DNA of 64,000 bases from Acanthamoeba castellanii str. Neff (taxonomy: Eukaryota > Discosea > Longamoebia > Acanthamoebidae), in NCBI RefSeq assembly GCF_000313135.1, contig NW_004457654.1, positions 1,378,730 through 1,442,729 on the forward strand. The letters are read 5' to 3'. Numbering within the stretch: the first letter of the stretch is position 1; the number at the start of each line of letters is the position of its first letter. The position numbers were made by a program, and so were the translations under genes. Positions 1 to 64,000 of the stretch are shown piece by piece. Under the pieces are notes generated by a model. It searched no databases. It saw only the letters and a program-made list of their open reading frames with translations, and was not told the origin of the DNA.

Positions 1-2602
1 AACAGCTGGCGACGAGGAATTGATGAAGTCAGCGGTGCCAGTGTCACTTTCTCACAACACATCAACAACAGCGTTGAAGGCGTCGTCGGTGCCGGGAGAG
101 GGTACTCGTAGTCGGGTGGCTTCGTCGAGGGTGTTGATACGCTCGCAGCGAATGAGATCAATGCCTCCGTCGCAATCGGGTAGGTCGAGCACTTTCTTGT
201 TGTATCGAAGGGCTTGAATGGTGTTCTTCAGGCAGATGGCGTGGTCCACATAACGCTGTGTGTGCGCATAGCCAAATAGAGCGTTAGGAGAAGAAACATA
301 GGCCACCGTAGCAGAAACGGGCATACCTGCGCCTCGCCTTCGGCTTTGGGCTTCACCAGCTGCAGCTCCTCCAGCAGACTGTCGAGGAACTCGTCCGAAA
401 GCTTGCCTCGCTCGAACATGGTCACTGTCACGACAAAAGGAGAAGACATGAATGAGACGACGCGAAGGGCTTCGTGCCTGTACAGAGGCACAACGCACCA
501 GCGTGCGTCTTGAGTCCGGCGCCGAGGTTGCCCATCATTAGGTAGGCCGTAATCGTCGAATCGAACAGGAAGGCAATTCGCTTTGAATGCTCCACCTGTG
601 TGGTGACGGCCGAAAATGCAAACAGTGCGCGCAGAGTAAGCAAAGGCTCGACCGCGGATCCACCCGAGAATACCGTGAGTGAGTACCGTGGGAACGCTGT
701 CGGGTTTGGACAGGGGTGTGGCGACGACGGTGCTGATATCCTCCGAGGAAGCGGTGGGCTCGGAGAAGAACGACGGATAGTACGACGCGGAGCCCTCGCC
801 GTCCTTCTGGGTGAACGTGAGCGTGACCTCCTTCGCAGGCCTCTTCACTCCCGGCGACGTCGGACCCGCCATCGCCAGCCAAGACGGATGCCACCGCGTC
901 TTGAGCTTCCCCGAGCCATCGTCCAGCGTCTAGAATGGAATTGCCCAGGGGCAAGACGTGTGAGTCCGGTGGAAGCGCGCAACAAGGTACAGCACTTGAA
1001 GAGGGCGGTGACGACGTACTGGCTGGGCGAGCTCCTCGAAGTTCTTCTTCTTGGCGAACCCGAGCCGCAGATACAGCGAGAGGGCTTGCTGTGGGAGGAG
1101 GCCCCGGCGGAACACCAGTCAGTGATAGAAACGGGAAAAGGTGGTGACGTGAGGGCGGAGGAAGCGATGAATGTACTTTGATCATCTGGACGTCCATTTG
1201 CAGGATGTGCGCGAGCTGCTCCACATTGGTTCGCTCGTCGACCGAAACGAAGAGCTTGTAGAGCAGGTTCTCAAAGTAGTCGCCGATCACTCGATTCATG
1301 ACAAACCCTTCCAACGGCGGAACTGTTGTTTTCACACCAAGCCGATTTAGTCCAGCGGGCCAGTTGGCGGAGCCCGGGCGAATAATGGTGGGGCGCGTAC
1401 TGATGATGTAGTCTTCGTCGTAGACCGGCACATCGATATAGATGAGGCCCTTCGTGTAGAGGCTGTGAACGGTCGCTTTGTCCACTTCGCCGGCCTTACG
1501 CGTGCCCACGTCGATGAGCATGTCGATCACTGCATGCTCCATCTTCGTCGCATTCTGAAGAAAGTTACAAGTACGTCGTGAGTGACACCGCAGACCACCA
1601 AGCGAAGGAAGGTCGGACGTACGCGAATATCGTCCTCGGAGACGTAGCCGATGTTGATCTTCCACCAGTGCGCGATTTCAATGGGCACCGGTTGCGAGGG
1701 CAGCAGTTCGAACAGCGCTCCACGCTTTCGCCTCCAGAGCCACGACTACGAGCACGTGTCAAGTCAAGCCACACAGCAGCGGATATAAGCAAAAGGCAAC
1801 GTCAACGACGTGTCGCGTGTAAGGCGGGTCATGCTGCGCAGACTGGAGGGTCTAACCTTGCCGCGCACGGTGTTCATGGTGTCTATGTATTGGTTGCGCC
1901 CAATGCCCAGCAGGCGAACACCTGGCGACCCACACACAGTAGAAAAAAATGATCAATAAATAGATAAATAAATTATCAGGAGCCACAGCTAACAGCAGAG
2001 AGGAGACAAGGTACAGTCGGATGCGGTGAAGTTGGGCAGCCGGTCATAGGATCGTTCTGTAAGGTGCGAGGAGTGTGCGTGTGGTTGTCAGTGATCCTCA
2101 ACCAACTGCAGCGTAGAATAAGAAGAAAGAAGGAGCAAGCGAGCAACCTTCTTTCATGACGTCGTGCATCATGTTCAGGTAGTATTTGAAGGGCGTGATG
2201 CGCAGACCCTTCACCATCACGTCCGACAGATGGTACGGGTACAGCTGCACAGTGTGAAGCAGAGTGAGTGGGTGTAGTGCGCGGACCGCAGCCTGCCGGG
2301 GTGTGGAGCGGTACCATGAGGTGGGTGCGGCTCCAGGCCATGAGTTCGTCGAAGTAGTTCTTCTCGCTGGGCATGACGCTACGCACGAGGTGGTCGCGCC
2401 ACCGCAGCTGGTGCTCGATGGAGTAGAGCACCACGTATTCCTTCCACGCTTCGATCGAGTTGCCGAACATGCCCTTGACCTTGGGCGGGAGCGCGTTCCA
2501 CACTGCGCGGTCCAGGATGTAACCCTCCACCTCCTCCTTCTCGGCCTCCGTCAGGTTCACCCCCACCGAGACCGTGCCCCCCGACAGATTCATGCTCAAC
2601 AT
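1..2602 (-). CDS. FAM91A1-like: FAM91 family protein (FAM91A1-like), 3' part outside window
   Basis: In animals FAM91A1 works with TBC1D23 and WDR11 in capturing endosome-derived vesicles at the trans-Golgi. Several exons read as this family in order. The first, from ATG 2602, holds the [15 protein letters not shown] and [16 protein letters not shown] blocks. About 2250-2150 gives [19 protein letters not shown]. About 1740-1630 gives [15 protein letters not shown] and GYVSEDDIR before a GTACGT donor. About 1555-1185 gives [28 protein letters not shown] and [17 protein letters not shown]. About 1090-1000 gives [12 protein letters not shown]. The C-terminal GGIDLIRCE block lies at about 160-100, and the reading frame runs off the left edge. 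An in-frame GTG lies upstream at 2674, but 2602 is the first ATG. Family assignment is firm; the small exons are approximate. Confidence 0.88.
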
Positions 2603-2871
2603 TTTTCCTTCTAATCGCTCAAGCTCTCGCCGTTTTGAGGAAATCTTTCCTGACGCTGGCTCTCGCTCCTGCACTCGTTGGTGGCCGCCCCCTGCTCCTC
2701 AACGCTTGCCGCTCTCTTGCACTGCTGTGCCGTTGCGCCTCTCTGCAGAAATAATAACAATAAAATAATACATCGAAAATTGAACCCTCTCTTCCCCTTT
2801 CCTCTTGGCCGCAGAGTGGTGGTTGGTGTTGTTCTGTTCTCATAGCCGCTTCGCGTTGTTGCTGTCATCGT

Positions 2872-4245
2872 CTAGTCATCGCGGGGAGGGTGGGAGAAGT
2901 GGCGAAGGTGATCGGCGTTGCGTCGATAGCACTGCGCGCCGTAACGGCACGCGGGCCGCTCCCCGTTCTCGTCGTAGTCCGAGCCCTCGCTCACCTGCAA
3001 CCACGTAGGCCAAGTTGATCAGCATGACAACCATCAGATCTGTGGCAATGACTATGATGAGACACTTCACGCCACGTACGTGCTCCTCGTCGTCGCTGTT
3101 GTCGTCGGCGTTCTTCTTCCACTCGGCTGCGTCGAAGCGATCCGGGTCCTCCATGGGGTCCACCTCTTCTCCTTCCTCCTCGCTGCCCGCGCCTTCGTCC
3201 ATAATGCCGGCCTCCTCCACCAGCTCCAGGTACTCGCCCATCCGCTCCTTGGCCACTCGCGCCGCGTGCCGGCTGCCTGCCCTCCTCCTGGGGACTTCGC
3301 GGCTGTGGCTGGTGCCACCTCGTCGCTGCCCTGCGCCTCGGCCCCGGCCTCTGCTCGGCAATCCTCTACTCGCTCCATGATCGTGTCTGCTGACTGAAGT
3401 CGAGGATGAAGAGGAAGAGGAAGAGGAAGATGCCGATGACGACGAAGAAGATGAAGATGGGGCAGGTCGTGACTTTTTCCTGTCGGGCTCGCTTGCGGGT
3501 TCATCGTCGCTTCCCTTGTTGATCTTGCTGAGCTCGAGCGATGTGATCAGTCGCTCGGTCCGGGCGACTTCGATCTCGCGCTGCGCGGCGGCTATGACCT
3601 CTCTCGCCTGTGCGATGTCGACCTCGGCCTCCTCCTTCTGCTCTCGCTCCGCTCGCTCCAGCCGCTCCCTGTCTCTCTCATCACGCGTCTGCTGCGGCTC
3701 TTTTTCCTCGGCGTCACCAGCGTCTTCAAAGGGCAGCTTTCGCTTCTTCGACGTCGCCACCCTCTCAGTTTGAACCACACGGTGTCCTGTCGTAGTGGGA
3801 GCTGCTCCATCCACGCCTTCGATGGCTGGCGCGTTGGCGCGGCCGCTAGTGTTACCGTCGCCATCAAGTTCGAGCACGAGGGGATGGAGGTCGGCGAGCA
3901 GAGTGACCACGTCGCCGTTCCTCAGGATGGCCTCTTCTCCGCGCGACAGCAGTTCCCCGTCTCCCGCCTTGCCTGCCCTCCGCACATACACCGGGTTCAC
4001 CCCTTCCCTATCATGGCACGCCCAGACAGCGTCAACAAGGGGGGGGGGAGAAAAAGAGTGATGAAGTGGTGGCGTACACGGTGTACGTACACGGTGACGG
4101 CGAGGGCGGGACCACGCAGACTGATTTGCAGTTGCCGGCGGCTGATGCGCTTGTCCGTGACGCCCAGCACGCCCCGCCCCAAGTAGGTAACCTCTCCCTC
4201 CACCAGCTCCACCGCCTCCCCGCTCTCGCAATGGCGCAGCCGCAT
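2872..4245 (-). CDS. FHA domain plus PBZ zinc finger protein (APLF-like, DNA damage response)
   Basis: The N-terminus is a forkhead-associated (phosphothreonine-binding) domain: GVTDKRISRRQLQISL is the hallmark, followed after a short intron (about 4098-4028) by GVNPVYVRR and GDVVTLLADLHPLVLEL. A long charged middle follows, with an E/R-rich segment, a serine tract and an Arg/Gly patch. After an intron at about 3079-2995 (GTACGT donor) the last exon encodes a single C2H2 PAR-binding zinc finger, CRYGAQCYRR then HLRHFSHP, which fits C-x5-C-x6-H-x5-H. The stop TAG is at 2872-2874. In animals, FHA plus PBZ is the architecture of APLF, which binds XRCC1/XRCC4 and poly(ADP-ribose) during strand-break repair. 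Human APLF has two PBZ fingers; here only one is seen. The role is inferred from the domains. Confidence 0.85.
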
Positions 4246-4591
4246 GACCGAGGCCTCTTTCTGTTGTGGGGTGTTTTGTTCGGCCGTTGTCGTCTTGGTC
4301 TCGTCGCCAACGGCTACTTACAAAATAAATATTTCAATAATAAATGACGCGTTGGTGAAGAGCCTTTCTTGCAGCACTTGAAGAAAGGTCGGTACAAGCA
4401 GATAGAGCACATCTCTCTGCAACGAAAGAGGGAGGATAGCAGCGCTTGCCCCTGGGCAGACGTGGCGCAGGAGCTCCTGTTGACAGATCGCTACACGCGC
4501 GCCTGGAAAACTCGTGCCAGAGGGCGGTACTCGTCGCACAAGGTGTAGCCAGCCACTGTGATGATCCAGGCCTACACCTCCGATCCACCTT
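4246..4591. other. Intergenic, no gene seen
   Basis: This stretch lies between the start of the FHA-PBZ gene and the stop of the F-box/14-3-3 gene, both on the minus strand. It contains a short AT-rich patch (about 4318-4345) and no reading frame that I can support. Confidence 0.5.
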
Positions 4592-6156
4592 CTAAAGGAG
4601 GATGGACGAAGACGTGTTAGACACAGGTCGGAACCGACAGGGCATGTCCACATGGGGCGAACCTTTAGAACGACCCTTGCATTTGGCAGAGCTGTTGGCA
4701 CCGGATCGGAAGGTGAGGCAGTCGCGAAGCACTTGCATCGTGCGGCTGCTGTTTTTGTAGGATTCCTCGTCCAGCGTGTCCAACTCGGCAATCGCATCAT
4801 CGAAAGCCTCCTTCGCCAACGTGCACGCTCTGTGAACACACACACACACACACACACACATGATACAAACATGTTAACGTCGATATACGCGTGGGCGGTG
4901 CTGCGGATGTGGTGCGTACTTTTCCGACTGCTTTAGGATGTAATACTGAAAGAGGGAGAAGTTGAGGGCAAGGCTAAGACGAATGGGATGAGCTGGTGGT
5001 AGCTCCAGGATCGCGATGTCCGACGCCTGGGTAAAGTAGTTCACCGCGTTCTGGATCGCTTCCTTCCTCTCGCCCTCGGACCCGAACTCAGCGAGATGCC
5101 GATAGTAGTCCCCCTTCCTGCACATGGCCCGCTCGCAGCGCGCATGTCAGTACCAACAATTGATCGTAGAAAAGAAGTGAGGAGGCGTACATCTTTAAGA
5201 AGAAGACGCGGGCCTCGGCGGAGACGGTGTGCGGGATCACGTAGACGTCGAGTACGGCCAGCAGGTCGCGACAGACGAAACATATCTCCGATTCGAGGGC
5301 ACTTCGGTACTTGATGATGTGGTCCGCGAAGGAGTCGCTTCGAATACTGCGCTTCTCCTTCTTCTCGCACTCGACGATCCGTTCCCACGACTCTCGCGTG
5401 CTCGTTATTTGGTGCTTGTAAGCCCGTGACAGAAGGTTGCGCTCCTCGACCGTCAGCTCCACGCCCAGCATCGCCACGTTCTTGATTGCCGTCACCATCT
5501 CTGCACCACCCAAGCACGTAAGCAAGGGTCAGCAAGAGTGCGTTGAGAGCCCTCGCCCAGCACAAGGCGATGGGAGCAGCTAGAGTCCTGGAAAGGCATT
5601 CTGCATGCATCGTGGAGGCACGCGAAGGCGTTGGGTGCTCTGTGTAGTTTGCAGGGGGCGGGCTAATACCTGAGTAGCGCTTTGCCTGCTCGGCGATCTG
5701 GGCAAAGAACACCTCCTGGTGTCGTCGAATGTGTATAATGAGGCGAGGGTCGGTGGCGATTACGTTCCAATTCTTACACACGAGGCGAAGGCTCTGCCAA
5801 TCGTCCCACCACCGCTGGTTCTTGCTATTTTTGCCTCGCTTCTTGCCTCTCCCCCCTCCAGATCCATCTCCTCGCGATGGCCATGAGCTCGATCTCGATT
5901 TGCAGTGCAGATGGGGCAGCAGGTGGAGCGAGGGCAGGAAGCTTCGTCGTGGCGAGGTAAGCGCGGCAGATGAGGACGATGGAAACACCACAGCGGGTGC
6001 AGATGAAGAGGAGGAGGAAGTCGTGGAAGATGAGAAGGAGACGGGATGGAGGTGGGAGCTATGTACACCTTGTGTTGCGAATTTGAGAAAAGGATTCACC
6101 TCGGGGATGAGGAATTTCATGATGTGCGCGATGAGCTCGGTTGGCAGCTGTTCCAT
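4592..6156 (-). CDS. F-box/14-3-3 fusion protein
   Basis: From ATG 6156 the protein begins with an F-box ([13 protein letters not shown]), whose second half, [20 protein letters not shown], lies in a later stretch. The same exon and frame runs straight into 14-3-3 helix 1, [16 protein letters not shown]. It then splices (donor at 5669, next exon from 5500) to [29 protein letters not shown], and on to [36 protein letters not shown] and [18 protein letters not shown]. The tail RDCLTFRSG ends at TAA/TAG 4592. All nine 14-3-3 helices appear to be present. F-box proteins are substrate receptors of SCF ubiquitin ligases and 14-3-3 binds phosphopeptides, so an E3 receptor reading phosphorylated clients is a reasonable inference. 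Against typical 14-3-3 zeta, the groove residue Tyr128 is His here and Arg60 is Glu, while Lys49, Arg56 and Arg127 are kept. Between the F-box halves lies either a Ser-rich insert or a roughly 230-nt intron (possible donor GTGTACATAG near 6055). Confidence 0.85.
4836..4860. repeat. (CA)n microsatellite
   Basis: A run of CA dinucleotides that falls inside an intron of the F-box/14-3-3 gene. On the coding strand it lies just before the exon beginning with [11 protein letters not shown]. Confidence 0.9.
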
Positions 6157-6320
6157 TCTCGTGGAGTGGGACCGCCTTCGCACCCCTCGCTTTCCTTCGC
6201 TGCTTTGCCAGGAATCCAAATTACAGGTCCTCTGCTCGTACGTGTTGTTGGCCTTGTTGTTGTGTGTACGACATGAACTGCCGTTATCGAGAGGTGACGC
6301 AACTAGCCACCTTAAATAAA
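6157..6320. promoter_or_regulatory. Short divergent intergenic region
   Basis: Only 164 bp separate the start codons of the F-box/14-3-3 gene (minus) and THOC3 (plus), so this interval must hold both promoters. No clear TATA box or other motif stands out. That it acts as a shared promoter is inference from geometry. Confidence 0.45.
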
Positions 6321-7897
6321 ATGGAGCAGCCAAGAAAAAAGAACAGAAAAAGGAGCAATCGATCACACAAGATGAATTTGGGGGCTGCGGCATCGACATC
6401 GACATCGGCCGTGCCGGTGAACTACGTGGAACACACACGAGCATGCTTTGCCAAAGCAACCACAAGGGAGCTGGTGGGCCATCAGAAGGAGGTGTGTAAA
6501 CAATCTTGGACTGTGCGGGCTGTATCCATCTTGATTGCAGCACTCATTCGCCTCCTCAGGTTCACTCCGTGGCTTGGAATTGCACGGGGAGGAAGCTGGC
6601 CTCCGGATCAGTCGATCAGACCGCTCGCGTTTGGACCATGGCCAGCCCTGTACGCACCCCTTTCGTCCCGCTGCGTCTTCCACCTTTGCTTCCTCACTCA
6701 CCGTGGGGGTATTCATGTAAAAGGGAGGTGAACACATGGTGCTGAAGGGGCACACCAACAGCGTGCACCAGCTGTGCTGGGACCCTACGCACCCCGAGTA
6801 TCTGGCTACAGCGTCGGCCGACAAGACCGTCCGCATCTGGGACACGCGAAGTGCGTTGCCCCATCTTCTTCATCAGAGCGAGCGCTCACCTGTACTCGCG
6901 CGTGCACAGGCGCCAAGTCGACACACACCCTCAAAACCAGCGGTGCAAACCTCAACATTGCGTGGAGCCCGGACGGCGGACACATTGCCGTGGGCAACAA
7001 GGTAGCCCTTCTCACTCGGTGCCTGGATGACAAGGAAGAGCCGTGCGTGAGGACTAAGCGCACCGGTTTGGTATTTCTCCATACAGCTCGATCACCTGAC
7101 GATCATCGATACCCGCAAGTTCGAGACCATGAAGACCATCAAGTTTGCCTTTGAGGTACCAATACCCGCCGCCAGCCATTCCATTCGAACGCTTGGATAA
7201 AAACAATGGTGCTTGTTCTCGGGAACACAGGTGAACGAGATAGCATGGAGCAAGGACCTTACCTTCCTGTTCCTGACCACGGGACGCGGAGGAGTGGAGG
7301 TCATGAGCTGGCCCTCGCTGGAGCGAACCTGCACCCTCCACGCCCACACAGCCAACTGCTACTGCGTCAAATTTTCACCATCGGGAGAGTACGCCTGCCG
7401 CTTCTCCTTTCGACTTCAGCCCTCCCTATTTGTCTTCTCACGGATTCGTTTCTCTGTCTGCGTCCTTCTAGGTACTTTGCAGTGGGCAGTGCCGATGCGC
7501 TGGTGAGTCTGTGGGACGTCGAGGACCTCGCCTGCTTGCGAACCTTTAGCCGCTTGCAGTTCCCCATTCGCACCGTCAGCTTCACGCACGACAGCAAGAT
7601 GATCGCCTCCGCCTCCGAGGACCTGAGCATCGACGTGGTACGGCGCCCTTTCTTTGTCTCAATGGAGCCTCATCAATGAGCTCATTCCTCCTCGTCTATC
7701 GCCTTCTGCATGCGCTCCCTGGTTTGTAGGCGTTGGTGGAGACGGGCGAGCTGGTGTCGCAGATCAAGTGCAACGCGGCCATCAACACGATGGCCTGGCA
7801 CCCACAGAACCACTGGCTGGCCTTTGCCGAAGCCGAGAAGGACAAGTATGCCAAGGACGCGGGCAACATCACCCTCTACCAGCTCCCGTCCCAGTAG
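6321..7897 (+). CDS. THOC3: THO complex subunit 3 (THOC3/TEX1), WD40 protein
   Basis: THOC3 is a seven-bladed WD40 subunit of THO/TREX, which couples transcription to mRNA export. The exons read in order: RELVGHQKEV; VHSVAWNCTGRKLASGSVD and TARVWTM; LKGHTNSVHQLCWDPTHPE and TASADKTVRIWD; LNIAWSPDGGHIAVGNK; VNEIAWSKDLTFLFLTTG; CYCVKFSPSGEYFAVGSAD with LVSLWDVEDLACLRTF; VSFTHDSKMIASASEDLSID; and INTMAWHPQNHWLAFA, ending in LPSQ at 7895-7897. Two in-frame ATGs are possible: 6321 adds a lysine/arginine-rich 17-residue lead that could be a nuclear signal, and 6372 starts at MNLGAAAS. It lies head to head with the F-box/14-3-3 gene and 85 bp upstream of the Thg1-like gene. Confidence 0.92.
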
Positions 7898-7982
7898 TAG
7901 TGGTCTCCCTGTCCAACGCGGCACCACACGGCCGCAAAAGCAAAAAAGAACTAAGGAAAAAAAAGGAAAAGCCAACAACAAA

Positions 7983-9533
7983 ATGAAGGGCAGCAGAGCG
8001 GTGCGGCTTCGCCTGGTGGCTGGTGCTGGCGGCAGTGCGGGTCGATGCTCGCCCTCTGCCGCAGCGCTGCTCTCGACCGTCCGTCGATCCTTGTCGTCCG
8101 GCGCGCAGTGGGATGGGCAAGATCGCACGAGCAGCAGATCCGACGCCTCCGATGTTGCGATACGCATGAAGAGCTATGAGCAAGAATACTCCCTCATCCT
8201 CGATTCGTTGCGGTACGGGCACTCCTTTTATCTCTTATTTGTTTTGATTTAATGCAATAAATAAAAGTTTAATCGAAAACTCTCAGGCCGTACTGCTTGC
8301 GAATAGATGGGCATCGATTCAGCAAATTCACGAAGCCCTTCCGGAAGCCCTACGATCCACGAAGTACTACTCTTGCCTGGCCTTTCATCGATGGCGTGCG
8401 GTGGTGCTGACGCGTGTGGTGCAGTCTCGGTGGCGATGGAACGGACGGCGCTGGACCTGATGGAGTACTTCAAGGCGCGAGCAGCCTACACCTTCTCCGA
8501 TGAGATCACGCTCGCCCTCCTCCCGACCCTCACCAACCCTCCTCCGTTTCGTGGCAAAATCGCCAAGCTCATCTCGATCGCCTCTGGTACCAACGTAGCG
8601 CGCGCGCACGCACGCACACGCGGCACTTTGATGGCGTGCTTACCGCGTTACTGCAGGCTATGCGTCAGCTCGATTCAACCACCACATCAGCTCGCAAGAG
8701 TATCACCCGCACGAGGAGGTATGCGTTCACTACTGCTTGCGAGAAAACAAGCGCCACCATCACCACCACCGGGTCTCAATGTGTTCGCGTGCGCAGGCCG
8801 GCGACAAAGCGCACCGAGGGATCGCTCACTTTGACGCGCGCGCATTCAGCCTGCCCTCCGACGAAGAGTGTCTGGTTGGTCCATCCCTTCTCTCGTCGGT
8901 GCACTCCATCCGCCGCAGGCATTAATCGACACTACACGACACGACACGACCAACGACCAACGACACGACACACGTACAGGAAAACTTGTTATGGCGCAGT
9001 GCAGACTGTATGCGCAACAGTGTGAACAATCTGGGCCGGGCGTACTATTCGGCGCGCCAGCTGGATCGGAAGAGCAACGGGGCGGTGCTGAGGCTGCTCC
9101 GACACGAACACAACGTCGAGTGGAACGACTACCCCGACCACTTCAAGCACGGCACCCTCATCAAGAAGCGACTCGCCGAGAGGCAGGGGATCAACCCACA
9201 GACGAAGTGCGTGCCCCGCTTGTGCAGTGTGTGCGTGCGTGTGCGTGTGCGTGTGTGTTGCTCATCGTGGCGACGATTGCCAGGGAGTCGGTGCTGGTGG
9301 TCCGCGGGGAGTACGTCAAGGCGAGCGTGACGGTGCTCAGGGAGGCGCCCGGGGACGAGAGCGGCGTGGCCAAGTTCCTGATGGCCAAGTACGCCAACCA
9401 GATCGACACGCCCGTCGAACACCCCGCGGCCGTGCAGGACCCCGCGCAGAGCGCCGAGCTGAGCGAGCTCGCCGAGCGACTCACCCAACGCTTCACGCCC
9501 TTCGACTACGAGCCCGTCAAAGCTTACTCGTAA
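7983..9533 (+). CDS. Thg1-like protein (3'-5' RNA polymerase), probably mitochondrial
   Basis: The Thg1 superfamily adds nucleotides in the 3' to 5' direction to tRNA. Exons read PYCLRIDGHRFSKF (first metal-binding Asp), FRKPYDPR, LDLMEYFKARAAYTFSDEIT (SDE carries the second metal ligand), GYASARFNHHISS, GIAHFDARAFSLPSDEE and ADCMRNSVNNLGRAYYS, then FKHGTLIKKRLAE. The SDEIT form and the RNSVNNLGR motif resemble Thg1-like proteins (TLPs) more than canonical tRNA-His guanylyltransferase. The N-terminus (MKGSRAVRLRLVAG and later ALLSTVRRSLSSG) is rich in Arg, Ser and Ala with no acidic residues for about 40 positions, as in a mitochondrial presequence. Acanthamoeba mitochondria are known for 5' tRNA editing by TLPs, which fits. 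Introns are short, for example about 8214-8286 and 8368-8429. The middle exons are approximate. Confidence 0.87.
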
Positions 9534-9587
9534 CTATTATGAGAGCTTCTCTTCATGTAGTGTCGGTGCCGACCATGGCGATGGCGA

Positions 9588-10661
9588 TCAGAACTGCTTG
9601 AAGAAGGAGCACACCTCGGGGTGCTCAGCAAAGCCCTTCTTGAACTCGTCCTTGTCGAGGAATCCATTCTGCAGGGCGCGCGCGAGGGGTTCAGCTCACG
9701 ACCTCATGGGGTATTTGTGGTGGGTGGGGGGTTGTACGCCGTCGGTGTCGATGGTCTTGAAGATCTCGTCGAGGGTGGTGTCGATCTTGGTCTTGTACTC
9801 GGCCGGGAGGACCGTCACCCTCTTCTTCGCCCTCTGCGACAGCCACACGCAGATCTGCGTGTGCGCGTACCACGAAGAAGAAGCACGCGAGGGCAGTGAG
9901 TGCGATTCAAGGTTGAACGCCGAGCGTAGAGCGATGGGGTCACATTGGAGGGGAAGGAGGGGGTACAGTGCGCGTGAGCATGTGCTCGAGCTCCTCCCTG
10001 GACAGCTGGCCGTCCTTGTTCTCGTCGAAGAGCTTGAACGACGCTGCAATCGGCCCGCGCAACCGCGTTTCAGATACATCACAATCAACATTGTTTGCTA
10101 TGACGAATGAACGAACGAACGCACCTTCGAGCTTCTGGTCCACGTTGTTGCCATAGACGGCGCCCATGAGGCTCAGGTACTCGTGCACGTCAATCGAACT
10201 GCACAAGAGCAAGCACGCGTTGTTGCGGGAGTGAGCGAGAGACATTCAGTACCGTTGGGGAGGGGGGAGTAGTGAGGCGGTTTACCCGGAACCGTCGACG
10301 TCGAAGGCCTCAAACGTGGCCTTGGCCTTCTCGGCATTGCCCATCAGGCGCGCCATGGTCGCCACGAACTTCTCCTTTGTTATTTGGCCCTCCTTGCCCT
10401 GTTGTAGGCGTGACCCCCCCCCAAACAGGGCACCACCGTCAACAACCCAGCCGCACCACTCACGCCTTTCGGGGGGACACGCACGCAAGAGTTCTGGAAG
10501 CCCTCCAGCACCTGCTCGACGCGGTCGGCCGGGACTGGAGTCGATGGGGGGGGACAAGTGTGAGTGCCGCCATAGGCCGCAGTGACTCTAGGTTTCGACC
10601 TCTACGTACTCTGGTACTGCTGCTGCCACTCGGCGACCTCCTTGCTGTCAACGCCTCCCAT
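9588..10661 (-). CDS. Myristoylated EF-hand calcium-binding protein
   Basis: The start MGGVDSKE (ATG 10661) fits an N-myristoylation signal (Gly2, Ser6). Later exons read GQITKEKFVATMARLMG, then an EF loop starting DVDGSG that continues after an intron as SIDVHEYLSLMG; a second canonical loop DENKDGQLSREE; and DEIFKTIDTDG, which splices in phase to NGFLDKDEF to complete a third loop. The end is SFFKQF with stop at 9588. Size and layout resemble recoverin/NCS-type or calcineurin-B-like sensors, but I cannot name the orthologue. The first EF unit looks degenerate. Membrane association through calcium and myristate is an inference from the motif. It is followed on the left by the Thg1-like gene, tail to tail. 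Confidence 0.82.
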
Positions 10662-11033
10662 TGTTGTCGCGCACGTTCACTTGTGAAGCGAGCTTGGCTT
10701 GCTGAACTGATACCGTCAAACGGTTTTTCTTACCCTTTTTTTACATCTTATCACTTATTTTCTGTGACAACACGGAGCGCTTGTTGACGACGAACATAGT
10801 TCAAAGTGTGTGGCGTGGGTTGGTTGCGTGAATGATTGCGTGTTTGCATGTACATCACTACTGTTTGGGTACGTTATTACTACACCAGAAGCAGAACTCC
10901 TGCGAGGGAGAGAGCGTGACAAAGCCGCGAGAACGACCGGTCACCGCGTCCACATCCTATCCACCACCACCACCAGCGTGAGCTCTACTTGAAGAGAAAA
11001 CCGAACAAGACGAACAACAAGAACAATCGACAG
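10662..11033. other. Intergenic between phytochelatin synthase and EF-hand gene
   Basis: This is the upstream region of the EF-hand gene and the downstream region of the phytochelatin synthase gene. It may hold a last small exon of the synthase (a candidate acceptor ending CTCGCAG is near 10901 on the minus strand), but no convincing continuation of the family could be read. An AT-rich stretch at 10725-10765 sits next to the EF-hand start. Confidence 0.4.
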
Positions 11034-12441
11034 TCATGATGATGATGGTACCTTGGTGGCTTCAAAAAGCATGGACAGAGGGATCCAATGCGGCGGGTAC
11101 TTGAACCTCGCCACCTCCATGAGGAGCACCATGTCCTTGCGCGGGTGGTAGCCCCCGATGGGGCTGAAGTGCCCGGTGCCCGTCTGGCCCACCTTGCCCC
11201 GGTTGTAGCTCACTATCGTCACGAACTCGGACGCCTTCGACGTCGTCTCCACCACATTTCTAAATGTCGCCTCATCACTGCATTCACAACCGTCGTGTCG
11301 TGTTGTGTAGTTGGCCGGGTGAGCGAGGCGCTATGAAACGCGTGCTGACAACCACACGACGTACCTGTCGCTGCCGTAGAAGACTGATGCCTGGGCGCCG
11401 TTGCAGCGGGCCAGGCACACGAACTGGCCGAGGGTGATGCCCTGCTTCTTGACGAGCTCGAGCGACGTGCAGCAGTCGAGCATCTCCTCCGAGAACCAGC
11501 GCCACGGACCCTTCCACACACGGCCGGGGTCGATCGAGAGCGCGTTGAGGGCCATCGTCAGCGTGCCCAGCCCGCAGAACGCCGGCTCGCTCTGCGTGCG
11601 GTACTGCGCCGCGAGCGTGAAGTAGTTCTCCATGAAGCCCTCCCCTGCACGACGATGACGATGATGTGGTGTCACCTTGGTGGAGCTGATGTGCGCTGCA
11701 ACAACAACAGGGAGGAGGAAGGAAGAGAGTACCGAGGGCCTCGCGGAAGAGCTTCTTGCCCTCGTCGGAAGAGAAGCTGATGCAGTGCTTGGGGAGCTCG
11801 CGCCTGAAGAAGCTCTCCTTGGGCACCTCGGGGTGGTGGTGAGGGTCGCCTCGCTGGGGCATGCCCCTCTTCTGTCGCCCATTGATGTCAAAGTATTTGC
11901 ACTCCCGCTCGTACTCAGTCGTTCCCGCCGGCATCTGCTGCGATGGAGGATGCGTCGATCCATGATGGTGGTGATTGTGATTGTGTCCCCCATTCAGCAC
12001 CGCCGCTGAAGATGGGCTTGGACAGGCGCCGCCCGGCTTGATTTCGGGCGATATAGATGGAGAGGCGATTTCAGGTGTAGAAGTGATTGGAGAAGATGCA
12101 TGGGCAGTTGGTTGATGGTGCGATTTTGCGAGAGGTGGAGGTTGGTGGTGTGGGTGATTATCCAAGGTGGTCTGATGTCGGTCGTGGCGATTGTGAACCT
12201 GCTGACCGACCGGGTAGGCCAGCGAAGCGAACGATTTGGCACCCAGCCGCGTCGGGACGCTTGCTTCCTTGATTGATGATGAAGATGGGCTGTCCACGAC
12301 GCTCCCTAGGCCTCCCCGATGTAGAGGTGCCGCCGATGTGTTGGCGGTCGTAGCCACGCCACGGGCGCTGCACCTTCCCACATGAAAATATGGGCAGCCC
12401 AGATCGAGCAGGAGTGTCGCCCCGCGCCTCCCCTTCTTCAT
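11034..12441 (-). CDS. PCS: Phytochelatin synthase (gamma-glutamylcysteine dipeptidyl transpeptidase)
   Basis: Makes phytochelatins from glutathione for heavy-metal binding; papain-like fold. The family core is plain: [18 protein letters not shown], an intron, then [92 protein letters not shown] and [13 protein letters not shown]. The catalytic Cys (AFCGL) and His (GTGHFSP) are present. By alignment to the Arabidopsis enzyme the third triad residue (Asp180) is Glu here (LLMEVARF). The N-terminus is extended by about 150 residues, low in complexity and with a His-rich HNHNHHHHG patch. An upstream in-frame GTG exists, but 12441 is the first ATG. The 3' end is uncertain: read straight through, it stops at 11034 soon after MLFEATK, shorter than the usual catalytic domain, so a further small exon may be missed. 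Confidence 0.88.
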
Positions 12442-12650
12442 CTCTATTGCTTCTTCTCTGATGATGTGGTATAATCGCTGCCGTTTTGCCGATTTCGCCA
12501 CCTCACCTGATCATCTGACGACCACGACAAGACTCGCCGAAATGGTTTGCAAACGCATTTGACTTTCAATTTCTCGGAGTTGCGGACAAGAACAGTACCG
12601 GTAAAATCCCTTTTTTATTCTTTTATTTGTGTGGCGACCGACAGGAAGGC
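12442..12650. promoter_or_regulatory. Divergent promoter region of phytochelatin synthase and DHHC genes
   Basis: The interval of 209 bp lies between the two start codons, which point away from each other. It holds a T-rich patch at about 12610-12628 and no open coding exon. A promoter role is inferred from position only. Confidence 0.4.
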
Positions 12651-14410
12651 ATGCAGCAGAGTGGGGGGAGGAAGTGCAGCCACCACGGGCACAACCATGG
12701 ACACGGTGGGCGAGGTGGTGGGCATGGCCACTCGCACGGACGTGGCGGGCGTGGGAGCCCCCAGTCCTTCCAGCGTCAGTTCCCTCGCCTCGCGCAGTTC
12801 TTCAAGCGGTGGGGCGGCTTCCTGTGCGTCTGCTTCATCTGGTTCTTTTGCTCCTTGTCGTACGTACGCCTTGCGCCTTCGCAAGTTGTTGGCCAAGTCT
12901 TTCTCTTGTGCTGACAATAACGCGGCTCATGCAGCTTCATCTCGATTTGGCACTTCGTTTTTCTGCCATTCGAGATGTGGACGACGTGGGGCAAGCTGTT
13001 CCTGCTGGTCGTCTTCCACGGCCTCGTTGCCCTGTGCCTGACCACCTACGCCCGCATCACACGATCCGATCCCGGCTACGTAGACCCAAATTGGGTGCGT
13101 TTATTTTTCTTTTATTTGATGCATGCTTCGCTTATTTTTTTGTCTTTGTTATTTATTTATTTGCATGCAAAGGCTGACGTGGCTGCGTGAACAGACGCCA
13201 GAGGTCATGGAGACGGGCGCCCTGTTGTTCGATGGTGAGCAGAAGGCGCCGGAGATCATGATGGAAAGCGACATGTCGTGCACTCCGGCGGTGATGCCTC
13301 CACCGGACGTCATGAAAGAGCAAACCGGTGCCGAGAACGAGGGCGCCGAACTCAAGGAGGCCGAAGCGGCCGTCCCCGAGTCTGAGCAGCCCGACAAGCG
13401 GCAAGGCAACAAGAACTTTTGCGGCAAGTGCTCTTCCTACCGCCCTCCTCGCGCGCACCACTGTTCGATGTGCAACAGATGTGTGATGCGCATGGACCAT
13501 CACTGGTGCGTTACACATGTGTGCTACATTTGGCGTTATCTCTCTGTGTGTGTGTGTTTGTGTGTGTGAGAGAGAGGCTAACCCGCGTACATTTGTCGAT
13601 TTGCTTGGCAGCCCGTGGGTCAACAACTGTACGTCTCCTTCGTATGGGCACCGTGCCAGACCGTCATGTGGTGGTTACTAATCTCGCGGGTCCTACGTAT
13701 ATCAGGCGTGGGGCATAACAACCTCAAGATGTTCATCCTCTGGCTGTGGTATGGCACTGCCGTGGGTAGCTCCTTCATTCTCTTTTTCGGATTCCGAATC
13801 TACGACATCTACCAGCACGTACGTCCACTTCTTTCGAGCCGATGCTCACCAAACAAACACACCTCTCATGACTGTTTTCCTTCACCCAGAGAGATGAATA
13901 CGAGACGAACGATCTCTGGGCCACCGGCAGCCTCATTGGGCTCAACCTCTGGCTCGGCTTCCTCCTCACCGCCAATCTGTGCGGCATGGGGTTCAACATG
14001 ACCTATCTCGCGCTCACCAACACCACAACCGTCGAGCGGATCTTCTCGCCCAACAAATACCGCCCGCCCCGCCGGGCGAAGGGTGAACGCTGGAAGGTAC
14101 CCGCCCGTCAGGCACATGTCACTACCATTGTGGGTCCATTTATCATCATCATCACAATCATTTCAACTCACCTTCCTGGTCCGCGCAGCCACGACGCATG
14201 TACGACCTGGGGCCGTTGAAGAACATCAAGCAGGTGTTGGGCGCCTCCATCCTCTCGTGGCCGCTCCCCACGGGACCGGAGACTGACGGCTACCACACCC
14301 CGGCCAACCCCAAGTGGAACGAGGAGCCGATCCAGGAGTCGCAGGACGCTCAGCCCATGCGTCGAACACGCAGCAACGACCGACGAGCAGACCACATCTC
14401 TGAGGTGTGA
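12651..14410 (+). CDS. DHHC-type protein S-acyltransferase (palmitoyltransferase)
   Basis: A membrane enzyme that attaches palmitate to cysteines. The N-terminus is Gly/His-rich ([20 protein letters not shown]), followed by two hydrophobic segments ([28 protein letters not shown]) and the [14 protein letters not shown] juxtamembrane block. The cysteine-rich core is [20 protein letters not shown], then [10 protein letters not shown]. The catalytic DHHC is completed across an intron: the donor after CACTG near 13505 joins to CCCGTGGGTC near 13612, giving DHHCPWVNNC, and a second intron inside that Cys codon joins to VGHNN near 13706. Two more membrane segments ([24 protein letters not shown]) and the TTVERIF block (a TTxE motif) follow. 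Stop at 14408-14410. An acidic region sits between TM2 and the zinc core. Confidence 0.93.
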
Positions 14411-14514
14411 TGATGTTTTTTCATTATTATTTTCATTTTATTGCCCAGAATAATATTTTTCTATTGCCCTGCCCGTTTATTGCATTTTCCCGTCGATCCG
14501 ATTTTGTAAGCAAC

Positions 14515-15787
14515 ATGTCTGCTCGTGGACAGAGGAGTGCCAGCCAGAAGCCCAAGGGTACGCGCTACTTGTACCTATGCGAATTGAGTGCAACATGGCA
14601 AAATGCGGCTTGAGGCCGAAGTGCATTTTTAATATGTGGCCCGTACAATTGATCGGCATTCAGCTCAATCGCCTTTGGTAAAGTACTATGTCGTGCTCTA
14701 CAACACCGTTCTCTTCTTCGGCTGGTACTTCCTTCCGCTTTGGCTTTGTCATCGAGTGTGTCAGTCTAATTCGCTGCCGGCAATTCGATTTTTGTTTTTT
14801 AATGGTACGATCAGGTCCTACGTGCTGGTTCGCTTGGCCCAGTTCTTCCTGGATGGCCACCACGTGGGCACCACTCAGGGCGTTCCCCTGTGGTCGTACC
14901 TCCGCGATCCCCTGCTCCTCTTCCAGTCCGCCGCCCTCCTTGAGGTTTCTACTGCCCCGACTTCTTTGACGTGCCAAGCCAGCAGCTGAGAGAGCTCACA
15001 CGCGCGTACCTCCTCACCTGTGCAGATCGTCCACGCGATCACCGGCGTGGTGCGCAGCCCGCTGATGACCACGCTCATGCAAGTGGCCTCGCGTCTGCTC
15101 CTGACCTGGGGTATCGCCAACATCGCCCCCATCGCGCAGAACCACTACTTCCTCGCCTCCATGGTGCGCGTCTTCTACAGCTCTTCATCCAAACACTATG
15201 ACTCGCGAGCAGCGCCTTGCCCTCGTCTCACCTCTTGTGTGTCCCGCTACTCTACAGGTCGCCGCGTGGGGCATCACCGAGATCATCCGCTACTCGTACT
15301 ACGCCTTCAACACCCTCAACGGTCATGCGCCCTACTTCCTTCTGTGGCTCAGGTAACCACGCGCCCTACTCGTTTCGACTGTTTGAAGGAGGTCCTTCAA
15401 CCAAGTGCTGACTATCGACCGGGTCCAGGTACACCTTGTTCTACGTCCTGTACCCTCTGGGCGTGGCCAGCGAGATCGGCCTGATCATCGTGTCCCTCTC
15501 GTGGGTCCGCGAGACCGACGTCTTCTCCTTCCACATGCCCAACAAGTGGAACTTCGCCTTCGACTATCATACCGTCCTCATCATCGCCATCCTGAGCTAC
15601 CTGCCCGGTACGCCGAACCACCCCACTCATCATCGCATTGCTACATTGCTGGATGGAGAAGCTGACTCAACTGACTGGTCGGTCGTTTTTTTTTCAATTC
15701 ACTGCAGGCTTCCCCACGCTCTTCATGCACATGGTCACCCAGAGGAAGAAGTGCCTCGGCACTCCCGCCCCGACCAAGAAGCACTAA
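14515..15787 (+). CDS. Very-long-chain 3-hydroxyacyl-CoA dehydratase (HACD/PHS1, PTPLA family)
   Basis: Third step of the endoplasmic reticulum fatty acid elongation cycle. A short first exon (MSARGQRSASQKPK) is joined to VKYYVVLYNTVLFFGW, then YVLVRLAQFFLDG, PLLLFQSAALLEIVH, PLMTTLMQVASRLLLTWG, the family block AAWGITEIIRYSYYAFNTL (holding the conserved Glu and Tyr residues of TM4), FLLWLRYTLFYVLYPLGVASE and FDYHTVLIIAILSYLPGFP, ending in a lysine-containing tail TKKH. The Lys-Lys-His end may act in ER retention. There are six or so introns, each about 60-100 nt. It lies 104 bp after the DHHC gene on the same strand. Confidence 0.92.
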
Positions 15788-16033
15788 GCTCTCCCCGCGC
15801 CAAGTGTGATGAATCATGTCGTGTGCAACAACGAGACTCAATCTATTTACACATCGTCCACGTGCGACTGTACAGTCTCTGTTCAGTCAGTTGCCCCTTG
15901 CACGCGCCGTGTCCTCTGCCCTACACAACAGCAATCGAAGAATTGCTCAGTCTTCGCCCCCTTCCTCCTCGTCTTCGCTGCTCGCCTGCTTCTTCTCCTT
16001 CTCCTGCAAATGCGCGCACCCCAACAAGGATCG

Positions 16034-16720
16034 TCAGCCAGATATCGTCTCATGCCAATTGTTAGCCAGAACAAAGCTGAGTATCACCTCCTCTTGGTCT
16101 CGCTTTCTTTTGCTGCGTGTTCTCATCGAAGTGGTCGAAGACGAGGCCTTCACAACCTTCTCGAGCTTTTGCGAGATGGCTGTTGTGGCTTTTGCGGCAG
16201 CAGAGTTTTGCCTCACAAGCTCCTCGACGGTTCCTTGTCGTTCAGATTGAGCCTCGATTTGCCCCGCCTGGGTGGCCACCTTCCTCTTGAGGGTGCGAAC
16301 CGTCTTGTTGAGGGAAACTATTTCCCCCGCCTGGGTGGTGCCTGCCTTCTCGAGGGAAACGATCGTCTCCGCCTGGGCGGCACCCGCCTTCTTGAGGGAA
16401 ACTATTTCCTCCTCTTGGGTGGCCATCTTCAGCTCGAGGGCTTCGAAACGAACGCTGAAATCCTGCAGCCGATCCTCAAGGGCTGTCACATCTGACCACA
16501 TCGCGATCTGTCAGTCTTTTCAGCTCACCTTGTCCTTACTGTTCGAGAATTGGATTTGTGCCTTACCTGCGGCGGGTTCCAGAGCTTGCACCTTCACATG
16601 CCAGAGCTCAGAAGCAAGCCAGCCTCTCAAAGAAGCCACGGGCGCTGCAGCGAGAGTTGCCCCCGATTGGATCGCATCGAAGGTGCATGGCCTCAGTCGA
16701 TACGCGGCATTCGTGGCCAT
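16034..16720 (-). CDS. Hypothetical coiled-coil protein with 14-residue repeats
   Basis: Two exons: 16720-16540 and 16491-16034, joined by a 48-nt intron with a GTAAGG donor and a GTCAG acceptor that keeps the frame (212 residues in all). The N-terminal 60 residues have no recognised domain. The C-terminal exon is a coiled coil in which a 14-residue unit recurs: QEEEIVSLKKAGAA, QAETIVSLEKAGTT, QAGEIVSLNKTVRT, then a more divergent QAGQIEAQSERQGT. At the DNA level the repeats are also close (about 42 bp, region 16255-16440). It ends with a basic RTRSKRKRD stretch that could be a nuclear signal. I do not recognise an orthologue. It is followed on the right by the TauE/SafE gene, same strand. 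Confidence 0.65.
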
Positions 16721-17013
16721 GTGCGCAGATTTGGGATTGGAGACACGAATTGGAGAAGTTGCGACTTGCCTGCGTTTGCTTCGCGCCAAAACGTCACGCG
16801 CCAAAACATTTTCTTTTTCTTTTTCTCGTTTTGTCTTTCTGACGCTATGCGTCCGACCACGCGCAACGACCACTCCGTCGCCTGACTGACTGCACCCTCC
16901 AGCCATCGTGCCCAGGCTCATGGTGTCCTGTACGTGCCACAACTGTTGGGGTGGGTAATGGGCAGCCGGCGGTCGCGCCACCACCTCGGTAGTCTTGAGG
17001 GGTGTACGAGGAT

Positions 17014-18374
17014 CTACTTCCGCAGCATGCGTAGGGCCAGGGTGAAGATAGTGATGGAGACGATGGCGCGCTGCTGGGTCTGGGTGAGGTTGGTCGAAAG
17101 CTTGCCGCCGAGGTAGCCACCGACGAGCGTGCCCGCCACCATGGAAGGCACTATCGGCACGAATACGTTGCCCAGGCGCAAGTGCGTCCAACTGCCTACC
17201 GCCGCCGGTATCACCTGTGTGCACACAGGCGCAACGCACACCGGTCAGCGAGACAAACAATTCTGTCAGGGCCAGGGCGGCGTACCATGGCGAGAAGGCT
17301 GGTGCCCAGCACTTGGGACTGGTGCATGCTGGTACACAGGGTCAGTAGAGGCACCATCACCAAGCCTCCGCCGATGCCCTGTGGTGGTGATGTATTAGGT
17401 GGGTTGGTTGGTAACAAAGGTGATAAAGCTGCAAGAAGAGGCGCGCACCAGGAAGCCCGAGGCGAAGCCGGTGACCGCGCCGATGGCCCCGATGGTGGCG
17501 ATATGGGCTGGCGTGAGCAGCGCCGCCTTGTCGCTCATGCTGAGGACGGGGCTGGCCACGGTGGTAGCGGACGCTGCGCTCGCAACCGTCGATGTGAGGG
17601 ATCCCCTGTGGTCGGGGTAGTCGCTGTAGGCCTTCACCGCGACCGACACCGAGGCCGCCACCATGAACGCGCCCATGTACCTGCACATAAAGAGAATGGT
17701 GAACATTGTGTGGGGAGTGTTGTTGAAGCTGGTCGTAGAGTACTTCTTGAGGTTGGGCGACGAGACGCGCCTGGAGAGCCTGGCGCCGACGCCTGCGAAC
17801 AGGGAGGCGCTGCCGGCGAGCATGAGCGCAGCCAGGGTGTCGACGCCCTCCTCAGCCCCGCCCGCTTGCCAGTAGGCCAGCGCGCCGGCGAGCCCGGTCG
17901 ACGCCACCGCCACCAGGCTTGTGCCGTGCGCCTGGTGCTGCGTGAGTCGGCCCAGCGACGTCATCAGCGGAATCCCCACCACCCCGCCGCCTGTTGTCAC
18001 AACCACCAGTCAGACACAAACTATCAACACGCTTGAGTGTGGAGGAGGAAGAGCCCACCTTGGCCCACTAGCCCGCCGAAGAAGCCCATGGCCGAGCCGA
18101 TGAGACCACCGGTTCGGTGCAGCTGCCAACCGGTCGGCGGAGGAGCCTGGGGGGTGGCGGCGCCAGCCCCCTCTTGCGAGTACTTTGTGCCCACGAAGCG
18201 CCGGGTGGGTCGCAAAGCACCGTACCCACTTCGGAGAGTTGTTGTCGGTGACCGGGGTGGTCGCTGTGGTCGCACGCTGTGCACACCGGCGCCTATGCCC
18301 CACGCCCCCAGTCTTCGACTTCCGCCGGGCAGCTGCGTGCGTTGTGGCAGCAGTCGGAGCGTTGTTCTCTTCAT
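17014..18374 (-). CDS. TauE/SafE-family membrane permease
   Basis: Members are anion (sulfite, organosulfur) permeases with two similar halves; the substrate here is unknown. ATG 18374 opens an Arg/Ser/Thr-rich lead (MKRTTLRLLPQRTQLPGGSR) that could be an organelle presequence. Membrane segments follow: LIGSAMGFFGGLVGQGG continuing across an intron to GGGVVGIPLMTSLGRLTQHQ, AHGTSLVAVASTGLAGAL, DTLAALMLAGSASLFAGV, YMGAFMVAASVSVAV, and the second half IATIGAIGAVTGFASGFL, GIGGGLVMVPLLTLC, HQSQVLGTSLLAM, VGSWTHLRLG and MVAGTLVGGYLGGKLS, ending ALRMLRK. The two G-rich motifs with PL (GGVVGIPLM, GGGLVMVPLL) are the family signature. Stop at 17014-17016. Confidence 0.85.
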
Positions 18375-18562
18375 CTCTTGTGTTTATTTTGTTTATCTTT
18401 TATTTGTTGTTTTCTAAAAGTGATTTAAATTTATTCTTCCCATCCCGTTTCGTTGGGCTTTCCCGACATAGTCCCCGCATAAAAATATTCTCCATTTCCA
18501 AAACTTTTCCCTTCCCGGCTTGCCCTGTTGCCTGCGGTGCAGCCAAGCAATCAAGCGTGGAG

Positions 18563-20206
18563 ATGGACAGGGAGGTGGCACTTGCGACGGTGCAGCGGAG
18601 CGGGTCGGTGCTGTGCTTGGGCGTGCCGGAGGGCACAGAGGTGGGACTCGACACGGAGCTCTGGGTCGTGGGTCCGCGCTTCAAGGGCATCAAGATGATA
18701 CCGCCCAACCAAGCCCACTTCTTTTACTACAGGTGCCCCCCCCCCACCAACTCTCTAGCGCACCCCACCCGCACTCATGCCGGCACTATGCCGATGCCAC
18801 TGTGCCGCACTCACCAATGCGCCGTGTTTGTGCTCTCTACAGTCCTGGCGACAACAGTGGCTTGGGTGGTGGGCCGCCTCCGGGCCGTCGTGGCAGATTC
18901 CTCTACCTGCGACCAACAGAGGTAACATTTACCTTACCGCCGTGGGTGCCTCGCTTTTCTTCTTTCGTGTGCGGCTCTGCGCTCGTACCGTGGGCTCACA
19001 TGTATTGGTAGGTGGCCGTGTTCCGGTGGAGCGACGAGACAGAGGATTTTGCGGAGCCCGACCGAGACGAAGCTGAGCGTCTGGCAGAAGGTACGCCCGC
19101 GCTCCGACGGTGTGCCCAATTTATGAAAGAGCTCATGATTCGCCTGTGTTGTGTGTGTGTGTGTGGCGTGCAGGCGTGCGGCGGTTGGAATTCGATCAGT
19201 GGCTGGGACCCTATCCCTTGGCCAACGCTGAGAAGTGGGCCTCTATATCGAGACACATCACGCCGGCGGTGCTGCAGCGGCTGCAGCCGGTGGGGTACAG
19301 TGTGTGGTCCGAGATGGCCACGCAGCGACGAATCGAGGAGAAGGGCAAGGCCAAGGTCGGCGACGAGGCGTCGAGCGCCGGCTCTGCGGCTATGGACACG
19401 CTCGGCCACAAGTCCTACTACACGGACATTCCCAAACGGGCCATACCGCCAGGAGCAGCACCCCACGAAGTCACGCGCTACAGCATCGACAAGAGCTACA
19501 CGCTGACCCTGCTTCTCGAAACCAAGTACGACAATGGTACTGCTCCACCGCATGACACACGCCGCACACGGCCACAACTCGTTCACAGTGAACGCTCTCT
19601 GATCAGAGTTTTTTCCCTATTTCAGATGACGGACTGCTATTGGGCGAACTCGAGTACAGTTTTGTGTGCTTCGTCATGGGGCAGGAGTACGAGGGGTTTG
19701 AGCAGTGGAAGAAGCTGGTCAACCTCCTGTGCAGTTGCGAGGAGGCGCTGCTCACGCGTCCTCGGCTCTTCCACGAATTCATCGGTACATCCACTCCCGC
19801 CCTTGTCTCGCTCTGCTGATCCGCCTACGGGGGGCCTGCTGACCTGGCCTCTAACACTGCTGGCGCGGCGCAGACGTGCTCCACAACCAGCTGCGACAGG
19901 CCCCGGTGGACCTCTTCATGGACGAGCTGATGGCCGACAGCTTCCTGATGAGCTCGCTGAAGGTGCGACACCAACCGAGCAACAGCTTTCACCTGAAGTG
20001 ACCTCCAGTGAGCCGGGGGTTGAACCTAACGCTCGCATTCATCGTTGCTGCAGAGCTTCTTCGAGCTGACAGAGGACGAGCGACTCGACGCGGACCTGGC
20101 CCGGCGCGGACGCACCTTCAAGTCCTTCATGGCCGACCACTTTCGCTTGGACCTCTCCGCCCTCGACGCCGACGACGAAGACGCCCCAACAGTGGTCGAG
20201 GACTGA
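18563..20206 (+). CDS. AAR2: AAR2 homologue (U5 snRNP assembly factor)
   Basis: AAR2 holds Prp8 during U5 snRNP maturation. The first exon reads LCLGVPEGTEVGLDTELWVV and FKGIKMIPPNQAHFFYYR, the N-terminal family signature. Later exons read RFLYLRPTE, VAVFRWSDETEDF, FDQWLGPYPLANAEKWASIS, TPAVLQRLQPVG, LGHKSYYTDIPKRAIPPGA, LGELEYSFVCFVMGQEYEG with QWKKLVNLLCSCEEAL, DVLHNQLRQAPVDLFMDEL and SFFELTEDERLD. It ends in an acidic tail with stop at 20204-20206. The KRAIP and GELEYSF blocks are characteristic. There are seven or eight exons with short introns. Confidence 0.92.
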
Positions 20207-20564
20207 GTCAGTGAGCAGTGCAGGCCTTCTCCTTCCTTCCTCCTCCGGCTCCGGAGGCCTCTTCCGCGTATCTTCTCTTCCGCAGCCTCCGACCTCGTCA
20301 AGTGTCCGTTGGCCCTGTGGTCCAATGGTAAATCAGAGGCGGGCGACGGGAGCGTGGGTACTTCTCAGCTTTTTCTCTGCGGAGTCGGCGCCGGGAGGCT
20401 ATTTGAAGGAGGCCTGTTGCGCACCCCTTCTTCTTCTGTTCTTGGTCCGACGAACGCGTTACATCCGACCCCTTACCCTCCTGCCCCGTACCTTACACCT
20501 GTCCGATCTTCGGCACATACCCCAATCCAGTTCCGTTCATTTCAAAAACACAAATCCGTTCATC
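20207..20564. other. Intergenic upstream of nucleolin-like gene
   Basis: No coding exon is seen. A stretch near 20315-20345 looks a little like a tRNA D-arm but does not fold into a tRNA. This interval contains the promoter and leader of the nucleolin-like gene, both plus strand. Confidence 0.45.
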
Positions 20565-22079
20565 ATGGGAAAGAGCAAGACCAACAAGAAGGTGAAGGCT
20601 GAGGTATGTTCCGCACCGTCTCACAATCCCATCTCCTAGAGCGTTTCGGCCGTCCTCTGGCTCTATTCAATCTCACTCGAGTGAGATTGAGCGATTATCT
20701 GATTCGTTCGCCATCTTTGTTTATGTAGGAGCCTAAGAAGGTGGAGAAGGTCGAGAAGACCAAGGGAAAGAAGGCTGCCAAGGCCGAGGGTACCTTCCTC
20801 CTCCTCCGCAATCGCGATTACGCATCTCCGGAGCAAGTCATGAGATTTGACGTTCAATCTTGAGATTTCGGCGTTTAATCTCATTTTCTTTCTACTCGCA
20901 GAGGAGAAGAAGAAGAAGCAGCAGAAGAAGAAGGAGGAGAAGCCCGCCCCCATGGAGGTCGAGGATGACAGCTCCAGCTCGTCGGAGGAGTCTTCCAGCT
21001 CCGAGGATGAGGCCCCCGCCAAGAAGGCCGCCCCCGCTAAGAAGGCCGCTGCCAAGAAGGAGTCCAGCTCCGAGGAGGAGTCGAGCTCGTCTGAGTCCGA
21101 GTCCGAGGAGGAGGTGAAGCCCGCCAAGAAGGCCGCCGCCGCCGCCGCCAAGAAGGAGTCCAGCTCCGAGGAGGAGTCGAGCTCGTCCGAGGAGGAGTCC
21201 GACGAGGAGGAGAAGAAGCCCGCCGCCGCTGAGAACAAGAGGAAGCGCGACGAGGAGGAGAACGGCGATGACTCGTCCACCGGCGATGCCGAGGAGAGCA
21301 ACACCAAGAAGGCCAAGACTGACGAGACCCCGTCGAACGCCAACTTCTTCATCGGCAACCTGCCGTGGAGCGCCGAGGAGGACACTGTGAAGCAGTTCTT
21401 CGAGAGCCAGGGCGTGAGCGCCGTGTACGCCGTGCGCCTCATCACCGACCGCGACACCGGCCGCAAGAAGGGCTTCGGCTACATCGAGACCTCCGCCAGC
21501 GACGTCGACGCCGTGCTTGCCCTCAACGGCGCTGACTTCGAGGGCCGTGAGCTCAAGGTCGACAAGGCCAACGAGCGCCCTGCCAACGCCGATCGCGACA
21601 CCAAGCCCCGCGACGCCCCGCGACAGAGCGGTGAGGCTGCCACCGACGGCAACGTCTTCCTGGGCAACCTCTCGTTCAACTCGACCGAGGACAGCATCTG
21701 GGCCGCCCTGGAGCAGTTCGGTACCGTCAAGGCCGTCCGCATCGTCTACGACCGCGAGACCCAGAGGCCCCGCGGTTTTGGCTACTGTGAGTTCGAGGAC
21801 GCCGATACCGCCAACAAGGCCATCGCCGCCAGCGGCACCGTTGACGTCGACGGTCGTCAGATCAGGATCGACACTGCCACTGCCAGGTCTGGCGGCGGCG
21901 GAGGCGGAGGCGGCGGCGGCGGCGGTTTCCGTGGTGGTCGTGGCGGCGGTGGTTTCCGTGGCGGCCGTGGTGGCGGTCGCGGTGGTGACCGTGGCGGCCG
22001 AGGAGGTCGCGGTGGTCGTGGCGGTTTCAGGGGCTCGTCCACGCCCTCGTTCGCCGGCAAGAAGACCAGCTTCGACTAA
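20565..22079 (+). CDS. Nucleolin/Nsr1-like protein: acidic-Ser repeats, two RRMs, RGG tail
   Basis: Pre-rRNA processing factor type. The short first exons (MGKSKTNKKVKAE; EPKKVEKVEKTKGKK) are lysine-rich. The large last exon starts near 20901 and holds alternating basic and acidic blocks (KKAAPAKKAAAKK; ESSSEEESSSSES, repeated), likely CK2 targets as in nucleolin. RRM1 starts at NFFIGNLPWSAEEDTV (RNP2) with KKGFGYIE (RNP1). RRM2 has NVFLGNLSFNSTEDSI and RGFGYCEFEDADT. A glycine-rich RGG region (RGGRGGGGFRGGRGGG) precedes the C-terminal SFAGKKTSFD. Stop TAA ends at 22079. The layout matches yeast Nsr1, fission yeast gar2 and plant nucleolins with two RRMs. The antisense open frame here is a shadow of the biased codons. 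Confidence 0.93.
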
Positions 22080-22473
22080 ACTCTCTACAACCTCTCCGAC
22101 ACACATCTCCTCCCTCATCTACTCTGTTCTGCTCCCTACCGCTATCGAAAACCAACGGACAGAGTGAGTACGCTGTGTGCGCACACAGGCAGCACGGCCA
22201 CCCGCACCTGCGGATGCCGTTTTTCCCCCGCCCGACGCTCACAATAAACCCACTACTTCCACCCACCTCACGCCTTCTTGCTCATCTCTCGCCGACCGTG
22301 TCCTTCCCACCTTGCTCGCATGTTCGGCGGAAGCCTTCCTATGGACACGATGACCCACTTCCACGAAACGGCGTTGACGTCTGTGGCGTTGCCACGTCGG
22401 TCCACAATGAACCAAACACAATTTACGACATCCAAGACTAATCGAATTTCCTTCAGAAGCACGTTACAGCAAA
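22080..22473. other. Intergenic, no gene seen
   Basis: This spacer between the nucleolin-like and Bax inhibitor genes holds the 3' and 5' flanks of both. Short open frames exist on both strands, but none shows domain-like sequence or splice structure. Confidence 0.45.
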
Positions 22474-23425
22474 ATGACGACCTTCACAGACCGCAAGATC
22501 AACTGGGATGCCGTCAAGGACTTCTCTCCTATGTACGTCTCAGGCACTCGATTTTGTCCAGTATGGGTCGAAGATTTGGCCAATTCTCATCCCCCCCTCA
22601 CTAATCGCATCGTGTGAATGCAGCAATCAGCGCCTCAAGCAGCATCTCGTTCGAGTTTACTCGACCCTGGCCGCCACGCTCGCGATGTCGGCCATTGGTG
22701 CCTGGGCGCATGTCGCCTACAATTTGGGTGGCCTGATCAGCTTCTTTGCCACCATCGGCCTCATTGCCATGTTGCATCTGACTCCCGCCTTCGATGAGAA
22801 TGTGCCCAAGCGCACCCTCTTCCTTTTCGGCATCGGTTTCTTCCAGGGCTGCTCGATCGGCCCTCTCTTGGCCTACACCCTCGAGCTTGATCCCCTGTAC
22901 GCTTCCTCTCTCCTGCTTTCCTCCTCATATGCACTCCCTCACGGGCTTACTCACTTCTTCAACACAACAGCATCCTCGTGAACGCGTTCGTTGGCACCTT
23001 CGCCATCTTTGGCTGCTTCTCGGCGAGCGCCCTGTTCGCGCAGCGCAGGTCGATGCTCTACCTCGGCGCCTTCCTGTCCTCGGGCCTCAGCCTCCTGTTC
23101 TGGGTCAGCATCGCCAACATCTTCCTCGGCACGGCGCTGCTCTCCAACGTGACCCTCTACCTGGGCCTCCTCGTCTTCTGCGGCTTTGTGATGTTCGACA
23201 CCCAGCTCGTCATCGAGAAGTTCCACATGGGCAACCAGGACTACCTCGCCCACTCGCTCGAGCTCTTCCTCGGTGCGTCCACCAGAGGCCTCTCTGCCCA
23301 CCCACCTCCCCAGCGCGTGTAGTGTGTGTAGTATCGCTGACTCTTCCTTCCCAGACTTCATCAACATCTTCGTGCGGCTGGTGGTCATCCTGTCGAAGGA
23401 CAAGAAGAAGAACAGCCGAAAGTAA
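22474..23425 (+). CDS. Bax inhibitor-1 (TMBIM6-like)
   Basis: An ER membrane protein of the TMBIM/LFG family linked to calcium leak and stress survival. The first exon (MTTFTDRKINWDAVKDFSP) is followed by NQRLKQHLVRVYSTLAATL, then membrane segments IGAWAHVAYNLGG, LISFFATIGLIAML, TLFLFGIGFFQGCSIGPL (the family block), ILVNAFVGTFAIFGCFSASAL, YLGAFLSSGLSLLFWVS and NVTLYLGLLVFCGFVMFDTQ. FDTQLVIEK with the buried Asp pair near HSLELFLDFINIFVRL is the TMBIM calcium-leak region. It ends in a lysine-rich KDKKKNSRK tail with stop at 23423-23425. Four introns are short. Confidence 0.93.
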
Positions 23426-23593
23426 AGAGCTGCGGCGCAGGCGCACCACTTCGAAGAAGTACTCCAATAAACACCACGCCCACACCCGAGAGCTTTGGGG
23501 GTAAAAGTTGTACATGAGTGATTCCGATCTTGTGGGATACAGAGAGGGATTGTGTTGCCCTCCCACGGGAGCTTTGGTGGTGCGGCGGCTTTA

Positions 23594-26500
23594 TCACAAC
23601 TCGCGATCGGCCTTGGGGGTGGAGAGGACCAGGGAGTTCATGTCCGGGTAGTGCACCGACCCGTCGGGGAACATCTCCACCGCGTCGGCCCACTTGACCC
23701 AGTGCTCCGCCGTCTCCTCGTACTTGAGCAGCGACGCACCCGCGTACACCTGGTCGTACCACCACCACCATCACCACCCACGCCACGTCACGCGTCAGTA
23801 TCCGGGCGCCAAAGGTTGGCTAGAAGCAGATGGTGGATCGTAGTTGGTTGGTTGGTTGATTGATGATAGAAGTACCTCGAGGCAGGGTGGGAACTCTTCT
23901 TCGCCGATCTTGAGGGTGACCTTCTTGACCTCCTCGCTGTAGTCGCTGCTCCGCTCCTCCTCGCCGTCGTCGCTTTCGTTGCCCCGCGACCCGTTCTCCT
24001 GGTCCTTCTTCTCCTTGCCCTTCTCCTTCCTCTCCTTCTTCCTCCATCGCTTGCCGCCCTGCCTGCCGTTGCTGTCGGCCCCGTTCAGCTCGCCCTTGCC
24101 CAAGGAGCTCCGGATCTTGTCCTTCTCCTTCTTCCCGTTGGCCTTCCCGTTGAGGCCGCCGTCCGACGACTTCCGCTTGTTCTTCGCCATCGACGCGTCC
24201 TCCCTGCTGTCCCTCCGCTTTCGCTCCTCCTCCAATTTCTCCTTCTCCTTCTCCTTCTTTTCCTTTTCCTTCTTCTCCTTCTTTCCGATCTTCTTTCCGC
24301 CGGCGTTGTCCTTTCCGTTGTTGTCTTTGCCGTTGTTGGCCTGCGCCGCCGCATCCTCTGCCTCCGCCTCTGCTGATGTCGTCACGTGCCATCAATTGTC
24401 AACCAACCGCACACACCGCACACATCGCACACGCATGAACAAAAGAGGTGGGCGGGCGAGTGCCGGGAGAAGGGTGGAGTGGGATGAGGGGGGGGGGGCA
24501 ATACCCTTGGCCTTGGCCTCCTTCTTGAGGGTCTTGATGATGTGCGAGGGCGACGGAGGCTGGGATCGGATGATCTCCTCCCGCTTCTGGTCGTTCCACC
24601 CGATCCGCTGCCTCACCGCCTCCACGTACGCCTCCCTCAACCCCCGCGCCAGCCTATTGTTGCGCGTGAGTCAGTCACTCGTTTTTTGTTATGGCGTCAT
24701 AATAATCGCACACGCACACACGCACACGCACGCGCACACGCGTGAAGAGAGCGTACCGGTCCGTTTTCCTTTCGGTCGGTATCCTGATGTCTTTTCGACG
24801 CATGCGCTTGAACTCTTCTCGCACGCGCGCTGCCTGTTGTGAAAAAGCAAAAGTGTGAGAATGAGCGAGTGCGCGGAAGGAATGTGTCGTGTGCGGTATG
24901 ACGTTGGTGCCGACGTGGCAATTGTGATGATTGGTGGTGTGGGGGCGTACCTTGAAAATGATGAGCTGGTGGTAGATGCCACGCACTTGTGGGTGCCAAT
25001 GAAGGAAGAACTTGAAGAAAAATCGTTTGAAGATGATCTCCTGCACGAAGCGTCGCCGCGGCTTCTCCAGGTACATGTGCAGGGTGTTGTAGATGAACGT
25101 CAACGCCTTGATCAGCGTCACGTGATGCTCGCAATCGAGCATAATGACCAGCCCCTGTTAACACGCCGTTACATTACGATTCACACGTTGGTGAGTCGAG
25201 TGTGTGGTGTGTACAAAGTTGAAGAGGAAGGTGGAGAAGTGGAAGGTGAACCTGGAAGAAGTAGTCGTAGTCGAAATCGCGGGGAAGGTAAGTGTAGGTT
25301 TCCCGCACGCGAAGAAACCACTCGGACAAAATTTCCAACGATGCTGCAGAAGAAGAAGAAGAAAAAGAAGGGTCGCCAAGAGAAGAGTTAGAGGCACAAA
25401 CGATGATGAAGAAGAAGAAGAGACGAGGGGAGGCTGAGGGAAGTGGCAAGTGGTAGTACTTTCGGTCAAGGAGGCGTCGTTGATGTTGGTTTTGGAGTAG
25501 AGGACTTTGATGAAGATGTTGAAGAGGCGAGGGTTCTGCATCAGCGAGGAAACGCACTGAGTCGCCGCCCTCGTTTTCCATTCGTTGATGCCCATCTTGT
25601 GCTTCAACTGGAACAAAAACGCGTGCACCAGTTGCGCATAACCTGCCCCCCACCACGCGTGACGCGCGTGCACGTCAGCACTGGCGCAACACATGACACA
25701 CACATGACACACACGACACACACAAGGTGGTGCAGGCAAAGTGACAAGTAAGTACCTGGCACCATTTCCCACTGTACACTCTCGCCGGCGGTAAGATAGG
25801 CGGCCTGGTCGACGATGTCCACCAGGAGCCCCACGTAGTGAATGCTCTCGTTGTTGAACCTCTTGAGCCACGAGGTGTGATGGGTAAGCTTGGAGGCGTT
25901 GCCGTGGTCGTCTATCGCCAGGTAATACTTGCGCATTTGCTTGAATGCCCTGATGCTGGTGTGTGTGTGTGTGTGTGTGTGGTCACCAAGCGCGGGTGTT
26001 AGAAGTGCTTGCCAGTCATTCATTCATTCGTCGATGAATGGGAGGGAAGAGGGAAGCTGCAAGGGTCGAGGAGGGCGCGTACTTCTTGCTATTGCTTTGT
26101 TCGAGGCTGGCGTACAGACTCCCCGAAGAATTCCCATCGTCGCATGAGTCTGCGTGCGTTATCGGGCGCATGAGAACGTTGAGGTGTAGCGTGCACTTGA
26201 CACGAGAGAAATTGTGTAGCACGAGTGGGTGGGTGTGACATGTGTGTGTGTGTGCATGTACGTACCCTGTAGAAGCTTCGCGATGTCCTCCCCCAGCTCG
26301 ATGTCCTCCTTCCGGGCGGACTTCTCCTTTGAGTCGGGCCACACACCGTCGAGCGTGGCCTTGGTGAGGGACGGGAAACAAAAATAGCACACGGCTGCAA
26401 CCAAGACATGAACATGGCGATGAGAAGATGAACCCCGAAGACCAGAAGACATGAATGAGCGGTATGAAAGGGTGGACCGCCACCAACACAATGTGTGTGT

Positions 26501-27387
26501 GGGAGGGGGTGAACGTAAAGGCATCGGGAGCGCACCCAAAACCTTGGAGGAGAACTCCATGAGAGCGGTGTAGGCGCCCGTCTTGGCCAGCTTGTTGATG
26601 CAGAAGAGCATGGTTTCCACCAGTAGGTCGTGATACCGCACCGCCAGCTTTCGGTCGGCTCCGCTCGACAGGAGCCGACCGTCTTTCCACTCTACACGCA
26701 AGAATCATGGCGACAGCAGATTTGATGATGAGCGATTGGCATTTGATCAGAAAGCGGTGAAGTGGGGCGAGGTACCAAGGCTGAAGATGTCAAACTCTCT
26801 GCGCCTGATAATGAGCACCATTTCCGTGAAGAAGGTATGACGATCTCCAAGCGTTGCATTCGATGCTTCTCTCAATAAAAAATCCCAACTAGATGGGAGA
26901 AAGTTGTATGTAGATGAGAAAAGATTGGGAGAAGGCGCGCCGAGAGTGACGATTGGAGGAGATGTACGTACTAGATGAGGAGGCACTCCTTCCCCTTTCT
27001 TTGAATTTCATCATTTTTGTACGCTGCCAGGGAATGGGCGTGTCAGCAACGGGAAGAGGATGACGAAAAAATCAACCAAAGATGCCAAAATTGAAGGGGA
27101 GCGTACCCCATGGGGCCTGGAGAGGTTGAAGAAGAGCGTTCACTTGCTCGACTTTGTCCTGATACTTCTTCTTGGTGACAGCCCTGCGTGCCGCACAGTG
27201 ATTATGAGGAGAGGCGGTCAATTGGTGCCCAACTCGAACAATAAATGCTGAAATTTTCCAATTCAGGGGCCGGATGAATCGCGTCGCCATCCAGCCATCC
27301 ATGGAAAGCCCCATTGTACCCTTTGATTTGCTTCTGGAGTGATTTGGAGTACGCAATCGGCGCCGGCTGTGCAGTTTCCAGCATCAT
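23594..27387 (-). CDS. Large helical protein, unassigned (possibly DUF1765-type)
   Basis: About 14 small exons read through on the minus strand. ATG 27387 (or 27384) opens MMLETAQPAPIAYS and joins in phase to AVTKKKYQDKVEQVNALLQ. Others are YKNDEIQRKGKECLLI; DRHTFFTEMVLIIRRREFD; LAVRYHDLLVETMLFCINKL; ARKEDIELGEDIAKLLQG; WLKRFNNESIHYVGLLVDIV; LVHAFLFQLKHKMGINEWKT; LMQNPRLFNIFIKVLYSK; HHVTLIKALTFIYNTLHMYL; and FKRFFFKFFLHWHPQVRGIYHQLI. A long Lys/Glu-rich segment (about 24350-23960) follows, and the end is VLSTPKADREL. The HWHPQVRGIYHQLI block recalls DUF1765 proteins of fungi and amoebae, but I hold that loosely. The function is unknown; exon edges are approximate. Confidence 0.6.
25959..25981. 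repeat. (GT)n microsatellite
   Basis: A GT dinucleotide run inside an intron of the unassigned large gene on the minus strand. On the coding strand it reads CA. Confidence 0.9.
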
Positions 27388-27629
27388 CGCTGCCTCTCTC
27401 GCATCTAGAGCCGCTCGCAGCCGACCACCACCGTGTTCCGTGTCTTTGCAAAGATGCTCTCAACGCAGTTCTGCGCTCCGGTCCTGTGTTCACCTTCAAG
27501 GTGGTCTGCCAAGCTGCCCTGTGTCCAGGTGCTATCGTGTGATTTCTGATTGGCCCATTTTCAAACAAAGACAGCAGCAAAAGAAAAAGAAGCTTCTGGG
27601 CGAGAAAAGAAAGGTTGCGAAGCTCAGAG

Positions 27630-30132
27630 ATGGAAGCGCTCAACGCCACGTTTGCCGACCTCTCGGCGCAGACCGGGTTCCCGGCTGATCAGCTCAAGTA
27701 CCTAGCGTGCTTGCTGGCCGCCATCCCTCTGTCCTACATCTTTCGCCTTCTCGGCCCGGGACGCGAGAATGCGAAGCATGTCCTCTCCATTGTGATTAGC
27801 ATTTTCTTCTGCCATTTCTCGCTCGGCGAGTACTCATGGATCCATTCCCTCGTCACGGCCATGATCTCCTACACTCTCTTGTCTATCCTGCCCCATGGCA
27901 TTGCCCACAAGGCCGTCTTTGTGGTATCCCCCCCCCCGGGCTTCTCTTTCAAACAGCAACATCCTGTCGGAGTCGGCCTTCCGATTGCCTAAAATCTCTT
28001 TTGCTACTCTGGTTCCTCGTGACTTGTGCAGTTCGCGATGGGCTACCTGTCTGTTGGGTAACCACTTCAATCTCGATTTTAATTTCAATAATTGTAATTA
28101 TTTGTGTCTGGTTGTGCATGGGGTGCTTGCTCCTTCTCGCCAGAGATTATTAATTATTTTGACGCTGTTGTTGCGCAGACACATCTACCGTATGTACACC
28201 GACTGGAGCGGCTGGACCCTCGACTTCAGCGGTCCTCAGATGATCCTCACTATCAAGCTGACCACCATCGCCATGGACTACTACGATGGCAACAGGAGCA
28301 AGGCCGAAAAGGAGGTACACCACCGTTCGATCGCCCGTCTCCCTCTTGAGCTCCACCGACGACCTCTCTGCCTCGTTGCCGGCTTGCTCATTGCGTCGCT
28401 ATGAAACACTTCACAGGTAATGAGCCCCTTCCAGAAGGAGCACCGCATCGAGAGGTTGCCCAGCATGCTGGAGTTCTTTGGGTGCGTTACCGACCGTTTG
28501 ATGAATTCTCTCATCCACAACCACCACGCGCCCGAGTTGTCTCATCTCTCAGTGCGTGTCTGACGTGTGTTGTGTGTGCTGTGCGTGTGTGTGTGCGTGC
28601 GTCCAGCTACGTGTATTTCTTCCCCGGCTTCCTCGCCGGTCCGGCCATCCTCTTTGCTGATTACCGAGCGTTCATCACCGGAGCCATGTTCAAGGTGGGC
28701 GCACGCATCCGCATGGGCGGGGTGGTGCTGGGCTGGGCGCACTGCATGAATGTCATGGGCTTACGCGCTTCATCTCCGCCTCTCGTGGTGGCGCTGGTGG
28801 TGATGATAGGAGTTCCCTGGTAGAGTGTCTCCGAACCCCGTGGTCCCGTCGATCATCGCGCTGGGCAAGGCCATCTGCGTGTTCCCTCTGCTCGTGCTCG
28901 CCGGCCACTTCCGCCCCATCGACCTCGCTCTGCCCTCCTTCATCGAGGCCCCCGTCTGGGAACAGTACATGCGCTGCCCGCTCGCCCACCCACCCAAGCT
29001 AGCGGGATGTTGCTTGCTTGCGGGACCTGACCATGTGCTCGTGCACCGCATACTACACCCACGCAGGATTGGGCGCTTCTATCTCCACGTCTCGTTGATG
29101 CGCACCAAGTACTACTTCGGTTGGTTCCTGGCCGAGTCCTCCTGCATCGCCTCTGGCTTCGGCTACAGCGGCAAGGACAAGAGGGGCAACATCAAGTGGT
29201 GCGTGGTGCCTTCACTCCCCCGATGGGGCGCTCTCGAGCCGCTCACCTCCTACGTCGCTCACCACCCGCTTTCCACGCTTCAGGGACCGTGCGGCCAACG
29301 CGTTCCCTCTGGCTGTCGAGTTCGCGCCCAACATTCGCGGCATCACCGACAACTGGAATCTGGGCACTGCCACATGGCTCAAGCACTGTACGCTCCTCAA
29401 TGCCGCGCCGTTCTCGCACTCGCACTCAGCTACCACTAGTGGTTCCTAAGGAACGCTCACGCTCTTCTCCTCCCAGACATCTACCTCCGCTTCAGCGATC
29501 AGCGCAGCATGCTGCCGACCATCGCCACCTACGCCTGCAGCGCCTTCTGGCATGTACGTGTGCCCCCACCTCTGCATAATATCCCGCCCTGACTGCATCT
29601 CGTACTTACCGTGGTCGTCGCGTGTGCACGCAGGGGTTCTATCCCGGCTACTACCTCTTCTTCATCGCCTCGGCTTTCCTGACGGAGGCCTCGAAGGGTA
29701 CGTCGCACTCCCGCTCGCACGCGGTGATCTGCGAGGTGGTGTGGTGGCCTCACTCACTCTCTCTCTCGTCGTTCGTCGTTCTGACCGGCAGAGGTGAGGA
29801 GGAAGATCCGTCCGCTCGTCATGAAGGACGAGGTCACCCCGCTGTACCCGCAGAAGTACGTCTACGACGTCTTGGGCATGGTCGCCACTTCGCTCACCAT
29901 GAACTACATCGGTCTGTCGTTCGTCGTACGTCGGCCCTCCCTCTCCGTGTGTGTGTGTGTGTTGCTCCCCTAATATGCACCGAACGAGCAGATTCTGGAG
30001 TGGCCGCCGGTCTACCACGTCTGGAAGTCGACCTACTTCATCGGACACGTCCTGCTGTTCGCCACCTGGTTCGTCGTCACCTACGTCATCCCCGCCAGAC
30101 CCCGGTCCGCGGCGCCCAAGAAGGTCGCGTGA
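27630..30132 (+). CDS. MBOAT lysophospholipid acyltransferase
   Basis: Membrane-bound O-acyltransferases of this branch (LPCAT3/MBOAT1-2/ALE1) re-acylate lysophospholipids in the Lands cycle. From ATG 27630 the exons read YLACLLAAIPLSYIFRLLG, HIYRMYTDWSGWTLDFSG, PQMILTIKLTTIAMDYYDG, RIERLPSMLEFFGYVYFFPG, FLAGPAILFADYRAF, KYYFGWFLAESSCIASGFGY, NIRGITDNWNLGTATWLKHY (with the conserved Asn) and ATYACSAFWHGFYPGYYLFF (the catalytic His), and the end is SAAPKKVA, whose lysines could act in ER retention. There are about eleven exons with short introns. Substrate class is inferred from the family blocks; phosphatidylcholine versus other head groups cannot be told. Confidence 0.92.
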
Positions 30133-30418
30133 GCTCTTCGTCGTCTGCTTCGCCACGAAAAGAGAAAACCATAAATAAGTGTCGACAAAACTACGGCCAA
30201 ATGGGGGGGTATGGGCGGTGGCTCGGCTGGCGTGGCCACACAGTCCCATCCGACCGGCCAAACGCGAGGCCTGCGATCGCATCTACATTTGCTTCATCTC
30301 CAGCCACGCCTAATCGATTGCGAATCGATTGGCAACTCGACTTGCGGAGGACTGACTTCTAATTCGTGGGTCTGGCAACGCATCAAAACTCTCCTGCCTT
30401 TCATCGCGACGGACCAAA

Positions 30419-31581
30419 ATGAACGGACTCGCTGCGGTGTACGGAAACCACCTCGGGGCGCAGCTGTTGGGTCTGGCGCAAGCCGCAGGGGACCGCAACC
30501 GTCCGCCATCTCCATCATCAGCTGGAAAACGGTGGCAAACGCCCGACCACAGCCGGGACCGGTTGCATCACCAGCAGACCCTTGAGGAAGAAGATGGCGA
30601 AGAGTACGAAGATGAAATCATAGAGGAGATGAGCGGGAATTGGCCGCCATCTTCTTCTTCGACGGCCACCTCGGCTGCAACGCAAGCCGTGCCGCGCGTG
30701 GACAGCGTCGAATGGAACAAGATGGAAGAGGGTCCCGACGATGAGACCCTGCTCCTCGACAATGCTGAGCCAGACGAAGACGGCTCGCCACACCGCTCCA
30801 GCGCGAAGAGCCTCAAGCGAAAGCGAAAGCCGGCCGAGACGAGCGGAGGGCTCGACGAGCACCAGGGTCCGGGCAAGAAGCGCCTCTCCTGCATCGACTG
30901 CGGTTGTCGGGCGGCCCTCAAGGCCTGCACCAAGGTCATGTGCATCGACTGCTGCGCCAAAGAGGGTCGTGGTACGCCGCGCCCACCCAACCCTCTACGT
31001 CCATCTACATCTTCTGATCAACAACTGCTCTTCTTCTTCTTCTACTACTACTTCGTCATGTGCGTGCAGTGTGCGACGCGCATGCCAAGAAGCTCTACGA
31101 GAAGGAGGTCCGCAAGCTGGAGCCGCTCCCGGCCTTTGGGACAGGCGCGGAGGGCAGCGGCTCCGCCAAGGACAGGGACAGCAGCGCGGCGGCCAAGTCG
31201 GCCAAGAAGAGGGCCAGGGTGGTGCGCCCCGGCGGTGGTGGTGAGGGCGGCAGCGACGACGAGGGCGAAGAGGACAGCGAGGGCAGTGCGCCCACCGCCG
31301 ACCGAGACTCGGAGCGCGACGCGGCCGCGGCGGCGGGCGAGGAAGAAGCCGCCGGTGGCGGCGCGAAGCCCAAGCGAAGCGTCCTGTACGAGACGATCGC
31401 CAAGCAGGACAAGAAGATACGCGCCCTCCAGAACGACCTCAAAGAGTTGAGGACCCTGCTGCTGTCGGTGGTGGACAAGCAGAACACCTTCGCCCGGCAG
31501 CTGCGGCACATCTCCGGCACCCACTCCGACAGCCTGGTCATCGACGAAGACGAAGACGACGAGGAAGACGACCGGTCTTGA
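30419..31581 (+). CDS. SRS/LRP1-like cysteine-rich zinc protein with C-terminal coiled coil
   Basis: Two exons. The first is acidic and Ser-rich and ends in a zinc-binding block, SCIDCGCRAALKACTKVMC then IDCCAKEGR. The intron (GTACGC donor near 30972, acceptor near 31069) keeps the frame into VCDAHAKKLYEKEVRKLE. Spacing is C-x2-C-x8-C-x4-C-x2-CC-x6-C-x2-H, almost the same as the SHI/STY/LRP1 (SRS) RING-like motif of plant transcription factors, which has x7 in the second gap. A looser relative is the zinc motif at the end of DUS1L-type proteins. The C-terminal part has low-complexity acidic stretches and a helical segment (IAKQDKKIRALQNDLKELRT, part) and ends in an Asp/Glu-rich tail. A nucleic-acid role is inferred; no orthologue is named. 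Confidence 0.72.
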
Positions 31582-31673
31582 TGCCCTTCTCTCTGTCTGT
31601 CCGGCACCACGCCCCCCCCCCTGTTCATAAACCACTTCTTTTTCTTGTTTATTTTATTATTTTATTAGTGAGC

Positions 31674-34150
31674 TCACTTGCGGCCAGCGGCGAACCACTT
31701 GGGTACAACGTTGGAGTAGTCCCTCGCACCGCCACCACGTGGTGGCTGTCTGGCGGGCGGCTCGTCGGCCTGTGGCGCGGGGGTGGAGGAGGAGGAAGAG
31801 GAAGTGGAGGAGAAGCCAAGAACGTGGCCGAGCGCGGCGAGAGCGCCCGCGCTGGAGGGCGTGGGCTGGGACTGCGGGAAGCTGACCGGCGCGGGCATCT
31901 GGTCGGCGATGTCCCGCACCAGCTCCTCCTTCAGGTACTCCACCGCCGGTCCGCTGTTGTCCTCCCAGCTGAAGTAGACGATGGCGGCCGGCACCATCAC
32001 CAGCGAAAGCAGAGTTCGCTTGAGGTCGACGCGCTCCTTGGGCGGCGTGGTGACTGCAAGAAGAAGAAGAAGGAAAAGAAGAAGAGGAAGATAGAAAAAG
32101 AGTTCGTTAGGGCGCCATCGTGTGTCGTGGAGGCGCCGGTTGAGCGTACAGAGGTAGAAGGGTCGATCGGGGTGGGCGAGGGAGGACTTGATGAGGTCGA
32201 ACACCGCCTGGGCCTTCTCCAGCGGGTGGAACGTGGCCTGCACCTCCACCCGGTTCGGGAAGCGGACCTTGATCAGGGTCTGGGACCCGAGGCAAAGACG
32301 TCAGAAGAAGTCCACCCGAGTGGTGGTTTGGGGGGTGGGGGCACATCGCAGGGTGGCGAGGTGCGCACCTTTCGGTATTTGGGGATTCGTCGGAGGCGGT
32401 CCTTCTCCTTCATCTCCTTAGTGCGCATCTGTGTCTCCTCCTCTATGCGCATGCGGTTGGCCTTGATCGCCTGCAGGGCCACCCTGTAGTCGTCCGTGGT
32501 GGCCTCATAGAAGCTCTCCGGCACTTCGACTGGATGGTGTGTGGTGTGTGTGTGTGTGGTGTGTTACTCAGCGGGCCAATGGGGAAGAGCGTCACAGAGG
32601 GTGGCAGGGAATGCGTACATTCTTTGGGATTGAACGGTCGGTCTGTGGGCGGCAGCACGCGCAGCTCTCTGTCGGGGATTTCCAGCTTGACCGGCTCCTT
32701 CTTCGCGGGCTTGGGCTTGGGCGGTTGCTGTGCCTCCACCTCCATCCGATCACCATCGCCCCGAGGCTTCTCTTCCGGCTCGGGCGAGCGCGATGTCGAC
32801 GTCGACGTTGCCGTCGAAGTACCGCTACCGCCCGCCTGCCCAAAGTGAGCCCTGCGTCACACCAACCAAGTCAGCGCGCACAAGATGCAGGCAGCAGAGA
32901 AAGGAGGTTGGTGCGAAGAAGAAGAAGAAGAACGCACCGCATGGCGGCACGCATGTGCTCGACTTGGGTCTGTTCGAAGGCGGCGCGCTCCATTTCCCTG
33001 AAGGTCTCCTCCATCTCCTTCTCCTTCAGCACGACCAGGCGCTCGATCTCCTGCTTGCGCCTCGCCTCCTCCTCGGCCTCGGCCTCCTCCTTGCCCCGAC
33101 GCAGCAGCTCCTCCCTCTCCGCGTCGAGCATCTTCTCGGATTCCTCCGTGAGGCGCTTCACCCGCTCCATCTCGGCCGCCTTGAGCTGGGCCTTGCGCTC
33201 CTCGGCCTTCTTGTGCTGCTCCAGCCGCTGCGCCTCGCTGGCCTGTAGGGCCTCCAGCTCGGCCTGCACGCCCTCCAGCGTCGTCTCCGTGGGCCGGAAG
33301 TTGAGTCGCAGCAGACCGTTGCCGTCCAGCCCGAGGTCCTGGAGCGTGTTCCTGTAGAGGTCCGCCACCGTGGCCACCTGCACCACACACCACAGGCACA
33401 AGCGCGGGCATGAGCACAAAGCCGCGCGCCTTAAGAAGGCGGCAGTGGTGGCGGCGGGTGGTGTGGGTGCGGTACCTCGCGTTGCATGTAGGTGAGGGCG
33501 GGCAGCAGGTAGTGGCCCTCGGCGGGTTCGACGTCGGCCTTACGCTTCTTGTCGCCGGTGCTGGTGGCTTCGGCCATGCGCCTGGTGAGGTTGAGCCTGG
33601 CGGTACCCTCGCCCGCCTGCTGCTCGAAGTGGAGGAGCACGTCCCACAGCCGCGTGGTCGCCGGAAAGCTGGCCTGCACGCGGCCGCCCTCGGGCAGCTG
33701 CAGCCCCACCAGCACGCTTGCGCCTGTTGCGCGGCCGTGTCAGCAGACGCCCAGTCTGCCAAGCAATGCGCGCAGCGTGTGGGGGGGGGGGCTAGCACGT
33801 ACGTGCGGTGCTGGCAGCTCTTCGCTTGATCTCCAGCTTGGCGCCGGATGCGAGGCCGGACAGGCGGTAGGACAGCGAGAGGTCCAGCTCTTTCCCCTTT
33901 GCATCACTGCACAGCATCCCAAACAAAAAAAAAAAAAGCGAGATATTTCTAAATCAGGTGTGATGCAGATAGGAGAACCAAGGCCACAAGGCCAAGACAC
34001 AGAGAACGAGCTGCAGACGTACTACAAGGCATGGTTGGAGAGGGGAATCTTGAATTTCTCGCATGCACGTTGCAGGATGACCGACAGCGATTGTGTGGGG
34101 GTGGGTTTCACCACCTCGCGCCTACCCTCATAATTGATGGTGAGCGACAT
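31674..34150 (-). CDS. ASPSCR1-like: TUG/ASPSCR1-like UBX-domain protein
   Basis: A p97/VCP cofactor; in animals it tethers GLUT4 vesicles and is linked to Golgi structure. ATG 34150 opens the TUG ubiquitin-like domain: MSLTINYEGRREVVKPTPTQ, LSVILQRACEKFKIP, then LDLSLSYRLSGLASGAKLEI, as in ASPSCR1 (the NR-type beta-grasp). The second region (VLVGLQLPEGGRVQ; DVLLHFEQQAGE; LYRNTLQDLGL) matches the next ASPSCR1 block, followed by a long charged coiled coil (EERKAQLKAAEMERVKRL). DRPFNPKE and VPESFYEATTDDYRVALQAI lead to the UBX domain, with LIKVRFPNRVEVQATFHPLE and PAAIVYFSWEDNSGPA. It ends DYSNVVPKWFAAGRK at 31674. The gene converges on the SRS-like zinc gene. Confidence 0.88.
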
Positions 34151-34371
34151 ATCTATGAAGTAGTGTGATTGTTCCTCTCTATCGCCCAGGTCTGCTCCTT
34201 TCCACAAGTAGATCTGACGTGTGGCTTTTTCTGTGCAATCTTTTCCCGCACTATTTCGCCTTCGCTTTGTGTTTCTTCTTCTTCGGCACTGCCCTTTTGC
34301 TTTTCAGCTGTGCGGGTCGGAGTGTTCGAGCGTGTGTTGAGCTTTATTGATGGTGTGTCGGCTCTCACCTT

Positions 34372-36805
34372 TCAACTCTCTTTGTAGGTCTCCTTGACCA
34401 GGTGCTCTGATGAAATGGGGAGGAGGAAAGGAGAGACTGGTGAGGCTGGACGCTTCTTGGCTTCCGAAGAGGAAGGATCGGGAGCAGGGAGTACCTTTCA
34501 GGGGGATGACAAGCTCGTCATTGTCGTTGATGGTCACGTGGTGCATCTTGTCTTTGAACAGGTAGCGGATGCGCAGCTGCTTCTCGTCACCCGGGCATGG
34601 ATCATAGAAGCCTGACCACGCATCACGCCGGCACATAACATGAGGGAACGCGTTAGCATGTTGGCTGTGGAGGGTGCACTACAGGGGGGAGCAGGTGGTA
34701 CCGTAAAGGGAGGCCTTGGAGCCCTCCTCCAAGATGAGCTGCGAGTCCTCGACCCTGTATTGAAGCGGAACCGTGACGTCGATCACCGAGCCCTCCTCGG
34801 CTTCCTCTTCGTCACCGGACGGCGTGGGCTCCTTCCACCTGCCGTACTGGCCCAACACGATCACGAGCCCTGTGTGCCACGATGATTGATGGGGGGGGGG
34901 TAAATGTCTGAGCACCAACGCTCAAGGGCCAAAGCTGGGGGGGAGGTACCGTGTTTGGTCCGTTCGGCTTCGATCTTTCTCTTGACTTGGGCGAGTATGA
35001 GGCGGATGTCCATTTCGGCCTGTTGCCGCTTCTTTTTTATGTGTTCTGATCGCAATCGCAAAGTCGCGGCCTTCTTCCTGCAGAGCGACACCGAAGAGAG
35101 GGCAAACGTTAGGCGAGTGGATGGACAAAGGTGTGAAGCGAGGGCGAGAAGCGCGTACTCTCTTTTCTTGCGCTCTCGCAGCGGGTTGAACCAAAACTGG
35201 GTGGCGGCTAACACGCCAAACAGAGGCAGCACAAAGGCGCCCACGCTCGTCCACCCCTCGAGCCCTCGCGTGACCAGAAGCGGGAAGGAAAACTGCTGCC
35301 CAAAGTAGGTGTAGCTGCACACGGGAGCACGGGTAAGGCGGGCGACTTGCTCCGCCGGCAGCAAAGAGTGCGAGAGAGGCACGTACGTGGCGATAACAGT
35401 ACAGGCACCGTTGGCGCCGAGGCCCGTGGAAATGCTGAGCTTGTTGCCCTTCGAAATGCGCCGGGTGTAGCCCAGGCCGACGGAGGGAAGTCCCCCGAAG
35501 CCCAGCTCCGTCTCCAGGCTGAGGCTCTCCCGCTTCGACAGCTTCTTGCGATAGTTTAATTCCAGTGACGGAATCGAGAATGGCCAATCGCCCACGTACT
35601 CCACATCGGCAAACTGGAGATGAACTGATCAGCGGCAGCCCGAGCCCAATATAGCGCCGCAGCTTGCATTACACGCTGGGGTACCTTGAGGTGCGAGGAC
35701 ATGACGGTGGTCTTGGCCTGGCGGCGGAGACCAAGCCGCATGACGTTGTTCTGTCCGATGGAGAATTGGGCATCGCCCAGCACCCGCTCGCTCAGCGTCT
35801 CCCAAAAATGGAGGGTCAGGTTGCTCCCTTCGTTGTTGATGTCAGCAATGATCGCACCCACACTATCGACCACACGACGCATCAGTGCGTGAGTGTTAGG
35901 TGAATCGGGTTGTTGCACATGGGCCACATGAGCAACGTACTTGGAGGACGACAGTCTGGTTTGGCCAATGACCCGGAGGTTCCACGCCTCCGGTCCGGCA
36001 ACCACCTGCGCATCGGCAAAGGTGGTGCGATCGACGTCGGAGAAGAAGCGCCGCCATCCGAAGATGAGGCTGCTGCCCCGCTGCGCCACATTACCGCCCA
36101 CGACCACCATGTTGCGCGTATCAATTTGGTTCTGCATGTCACACAAACAGACAACCAACGCCACCCATCCCCACACAACCATGCGTCAGCAGCTGCCAGG
36201 CCACGAGGTGCAGCGATGGCGGAGAAGAAGGGAGGGAAAGGGTGGGCATGTGCCTGCATCATTTCGTTTATCTGCACGCCGAGGATGAACGGGAGATTGA
36301 ACTCCTCCGGTCCTCGCTTGAAGGCCCCCAGCACCGTGGTAATCTTGCCCTTCATCTTGAACTTGTTCCGCAGCTCCTTCAGTTCCTTGTCCTTTTCCAC
36401 CTTTTCAAGATGCTTCTTCAACTGTAGCACAATGATGCACTCTGGCAGTGAGCAGAGATTGCCAGAGTGCAGCGATTGTTGAAAGGGGAGAGAACGGCTA
36501 CAAACCTCATCAAGGGTGGGGTAACGCTTGACCAGCTCTTTGCAAGTGTTCGACTTGAGAGCCTCGAGACCATAGATGTCGTACACGGCACGCTGCTCGT
36601 CATCCATGAGCACGACATAGGCGTAATTAATCTGCACAAATTTCTTTTCGGCTTCGCCGCGGACATCGCCTCCATGATGGTCGGGATGGAAGGTGCGCGC
36701 GAGCTTCCTGTATGCCTTCCGTATCTCGTTCTTCGACGCTGTCTTCTTCACACCCAGAAGCCCGTAAAGATCCGTGCCCTCCTCAATTTCCTCTGGCCCC
36801 TCCAT
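34372..36805 (-). CDS. DNAJC11: DNAJC11 homologue (mitochondrial J-domain protein, DUF3395)
   Basis: In animals DNAJC11 associates with MICOS/SAM in the mitochondrial intermembrane-space bridging complex. ATG 36805 opens the J domain: DLYGLLGVKKTASKNEIRKA, YRKLARTFHPDHHGG (HPD intact), VLMDDEQRAVYDIYGLEAL. Then come LKELRNKFKMKGKI, the beta-barrel-like middle (RRFFSDVDRTTFADAQVVAG; ADINNEGSNLTLHFWETLSE; IPSLELNYRKKLSKRESLS), GQQFSFPLLVTRGLE and WTSVGAFVLPLFGVLA, then KKKRQQAEMDIRLILAQ and the C-terminal DUF3395 with GLVIVLGQYGRW, VIDVTVPLQYRVEDSQL and GFYDPCPGDEKQLRIRYLF. The last exon gives HLVKETYKES and stops at 34372. Family match runs end to end. Confidence 0.93.
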
Positions 36806-37369
36806 CTTCGCTCACTGCAAATTCTACAAAAAGTGCCCAACACTGTTTCCTTCTTCCCGCCAATTCTTGGTATGCGGCTTTAACATTCTTTGGCATGATC
36901 CAGTTTTTTGTTCGGTTTTTTCCTGGATTGGTGGAGTTTCAGGTATTACGCATGAAAATTAAAAAAAAGCAAAATATATAGCTATATATTTTGCCACTTA
37001 ATTAATCATGAGACTTCACCTTTGATGGAAGTGAGGTCCAACTGAAGTTACAAGCCGATAATAATAGACACTACATCTTCTATTCAGAGCAGCCTGCACC
37101 GTTTCCCTGTGATTCCCCAACACGAGTTGCGCAACAAGTTGCTGGAGTCCTGCCAATTTCCGTCCACTTCGAGCGATGTACCGGGAAGTATTTCGGGAGG
37201 CTGTTTACCGATTGGCCGTTTGGGCGGTGGTTTTCCGCTATTAAGGTGGCGGGGGGTAGTAATACAAAGGGTGCGCGCAAGGTTTCGGCTTGCCGCTCTT
37301 CTCTCGCCCCCGTTCGTTACTCGCCGCTCCGGAGCGCAGTGTGCCTTCTTTCTCCATCTGATCTGTAAG
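36806..37369. promoter_or_regulatory. Divergent intergenic region, DNAJC11 and P450, with AT-rich core
   Basis: This 564-bp interval separates two start codons that point away from each other. The middle (about 36955-37010) is AT-rich in a GC-rich neighbourhood and holds the perfect palindrome annotated separately. No coding exon is seen. Its use as a bidirectional promoter is inferred from geometry. Confidence 0.5.
36969..36994. promoter_or_regulatory. 26-bp perfect palindrome
   Basis: The half-site GCAAAATATATAG is followed directly by its exact reverse complement. It lies in the AT-rich core between the divergent DNAJC11 and P450 genes. It could bind a dimeric regulator, extrude as a small hairpin, or simply be a symmetrical AT-rich element; the sequence cannot decide. 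Confidence 0.6.
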
Positions 37370-39099
37370 ATGACCCTCCTCGAACTGGATACGTGGACTT
37401 CGCCGGTCAATTGGGCGTATCTTTTGACGTCGGCCTTAGTGGTGTTCTTCCTCGCGGACCACCTGAGCACGCTGAGGAAGCGCAAGAGCCTCCCGGGTCC
37501 GTTGTTCGCTTGGCCCTTCTTCGGCGCCATCTTCGAGATGGTGTGGGATCCGACCAACTTCTGGGATCGTCAGGAGACCTTCGGCCCGCTCTCGTGGAAT
37601 GCGCTCTTCGGCAAATTCATGGTCTTCTCGCGCGACACCGACACTTCGATCAAGATCTTCAAGCACAACAGCCCCGAGGAGCTCAAGATCGTGCTCCATC
37701 CCAACGCTGTGCGTCTTCTCGGCGAGGACAACATCGCCTTCATGCAGGGCCCTGGCCACAAGGAGCTGCGCAAGCGTCTCCTGCCCCTCTTCACCAAGAA
37801 GGCTCTCGGCGTCTACCTCAACATTCAGGAGAAGGCCATCCGCGAGCACCTCGCTAACGTACGTCAATCTGCCTTTTTTTTTTTTAGAAACTCAAGTGTC
37901 GGCGCCGTCCTCGATTTCCCGCTCCATCGATTCAATCTCATCATCCAATTTTTCTTTTCTTCCAATATTGGAAGTCTTTCAAAAACAAAGGCCATTTGCT
38001 CTGTCTCACCTCCAATTACGATGAAGAAATGAAATACGGAAGATCTTACAGTTTTGTATCTAACAACACCCACGGGTACCATCTCATTCTATTCTACACA
38101 CAGTGGGTCAAGCTCCCTCAGCCTCAGAAGATGCGCGACCTGTGCCGCGATCTCAACGTCGATACCTCGCAGTCGGTGTTCATCGGCCCCTACCTGTCGG
38201 GCGACGAGAGGAAGGAGTTCGCCAAGAACTACATGATGATGAACGAGGGCTTCCTGGCCTTCCCGCTGTGCATCCCCGGCACCGCCCTGTACAGGGCCGT
38301 GCAGGCGCGCAAGAAGGTGGTGGCCACGCTGACCACCTGCGCCAAGCTCAGCAAGGACAGGATGAGCAAGGGCGTCGAGCCCGAGTGCCTGTTGGACTTC
38401 TGGATGGAGAAGACCGTCGCCGAGATCCAGGAGGCCAAGGCCGCCGGCGCGCCGGCCCCGCCGCACAGCTCCGACCACGAGGTGGCGTGCACCACGCTCG
38501 ACTTCCTCTTCGCCTCGCAGGACGCCTCGACCGCGTCGCTCGTGTGGACTTGCGGCCTCGCCCTCACCGGCAACCCCGACGTGCTCGCCAAGGTGCGCGC
38601 CGAGCAGCTCAAGCTGCGCCCCAACGACGACCCGCTCACCACCGACGTGCTCGGCGACATGCCCTACACCAACCAAGTGGTCATGGAGCTCCTCCGCTAC
38701 CGCCCGCCCGCCACCCTCGTGCCGCACATCGCCCTCAAGGACTTCCAGCTCACCGACAACGTCAACGTCCCCGAGGGCTCCCTCGTCGTTCCCTCCGTGT
38801 GGGGCGCCTGCCACCAGGGCTACACCAACCCCAACACCTTCGACCCCGACCGCTTCTCCCAGGAGCGCGGCGAGGACCGTAAGTACGGCAAGAACTTCCT
38901 CACCTTCGGCAGCGGCCCCCACTACTGCCTCGGCAAGCAGTACGCCATCAACCACTTGATGTCCTTCCTCTCCATCATGTCCATCAACGTCGACATGAAC
39001 CGTCACCGCACTCCCGAGAGCGAGACCATCGTCTACGGCCCCACCATCTTCCCCGCCGACGGTGTCATCGCCGACATGAAGGAGAAGAAGTACTACTAG
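37370..39099 (+). CDS. Cytochrome P450, CYP61/CYP710-type (sterol C-22 desaturase)
   Basis: CYP61 (ERG5) and CYP710 introduce the C-22 double bond of ergosterol or plant-type sterols; Acanthamoeba makes ergosterol, so this is a good fit. Two exons, 37370-37858 and 38104-39099, give 494 residues with an uninterrupted frame. The N-terminus has a membrane anchor (WAYLLTSALVVFFLADHL) and a proline-rich hinge (SLPGPLFAWPFFG). Helix I reads LDFLFASQDASTASLVW, the family's variant of the oxygen-binding motif. ExxR is in VVMELLRYRPP, followed by ATLVPHIALKDFQL. The haem loop is LTFGSGPHYCLGKQYAINH with the Cys ligand. The assignment to C-22 desaturase rather than another P450 rests on QDAST and RYRPPATLVPH. 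The intron (245 nt) is longer than most here and AT-rich. Confidence 0.88.
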
Positions 39100-39515
39100 A
39101 GCCCCCCCAAACCACTAGCAAGCCCACCGACTCTGCCCTCCTCCGGCCACGAAGCGAACTCAGCCCCCGCTCGACCGAGAAACTCTCCAGCGGCGCACAG
39201 GCCAGGGAGGCGCGCGGCTAGTGGGACATCACCATTGCCACCAATTTTTTTGCATTTTTGTGGTCGCAGAGAGGAGCTGCGGCGAAGGTTCCCCTAATCA
39301 AGGAACCTTCAAACGAAGTATCATTACCACCACACCACCCACTCTCTCTTGAACGAACGTTCCCTCCGCCTTTGCTTCTTCCCTCCTTCTTCCAAAGCTT
39401 GTTTGGTCGGGCCGGGGATCCGCAGGAGAAAGGGTTTCTTCTCCGCGTCGGACCTTTTTTTGGCGGCTGCGCGAGGCCGGGCTGGGTTGCGTTTTGTTTT
39501 GCTGTTCGTCGATGG
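39100..39515. other. Intergenic between P450 and antiporter genes
   Basis: This is the 3' flank of the P450 and the leader of the next gene. Short open frames are present on both strands, but none is supported by domain-like sequence. Confidence 0.45.
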
Positions 39516-41809
39516 ATGATGGACATGGCTGCCGACAGCGCTGCACAGGAGGAGCTGCGTCTCGATGGTGAGCAAGACCAGGCACAGCTGCTTGGCGACT
39601 CGAGTGAGACACTGGAGTACGCTGAAGCTGAGCTCTACGGCGCTGAGCCGCCTCTTGGCGCGACTGCTACGGGAAGGTAACTACGCCCCCCCCTTGCTGT
39701 ACACAAAATTATAAATAATATTTTTTGGTAGATTATAATTACAAGAATTATAACATTAAAAACTCATAAAAATGGGCCTTAAGGTCCTTTCCGCTGGACG
39801 TGGCCCGGAAGCGATGGTTGTGGAAGCTGACGATCGGGTTGGTGCTGATTGTGGGTTACGCCGGGTACTATGTGTGCCGCTCCAACCTCTCAGTGGCGTC
39901 GCCCTCCCTCATCAAAGACTTGGACCTCAGCAAGTCCACCTTTGGTGCGCTTCCCTCTTCATTCATGAAGAACCCGCCTGCGTGTGTGGCCCGGGGTCTG
40001 TTTCTGACGGAGCGCTCCGACAGGCATCGTGTTGACGGCGGGCACGGCGGCCTACGCCGTCGGCAAGTTTGTGACGGGTCCGGTTATCGACTCCATGGGC
40101 GGCCGGAAGGTATCGTTGTGGACAGCTACAGCTGCTACTGCTGCCTGTGTTCGCAGGGCTCACGACTCATTCTCGGTTCTACCGCTGACGCAGGTCTTCT
40201 TGCTGGCCATGCTCTGTTCGATCTTGCTTACCGTGGTCTTCACATTCGGATCGGCCGTGTGGTACTTCACGCTCGTCTGGATAGGAAACCGCCTCGTGCA
40301 AGCTGCTGGTACGAGAGGGTCCCTCTGCACCACCATTACGACGCTCGGCGACTCATTCTCGCTGTTGTCGTGTGCTTCATGGGTCGCTGTTCCGCGCAGG
40401 TTGGCCTGCCGTGGTGAAGATTACGTCCAGCTGGTATCACCCCAGCGAATCTGGGAAGGCCATGGGCTTCATTTCGCTCAGCTTCTTGTTCGGAGGTACG
40501 CCGCAACTTTGCTAAAGGATCGGGCTATGTTGCTTACCATTGTCTTCATCCCTTGTTTCGTGTTAGATGCCATCGCACGGTTCTATCTCGCCGGCGTGTT
40601 GGAGGCAACGGACGACAGCTGGGTCGCCGTGTTCTGGGTGTCGGCCATTACGCTGGGCGCCATCGGCGTGCTCTGCTTTTTCCTCCTCAAGGGGTCCCCC
40701 GCAGATGTGGGGCTTCCCTTGGAGGACGAGAAACACACGGCCAAGCAAAGCACAGCGGACGACATAGACGAAACCGATGGTCGAATTCAGGTGCGCACCG
40801 CCCGTGCCCTCTTTTGTGGTGCGCGTGGTGTGTGTGTGTGTGTGTATCCTGTGAAATGCTCACCCGCTTCTCGGTGACTGCAGGTAGTGGGAACGGAATC
40901 GCAGCCGGGATCGTGGAAGGAGAGGATCGGGCCTCTCTTGCGGAATCCTCGCTTCTGGCTTCTCTGTTTCATGTCCTTCGGGCTCACTCTGTTGCGATCA
41001 ACCTTCACGGATTGGGCCAACGTGTACCTCACCGACGAAACGCACGCCAGCCCCTCCGAAGCCGCACTGGGCAGGTAAGCCCCAAGCCTCACCTCCACGC
41101 TTTGGAAGCTTCTTTTTAGCTACAGTGATGTGGTGACATCTCTCGCTCACATGTGCGTGCGTGTACTCAAATGACAGCATCATGTTCCCACTCAGCGGAG
41201 GGTTCAGTTGTTTGCTGGTGGGCTGGCTCAACGACAAGCTGTCGCGTGGGCGGAGAGGCCTCATGCTGATGGGCTTCTTGACCGTGCTGGCCATCACCCT
41301 GGGCGCCTACTCCCTTCTCTCCTCGCGCAGCCTGCCTCTCGCCCTAGGTGACTCAATCATCTCGCGCCCGTTCATGGTGTAGTTGCTTCTCACTCACCTC
41401 TATGACGTGGTGTCGCACAGTTTTCGTGACGCTGGTGGGGTTCACGCTCACGGGTCCGTACACGCTACCGGCTGGCGCGCTCTCGCTCTCGATCGGCGGT
41501 CCGATGTGCGCCACGGTCTCGGCGCTCGTGGACACCACGGGCTACATCGGCGGCCTCCTCTCCGGCTACCTCGTGGGCCTGCTGGCCGAGACCTACGGCT
41601 GGAGCACCGTGTGGGGTCTGCTGGCCGTGGTCACCGTGGCCACCATCTTCGTCACCGCCGCCTTCTCCCTCCTCGACTACCGACACTCCCTACCGGAGTC
41701 CCTCCCGCACATCAACTCTTCTTCTGATGAGTACGAGTTGCAGGAGACCGGCGTCGACCAAGATGACGGAGAGCTCACCTTCCATCTCGCAGAGGACAAA
41801 GCGAAATAA
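39516..41809 (+). CDS. Organophosphate:phosphate antiporter, MFS (SLC37/GlpT-type)
   Basis: A twelve-helix major facilitator likely exchanging a sugar- or glycerol-phosphate for phosphate. The first exon is an acidic cytosolic lead (MDMAADSAAQEELRLDGEQD). After an AT-rich intron come LTIGLVLIVGYAGYYVCRSN (TM1 with the family Tyr-Arg pattern), LSVASPSLIKDLDLSKSTFG, IVLTAGTAAYAVGKFVTGPV (TM2), FLLAMLCSILLTVVFTFGS, LVQAAGWPAVVKITSSWY (split by an intron), WVAVFWVSAITLGAIGVL, PRFWLLCFMSFGLTLLRSTF, MFPLSGGFSCLLVGWLNDKL, LVFVTLVGFTLTGPYTLPA and TTGYIGGLLSGYLVGLLAE. WVAG/RNRL-type charged loops lie between helices. It ends HLAEDKAK at 41807-41809. The exact substrate is not predictable. Confidence 0.82.
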
Positions 41810-41924
41810 TAATTCGATTCTCTTCCTTCCTGGAATTCGTCAAAAGTTGTAAAAATAAAAAGATGCAAAAATAAAAATAAAAAGATGCAACTTGTGTTTA
41901 TTTTGCATGAATTGAGCCACACAA

Positions 41925-43908
41925 ATGGAAGATGACGAGTTTGCGGCGTTTGAGTTGAACGATGATGAGGACCTGGACGGACTATATGAGGAGGCGGATT
42001 TTGACATTCCCTTAGGCCTGCAGCAGACGCAAACCGTCTCTGCCCCGCCGCCTATGATGAAGTTCAAAACCGAGGCGTTCGATCCGCCTCTTCCTCCCGT
42101 CCCCGCCGCCACCCCCACGGTCACATTCTCCAGCGCTCCCCCTTCCCTCCTGCGGCCACCACCACGGCCCGTGCCGAGCAGCAGCCCTGCCACCGCGGTG
42201 CCCATCTCCCCCTCCCGAGTCCTGCCCATCGCCTCTACCGCCCCAGCAGCTGCTCCAGTCGTTGCCGTACCTCCCTCCTCCTCTTCCTTTAGTTCTACGC
42301 ACGCGTCTGCTCGCGTCTGCTCGCGCTGACGAGCAAAGCAGGCGAAGGTGAAAGTGCAGCCGCCGCCGAGCCCGCAGGTGGTGCGGTTTGCACAGCAGCC
42401 GCAGCCGCAGCCGCAACTGGGCGCGGTGCCCATGACCCCAACGCAGCAGCCGCAGAAGCAGCAGCTGAAGCAGCAACCGCCGAGCAAGCAGCAGGTGGAC
42501 TCCTCGCTGTTCGTCACGACGCCGTCGCTCCGGCGGGTCGAGCCCAACCCGGCCGAATCCCCCCTGAAGCGCACCAAACTGAGCGAAGACGACGCCATGG
42601 AGTTCGCCCTGGGGTACGTTGAGTTGGTGGGTGGGTGGGTGGGTGGTGGTTGTGTTGTTGATGGTGGGCGTGTCGCGTGTTGTTCCCCAATGCAGTGCAC
42701 CGTTTCCGATGACGCCCTTGCCGCTCGGGCGGCCGCGCATACCCGGCCCGGCGGGCGAGCTCATGCTGTCGAGCGCGCGGAAGAAGGACGCCACCGGCCA
42801 ATCGTCCACGCTCAAGAGCTCGCAGCAGGCCGCGCAGCAGACCCTCCCCTCGCCGATCATCACCCGCGGCAGCGACCAGGCCGTGTCGCCCACCGACCCG
42901 GCGCAGGACGTCGACTTCTACAACGGCCCGTGGCTCACCATGCTCGAGCACCTCCAGCTCCCGCCCTTCACGCCCGCCCAGGGCAACGCTCTGCGGTTCA
43001 AGTTCAGCATCGAGTACGTGCTGCAGGACGGGTGGCGCGTGAAGGTGCCGCAGCTGGTGGTGGTGATCAAGTCCATCGCGACGGACACCAACGCCAGCGT
43101 AACGCTGAAGGATCCGACGGGCGAGATGCAGGGGACGATCCACGCCTCCGTACTGGACATCCACCCCAACCTCATCAAGCGAGGCGCGGTCCTCTTCCTG
43201 CGTCAGGTGCGGCCCACTTGCCTCCCTCACTCAGCCTCCCCTTGGTTGCAGATGTTCTGTAACCTGTTTGTTGTATTTGCACAGGTTTCAGTTTTCACGC
43301 CTGCGCCGGACTCGCACTACCTCAACATCACCGACGCCAACATTGTGCACATCTTCCCGCAGAGTCTGCCGCACCCAACGGTACTACAGCACCACTCGCA
43401 CCCTTGGGTCCTCGCGAGTGTTGGCGCTCACTGACGCGTGTCCGGCCCTCCGATCGATCAGAGCTTACTCAACGCCAAGGCATGGCGACACACGTTCTCT
43501 CCGCTGGAGGCCTACGAGGGCAAGATGGCCCCGCCGCGGTCTCTCGCGCGAGAACAGCAGCAAACGCTCGGGGCTGGGCTGGCGCCTCGCCACACGTCCG
43601 CTACCACCGCGAGATCACCCTACGCCACTCCCAAGGCAGCCCGGCCAGCGCCGCCAGCTCGACCGCAGGGTCAGGCGCAGGGTCCACCGCCACCACGGCA
43701 GCCGCGTGGCGAGCAACCCTCACAACAGCGACGACAGCCCCAGGCCCCGCAGCGACAGCCACCACCACCAGGCCGAGCATCACAGCAGCAGCCGCAGCGG
43801 CGACAGGCCGGGGAAGCGCTCCCCCAGCCCGAGAAGCAGCAACCTCTGCTGGACGACATGTCCATGGATGCCCTCCTGGCCAACATCGACATGTCGGCCT
43901 TCCCATGA
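41925..43908 (+). CDS. HROB-like: HROB-like OB-fold protein (MCM8-MCM9 partner)
   Basis: HROB (C17orf53) recruits the MCM8-MCM9 helicase in homologous recombination. The first exon has an acidic N-terminus (MEDDEFAAFELNDDEDLDGL), and an intron with a GTACCTCC donor near 42268 joins in frame to KVKVQPPPSPQVV and a Gln-rich stretch. The next exon reads RIPGPAGELM and the OB-fold: WLTMLEHLQLPPF, VPQLVVVIKSIATDTNASVT, LKDPTGEMQGTIHASVLDI and LIKRGAVLFLRQV. A further intron leads to VFTPAPDSHYLNITDANIV with HIFPQ. The LKDPTGEMQG and HYLNIT blocks are the family signature. The last exon is Gln/Pro-rich and ends in an acidic-hydrophobic LLDDMSMDALLANIDMSAFP motif, stop at 43906-43908. Confidence 0.88.
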
Positions 43909-44060
43909 CCTTTGTGGCCAAGCCCACCACACGCAGTACACGCCCGTCGTACGCAAAGAGCGAGAGAGAGAAAAAAGAGCGGCAGCGCTTCCTGCGCTCG
44001 TGTCGTTTTCAGCCTGACAAAATAGGGGGGTTGGGCAGAGTTCGGCGCGCCTCATCTCTT

Positions 44061-46556
44061 CTAGGAGCCGAAGGCGGTCTCGTCGGCGTCGATCTGCTTG
44101 AAGGCGTACTGTCCTCGGCCGGAGAACTGGAGGACGTACTCGTGGTACTGCCAGAGGGATTTGCGGTGGGAAACGGTGAAGAGGGTGATGCCCAGCTCCC
44201 TGCACCTCGTGTAGATGTAGCCCTCCACGTCCACGCTCACGGCGCTCGTGCATTCGTCCAAAATGGCGAACTGGGGCTTGTGGTAGAACAGCCGGGCCAT
44301 CGCCACGCGCTGCTTCTCTCCTCCGCTCAGCACATCCGCCCAATCTACACTCACACCACCCGACCGACGAACGGGCGCGCGTTAGTCCCCAGAAGACGAG
44401 CAGCTGTTTGGGGAGGGGGGGGGGTTAAAAGGGCGGCAAGGGGGGTACCCGAAACGGCATCCCATCCGCCCTCGCGCTCGACCAGGTAGTCGAGCTGCAC
44501 CTGGCGGAGGTAGTCCACCAGATCCTCGTCGGTGCCGCCGGCCTTGCGGAACTGCTCGTGGGAGTGGGGGTAGATCACCTGGTCCCTCAGCGTACCCAGC
44601 GCAAGGTACGGCCGCTACATTTGCAGAACAGCCAGAAATGTATGAACGCGAGCGAGTAGCGGTGAGACATGGATCGTCTCAGATAGGGCGAGGAGCTGAG
44701 AAACACGAGGAAGGCGGTGTGACGCACCTGCGGGACGTAGAAGAGCTTGTTCTTGGCGGGCTTGGTGAGGGTGCCGCCGAAGAGCGGCCACAGCTCGCCG
44801 AGGATGCGGAAGAGGGAGCTCTTGCCGCAGCCGTTGGGTCCGGCCACGAGCACGTTCATGCCCGACCGCACCTCGAAGCTCAGGCTCTCGATCAGGAGGT
44901 CGCCGTTGGGCGTCACGATGGGCACGTCCTCGAACTTGATGATGTGGTCCTGGGTGATGATCTTGCCGCTGTTGGGCTTGAGCTCGCGGGTGGAGGTGCC
45001 GGAGGCGGGGTTCTTGGAGACCATGGTGCGCTTGTAGGTGCCGGCGTTGAGGTCCTTGAGCACGTTCTGGAGTTCGGTGACGCGGGCGGTGTAGCCGGCG
45101 AGGCGGGTGAGCTCGCGGCCGGCGAGCACGAGGCGGCCGACGGCGAGGGCCATGTTCATGAGCATGCGGCCGCTCTTGTAGTACTCCTCCATGAGCTCGG
45201 CCTGGCTGGCGTTGCGCAGCTTGGCGTTGTTGAGGTCGAAGAACGGGCGGCTCACCACGAGGTAGCCCACGCACGACGCGCAGTACTTGGCGATGATGCT
45301 GTCGACGATGCCCAGCAGCGCGCGGAACTGGATCGAGTACCGCAGGTGGTTGACCAGCCCGCGGAAGGACTTGCTGATCACCGACCGCTCCTTCTCGTTG
45401 CCGCCGTAGAAGGCCACCTCCTCGCTGTGCGTGATCAGACGCGAGTTGACGAATCGGAACTCGCCCTCGAGCCTCTGCTCGTTCACCGTGAACTTGCCGA
45501 TCGGTCGCCGCAGCCGCGTCAGCAGCAGACCCGACACCAGCAGGTAGCCCAGCATGCTCGCCGGACCCTGCGCGCCGATGGCGCCCGAGAGCTTGCGCGC
45601 GTAGATGAAGATGTCCAGGATGGGCTTGCTCACGTTGGAGTAGAGCTCCGACACGCTCGTGCAGAACTTCTCCACGTCCTGCGTCAGCAGCTGGTCCGCG
45701 TTGGCGATACGGTTGTCCAGGTTGGACACCTTGTAGTACGTGAACCCTACACACGCACACCACCACCACCGCCGCCGCCATTTTTCCGTTTAGACCCCAT
45801 TACGCCCGGTGGCCACGTCGCTTCGGCGAGGGTGCAATAATAAGAATAATAAGAATAAAAAGGCTATTGGCGTGCTTTGGGGGGGGAGGCAAGCAAGACA
45901 AAATAAGAGGTTGGAGAAGAAGGAAAAAGAAGAATGGAATATAAACAAAATCAGGATGAATTGGAGATTTGGGGGCGAGATGAGTAGGTACCGTTGAGGT
46001 ACTCCTGGTAGAGGTGCTGGGTGAGGCGGGTGCGGAACCGGAGGGCGAGTTCGTTGAGGCCGTAGCGGAGGAGGTTGTTGACGAGGGCGATGGGGAAGAA
46101 GGCCATGACGAAGTTGAGGAACACGACCACGAAGCCCTGGAAGTCGCGCGTGATGATGGTACGCTCGATGGCCGTTCCATTCTTGAGCATCCACACGTCG
46201 CACCACGTTCGCGAGAGCATCATGGCCGCCACCAGCACCATGAAGCCGCTCTCAGGCGTGAACGGCCCGGGGATGAGAATCTTGAGGAGGCGCCACAATC
46301 GCGAGAAGAAGACTCCATCTACGGCCACCTTCTGCCGCGCGGCTCCGTCCTCCTTTTTGGTCTGCAGCAGCTCGGGTCGGTTGGACTTCATGGCCCAATT
46401 GCGCGTCGTGACGACGTACACCATCGACGAGGCGACGATGGCCACCAGCCCGATCGTGCGTGAGCGGCTGCCCAGGATGATCTCCGCCACGCGCCCCACC
46501 CCCACGGAGGTGCTCCCGTTAGGCACCACCGGTGCCAGCTTTGAAAGGGCGCCCAT
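44061..46556 (-). CDS. Peroxisomal ABCD half-transporter (ABCD1-3-like)
   Basis: Imports long-chain acyl-CoA into peroxisomes as a dimer. ATG 46556 opens the N-terminal region. The first exon runs to about 45993 and includes [20 protein letters not shown] and [12 protein letters not shown]. Exon two starts at [20 protein letters not shown] with QDVEKF, the ABCD EAA-like block. The nucleotide-binding domain has Walker [28 protein letters not shown], signature [19 protein letters not shown], Walker [13 protein letters not shown], and the H-loop VSHRKSLW. Stop at 44061. It is a half-size transporter as in ABCD1-3, and the [21 protein letters not shown] region is closest to that group. Four or five introns are short. 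Confidence 0.93.
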
Positions 46557-46825
46557 CTCTTCTCTCGCTCTCGAGCTTACTTCTTGTTCTGAATTGAATG
46601 GAGAGAGACGCTGCTGTGCACCAGTACTCAGGACTCCTGTGGCGCGAGGGGATAGACGCCTTTCCCTCCGCTATTCGGACGACCTCAACTGCTCCAGGCA
46701 GGGAAATTATTGCGGAATTTGTGTTTCCCGATTCGGTCTCTTTGCTGTCCGGTATTTACCCGCCCACAGAAAAGAAATGGAAATTAAAAGAGAAAGAAAA
46801 TAAAGAAAACCAAAAAGGGCGGAAG

Positions 46826-47662
46826 ATGGAGAACAACAAGGGGGTGGAGTTCGTGGTGGCGCTGTACAACTACACCTCGCGCAAGGAGACGGAGCTGTCT
46901 TATCGAAAAGGGGATGTGCTCGCCCTCCTCCGGCCGCCGGACGACTCGGGCTGGTGGTACGGTCGCCACGCCACCGCGGACAGCGCGGCAGCCTCCGGGG
47001 GTGGCGTAGTCGAGGGTCTGTTTGCGCACAACTACGTGAAGCCCATCGAGCTCCAGCTGTACGTGGGCAAGCACGCGTTCAAGGGCAAGGGCGACGACCC
47101 CGCCTACCTCCCCTTTGCCCAGGGCGACGTGCTCGAAGTGGTCCTACCGGACTCAAGCGGCTGGTGGCTTGCGCGCAGGGCCGGCGGCAGTCGGCTGGCG
47201 CTCGTGCCGGCCAACTACATCGCCGTCGCGCCCCCCAAGGAAGAGGACAAGCAAGCACTCCCACAACCGCAGCAGACGCAACAACCAACAGCAGCCGAGT
47301 CTGCGCACACCATCGACCAAGGCAGCACCTCCGATGAAGAAGCCCAAGAGCAGCCTGCTGTGGTGAGCGTGAGCGCCGCAGACGCATCTCGCGAGGCGGA
47401 AGTGGTCCAGGCAGCAGCCTCGTCGCCGGCGGCGTCGGCCACAGCGGTGCCGGGGAGGACCGAGGAAGGGCAGCTGCTCCCTGCCTCTACGGAATTGGAG
47501 GCTGCCCTCGCCCAACTGCTCCCCTCGCTCAACGCGGGGGCAGAGGCGTCGACGGATCTGGTGCAGTTCCTGCGCGACCAGCTCCAGCGACGCGAACAGT
47601 TCACCGCTCAGTTGGCCGGCATGCTTCAAGCCGGCGATCCCAGCCTCACGCACTCTGGTTGA
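46826..47662 (+). CDS. Double SH3 domain protein
   Basis: A single-exon gene of 278 residues starting MENNKGVEF. SH3-1 reads VVALYNYTSRKETELSYRKG, DDSGWWYGRHA and GLFAHNYVKPI; SH3-2 reads KHAFKGKGDDPAYLPFAQGD, SSGWWLARRAGG and LALVPANYIAVAPP. Both have the ALYNY/KHAF, WW and ANYI/HNYV motifs of the fold. The rest is Ala/Glu-rich and disordered, with one amphipathic stretch near the C-terminus (TDLVQFLRDQLQRREQ). No further domain is seen. An adaptor role for proline-rich ligands, perhaps on actin or endocytic proteins, is inferred from SH3 alone. Confidence 0.8.
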   Translation: MENNKGVEFVVALYNYTSRKETELSYRKGDVLALLRPPDDSGWWYGRHATADSAAASGGGVVEGLFAHNYVKPIELQLYVGKHAFKGKGDDPAYLPFAQGDVLEVVLPDSSGWWLARRAGGSRLALVPANYIAVAPPKEEDKQALPQPQQTQQPTAAESAHTIDQGSTSDEEAQEQPAVVSVSAADASREAEVVQAAASSPAASATAVPGRTEEGQLLPASTELEAALAQLLPSLNAGAEASTDLVQFLRDQLQRREQFTAQLAGMLQAGDPSLTHSG

Positions 47663-47849
47663 CACACGACACCCAATTAACGCCATGTTGTACACTACAC
47701 GCACTCGTGGCCTAGCGCCAAGACGTACCCACAGCACGAATAGATATTCGGTATATTTCCAGTACTACACGAGGTTGATTATGAGCGCCTTGTGATGGTG
47801 GGCTGCATTTTATGTATGCCACACTGACCTCGTCGGGGCCTCGTCGTTA

Positions 47850-48584
47850 TCATGATGATGAAGTAGAAGAAGCAGGATCGGCTGCCGTCTGCTGCTTGAT
47901 CTCGTCGACGAACTTGCGCATATGCAGGATCTTGGGCTGGGCCTCGCCGGCGTCCCACGCGTCGATGTACTTCTGGTACCTCACGTTGTACTCGGGCGGC
48001 AGCACGTACACGCGCAGGTCGGTCGTCCACAGCAGCTCGCGGAGGGTGACCTGGTCCTTGGGCAGCGCCGCCGCGTGGAAGACCTCCTGCCACCGCTTGA
48101 GGAATGCCACCACGCCCTCGCTGCGGCGGTAGAGGAACACCCCGCTGTTGAGCTGCGGGAACTCCACGGGAGGCGGCGATGCAGAGGCCGGAGAAGAGGA
48201 AGAGGAAGAGGAAGACGTGGTGGCGCTCTTGGCATGCGAGCGGCGGTGTGCGTGGGCCATGCACAGGTCGAAGCGGTCGAGCAGGCTGAAGAGGCCGCGC
48301 ACGTCGGCCACCACGCGGGTGTCAGCGTCGAGGAAGAGGGTGCGCTCGAAGGGCGTGCGCCACAGGTGGTCGACCTTGGACCGGCGGTGCGGGTTCTCAA
48401 TGCGCTCCACCGAGTCAAACGCGCCAGCAGCCGCCGCGCACACCTCCGGAAGGTCTGTCCATATGTGCACCGGGAGGTCCGGCCCGCAGTGCTCCTTCAC
48501 GCTTCGGGCGCTCCGGATGGCCGCCTCGACGTAGACCGGACCCGTTGCCACCAGCACCACCCCTTGCCCCTTCTTGCTCTCCAT
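47850..48584 (-). CDS. Nucleotide-diphospho-sugar transferase-like glycosyltransferase (GT8-like fold)
   Basis: A single exon of 244 residues. MESKKGQGVVLVATGPVYVE opens a Rossmann-like first strand, followed by AIRSARSVKEHCGPDLPVHI, RSKVDHLWRTPFERTLFLDA (the DxD-type metal site is DADT), and FPQLNSGVFLYRRSEGVVAF with LKRWQEVF, as in sugar-nucleotide transferases. A Ser-rich insert separates DLCMAHAHRRSH from FPQLNSG. No signal peptide or membrane anchor is seen, so it is probably cytosolic or lacks an upstream exon. Donor and acceptor are unknown. It runs convergent to the SH3 gene. Confidence 0.75.
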   Translation of the reverse strand: MESKKGQGVVLVATGPVYVEAAIRSARSVKEHCGPDLPVHIWTDLPEVCAAAAGAFDSVERIENPHRRSKVDHLWRTPFERTLFLDADTRVVADVRGLFSLLDRFDLCMAHAHRRSHAKSATTSSSSSSSSPASASPPPVEFPQLNSGVFLYRRSEGVVAFLKRWQEVFHAAALPKDQVTLRELLWTTDLRVYVLPPEYNVRYQKYIDAWDAGEAQPKILHMRKFVDEIKQQTAADPASSTSSS

Positions 48585-48670
48585 GTAGCCACTTCCGGTC
48601 TTTTTGTTTATGTTTTCTCTTTTTTTTCTTTTTGCGGCATTGTTTTTTATTTTTGTTTCCCTGCCGCTGA

Positions 48671-51084
48671 TCAGTGGTGGTGGGGCTCTTGGGGTTGCTT
48701 GACGCTGTGGTCTTGCGTGGGAGCGGCGAGGAGCTGGGTGACGCAGAAGCGATAGAGGCCGTTGTTGACGTTGCTCCATCGGGCGACCTCCCGTTCCAAG
48801 TTGACGACTCGCTTCTGCAGCTCGCGGTTCTGTTGCTCGAGCACTCCCTCCTCGCCCTCGGCCGCCTGAACAAATGAACGAGCGCGCGCGTCAGTCAGCA
48901 AGAACAACTCAACACCGGTCATTCACATGAGGGGGAGTGCATCATTAATCACACCTTCAGGTCGGCGGTCAAGGGGAGGTAGGACTCTGGCTCCTCTTCC
49001 TCGTCCAGCAGGTCCGTAAACACCAACTTGGTGTCGCCGAGCACCGTGGGCACGGCCATCGACACCAGGAGGGTGGAGACGTCTCCAGCGGAGTATGCTG
49101 CACATACAAAATAACGCACAGAGAACGAGGGAGAGAAGATTGCTATAAGCGACCATGGCTCATGTGCATGCCGCACGGCTGCCACGGGAGAAGGTCTTAC
49201 CCGACTGCTCGTTTCGGTGCAAGAAGGTCTTGAACGGCTGGATGCTCAGTGGTGTCTTACACAGCAGAAGATGAGCCTCTTTAGACCAGCTGTACACTTA
49301 TATCGCCCACGTAGATCTTGCCAGTGCGAGAATGTACCTTGTCTGTTTGCCTGTCATCGATGTTCATGTCCTCGCTGAAGGGCTTGGCAATAATGGAAGC
49401 GTAGGTGATAGGACCCTTGTTGGTCGTGAACGTTCGAATCACCTGTCGACTGCCCAGATCCCACATCTAAACAGTCGAATGAATGGTCAATGAACGATGG
49501 ACAACCTTGAAGGAGAAAAGCCTCGCTCTTGTGGAGTTGTAAGCACCTTGGCGGTTCCGTCGTGAGAGGCGGACAGGAGCAGATTGCCGTCGAGCGAGAC
49601 GCTCAGGCTGCTGATGTGTCGATCGTGAGCCGAGAGTGTATCGAACACCTTCTCCTCACCCATGTCCTGTAGCAGCAGCAGCGGCATTAGGGATCACCTG
49701 AGTTTTACACCAGGGGAAGGCGTGCGCGGGGGTGGATGTACCAGCAGGCCGCCTTCGGATGCCATAAACATTGCGTCCGAGTTGGAGGCGGGCAGAGGCA
49801 TGGTGAGGTCCACAGCGTAGACTCGGCCATCGACAGACCCGGCGAAGAGGTGTCGCTCAAGTACGTCCACGGTGACGGTCGTGAGGCACGAAGGGAACTT
49901 GAGCGAGGCCGCCATGCGTCGCGAGGGGATGTCCCACACCTGTACATGCGGCGGCGAGTGAGCGAACGCGTGCAGGAGAGATCTGCAGGACTATCGACAG
50001 CGCACCTTGCAGGTTTGGTCGTTCGAGGTGGTCAAAATGCGTCCCCGCACACCGCCGACGCCACAGAAGATGGAGGTGATGGGCAGCGCGTGCTCGTTCC
50101 ATGTGTGCTCGGGTCGGACAGAAGTCTCGTCCGTGCTCGATGCGTCGTCGTCATCGAAAACGCTGTACCCGACGTAATTGATGGGGTTAGGCCGCGTGGT
50201 GCAGTGTCTCCGGGCAGAGTGTGCAGCACTTGAGTACTACAGTACCTGGCGAGGGACCAAAGATGCAACAGAGCGTCCTCTCCGCCGGAAAGGAGGAACA
50301 TGTCGTCGGTTGTCCAGGCAAGGGCAGTGACGCCCTTGTAATGGCCTTCCCACATCTTGAGCATTCTGCCCGTGGCCACCTGGAATGAGTGATGCGCCGT
50401 GTGCGTGTGCGTGTGACGCGTTAGTTTCGCACAATTCGCACATGCAGCGGACCGTAGCAAGAGGAGCATGGTACCTGCCAAAGGTAGAGCTTGCCAGATG
50501 GTGCACCAGCCGCACAGTACAGGCCCTGCACAATGGACGGATGACATAACCGGTTATATGACTCATTCATGAGGGAGGGACCAGCACACGAGACAAAGTC
50601 TGAGGCTATCTACGTACGTCGTGAGAGACCGCGACTACGCCCAGCTTCTCCGGGATACTGAACCGCAGCACTGGCTGCTCCTATTTTATTCCGAACACCA
50701 TCAGAAAAGGCATTATTTGCAACATAATAATAATAATAAAATTGCATCGCGATTTGTCAATTGCCAACACCACGAGCACATCTTAGCTGGAGGGGTTTGT
50801 AGAGCCACAAGACGAAGGGCCACTCGCAGCAAGATTCGGGGTTGAAGAGATTATGAGATTATTGGGGGGGAGGGCCGTACTCGAGCCCAGGACCAGACGT
50901 GGATGGAGGGGCGGGCCTCTTGGATGGCAAGCATGTGGTGCTGGCCGACGAGGGACCACGCGTTCGGGCGTCCGCTCGTGTTGTTTTTAAATGTTTTCAG
51001 GTGCTGTGCCGTCGACGGATTCCACACGTGGATAGCGGCGTCATCTTTTGAGCAAGTAACGACCACCTCATCACAGCCTTCCAT
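48671..51084 (-). CDS. WDR18: WDR18/IPI3-like WD40 protein (Rix1 complex, 60S ribosome assembly)
   Basis: WDR18 (yeast Ipi3) is in the PELP1-TEX10/Rix1 complex acting on pre-60S particles. From ATG 51084: MEGCDEVVVTCSKDDAAIHV, GLYCAAGAPSGKLYLWQ, GRMLKMWEGHYKGVTALAWT with MFLLSGGEDALLHLWSLAR, NEHALPITSIFCGVGGVRGR with ILTTSNDQTCKVWDIPSRRM, TVTVDVLERHLFAGSVDGRV, SLSVSLDGNLLLSASHDGTA, and MWDLGSRQVIRTFTTNKGPI with TYASII. The C-terminus holds the family's coiled-coil end, LEQQNRELQKRVVNLEREVA and NGLYRFCVTQLL. The order and spacing of WHALPIT-like and GHxxxVTCL-like blocks agree with WDR18 along its length. Around ten exons; stop at 48671-48673. Confidence 0.9.
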
Positions 51085-51282
51085 CTTCTAAAAATGAGAG
51101 AGAGCTTCGCAAAGTCCTCCTCCGGCGCTTGGATGATGTGCCGAGATGAGATTCTCCCGCTTTTCCCGCTTTTTTGTTGATTTTCTTTCAGCACAGCTCA
51201 CATTTTCTTTTGGTTTCTGTTTGTTCCTGCAGGGATTTTTGTTTGTATTTTAATTTAGTGCGCAAGCAGCCCAGCCGGCAAG

Positions 51283-53457
51283 ATGAGCCAAGCGAGCCTC
51301 ATGGCACTCTCGCAGTTCTTTGTGCTGTCGCCTCGGGGTGACCCTATCATTTTCCGTGACTGTACGCCCTCCCCCAAATCATAATATTAAGAAAAAAAAT
51401 ATATTGTGAAGCTAATCGAATTCCTTCCCCTCCTGCGTACGGGGTAGACAGAGGAGACGTGACGAAGGAGACACCGGAGATCTTCTTCCGTCATATCCGC
51501 CAAACCAACGGCTCCCTCCCCGTCTTTGTACCTCCCCCCGGCTTCGTTCTAGCAGCTTTTGGCCCTTCTTGTCCTTAATTTTGTTATGTGCTTGTCTGAC
51601 GTGCGCACCGTGTCAGGCGGTGGATGGGCTGCACTATGCGAGTTTGAAGCAGAGCGGGCTCTACTATGTGTTCACCACGCGACACAACGTCTCGCCATCG
51701 TTTGCGCTGGAGCTGCTGGTGCGGCTGGCAGGCCTCTTCAAGGACTACTGCGGGGTGCTCAACGAAGAGTCCATCCGCAAGAACTTCGTCCTCATCTACG
51801 AGCTTCTCGATGAAGTTCTGGTAAGGCGCCTTCACCTGAACCGGCAGTAGTGCATCCTCCTCCAGGCCTCTCTCGCTGACTCACCCTTGATGCGTGGCGG
51901 GTGGTGGTGAATGTGGGCCTTATAGGACTATGGCTACGTGCAAGGGACGTCAACAGAGCAGCTGAAGGCCTTCGTCTTCAACGAGCCCATCCTGGTGGAG
52001 GACATGCTCGCGGCGGACGAGAAGGAGGGTGTCCTTTCCCGGGTGGGGTTCGCCAGGCACAACGGAACTCAGTCGGCCTCGGCAACCAACAAGCCCATCG
52101 CCCTCAACACGGCCGACGAGCGCAAGGGCCGCAGCGAAATATACGTTGACCTCATCGAACGACTCACCGTCACCATCAACGCCAAGGTACTATCTCTCAA
52201 CCAGCTCCTCCCTCTAAGCAGCTCTCTTTTAGTCTCAATCTGCGCTGCTGCTCACGCGCGCGTTGTGGCCTTTGTCGCTCCCGCGCAGGGCGAGGTGGTC
52301 CAGTCAGAGATTCAGGGCTACATCCGGATGACGAGCTTCCTCCAGGGTAACCCGGAGATGAGGCTCGGCTTGAACGAGGACCTGGTGATCGGCCGAGGAA
52401 ACGGTGCGCGGCCTCACACCGCGCAATACAATGCCATTCAGGCGCGCAGTGGCCAACCCTCCAGTGGTTTTTTCTCTGTCACCTCCCTATCGGCCCAGGA
52501 TATGGAGGGATGACGGTGGACGACATGACGTTCCACGAGTGTGTGCGCATGCTCGAGTGGGAACGGGATCGAGCGCTTCTCTTCTACCCGCCCGACGGAG
52601 AGTTCACCGTGCTCAACTACCGCATCTCCGACGACTTCAGAATTCCATTCAACATCTCCCCGTTTGTGGAGCAGATGGCACCCGACCGTTTGGACCTCAT
52701 CATCAAGGTACGTACCGGCCCTTTCGGACCATCAAGGATGAGGCGCTGGAATTAATTGACCTCTCTTGCTGTGGCACCTCCTTGCAGTTGCGACTCGACA
52801 TACCCGAGGATAGCAATGCTGCCAACGTACTCATCCGATGCCCCGTTCCCAAGGCCATCGCGAGGTGCGTTGAGGCCCGCGCTGTGGTGGTGGTGGTGGG
52901 GGGGTGGTGGTGGTGGTGGTGGTGGTGGTGGTGGTGGTGTGTGGCGAGTGTGACCCTCATAGCGTGTGCAACCATCAGCGCCAAGTGCGAGCTGGCCATT
53001 GCGGGCGTGGAATACCGGGTGGTGGACAACGTCGTCGAATGGACGGTCAATGAATTCGGCGGCGGATCCGAGCTCTTCCTCCGCAGCCGGGTACCATGGT
53101 CCCTCTCCTCCGAACCACCCGTCCCGCCACTTACCAGCTCCCCTCCTCCCCCTGCGTAGATCACGCTGAACGAGCCCTACACCGAGACGATGCGAAAAGA
53201 GTTTGGACCCATCAGGTACGTCCGTCTCGTCGGCCTCAGCTGAGGCTTTACTTTTCAGATTCCGTGCTGCTCACACCCGCCTGGTGATTGTGGTACCTCG
53301 CGCATGCATCCACAGTCTGGAGTTTGAGCTGCCCATGTACAACTGCTCCAACATGAAGATCCGTCACCTGCGAGTCAAGGAGAGGGACGCCTCCTACGAT
53401 CCCTACCGCTGGGTGCGCAACATCACCCACGCCAACTCCTACATCTGCCGTGTGTGA
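51283..53457 (+). CDS. AP4M1: AP-4 complex mu subunit
   Basis: The medium chain of the AP-4 adaptor acts in trans-Golgi cargo sorting. The first exon reads LSQFFVLSPRGDPIIFRD and the next YRGDVTKETPEIFFRHI. Then come HYASLKQSGLYYVFTTRHNV, SPSFALELLVRLAGLFKDYC, LIYELLDEVL, DYGYVQGTSTEQLKAFV (the mu longin-domain end), and the mu homology domain: RSEIYVDLIERLTVTINAK, GEVVQSEIQGYIRMTSFLQG, MRLGLNEDLVIG, MTFHECVRMLEWERDRALLF, VLNYRISDDFRIPFNISPF, ECAKCELAIAG-type strands, and RVKERDASYDPYRWVRNITH with ANSYICRV at the end. A mu subunit of AP-4 fits better than AP-1/2/3 because of the first exon. Other AP-4 subunits are not in this window. Confidence 0.93.
52883..52939. repeat. (GGT)n trinucleotide run in an intron
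   Basis: An uninterrupted run of GGT units with one GGGGGG break, in the intron of AP4M1 between the exons ending CPVPKAIAR-like and beginning ISAKCELA. Such G-rich stretches can form G-quadruplexes; here it is an intron feature only. Confidence 0.85.
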
Positions 53458-53616
53458 AGCCCCTTTCCTCAAGCAAGGGACCCAATAATTATACCCTCGG
53501 ACCCCTCTGAAACATGAAAGGCCGCGTTTTACACTCTGTACGTACTGACGACAGAAAGATGAAGATCGAGGTTTGTTGCGTGTGGCGAAGAACCGGTCTA
53601 CACCGGTGGGGTCTTC

Positions 53617-54771
53617 TTACATGGGCTTGGCGCGTTGGTACGCGATGTCGGAGCGAAGGATGAACTTTTGCACATCCTCTGATGTGTGGGGAGCTCCCTC
53701 GTGTCGGTGGTTGAGTTGTCCGGCCTGGAAGAACACGAGCGCCATCCCGGTCTTGGGCACCACCCGCACCTCCTCCCGTCGCGGCGGGTTTGTGCCCGTG
53801 ATGCCGCCCGGGAAGAAGACCGTCTCTCCGCCCTCGAAGCCCTCGTTGAGATACACAATGAACGTCAACAGCGTTTGCTGCGTGGGTTGAGGGGGCGGTG
53901 CGGGGTGAGAGATCAAGCGATGGCAGATTCTGATGGTGGTGCACGCAGGCACCCTGGTACCTCGTTGATGTTGCGCATGAAACCGGCGTCGAAGTGAGGC
54001 CCGAACTTCTGCCCAACGTCGTACTTGTTGAAGCGCCACCGCTCGTTAACAGGACCCTCTCGCTTCAAGTTCCACTCCTCACCCCCTGCGGCCCCCCCCC
54101 GTTGTTGAGTTCCAGCTTAGTTGCAGGAGGTCGAACGTGGCGGTGGTGGGCGCCTCAGCATGGACATGTCGAGAAGATATGGTGGTACCGAACACGGTGA
54201 CTTGCTGGGGGAGGTGGTCGACCACGCGCTTGTTGACGACGTCGCAGTCCAAGGCGTGCGTATCCCACAGCACCCGCCAGCTGTCTCGTATCTGCTTCGT
54301 CCTTTCGTTGCGTTGGCTCGTCTTGTAGTCGCCGCCCAACACCGTCAGGGGCGAAGGCTGCCACGCGCCAACAACACGGCCGTGTCCATGTTTTAATTTA
54401 TTATTATTTATTATTAGGTTAAAATAAAAAATAATAAAAAAATAAGGCCAAGACGGGGGGGGGTGATTGAGGAGGAAGCACACCTCGTAGCCCATGGAGA
54501 GGGATATGTCGATGTACTGCTGGCACTCGGCGGGGGTGAGCACGTTGTGGAGCAGAAACGCGCCGTCGACTCCCTCGAGCTCCTCCCGCACCACCGGCGG
54601 CGCGTCCTCGTCAAACACCACCTGGCGCTCGGTGAAGCGCAGCAGGTCGTCCACCTTGAACGTGGCGTCTGTTCCCTTGGGGCCGCCTGGGCGAGGCGAG
54701 GACACAACCGTGTCGTTCTGGGGAGCAGCCGCAGCCGCAGCAGCCGCCGGGGTGGAGGAGACGAGACCCAT
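53617..54771 (-). CDS. 2-oxoglutarate/Fe(II) dioxygenase, prolyl 4-hydroxylase-like
   Basis: MGLVSSTPAAA (ATG 54771) leads to TDATFKVDDLLRFTERQVVF, GAFLLHNVLTPAECQQYIDI with SLSMGYEV, then after an intron LGGDYKTSQRNERTKQIRDS, WDTHALDCDVVNKRVVDHLP. The double-stranded beta-helix follows: NERWRFNKYDVGQKFGPHFD (HxD, iron ligands), LLTFIVYLNEGFEGGETVFF with PGG, KTGMALVFFQAGQLNHRHEG (distal His ligand) and VQKFILRSDIAYQ (Arg for 2-oxoglutarate). Stop at 53617. Spacing agrees with P4H-alpha-type hydroxylases that act on proteins. An upstream in-frame stretch toward 55029 lacks an ATG, so the start is 54771 here. The substrate is not predictable. Confidence 0.85.
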
Positions 54772-55053
54772 CCAGGCAGGCAGGCAGGCAAGCAAAGTTC
54801 TTTGTTCTTGTGGGGAAGGGGATATCAGGTAGTACTCCTCCTGGCGTCGTTTCTCTCGGGCGGGCCTTCGCTGAAGATGGTGGGGCCAAGGAAAAAAGGG
54901 TCGGTTAATTCGGTTTATTCTGCCCAATGATTGGTTTGGGGCGACAGGTACCTGGCCAGAAGAAGCAGAAGTAGTACTGCAGCCTTGGTTGACCACCAAC
55001 CACAAGACCACCACCAACACGCCCAGCAAGTCGCAGCAGCAGCAGCAGCAGCC
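54772..55053. promoter_or_regulatory. Divergent intergenic region
   Basis: 282 bp between the start of the dioxygenase (minus) and the unassigned gene (plus). An open stretch near 54950-55030 on the minus strand could be a leader exon with an upstream start not seen here. Confidence 0.35.
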
Positions 55054-57765
55054 ATGGAGGAGAAACGCAAATCAGGTACCCCCCCCCTCCATACACCCCA
55101 TGGCCGTGCTGCAGCCACCGTGGCGCTCACACGTAGTATTGGGAATGGGGGCGTGTGCACGCAGCTTGGCAGGCGGTGTGGGCGTTGACCGACGCCAAGG
55201 GAGAGCGCGGCGTGGGCGTGAAGAAGGGCAAGGCCCAACACCACGCGCACCACCTCAAGACCGGCCGGTACTTTCCCAAAACAGCCAATCTCATCATCTC
55301 TAAGTGTGCACTATTCTTCCCTCGCCCATGGCTCGTGTTTGCGCTAATGTGGCACCTCACCGCCTTCTTCCTTCTTCTCCTGCTTTTGTGGCTTCGCACC
55401 TTATTAGCTGGAAGCTGGTCGTGTGGAGTGACGACGTGCGAGCAGGCAAGGGGCCGTGCAGCATCACCGCCGACGTGCAGCTCTTCGGTGCCAAGTGCGT
55501 GAACGTTTCCTCCCCATTCCCACCCCTTTCTTCATTTATAAATATTTGGGCCAACCAGGACGCACCCCAAAAATGGTCGCGCACCACCTTGATACTAACG
55601 AACGCGCACAATGTGAATGTGGTGGTGGTGTGTAGTGACGCCCATGTGGGCAGTAGTTCCGTCGAGGTGAAGAAGGCCGGATTCAAGGCCAAGCTCAACT
55701 TCGTCGTGGCCGAGGAGGGCGACAATCTGCCCGCTCGCGCGGCCATCACAATCTCGTGCGGTGCCCTGGTCAAGGTACCTTCTCGAGAGCTCTCCTCCTC
55801 TCTCCGCCGCTGATATCGATTTCTGCTCTCTTCTAAGTTGTGTATCGTATCCCTTACATTCCTCAGAAGGTGAAGGTGTTCGCCGTTCTGGCCTTTATGG
55901 AGGGCCTAAAGGACGAAAGCAAGTTTGAGGTAATCTGTTCCCTCTCTGTCTCTCCTCCCACCTCGCCACGCTGTTGTCGCTGATGCATGCCGGTGGGTGG
56001 CCTACCTGCTTCATACTTATGCTGTGTTTACGGGTGGTATTCAGCCGGAGGACGCGCTGTGGGACACCTCGAAGCTGTCGCCCGCACAAAAGGCTCATGT
56101 GGCCTCGGTCCTCGCAGAGTGGCCCCTGCTCGAAGGCCAAACCCCACTTACGTACGTAGTGGGAGGACTTTTAGCTAGCTCCACCACCCACCACCACCCC
56201 CCATTTTTTTAAGCCAAACGTGTGCTCACCCCACTTGGCTTCTTCGTGCGGCGTTGGGTGGCGAGCAGGTTCGACAACAGCCGGGCGATCAAGGAGCTGG
56301 CGCGCGATAGCGAGTTCAAGCAGATGGCCTATGAGCAGGGCATGATCCGACCATTCCTACTCCTGGCCTCCATGCACCCCAAGCGCCGCGCCATCTGGGT
56401 AACAGTCCTGACACTTTCTTTTTCTCTCTACGTCCCCTCCTATTCTTCTGGGTGTTCCATTCTTCGTTCTCTTTGCGCACCACCTCTCACACTCTTTTTC
56501 CGCCCTTATTGATGACATTGCGCCAAAACAATCCAAGGCCAGGACGCTGGACCTCGACCTCCTGCGCAAGCCCTTCTTTGGAGATTCTCACGCGGAGGCC
56601 TGGTTCATCATCGATAAGGACAGGGCGGGCATCCAGGCGCGCTCCAATCTGGCCTTCAAGGAGAGTCTCAACCCGTTTGCGCGCAGCTGCAACTGGTACG
56701 AGATCGTGGAGAGAGTGACTCGCAAGGCCTTCAACAAGGACAAGAACATCGATGAGGTACCACGATCATCAATCCACCATCGCCATTTCCCAAGCGCTTG
56801 CACATCTTTCCCCTCATCGCCTGACACGTGGCCCCTGCGTAGGCCATGCACAAACAAATCAAAGAGGCCAAGAAGACCTACAAGCAAACCATCGGACCCT
56901 GTCAGGACCCGACCGATCACACCGTGCCACGCATGGAGGAACTATTCATGCGTGCCTTCAGCCGTGCGACCCCCTTTTTCCTCCTCTCCACCGCCTTCTC
57001 TCGCTCTTACCCTTTGCGTCCCCTCCTCCGGTTAGTGCGCTAACACCCATTTGTTCGACACGTTGGGAAACTGGGTGCCAGGGGTGATGTTGGGCAGCTT
57101 CCCCGAACAGCAGAGACAGGTGATTGACCAGTTGATGGACCAGGATGACGCCAAGGAGCTTGTGGAGCGTATGCTCGCGGCCGGATGGACTGATAACGCA
57201 CTCATCCGCTTCACCGTAGCCCAGGCAATCCAAGGATCAGCCAAGGTACGCGGGCAGGTGCCCCACTTGTTTTCCAGTGTTTCGAGAATCCTGACGGAAA
57301 GTTATGGGCCAGGAGGAGGTGACACAGGGCGCGCTTCACTTTGTCAAAAAGATGGAGACCGGCGCGAGTGATGCCTTCAAGATTGGGCTGCCTGCTGGTT
57401 CGTTGCACTTCAAGCCTCTCTCTCTCTCTGGAAAGGAGCTTCTCTTCTGATCACACACACTCACACACTAATGTGGTGTGCGTGTGCCCAACAGTGATGC
57501 TGTTCATCTCGCCAATCCCTGCGATCCCTGCGGTCATGTTGGTGGTAAGCCTGACTCTGCTCTGGTCCTGCTTTTTTGGCGTGGGTTCCTTGCTGACCTT
57601 GTTCTGTGGCCGCCCATCCATGCACAGCGCAACACATTGGGCGCCATCTGGGGCAGCACACCTGGGCGCCTCATTCCCTCGCTCATTGGCATCCTGGGTC
57701 AGCGGTCCTGGCTGAGCCTTGCTGGTATACGCATTGAGGACTATTACCCTTCCCTGACTGCCTAA
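55054..57765 (+). CDS. Unassigned multi-exon protein
   Basis: I do not recognise this family. From ATG 55054 (MEEKRKS, joined in phase to AWQAVWALTDAKGERGVG) exons read SWKLVVWSDDVRAGKGPCSI and TADVQLFGAK; a beta-rich block, VEVKKAGFKAKLNFVVAEEG and ITISCGALVK; KVKVFAVLAFMEGLKDESKF; EDALWDTSKLSPAQKAHVAS; NSRAIKELARDSEFKQMAYE; TLDLDLLRKPFFGDSHAEAW; ESLNPFARSCNWYEIVERVT; MHKQIKEAKKTYKQTIGPCQ; TLGNWVPGVMLGSFPEQQRQ; VMGQEEVTQGALHFVKKMET. A short hydrophobic stretch (VMLFISPIPAIPAVML) precedes the end, SLAGIRIEDYYPSLTA. Stop at 57763-57765. The N-terminal third resembles a beta-sandwich and the rest is mostly helical (inference). It lies next to the gene-poor right end. Confidence 0.6.
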
Positions 57766-59004
57766 AAGCTGCTGTTGTGTTAGCCCCCAGGTGAGGGCAA
57801 TGTGTGGTGGAAAACAACATAAATGATCTTTCCCTCATAATGACTCTTCGATGTATCTTTTTTTCCATTACGTCGTCGATGGATCGTTTTTTCCCATTAT
57901 GGTGTTGGTTTTCGGGTGACCGTCCGATGACGTCGTCGCGTGGATAACGCGGGCGGTGGCCGATCGACCAACAACCGGAGCAGAGCGCTCCAATGGCTCC
58001 TGCTGGCGACACACCACCACGGCGGCGACGACGACGACGACGCGGCACTCCTCCTCACCATCGCACTCGACCACTGCGACGACAAAGACGGCGACGTCTC
58101 GCGACGGACCACAAACGCGAAATCGATCTTTGGGTTTCATTTCCCCGGTCGCATCACCAGCACCACGCGCACGCCGCGCCGGCGTCGTCGCAGTTCCACC
58201 CGAACATACCCACCGCGGCAACGCCGACGCGAGACCACCACCCTCGACCACCTCCCGCCAAGGTGCTGGCCCGGCGAGCCGTAGTGTGCTGCCGCCACGC
58301 AAAGAGAGATTGGCGAGAACAAGTCGGTGGACCGCAGGCTGCCTTGGCGCGTGCCGCTCCAGCGCGAGACGGACGTGTCTCCATTGGGCAGAGTGATGCG
58401 CACCACGGCCGGCGCCAAGCAGGCGCTGCATGAACACTGGCAGGACGGCGCCGTCGCCAACACACAGGTTGCGCATGTCGGCGTTGGTTTAGTTGCCCAC
58501 GGCGTTGACGAACGCGGGCGGCAGGCGGTCGTCCATGTCCCACAAGGGGTTTTTGATCCGCGCGCCCAGAGGCCCCTCGACGTGCCCTAGCCCCACCAAT
58601 TGAATGATGGCGATCAAAAGGAATGATTGTAACGAGTTCGAGAGGTACTCAGCACCCAGGGAATTCACTAGTGACGCTCATAGTCCTGTGTTTACGCACG
58701 CGATAATCTTAGGGCATGTTCCACGAGGATCTTCTGATATGAGGAACCACGGACAGGAACCACCCAAGCCAGACCCATCAGTTCGGCTCTCATGCCAAGC
58801 AGCTTGAACATGCACTGGAGTAGGATGAATGCTTCTTAGTTCCGGCTCTTGGGTGCTCCGCAGACAACCTACTCCCTACAAAGAGGTTTTTAACACTACC
58901 ATGATCGACCACACTCAACCCCTTTCCTCAGGACCCTCGTCATGCCCAAGGTGAACTCCAAAAGATTTGAAATGTTGGCGCACGAGGTACATCAGATTCA
59001 GTTA
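57766..59004. other. Gene-poor stretch, possible gene debris
   Basis: No intact gene is seen. The left half (57890-58590) is CpG-rich with long frames on both strands caused by base composition; the minus-strand candidate is annotated separately. The right half (58600-58940) has a lower GC content, short open frames only, and no recognised signal. Confidence 0.45.
57868..58590 (-). pseudogene. Degraded minus-strand open frame, origin unknown
   Basis: Read on the minus strand from about 58590, the frame gives ARIKNPLWDMDDRLPPAFVN, then an in-frame TAA (about 58494), then ADMRNLCVGDGAVLPVFMQ and a long Ala/Arg-rich tail to 57868. The first part looks protein-like, the tail does not. In another frame the stretch near 58390-58330 gives VRITLPNGDTSVSRWSGTRQ followed by GSLRSTDLF, which loosely recalls a reverse transcriptase NG...GxRQG block. 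That similarity is short and may be chance. A relic of a gene or of a retroelement is possible. Confidence 0.25.
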
Positions 59005-60340
59005 TCAGTTCACAGGGACGAACAACAGGTCCCACACATAATCATAGCTTCTGTAACTACCGAAGGGAGAGGCCTGAAGATCCATCGTATTGACGTCGAA
59101 GAACAGCAGGTGGGGAGGGCCACCGAACTTGGCGCTAACCACGTAGATGCCACTCTCCTCGTCGAGCGCAGCCACGTTCCTCTGTACAGTCCAAAAGACT
59201 GGGATGTGCTTGCGTTGGATCACCACTCCCTTGGTGGCATCGATCGCTGTGGCAAGGAGTAGGCCACGTTAGCCCACCCTCGAAACCTCCACAGCTAAGC
59301 TTGAAGGGGGTTCTACCTTGGAAGACCAGTGTCGAGTTCACTTGCCCAACGGTGTAAATGGTTTTCAGATCACGGGAAAGCACAGGAGCAATCATGCTTT
59401 GCTGTACACGAGCACAGATGATTAGGACCGATGGGAAGTGAGCATGGTCCACTCTCTTGTCGTACCTCGATCTTTTGATTATAGAAAGGTGTGCCAGGGG
59501 CACGAAGAGAGATTCGCCAGGTCTCCCACAGATTGCTGTTAGCACTTGCCATGAGAAGCATCTGTTGAGACGGCATGGAACTCACCCATCAGGCTTTGTG
59601 TCGAGGCAGGGGAAGATGGGTGGCACTGACCTCCTGTGTGTACGGATTGATGGCCACACGGCCGTTGATGCCCCAGCAGCCAGAGGCAGGAAGGTCATGC
59701 TTGTAGGTGGCCAGCAGTTTTAAGCCTCCTGTCGCTGGATGCACCTGAGAAACCACCACCAAGTGTTAACTTTCTGGGTGATGAGAGGAACGGCTGGTAG
59801 ATGCGCATCAACCTCATACAAGCGGAACTCCGGAACATCTTGAACCTGCGTGAAGGCGTAGAGCTTGGAGTCTAACTTGTTGGCCGCGAGTTGCCACAAG
59901 CCACATTCGTCCTTGGCCAAGGTCACATTCACATAGATCCCTTTCACCTGGTCTTCTTCGTGTAACAGCGTGATCAGAGCAGGTTGGCGGAGGGCGAGAG
60001 TGTCTCCTCCCCAGAACAGGGCCTGTGTACGCAGGAGAGGAAGAGGTAAGATAACTGCACACACAAGCTTGGTATTGGAGTTATAGGATACCGTTGAGCT
60101 GCCATATCTACCGACTGAGAGCAGCTTCCTCTGTGGAGGCCAGGTCGTGATGTTTGAGGCTGCTAGTTGTTGGAATAAGATGCTATCATTTGGGCTGCTT
60201 GCGAACTCGCCATAGACGCCGCTTCTGAGCAAGCCCGTCAAGAAGTTTCCCTCCTGGCGAACAACGTTCGCACAGGAGCAGCCTAACAGGAAGCCCAGCA
60301 AAAGGAAGATCAAAAGAGAGTGCAATCTAGTCAGCTTCAT
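59005..60340 (-). CDS. Predicted secreted protein, unassigned
   Basis: ATG 60340 opens a clear signal peptide: MKLTRLHSLLIFLLLGFLLG followed by CSCANVV, with cleavage expected near the CSCA. The mature part reads EGNFLTGLLRSGVYGEFASS, then after an intron ALFWGGDTLALRQPALITLL, ECGLWQLAANKLDSKLYAFT, VHPATGGLKLLATYKHDLPA with GCWGINGRVAINPYTQE, ASANSNLWETWRISLRAPGT, APVLSRDLKTIYTVGQVNST, GVVIQRKHIPVFWTVQRNVA and GIYVVSAKFGGPPHLLFFDV, ending DYVWDLLFVPVN. Repeating blocks of about 40 residues ending in aromatic-rich strands (LYAFTQV, IYTVGQV, IYVVSAK) suggest a beta-propeller. It has six exons and is about 53% GC, lower than the genes to the left. The role is unknown. Confidence 0.65.
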
Positions 60341-61265
60341 TGTGTTGTGCTCAACGTCGAAGAGCCAGCCCTAGACAAGCGCTTTCCCGAAAAGCAGTGC
60401 GAAAAGTTGGTATCTCCGTCAAACCTGCGTGGTTTGGAACTCTCCCCGTCCAATTCCTTTCTGATGGTGTGATTTGTCAGCAAATTGCTGCCACCACCTG
60501 ATTGGCCCATGTGGGACAACAGGTTGGACTGGTGGTAATTTCCTTCTTACCCAAGTGTCTTACACTTTGAAAAGTGAAATTTATTTGATTTAGGTGGTGT
60601 GAGTGGGAGCCATCATCAGTGGGCATCACTCCACATGTTCTCAGCTGCCTGAGGATGTGCCAACCTTGTGCAATATGAGGCTGCCTCCTCAGTGCACAAT
60701 CCTGCTTGAACAGCTTGCTGAGAGGGAATTTAAGCACCACAGAATTGTGGAAAAAAATTGGTTTCCATTTTGTCCAACTCTGGACTGGAATTTTCTTGTT
60801 GGACCATTCTCTGTTAGTCAACAAAATGTAGCAGTACACAGCAACTTTAAGGGAGCCAACTTCCAGTTTCATGCCCTGAAGTAGTACAGTACCCTTAAAA
60901 ATGGAGCCTGATTCCAATTGTGGCACTTCCTTGAAATTTCAAAACTGGGGTTTGGGGGGACCAGTTTTGTCCACATGAGAGACCAGGCAGGGACACACAG
61001 GCACTCTTGCTTGGCAGGGGAGTGGTGCTCCACTTCAAACCACTCCTTGGGGGACTTGCAGCAGGCATTCATTATTTCACAGAACTGGTCAAACATGGTG
61101 AGGTCAATTTGAATATCAATGTTGTGGGGTAAAGAAAGGTCATTTTGGTATCAGTAGTTTGGGTTTTGTAACTAAAGGACCATCTTGATTACAGACAGTT
61201 GTATAAATAAAATCTTGCCTTGTTTAGACCAAAAAGGAATTACAAAAGTAAGTGTTGGTTTCCAG

Positions 61266-62667
61266 TCAGTCAGAGACACAGGATCAGGGAACCATTACCC
61301 AGTTAACTAAACTCTTTGAACTGAACAACTCAGATATGACAGATTATCTGGCCAACAATCAATTCCACTACACAACTAAAGTAATGCCACATGAACTGAG
61401 CTTCTGAAATTATACTAAAAACTCAGTTTTGAAAACTGTGTTTCCATCAATTGGGATGACATTTCCCCAAAAGCTTATTTCACTGAACACCATATTAATG
61501 GACCAGAGCTGTTGGTGGCCAATTTTTCCTTGTGCCCATGAAAAAGAACATGACCACCAACAACACCTGCACCATGTACACCCTTCCCAATGAGAATTAC
61601 TGTCTTCAATGCATCTATACATCCTAAGGGTTTGTTGATCAAACTACCATTCTAATCAAACAACAACAACAACAACAACAACAGAAGAGAAAGCACAGCA
61701 GTGGTGCAACTGATGTGGGTCAGATTGCCACACAGCATGTCATTCAGACTGCCCAAGACTGGTGGAGCTCTGTTGGCAACTTCTTCCAGTTTGTCCTGGA
61801 CATGGAAGCACTGCTGGTGGGCAAGCTCAACATCACCTTCCTCTGGAGCTATCCTCATGTCCATGGCTGGATCACCTGGATTAACAAGTGGGTGGCTGGC
61901 TCAACAAAGAGGAACAAGGCACTCCACCTGATCAGCCTGCTCAAGTGGCTGGACAGTGAGTCAATCACCCCTGCATCATCTGGGATGCCTCACACTGCCT
62001 CACAAGCCTTTGTGCCTTCTCCAAACAGGGCAAGCAAAAGTACAACCAGTCCATGACCAAGGCCATGAACAACAATGAGCTGGTGGCAGCTGGCAATGCC
62101 CTCCACACCAACAAGCAGCCCACCTTCATCCTCTGGCTCCTGGACCATGTGGAGCACTGCTCTGCTCCCTTCCAGAAATCCCCACAGGACACCACATCCC
62201 TGGCAGTGAAGGTACACAAACAACCAAAGCAATTGAACCAAAGCAATTGTTCTGTTTTGCAAGTCAGGGTTTAGTTATAGAACTATTGGCCAACAGTTGC
62301 ATTGTGTGTTTTTGTGAGGAAATCACTAGTTCACAAACTAAACCCTAATTTTACTTTCTCTTTCTCTTCTCTTGTGTGCCAGGTGCCCAAAGCTGTGCAG
62401 GCTACAAGGTGGTGGCTTGCATTTCAGCTGCAGTGCTACATCCAGGTGCTGATGGAGGTCTTCAACAGTGGCTACTGGCAGGAGATTGTCAGTGTGAACT
62501 GCCTCAAGTGGTTGAGCACTGTCAACACCATTGAGGCAATGATACCCACTGAGAAGTTGACCTGCTTCAAGACTGACAAGGTGCCACTCAGCTCCTCCAT
62601 CAACTGCTACTCACCCTCTGGATCAACACCCATGGCCAGCCACTTCAGTTCAACAGCTACACACAAG
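61266..62667 (+). pseudogene. Coding-like, Trp-rich, CpG-free sequence with splice-like joints; probable decayed gene
   Basis: Open blocks with protein-like sequence occur in order: 61266-61380 (QLTKLFELNNSDMTDYLANN), about 61660-61950 (QDWWSSVGNFFQFVLDMEAL, PHVHGWITWINKWVAG, LISLLKWLD), about 62029-62211 (MTKAMNNNELVAAGNALHTN, FILWLLDHVEHCSAPFQ) and 62383-62667 (VPKAVQATRWWLAFQLQCYI, VLMEVFNSGYWQEIVSVNC). The last intron (GTACAC donor at 62212, acceptor GCCAG at 62382) is clean. Between the second and third blocks the obvious donor (GTGAGT) and acceptor leave the wrong phase, so the frame breaks there. Arg is scarce and coded only by AGA/AGG, while Trp, Gln and Cys are common, which fits former CGN codons changed to TGG, CAA/CAG or TGC. 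I do not recognise the protein. Confidence 0.45.
61661..61682. repeat. (CAA)n trinucleotide run
   Basis: About seven CAA units (a Gln run in the coding-like frame) at the start of the second coding-like block inside the CpG-free island. Confidence 0.85.
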
Positions 62668-62721
62668 GTGTTAAGAGTGTGTTGCAGGAGTTCCATCCCC
62701 TCCTCTCACTGACATCCCTCT

Positions 62722-64000
62722 CGCGACTACGACCTTGACGTTGTGTTGCTGATTTGAGCGCGACGAGGGCGCGGACAAAAGACGTCGGCATCGGTTCGCT
62801 ACTGGCACGCGTCGGCAAAGACGATGGACGCATCAGACCGCTGCCGATGTTGTGCGGGTCCACCGATGACGACGACTACGACGAGGGCGACATGACGATA
62901 CGGCGCAGGCGCTGTTGTGGCGAGGGCGCCGCAGACGACCACGACGCCAACTGGCCGCTGGCGCGGTTGCATCCACGCAGAGTCTCACACACACGCGCCC
63001 CATAGCCTGAGCTCGCCCTCCCCCAGCCCAGCCGACCCGACGTCTGGTACGGCTGCCAAGACCGACGATGTAGTCCGCGCGCCGACCTCTAGCACACATC
63101 CGGGTTGGCGCGCTGGCCAAGATTTGCGTAGTGCTGCAGGCGTCTGGCATGCTGGCATCTCGCGCGCTGGCGAATGCCGGCCTAGAGTTAACTACTACGT
63201 AGTGCTGCTCGCGTCTTGCGCGCTAGCGTCTCGCGTGCTGGCGCGCTGTCCAATTGTTGAGTATGGCACCTCGCGCGCTGGCGTCTCACGTGCTGGCGAA
63301 GAATGCTGACGTAACCCAAGAGTTGCGTCGTGCTGGCGTGCCGAGCGCTGGCGTCTGGTGTGTTGGGGTCTCGCGTGTGGGCGTGTCGCGAGCTGTCGTA
63401 TAGAGTGCTTATGTGCTGTCCAAGAACTGCGTAGTGTTGGCGCCTCTCGTGTTGGCGTGGCGCGCTGGCCCAGAATTTGTGGTGCCAACGCTGCGCCCCC
63501 GAGCTAGCGTCTCGCGTGCTGCCGGCAAGAGTATAGCGCGGTGCAGGCGATGGCAATGGCTGTAGCGCACGGGCGTGGGCCTGGTGTCTGTGGCGTCCTT
63601 GGTCTGACACAAAGTTGGTGCAAGCCCAACTCTGCTCGGCTCGACTCGACTCGACTCGTCGTCGGGTTGGAGGCTGGACCGCGTGGTGACGCCGACTCTG
63701 AGACGACGATGTCGCGGAGGGGCAAGCGCACTCACGCCAAGCTCGCCGAGCATGCCGCGCCGGTATCAGGGGGCTGCGCTCGCGCGAGTCGAGTAGGGCC
63801 GCGGCGGTATGGGTGGACAGCGCGCGCGAGTCGTGGGGGGGGGACGGATGCGATGGCAGGTGGAGCCAATGTCAACTTGGTTCAAGTCGCCGACGTGGTG
63901 GACCGAGTCGCAAACTCGGCTCGACTCGTCATCCGACACGCAAACCTTGGCCCGACACAAACTCGGCGCAGTGTACTCGGCGCAGTCTACTCGACGTGCG
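62722..64000. other. CpG-rich tail, no gene recognised
   Basis: From 62722 the sequence is very rich in CG. Open frames on both strands are long only because stop codons are rare in such DNA; their translations are Ala/Arg/Thr/Ser-rich with no domain. Motifs around CTCGACTCG recur near 63645-63660 and 63920-63930, and TCGGCGCAGT occurs twice at 63960-63990. The region to 64000 looks like repetitive, possibly subtelomeric or mobile-element-derived DNA. Confidence 0.5.
63090..63480. repeat. Degenerate tandem repeat, about 100-bp period
   Basis: The anchor CCAAGATTTGCGTAGTGCTG at about 63117 recurs in altered form near 63197 (ACTACGTAGTGCTGCTCGCG), 63312 (CCAAGAGTTGCGTCGTGCTG), 63419 (CCAAGAACTGCGTAGTGTTG) and 63470 (CCAGAATTTGTGG). 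Between anchors, short units like GGCGTCTCGCGTGCT are repeated with changes. The copies are diverged, and no coding sense is seen. Confidence 0.6.

What the first reader, a model, noticed from the sequence alone, without database searches (positions are those of the whole stretch)
60449..62721. A 2.27-kb stretch with no CpG dinucleotide, sharply bounded
I checked every base from 60449 to 62721 and saw no CG, where over a hundred would be expected. The edges are sharp: CG is normal to the left of 60448 and extremely frequent to the right of 62722. TG and CA are in excess. One reading is heavy cytosine methylation followed by deamination of an inserted element (transposon, viral insertion or silenced gene). 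Another is insertion of DNA from a source that lacks CpG, or an assembly join. Whichever holds, this segment has a history different from the rest of the window.
Basis: partly seen in the sequence, partly recalled or inferred. Interest (0 to 1): 0.92.

Follow-up and report, generated by a model that had tools for sequence, protein, structure and literature searches.

The report
CpG-free scar in amoeba subtelomere
A 2.3-kb piece of an amoeba chromosome has lost every CG pair, most likely because silenced DNA in this organism loses CG pairs by mutation far faster than other sites change, much like a genome-defence process known from fungi.

Summary
In detail: no CG lies between 60448 and 62722 (119 expected from base composition). 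The genome is Acanthamoeba castellanii Neff; the block holds a broken annotated gene (ACA1_073540). It is the inner edge of a 61-kb contig end, 49% of which is classed as CpG-depleted (ten segments); the 60 kb on the window's other side has none. Foreign CpG-poor DNA or an assembly join is unlikely: TG and CA are in excess, and retrotransposon copies show the change directly. In three Copia insertions with matching target-site duplications, the two LTRs differ at nine bases, all CpG to TpG/CpA, and at none of 498 non-CpG positions. Over 2.8 kb, two Copia copies lost CpGs roughly 60 and 150 times faster than other bases changed. Stops inside 64 reverse-transcriptase matches are 54 TGA, 3 TAG, 3 TAA. 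One copy lost CpGs on one strand over long stretches; a second did so weakly, a third not; the block itself shows no strand pattern. Best reading: methylated heterochromatin mutates CpG quickly, and this block is a fully erased case. Methylation here is inferred from published methylomes; whether an enzyme deaminates, as in fungal RIP, stays open.

The parts
60449..62721 (.). CpG-free block (C44:1439178-1441450 of the assembly)
61628..62721 (+). remnant of a protein-coding gene, annotated as ACA1_073540; reading frame changes near 61957 and 62610, so it reads as a pseudogene
   Evidence: no Pfam or PDB match
62212..62382 (+). probable intron of that remnant (starts GT, ends AG)
   Evidence: read from the sequence; inference, no transcript seen
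61659..61683 (+). AAC trinucleotide tract
59720..60340 (-). open frame starting with ATG at 60340 whose first residues look like a signal peptide; its start lies about 110 bp from the block's left edge
   Evidence: no Pfam match; signal peptide judged by eye
59001..60200 (.). left shoulder with reduced CpG (o/e 0.33-0.69)
62722..64000 (.). CpG-rich, G+C-rich flank (o/e 1.26), continuing to C44:1443753; parts are duplicated at C44:1490915-1491922

Best explanation
The block is a decayed gene remnant at the inner edge of a subtelomere-like heterochromatic region of A. castellanii. Shown: its CpGs are gone with TG and CA in excess; related copies elsewhere in the genome lose CpG as TpG or CpA while other bases hardly change. 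Inferred: the DNA was silenced and methylated at CpG by the amoeba's DNMT1/DNMT3 system, 5-methylcytosine deaminated to T, and the T:G mismatch was poorly repaired, so every CpG was lost before much else changed. The block's edges mark where the silenced state stopped (left, just upstream of a gene start) and where younger or unsilenced DNA begins (right).
For: Zero CG with TG 210/127 and CA 252/156 observed/expected. Ten depleted segments, 29,665 of 60,849 bp, between the block and the contig end, none in 60,446 bp to its left. LTR pairs of three Copia elements with 5-bp target-site duplications: 9 differences, 9 at CpG, 0 at 498 non-CpG positions (Fisher p 5e-9). In the C44 element the 5' part is depleted and the 3' part is not, so the boundary lies inside one insertion. 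C218 against C9, columns 1200-4772: 156 CpG transitions and 93 sites where the copies lost the same CpG on opposite strands, against 11 other transitions and 14 transversions, so the losses came after the copies separated. Stops inside 64 reverse-transcriptase matches: 54 TGA, 3 TAG, 3 TAA. All 12 of 12 fetched RVT_1 places are below o/e 0.7, graded 0.02-0.69. Published: 5mC in A. castellanii is at CpG, on silent genes, repeats and H3K9me3 regions (PMC12344493, section read); insertions near chromosome ends are methylated (PMC12210455, abstract and passages).
Against: No methylation data for this locus were seen. Strand-asymmetric loss in copy C218 is not expected of spontaneous deamination in double-stranded DNA. 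The block has no CpG-bearing relative, so its own ancestral CpGs are not shown one by one. Several depleted segments keep more CpG (o/e 0.25-0.31). The block is lower than the pool of the other low segments (12 expected, 0 seen; four higher-CpG segments were left out of that pool).
Confidence: 0.65

Rival explanations
1. Active, RIP-like hypermutation: an enzyme (a methyltransferase that lets its product deaminate, or a cytidine deaminase) works along one strand of silenced repeats and turns CpG to TpG, switching strands between tracts.
For: CpG loss in C218 and C9 about 150 and 64 times the non-CpG change; in C218 lost CpGs sit in same-strand runs (29 runs, 49 expected, 0 of 20,000 shuffles as low, 98 sites at which another copy keeps CG), whatever the codon position; C112 weakly so (48 against 57, p 0.047); C9's youngest LTRs are identical while its interior has lost half of the inferred CpGs.
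Against: C9 shows no runs once ascertainment is removed (13 against 12.3, p 0.71; 9 against 11.3, p 0.21). The block itself shows no TG/CA clustering (z +0.27). The left/right cut in C218 was chosen after seeing the data. Copies are graded, not all-or-none. No candidate deaminase was searched for.
Confidence: 0.22
2. Slow, ordinary loss of methylated CpG over a very long time, as in vertebrates, with no special tempo.
For: The block's gene is broken by frame changes and its only relative is 40-44% identical in protein, so the block may be old; copies are graded.
Against: LTR pairs and Copia copies show CpG loss with almost no other change. Zero CpG is lower than the vertebrate-like balance I recall (o/e about 0.2).
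Confidence: 0.09
3. Insertion of DNA from a CpG-poor source, or an assembly join.
For: Abrupt right edge; no DNA match elsewhere in the genome.
Against: TG and CA excess on both strands; an intron-like stretch; a CpG-poor relative on C210; the same pattern in ten segments of this contig end and inside host retrotransposons with target-site duplications; protein search found only the A. castellanii Neff gene model on this contig.
Confidence: 0.04

Closest known systems
Repeat-induced point mutation (RIP) and RIP-like C to T decay in fungi
   Same: C to T change confined to silenced repeats, fast against background, breaks open frames; CpG signatures and methyltransferase links are reported for some fungi (PMC4352252, abstract).
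   Different: Amoeba, not fungus; CpG context here, CpA in most fungi (PMC2621366, abstract start in a listing); no sign tested of a repeat-length rule, a meiotic stage or RID; the block is no longer a repeat.
Dim2-dependent mitotic C to T mutation in Zymoseptoria tritici
   Same: A DNA methyltransferase raises C to T mutation in transposons outside meiosis (PMC8016269, abstract).
   Different: CpA sites there, CpG here; no methyltransferase mutant examined here.
CpG depletion by 5-methylcytosine deamination (vertebrates, other methylated genomes)
   Same: CpG loss with TpG and CpA gain where DNA is methylated.
   Different: Here loss is complete in a 2.3-kb block and about 60-150 times other change between two copies; vertebrate figures of about 10-15 times and o/e about 0.2 are recalled, not tested.
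Methylated subtelomeric heterochromatin and viral insertions of Acanthamoeba (PMC12210455, PMC12344493)
   Same: Same species, same kind of place, CpG-only 5mC on silent DNA.
   Different: In the parts of these papers that I saw, CpG loss is not described ('CpG depletion' and 'TpG' 0 occurrences in PMC12344493; 'deamination' 0 in PMC12210455). No viral gene was found in the block.

Membership tests
Loss of methylated CpG by deamination | CpG deficit matched by TpG and CpA excess | tested here: met
   CG 0/119, TG 210/127, CA 252/156
Loss of methylated CpG by deamination | changes are CpG to TpG/CpA between copies of known common origin | tested here: met
   9 of 9 LTR differences in three elements. 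For the block itself no CpG-bearing copy was found
Loss of methylated CpG by deamination | both strands hit alike | tested here: inconclusive
   met in the block and in C9; not in C218; weak departure in C112
Loss of methylated CpG by deamination | the DNA is or was methylated | not testable with these tools
   no reads; species-level methylomes published (PMC12344493)
RIP | C to T decay of repeated copies | tested here: met
   Copia copies
RIP | CpA preference of the classical system | tested here: not met
   CpG only: 11 other transitions against 156 + 93 CpG sites in columns 1200-4772
RIP | depends on RID/Masc1-type methyltransferase | not tested
   PF00145 matches lie at four loci; subfamily not resolved by a tree
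RIP | acts before meiosis on duplicated DNA | not testable with these tools
   no crosses or time series
RIP | strand-coordinated tracts (recalled as a RIP feature) | tested here: inconclusive
   strong in one of three copies, absent in the block
Endogenous giant-virus insertion | viral genes in the block | tested here: not met
   no Pfam match in block frames; the only protein relative is the A. castellanii model; viral collections were not searched

The most novel reading that the evidence does not exclude
Acanthamoeba has an active genome-defence mutator outside fungi: silenced repeats and subtelomeric DNA are hit by strand-coordinated, CpG-only C to T conversion, starting inside young transposons and ending in CpG-free blocks that can no longer be methylated, so that the genome keeps a mutational record of past silencing.
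Probability: 0.22. Interest if true: 0.85.

Novelty: new variant of a known kind. Interest (0 to 1): 0.6.

Why it matters
If right, an amoebozoan mutates silenced DNA at CpG at a tempo that has been discussed mainly for fungal RIP, and CpG-free blocks are fossils of past methylation that 5mC maps cannot see because no CpG is left to read. That gives a sequence-only way to find old heterochromatin, dates transposon silencing by LTR pairs, warns that gene models such as ACA1_073540 can be eroded remnants, and gives a culturable organism in which to ask whether methylation alone or an enzyme drives the change.

Tried and rejected
Close DNA relatives of the block: none in the genome. Pfam, PDB and protein searches for the remnant's family gave no function (one PDB hit at E 2.2 ignored). 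Rfam and tRNA scans of the window: nothing. A first strand-run test made both C218 and C9 look coordinated; sites where the copies had lost a CpG the same way are invisible there, so a run in one copy forces the opposite run in the other. After removing this with sites at which another copy keeps CG, only C218 stayed strong and C9 lost the pattern. Selection on codons as cause of the strand pattern was rejected. Rows dropped: columns 1-1200 of the C218/C9 alignment were left out of the rates; in columns 208-1200 non-CpG change is high (66 other transitions, 106 transversions), so the two copies differ in descent there, and in the first 207 columns there are 2 transversions. Four depleted segments with more CpG (862, 3627, 6667 and 1563 bp) were left out of the pool. 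C186 gave no LTR pair in the 4,851 bases fetched and belongs to another Copia family. Loss of T:G repair: a UDG search found one match, with a TGA inside; the search is exon by exon and cannot show absence.

Full report
Observation. The window has 5,128 CG dinucleotides, but none between 60448 and 62722. From the block's own C and G counts 119 are expected; TG and CA are 1.65 and 1.62 times their expectation. A two-state segmentation sets the block at 60450-62721 and calls the 60,446 bp to its left one normal segment. The right edge is abrupt. The left edge has a shoulder from 59001 to 60200 with o/e 0.33-0.69.

Where it is. The window is C44:1378730-1442729 of a 38.4-Mb assembly of 250 contigs, and C44 is 1,500,027 bp long. 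Profilin from this assembly is identical over 125 residues to PDB 1f2k, recalled as A. castellanii profilin II; the only protein relative of the block's remnant is 'ACA1_073540 [Acanthamoeba castellanii str. Neff]', on a contig of 1,500,027 bp. So the gene model is this block. The remnant spans 61628-62721 on the plus strand, changes frame near 61957 and 62610, and has an intron-like stretch at 62212-62382. Its protein matches C210:71637-71753 (44% over 39 aa) and C210:71372-71545 (40% over 60 aa, one TGA), both on the minus strand of another CpG-poor block; the third piece found nothing else.

The region. From the block to the end of C44, ten segments covering 29,665 of 60,849 bp are classed as depleted, with o/e from 0 to 0.31, between segments of o/e 0.82-1.35 (sums by hand). 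C210 has three depleted segments, one of them mostly masked; the last, 80212-81774, contains TTAGGG-type repeats at the contig end. The last 1.5 kb of C124 is low too. Depletion is not limited to contig ends: it is seen at C94:880 kb, on C190, and inside retrotransposons elsewhere. An 11-kb depleted segment of C210 (27617-38705, 64 CG) is bounded at both sides by tRNA-Asp genes, at 27574-27646 and 38676-38748. Barrier function of tRNA genes is recalled from yeasts, not tested.

Direct view of the change. At C44:1458297-1462982 lies a Copia element (RVT_2 and Pol_BBD matches) with a target-site duplication AGTTG. Its 158-bp LTRs differ at five bases; each is a CpG in the 3' LTR and TG or CA in the 5' LTR. 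CpG is low from the 5' LTR to about 1461870 and normal from there to the 3' LTR, so the boundary lies inside one insertion. Element C218 (L053; TSD AACAG) has four LTR differences, all CpG; element C9 (L054; TSD GAGGA) has none. Pooled: 9 differences at 72 CpG-site bases, 0 at 498 others. These three are the elements for which an LTR pair was in hand; C186 was fetched without one and C112 is partial. In C218 and C9 the flanks and LTRs have normal CpG and the interior is low.

Tempo. C218 and C9 are copies of one family (86% over the whole length). In alignment columns 1200-4772 there are 3,198 identical bases, 156 CpG transitions, 186 bases at TG/CA alternates (93 sites), 11 other transitions and 14 transversions. 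Columns 208-1200 are different: 66 other transitions and 106 transversions; I left them out, as the copies do not share recent descent there. With a third copy, C112 (L056), 271 sites are inferred CpG in an ancestor; C218 keeps 48, C9 131, C112 24, while C218 and C9 differ at 26 of 2,272 other bases. Per C this is about 151 and 64 times the non-CpG change. The figures are rough: sites lost alike in all copies are missed, and non-CpG change was split equally.

Stops. Reverse-transcriptase matches were searched in six frames. RVT_1: 31 matches, 11 with stops, 23 TGA, 2 TAA, 0 TAG. RVT_2: 33 matches, 21 with stops, 31 TGA, 3 TAG, 1 TAA. TGA from CGA is what CpG loss makes; a general C to T process would also make TAA and TAG. 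Copies of one family are not independent. Twelve of the 31 RVT_1 places were fetched, nine of them with stops; their o/e runs from 0.02 to 0.69. This grading speaks against a single all-or-none event.

Strand. At sites where another copy keeps CG, C218 has 29 runs against 49.1 expected (98 sites, 0 of 20,000 shuffles), C112 48 against 57.0 (121 sites, p 0.047), C9 13 against 12.3 (24 sites, p 0.71). C218 is CA-rich on the left (26:10) and TG-rich on the right (41:8), at each codon position alike; the cut was chosen after looking. In the block TG and CA are mixed (z +0.27; 26 normal windows of the same size have mean -2.31). So strand coordination is shown for one copy, weak for one, absent in one, and not seen in the block.

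Mechanism. Published work that I saw reports CpG-only 5mC in A. castellanii Neff, with 966 hypermethylated windows over 3.4% of the genome, on silent genes and repeats, with H3K9me1/3 (PMC12344493, section read), and methylated viral insertions in subtelomeric regions (PMC12210455, abstract and passages). PF00145 matches lie at four loci in this assembly; one (C155) reads like DNMT1 by eye. The simplest account is methylation of silenced DNA followed by deamination with poor repair. A fast, CpG-limited process leaves zero CpG because back mutation is slow. An enzyme-driven, RIP-like process is the main rival; C218's strand pattern and the tempo favour it, C9, the block and the grading do not.

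Literature. Full-text searches listed no paper that in title or abstract start describes CpG-depleted blocks or RIP-like mutation in Acanthamoeba; one search found no paper with all its terms, and the two are on other subjects. The library holds open papers only. PMC8016269 and PMC4352252 were seen as abstract and outline; PMC11244446 and PMC12695648 as passages; PMC12344493 as abstract, section 6, first part of the discussion and passages.

Verdict. A real and sharply bounded feature; a known kind of decay (loss of methylated CpG) at an unusually fast tempo and to completion, in an amoeba. Probabilities: CpG to TpG/CpA decay of silenced host DNA as the cause of the block, about 0.9; methylation with poor repair, 0.65; RIP-like enzyme, 0.22.

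Noticed in passing
L028:860-1729 and 1840-3177 (G000:C94:879310-882486): A DNMT1-like gene (named by eye) has a CpG-normal part (o/e 1.28) and a CpG-depleted part (o/e 0.10): a methyltransferase copy that seems to be eroded itself.
   Followed up: partly
L013:7574-7646 and L014:8676-8748 (C210:27574-27646, 38676-38748): tRNA-Asp genes in opposite orientation sit at both edges of an 11-kb CpG-depleted segment.
   Followed up: partly
C44:1441699-1443365 and C44:1490915-1491922: The CpG-rich flank right of the block is duplicated near the contig end; in the two long alignments CpG is lost 15 and 4 times in the outer copy, 1 and 0 times in the inner one.
   Followed up: partly
C44:1481763-1482488 and C44:8838-9564: The two ends of contig C44 share a 96%-identical stretch in CpG-poor DNA, in inverse orientation.
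   Followed up: no
L005:5495-6637: Open frame with F-box and ankyrin repeats in a CpG-normal segment between depleted blocks.
   Followed up: no
G000:C124:12459-12935: The only UDG-superfamily match found in the genome has a TGA inside and lies 12 kb from a contig end.
   Followed up: no
L011, L013-L018, L020-L023: Long runs of N in the fetched contigs; they may be assembly gaps or masked stretches, so CpG counts there are partial.
   Followed up: no
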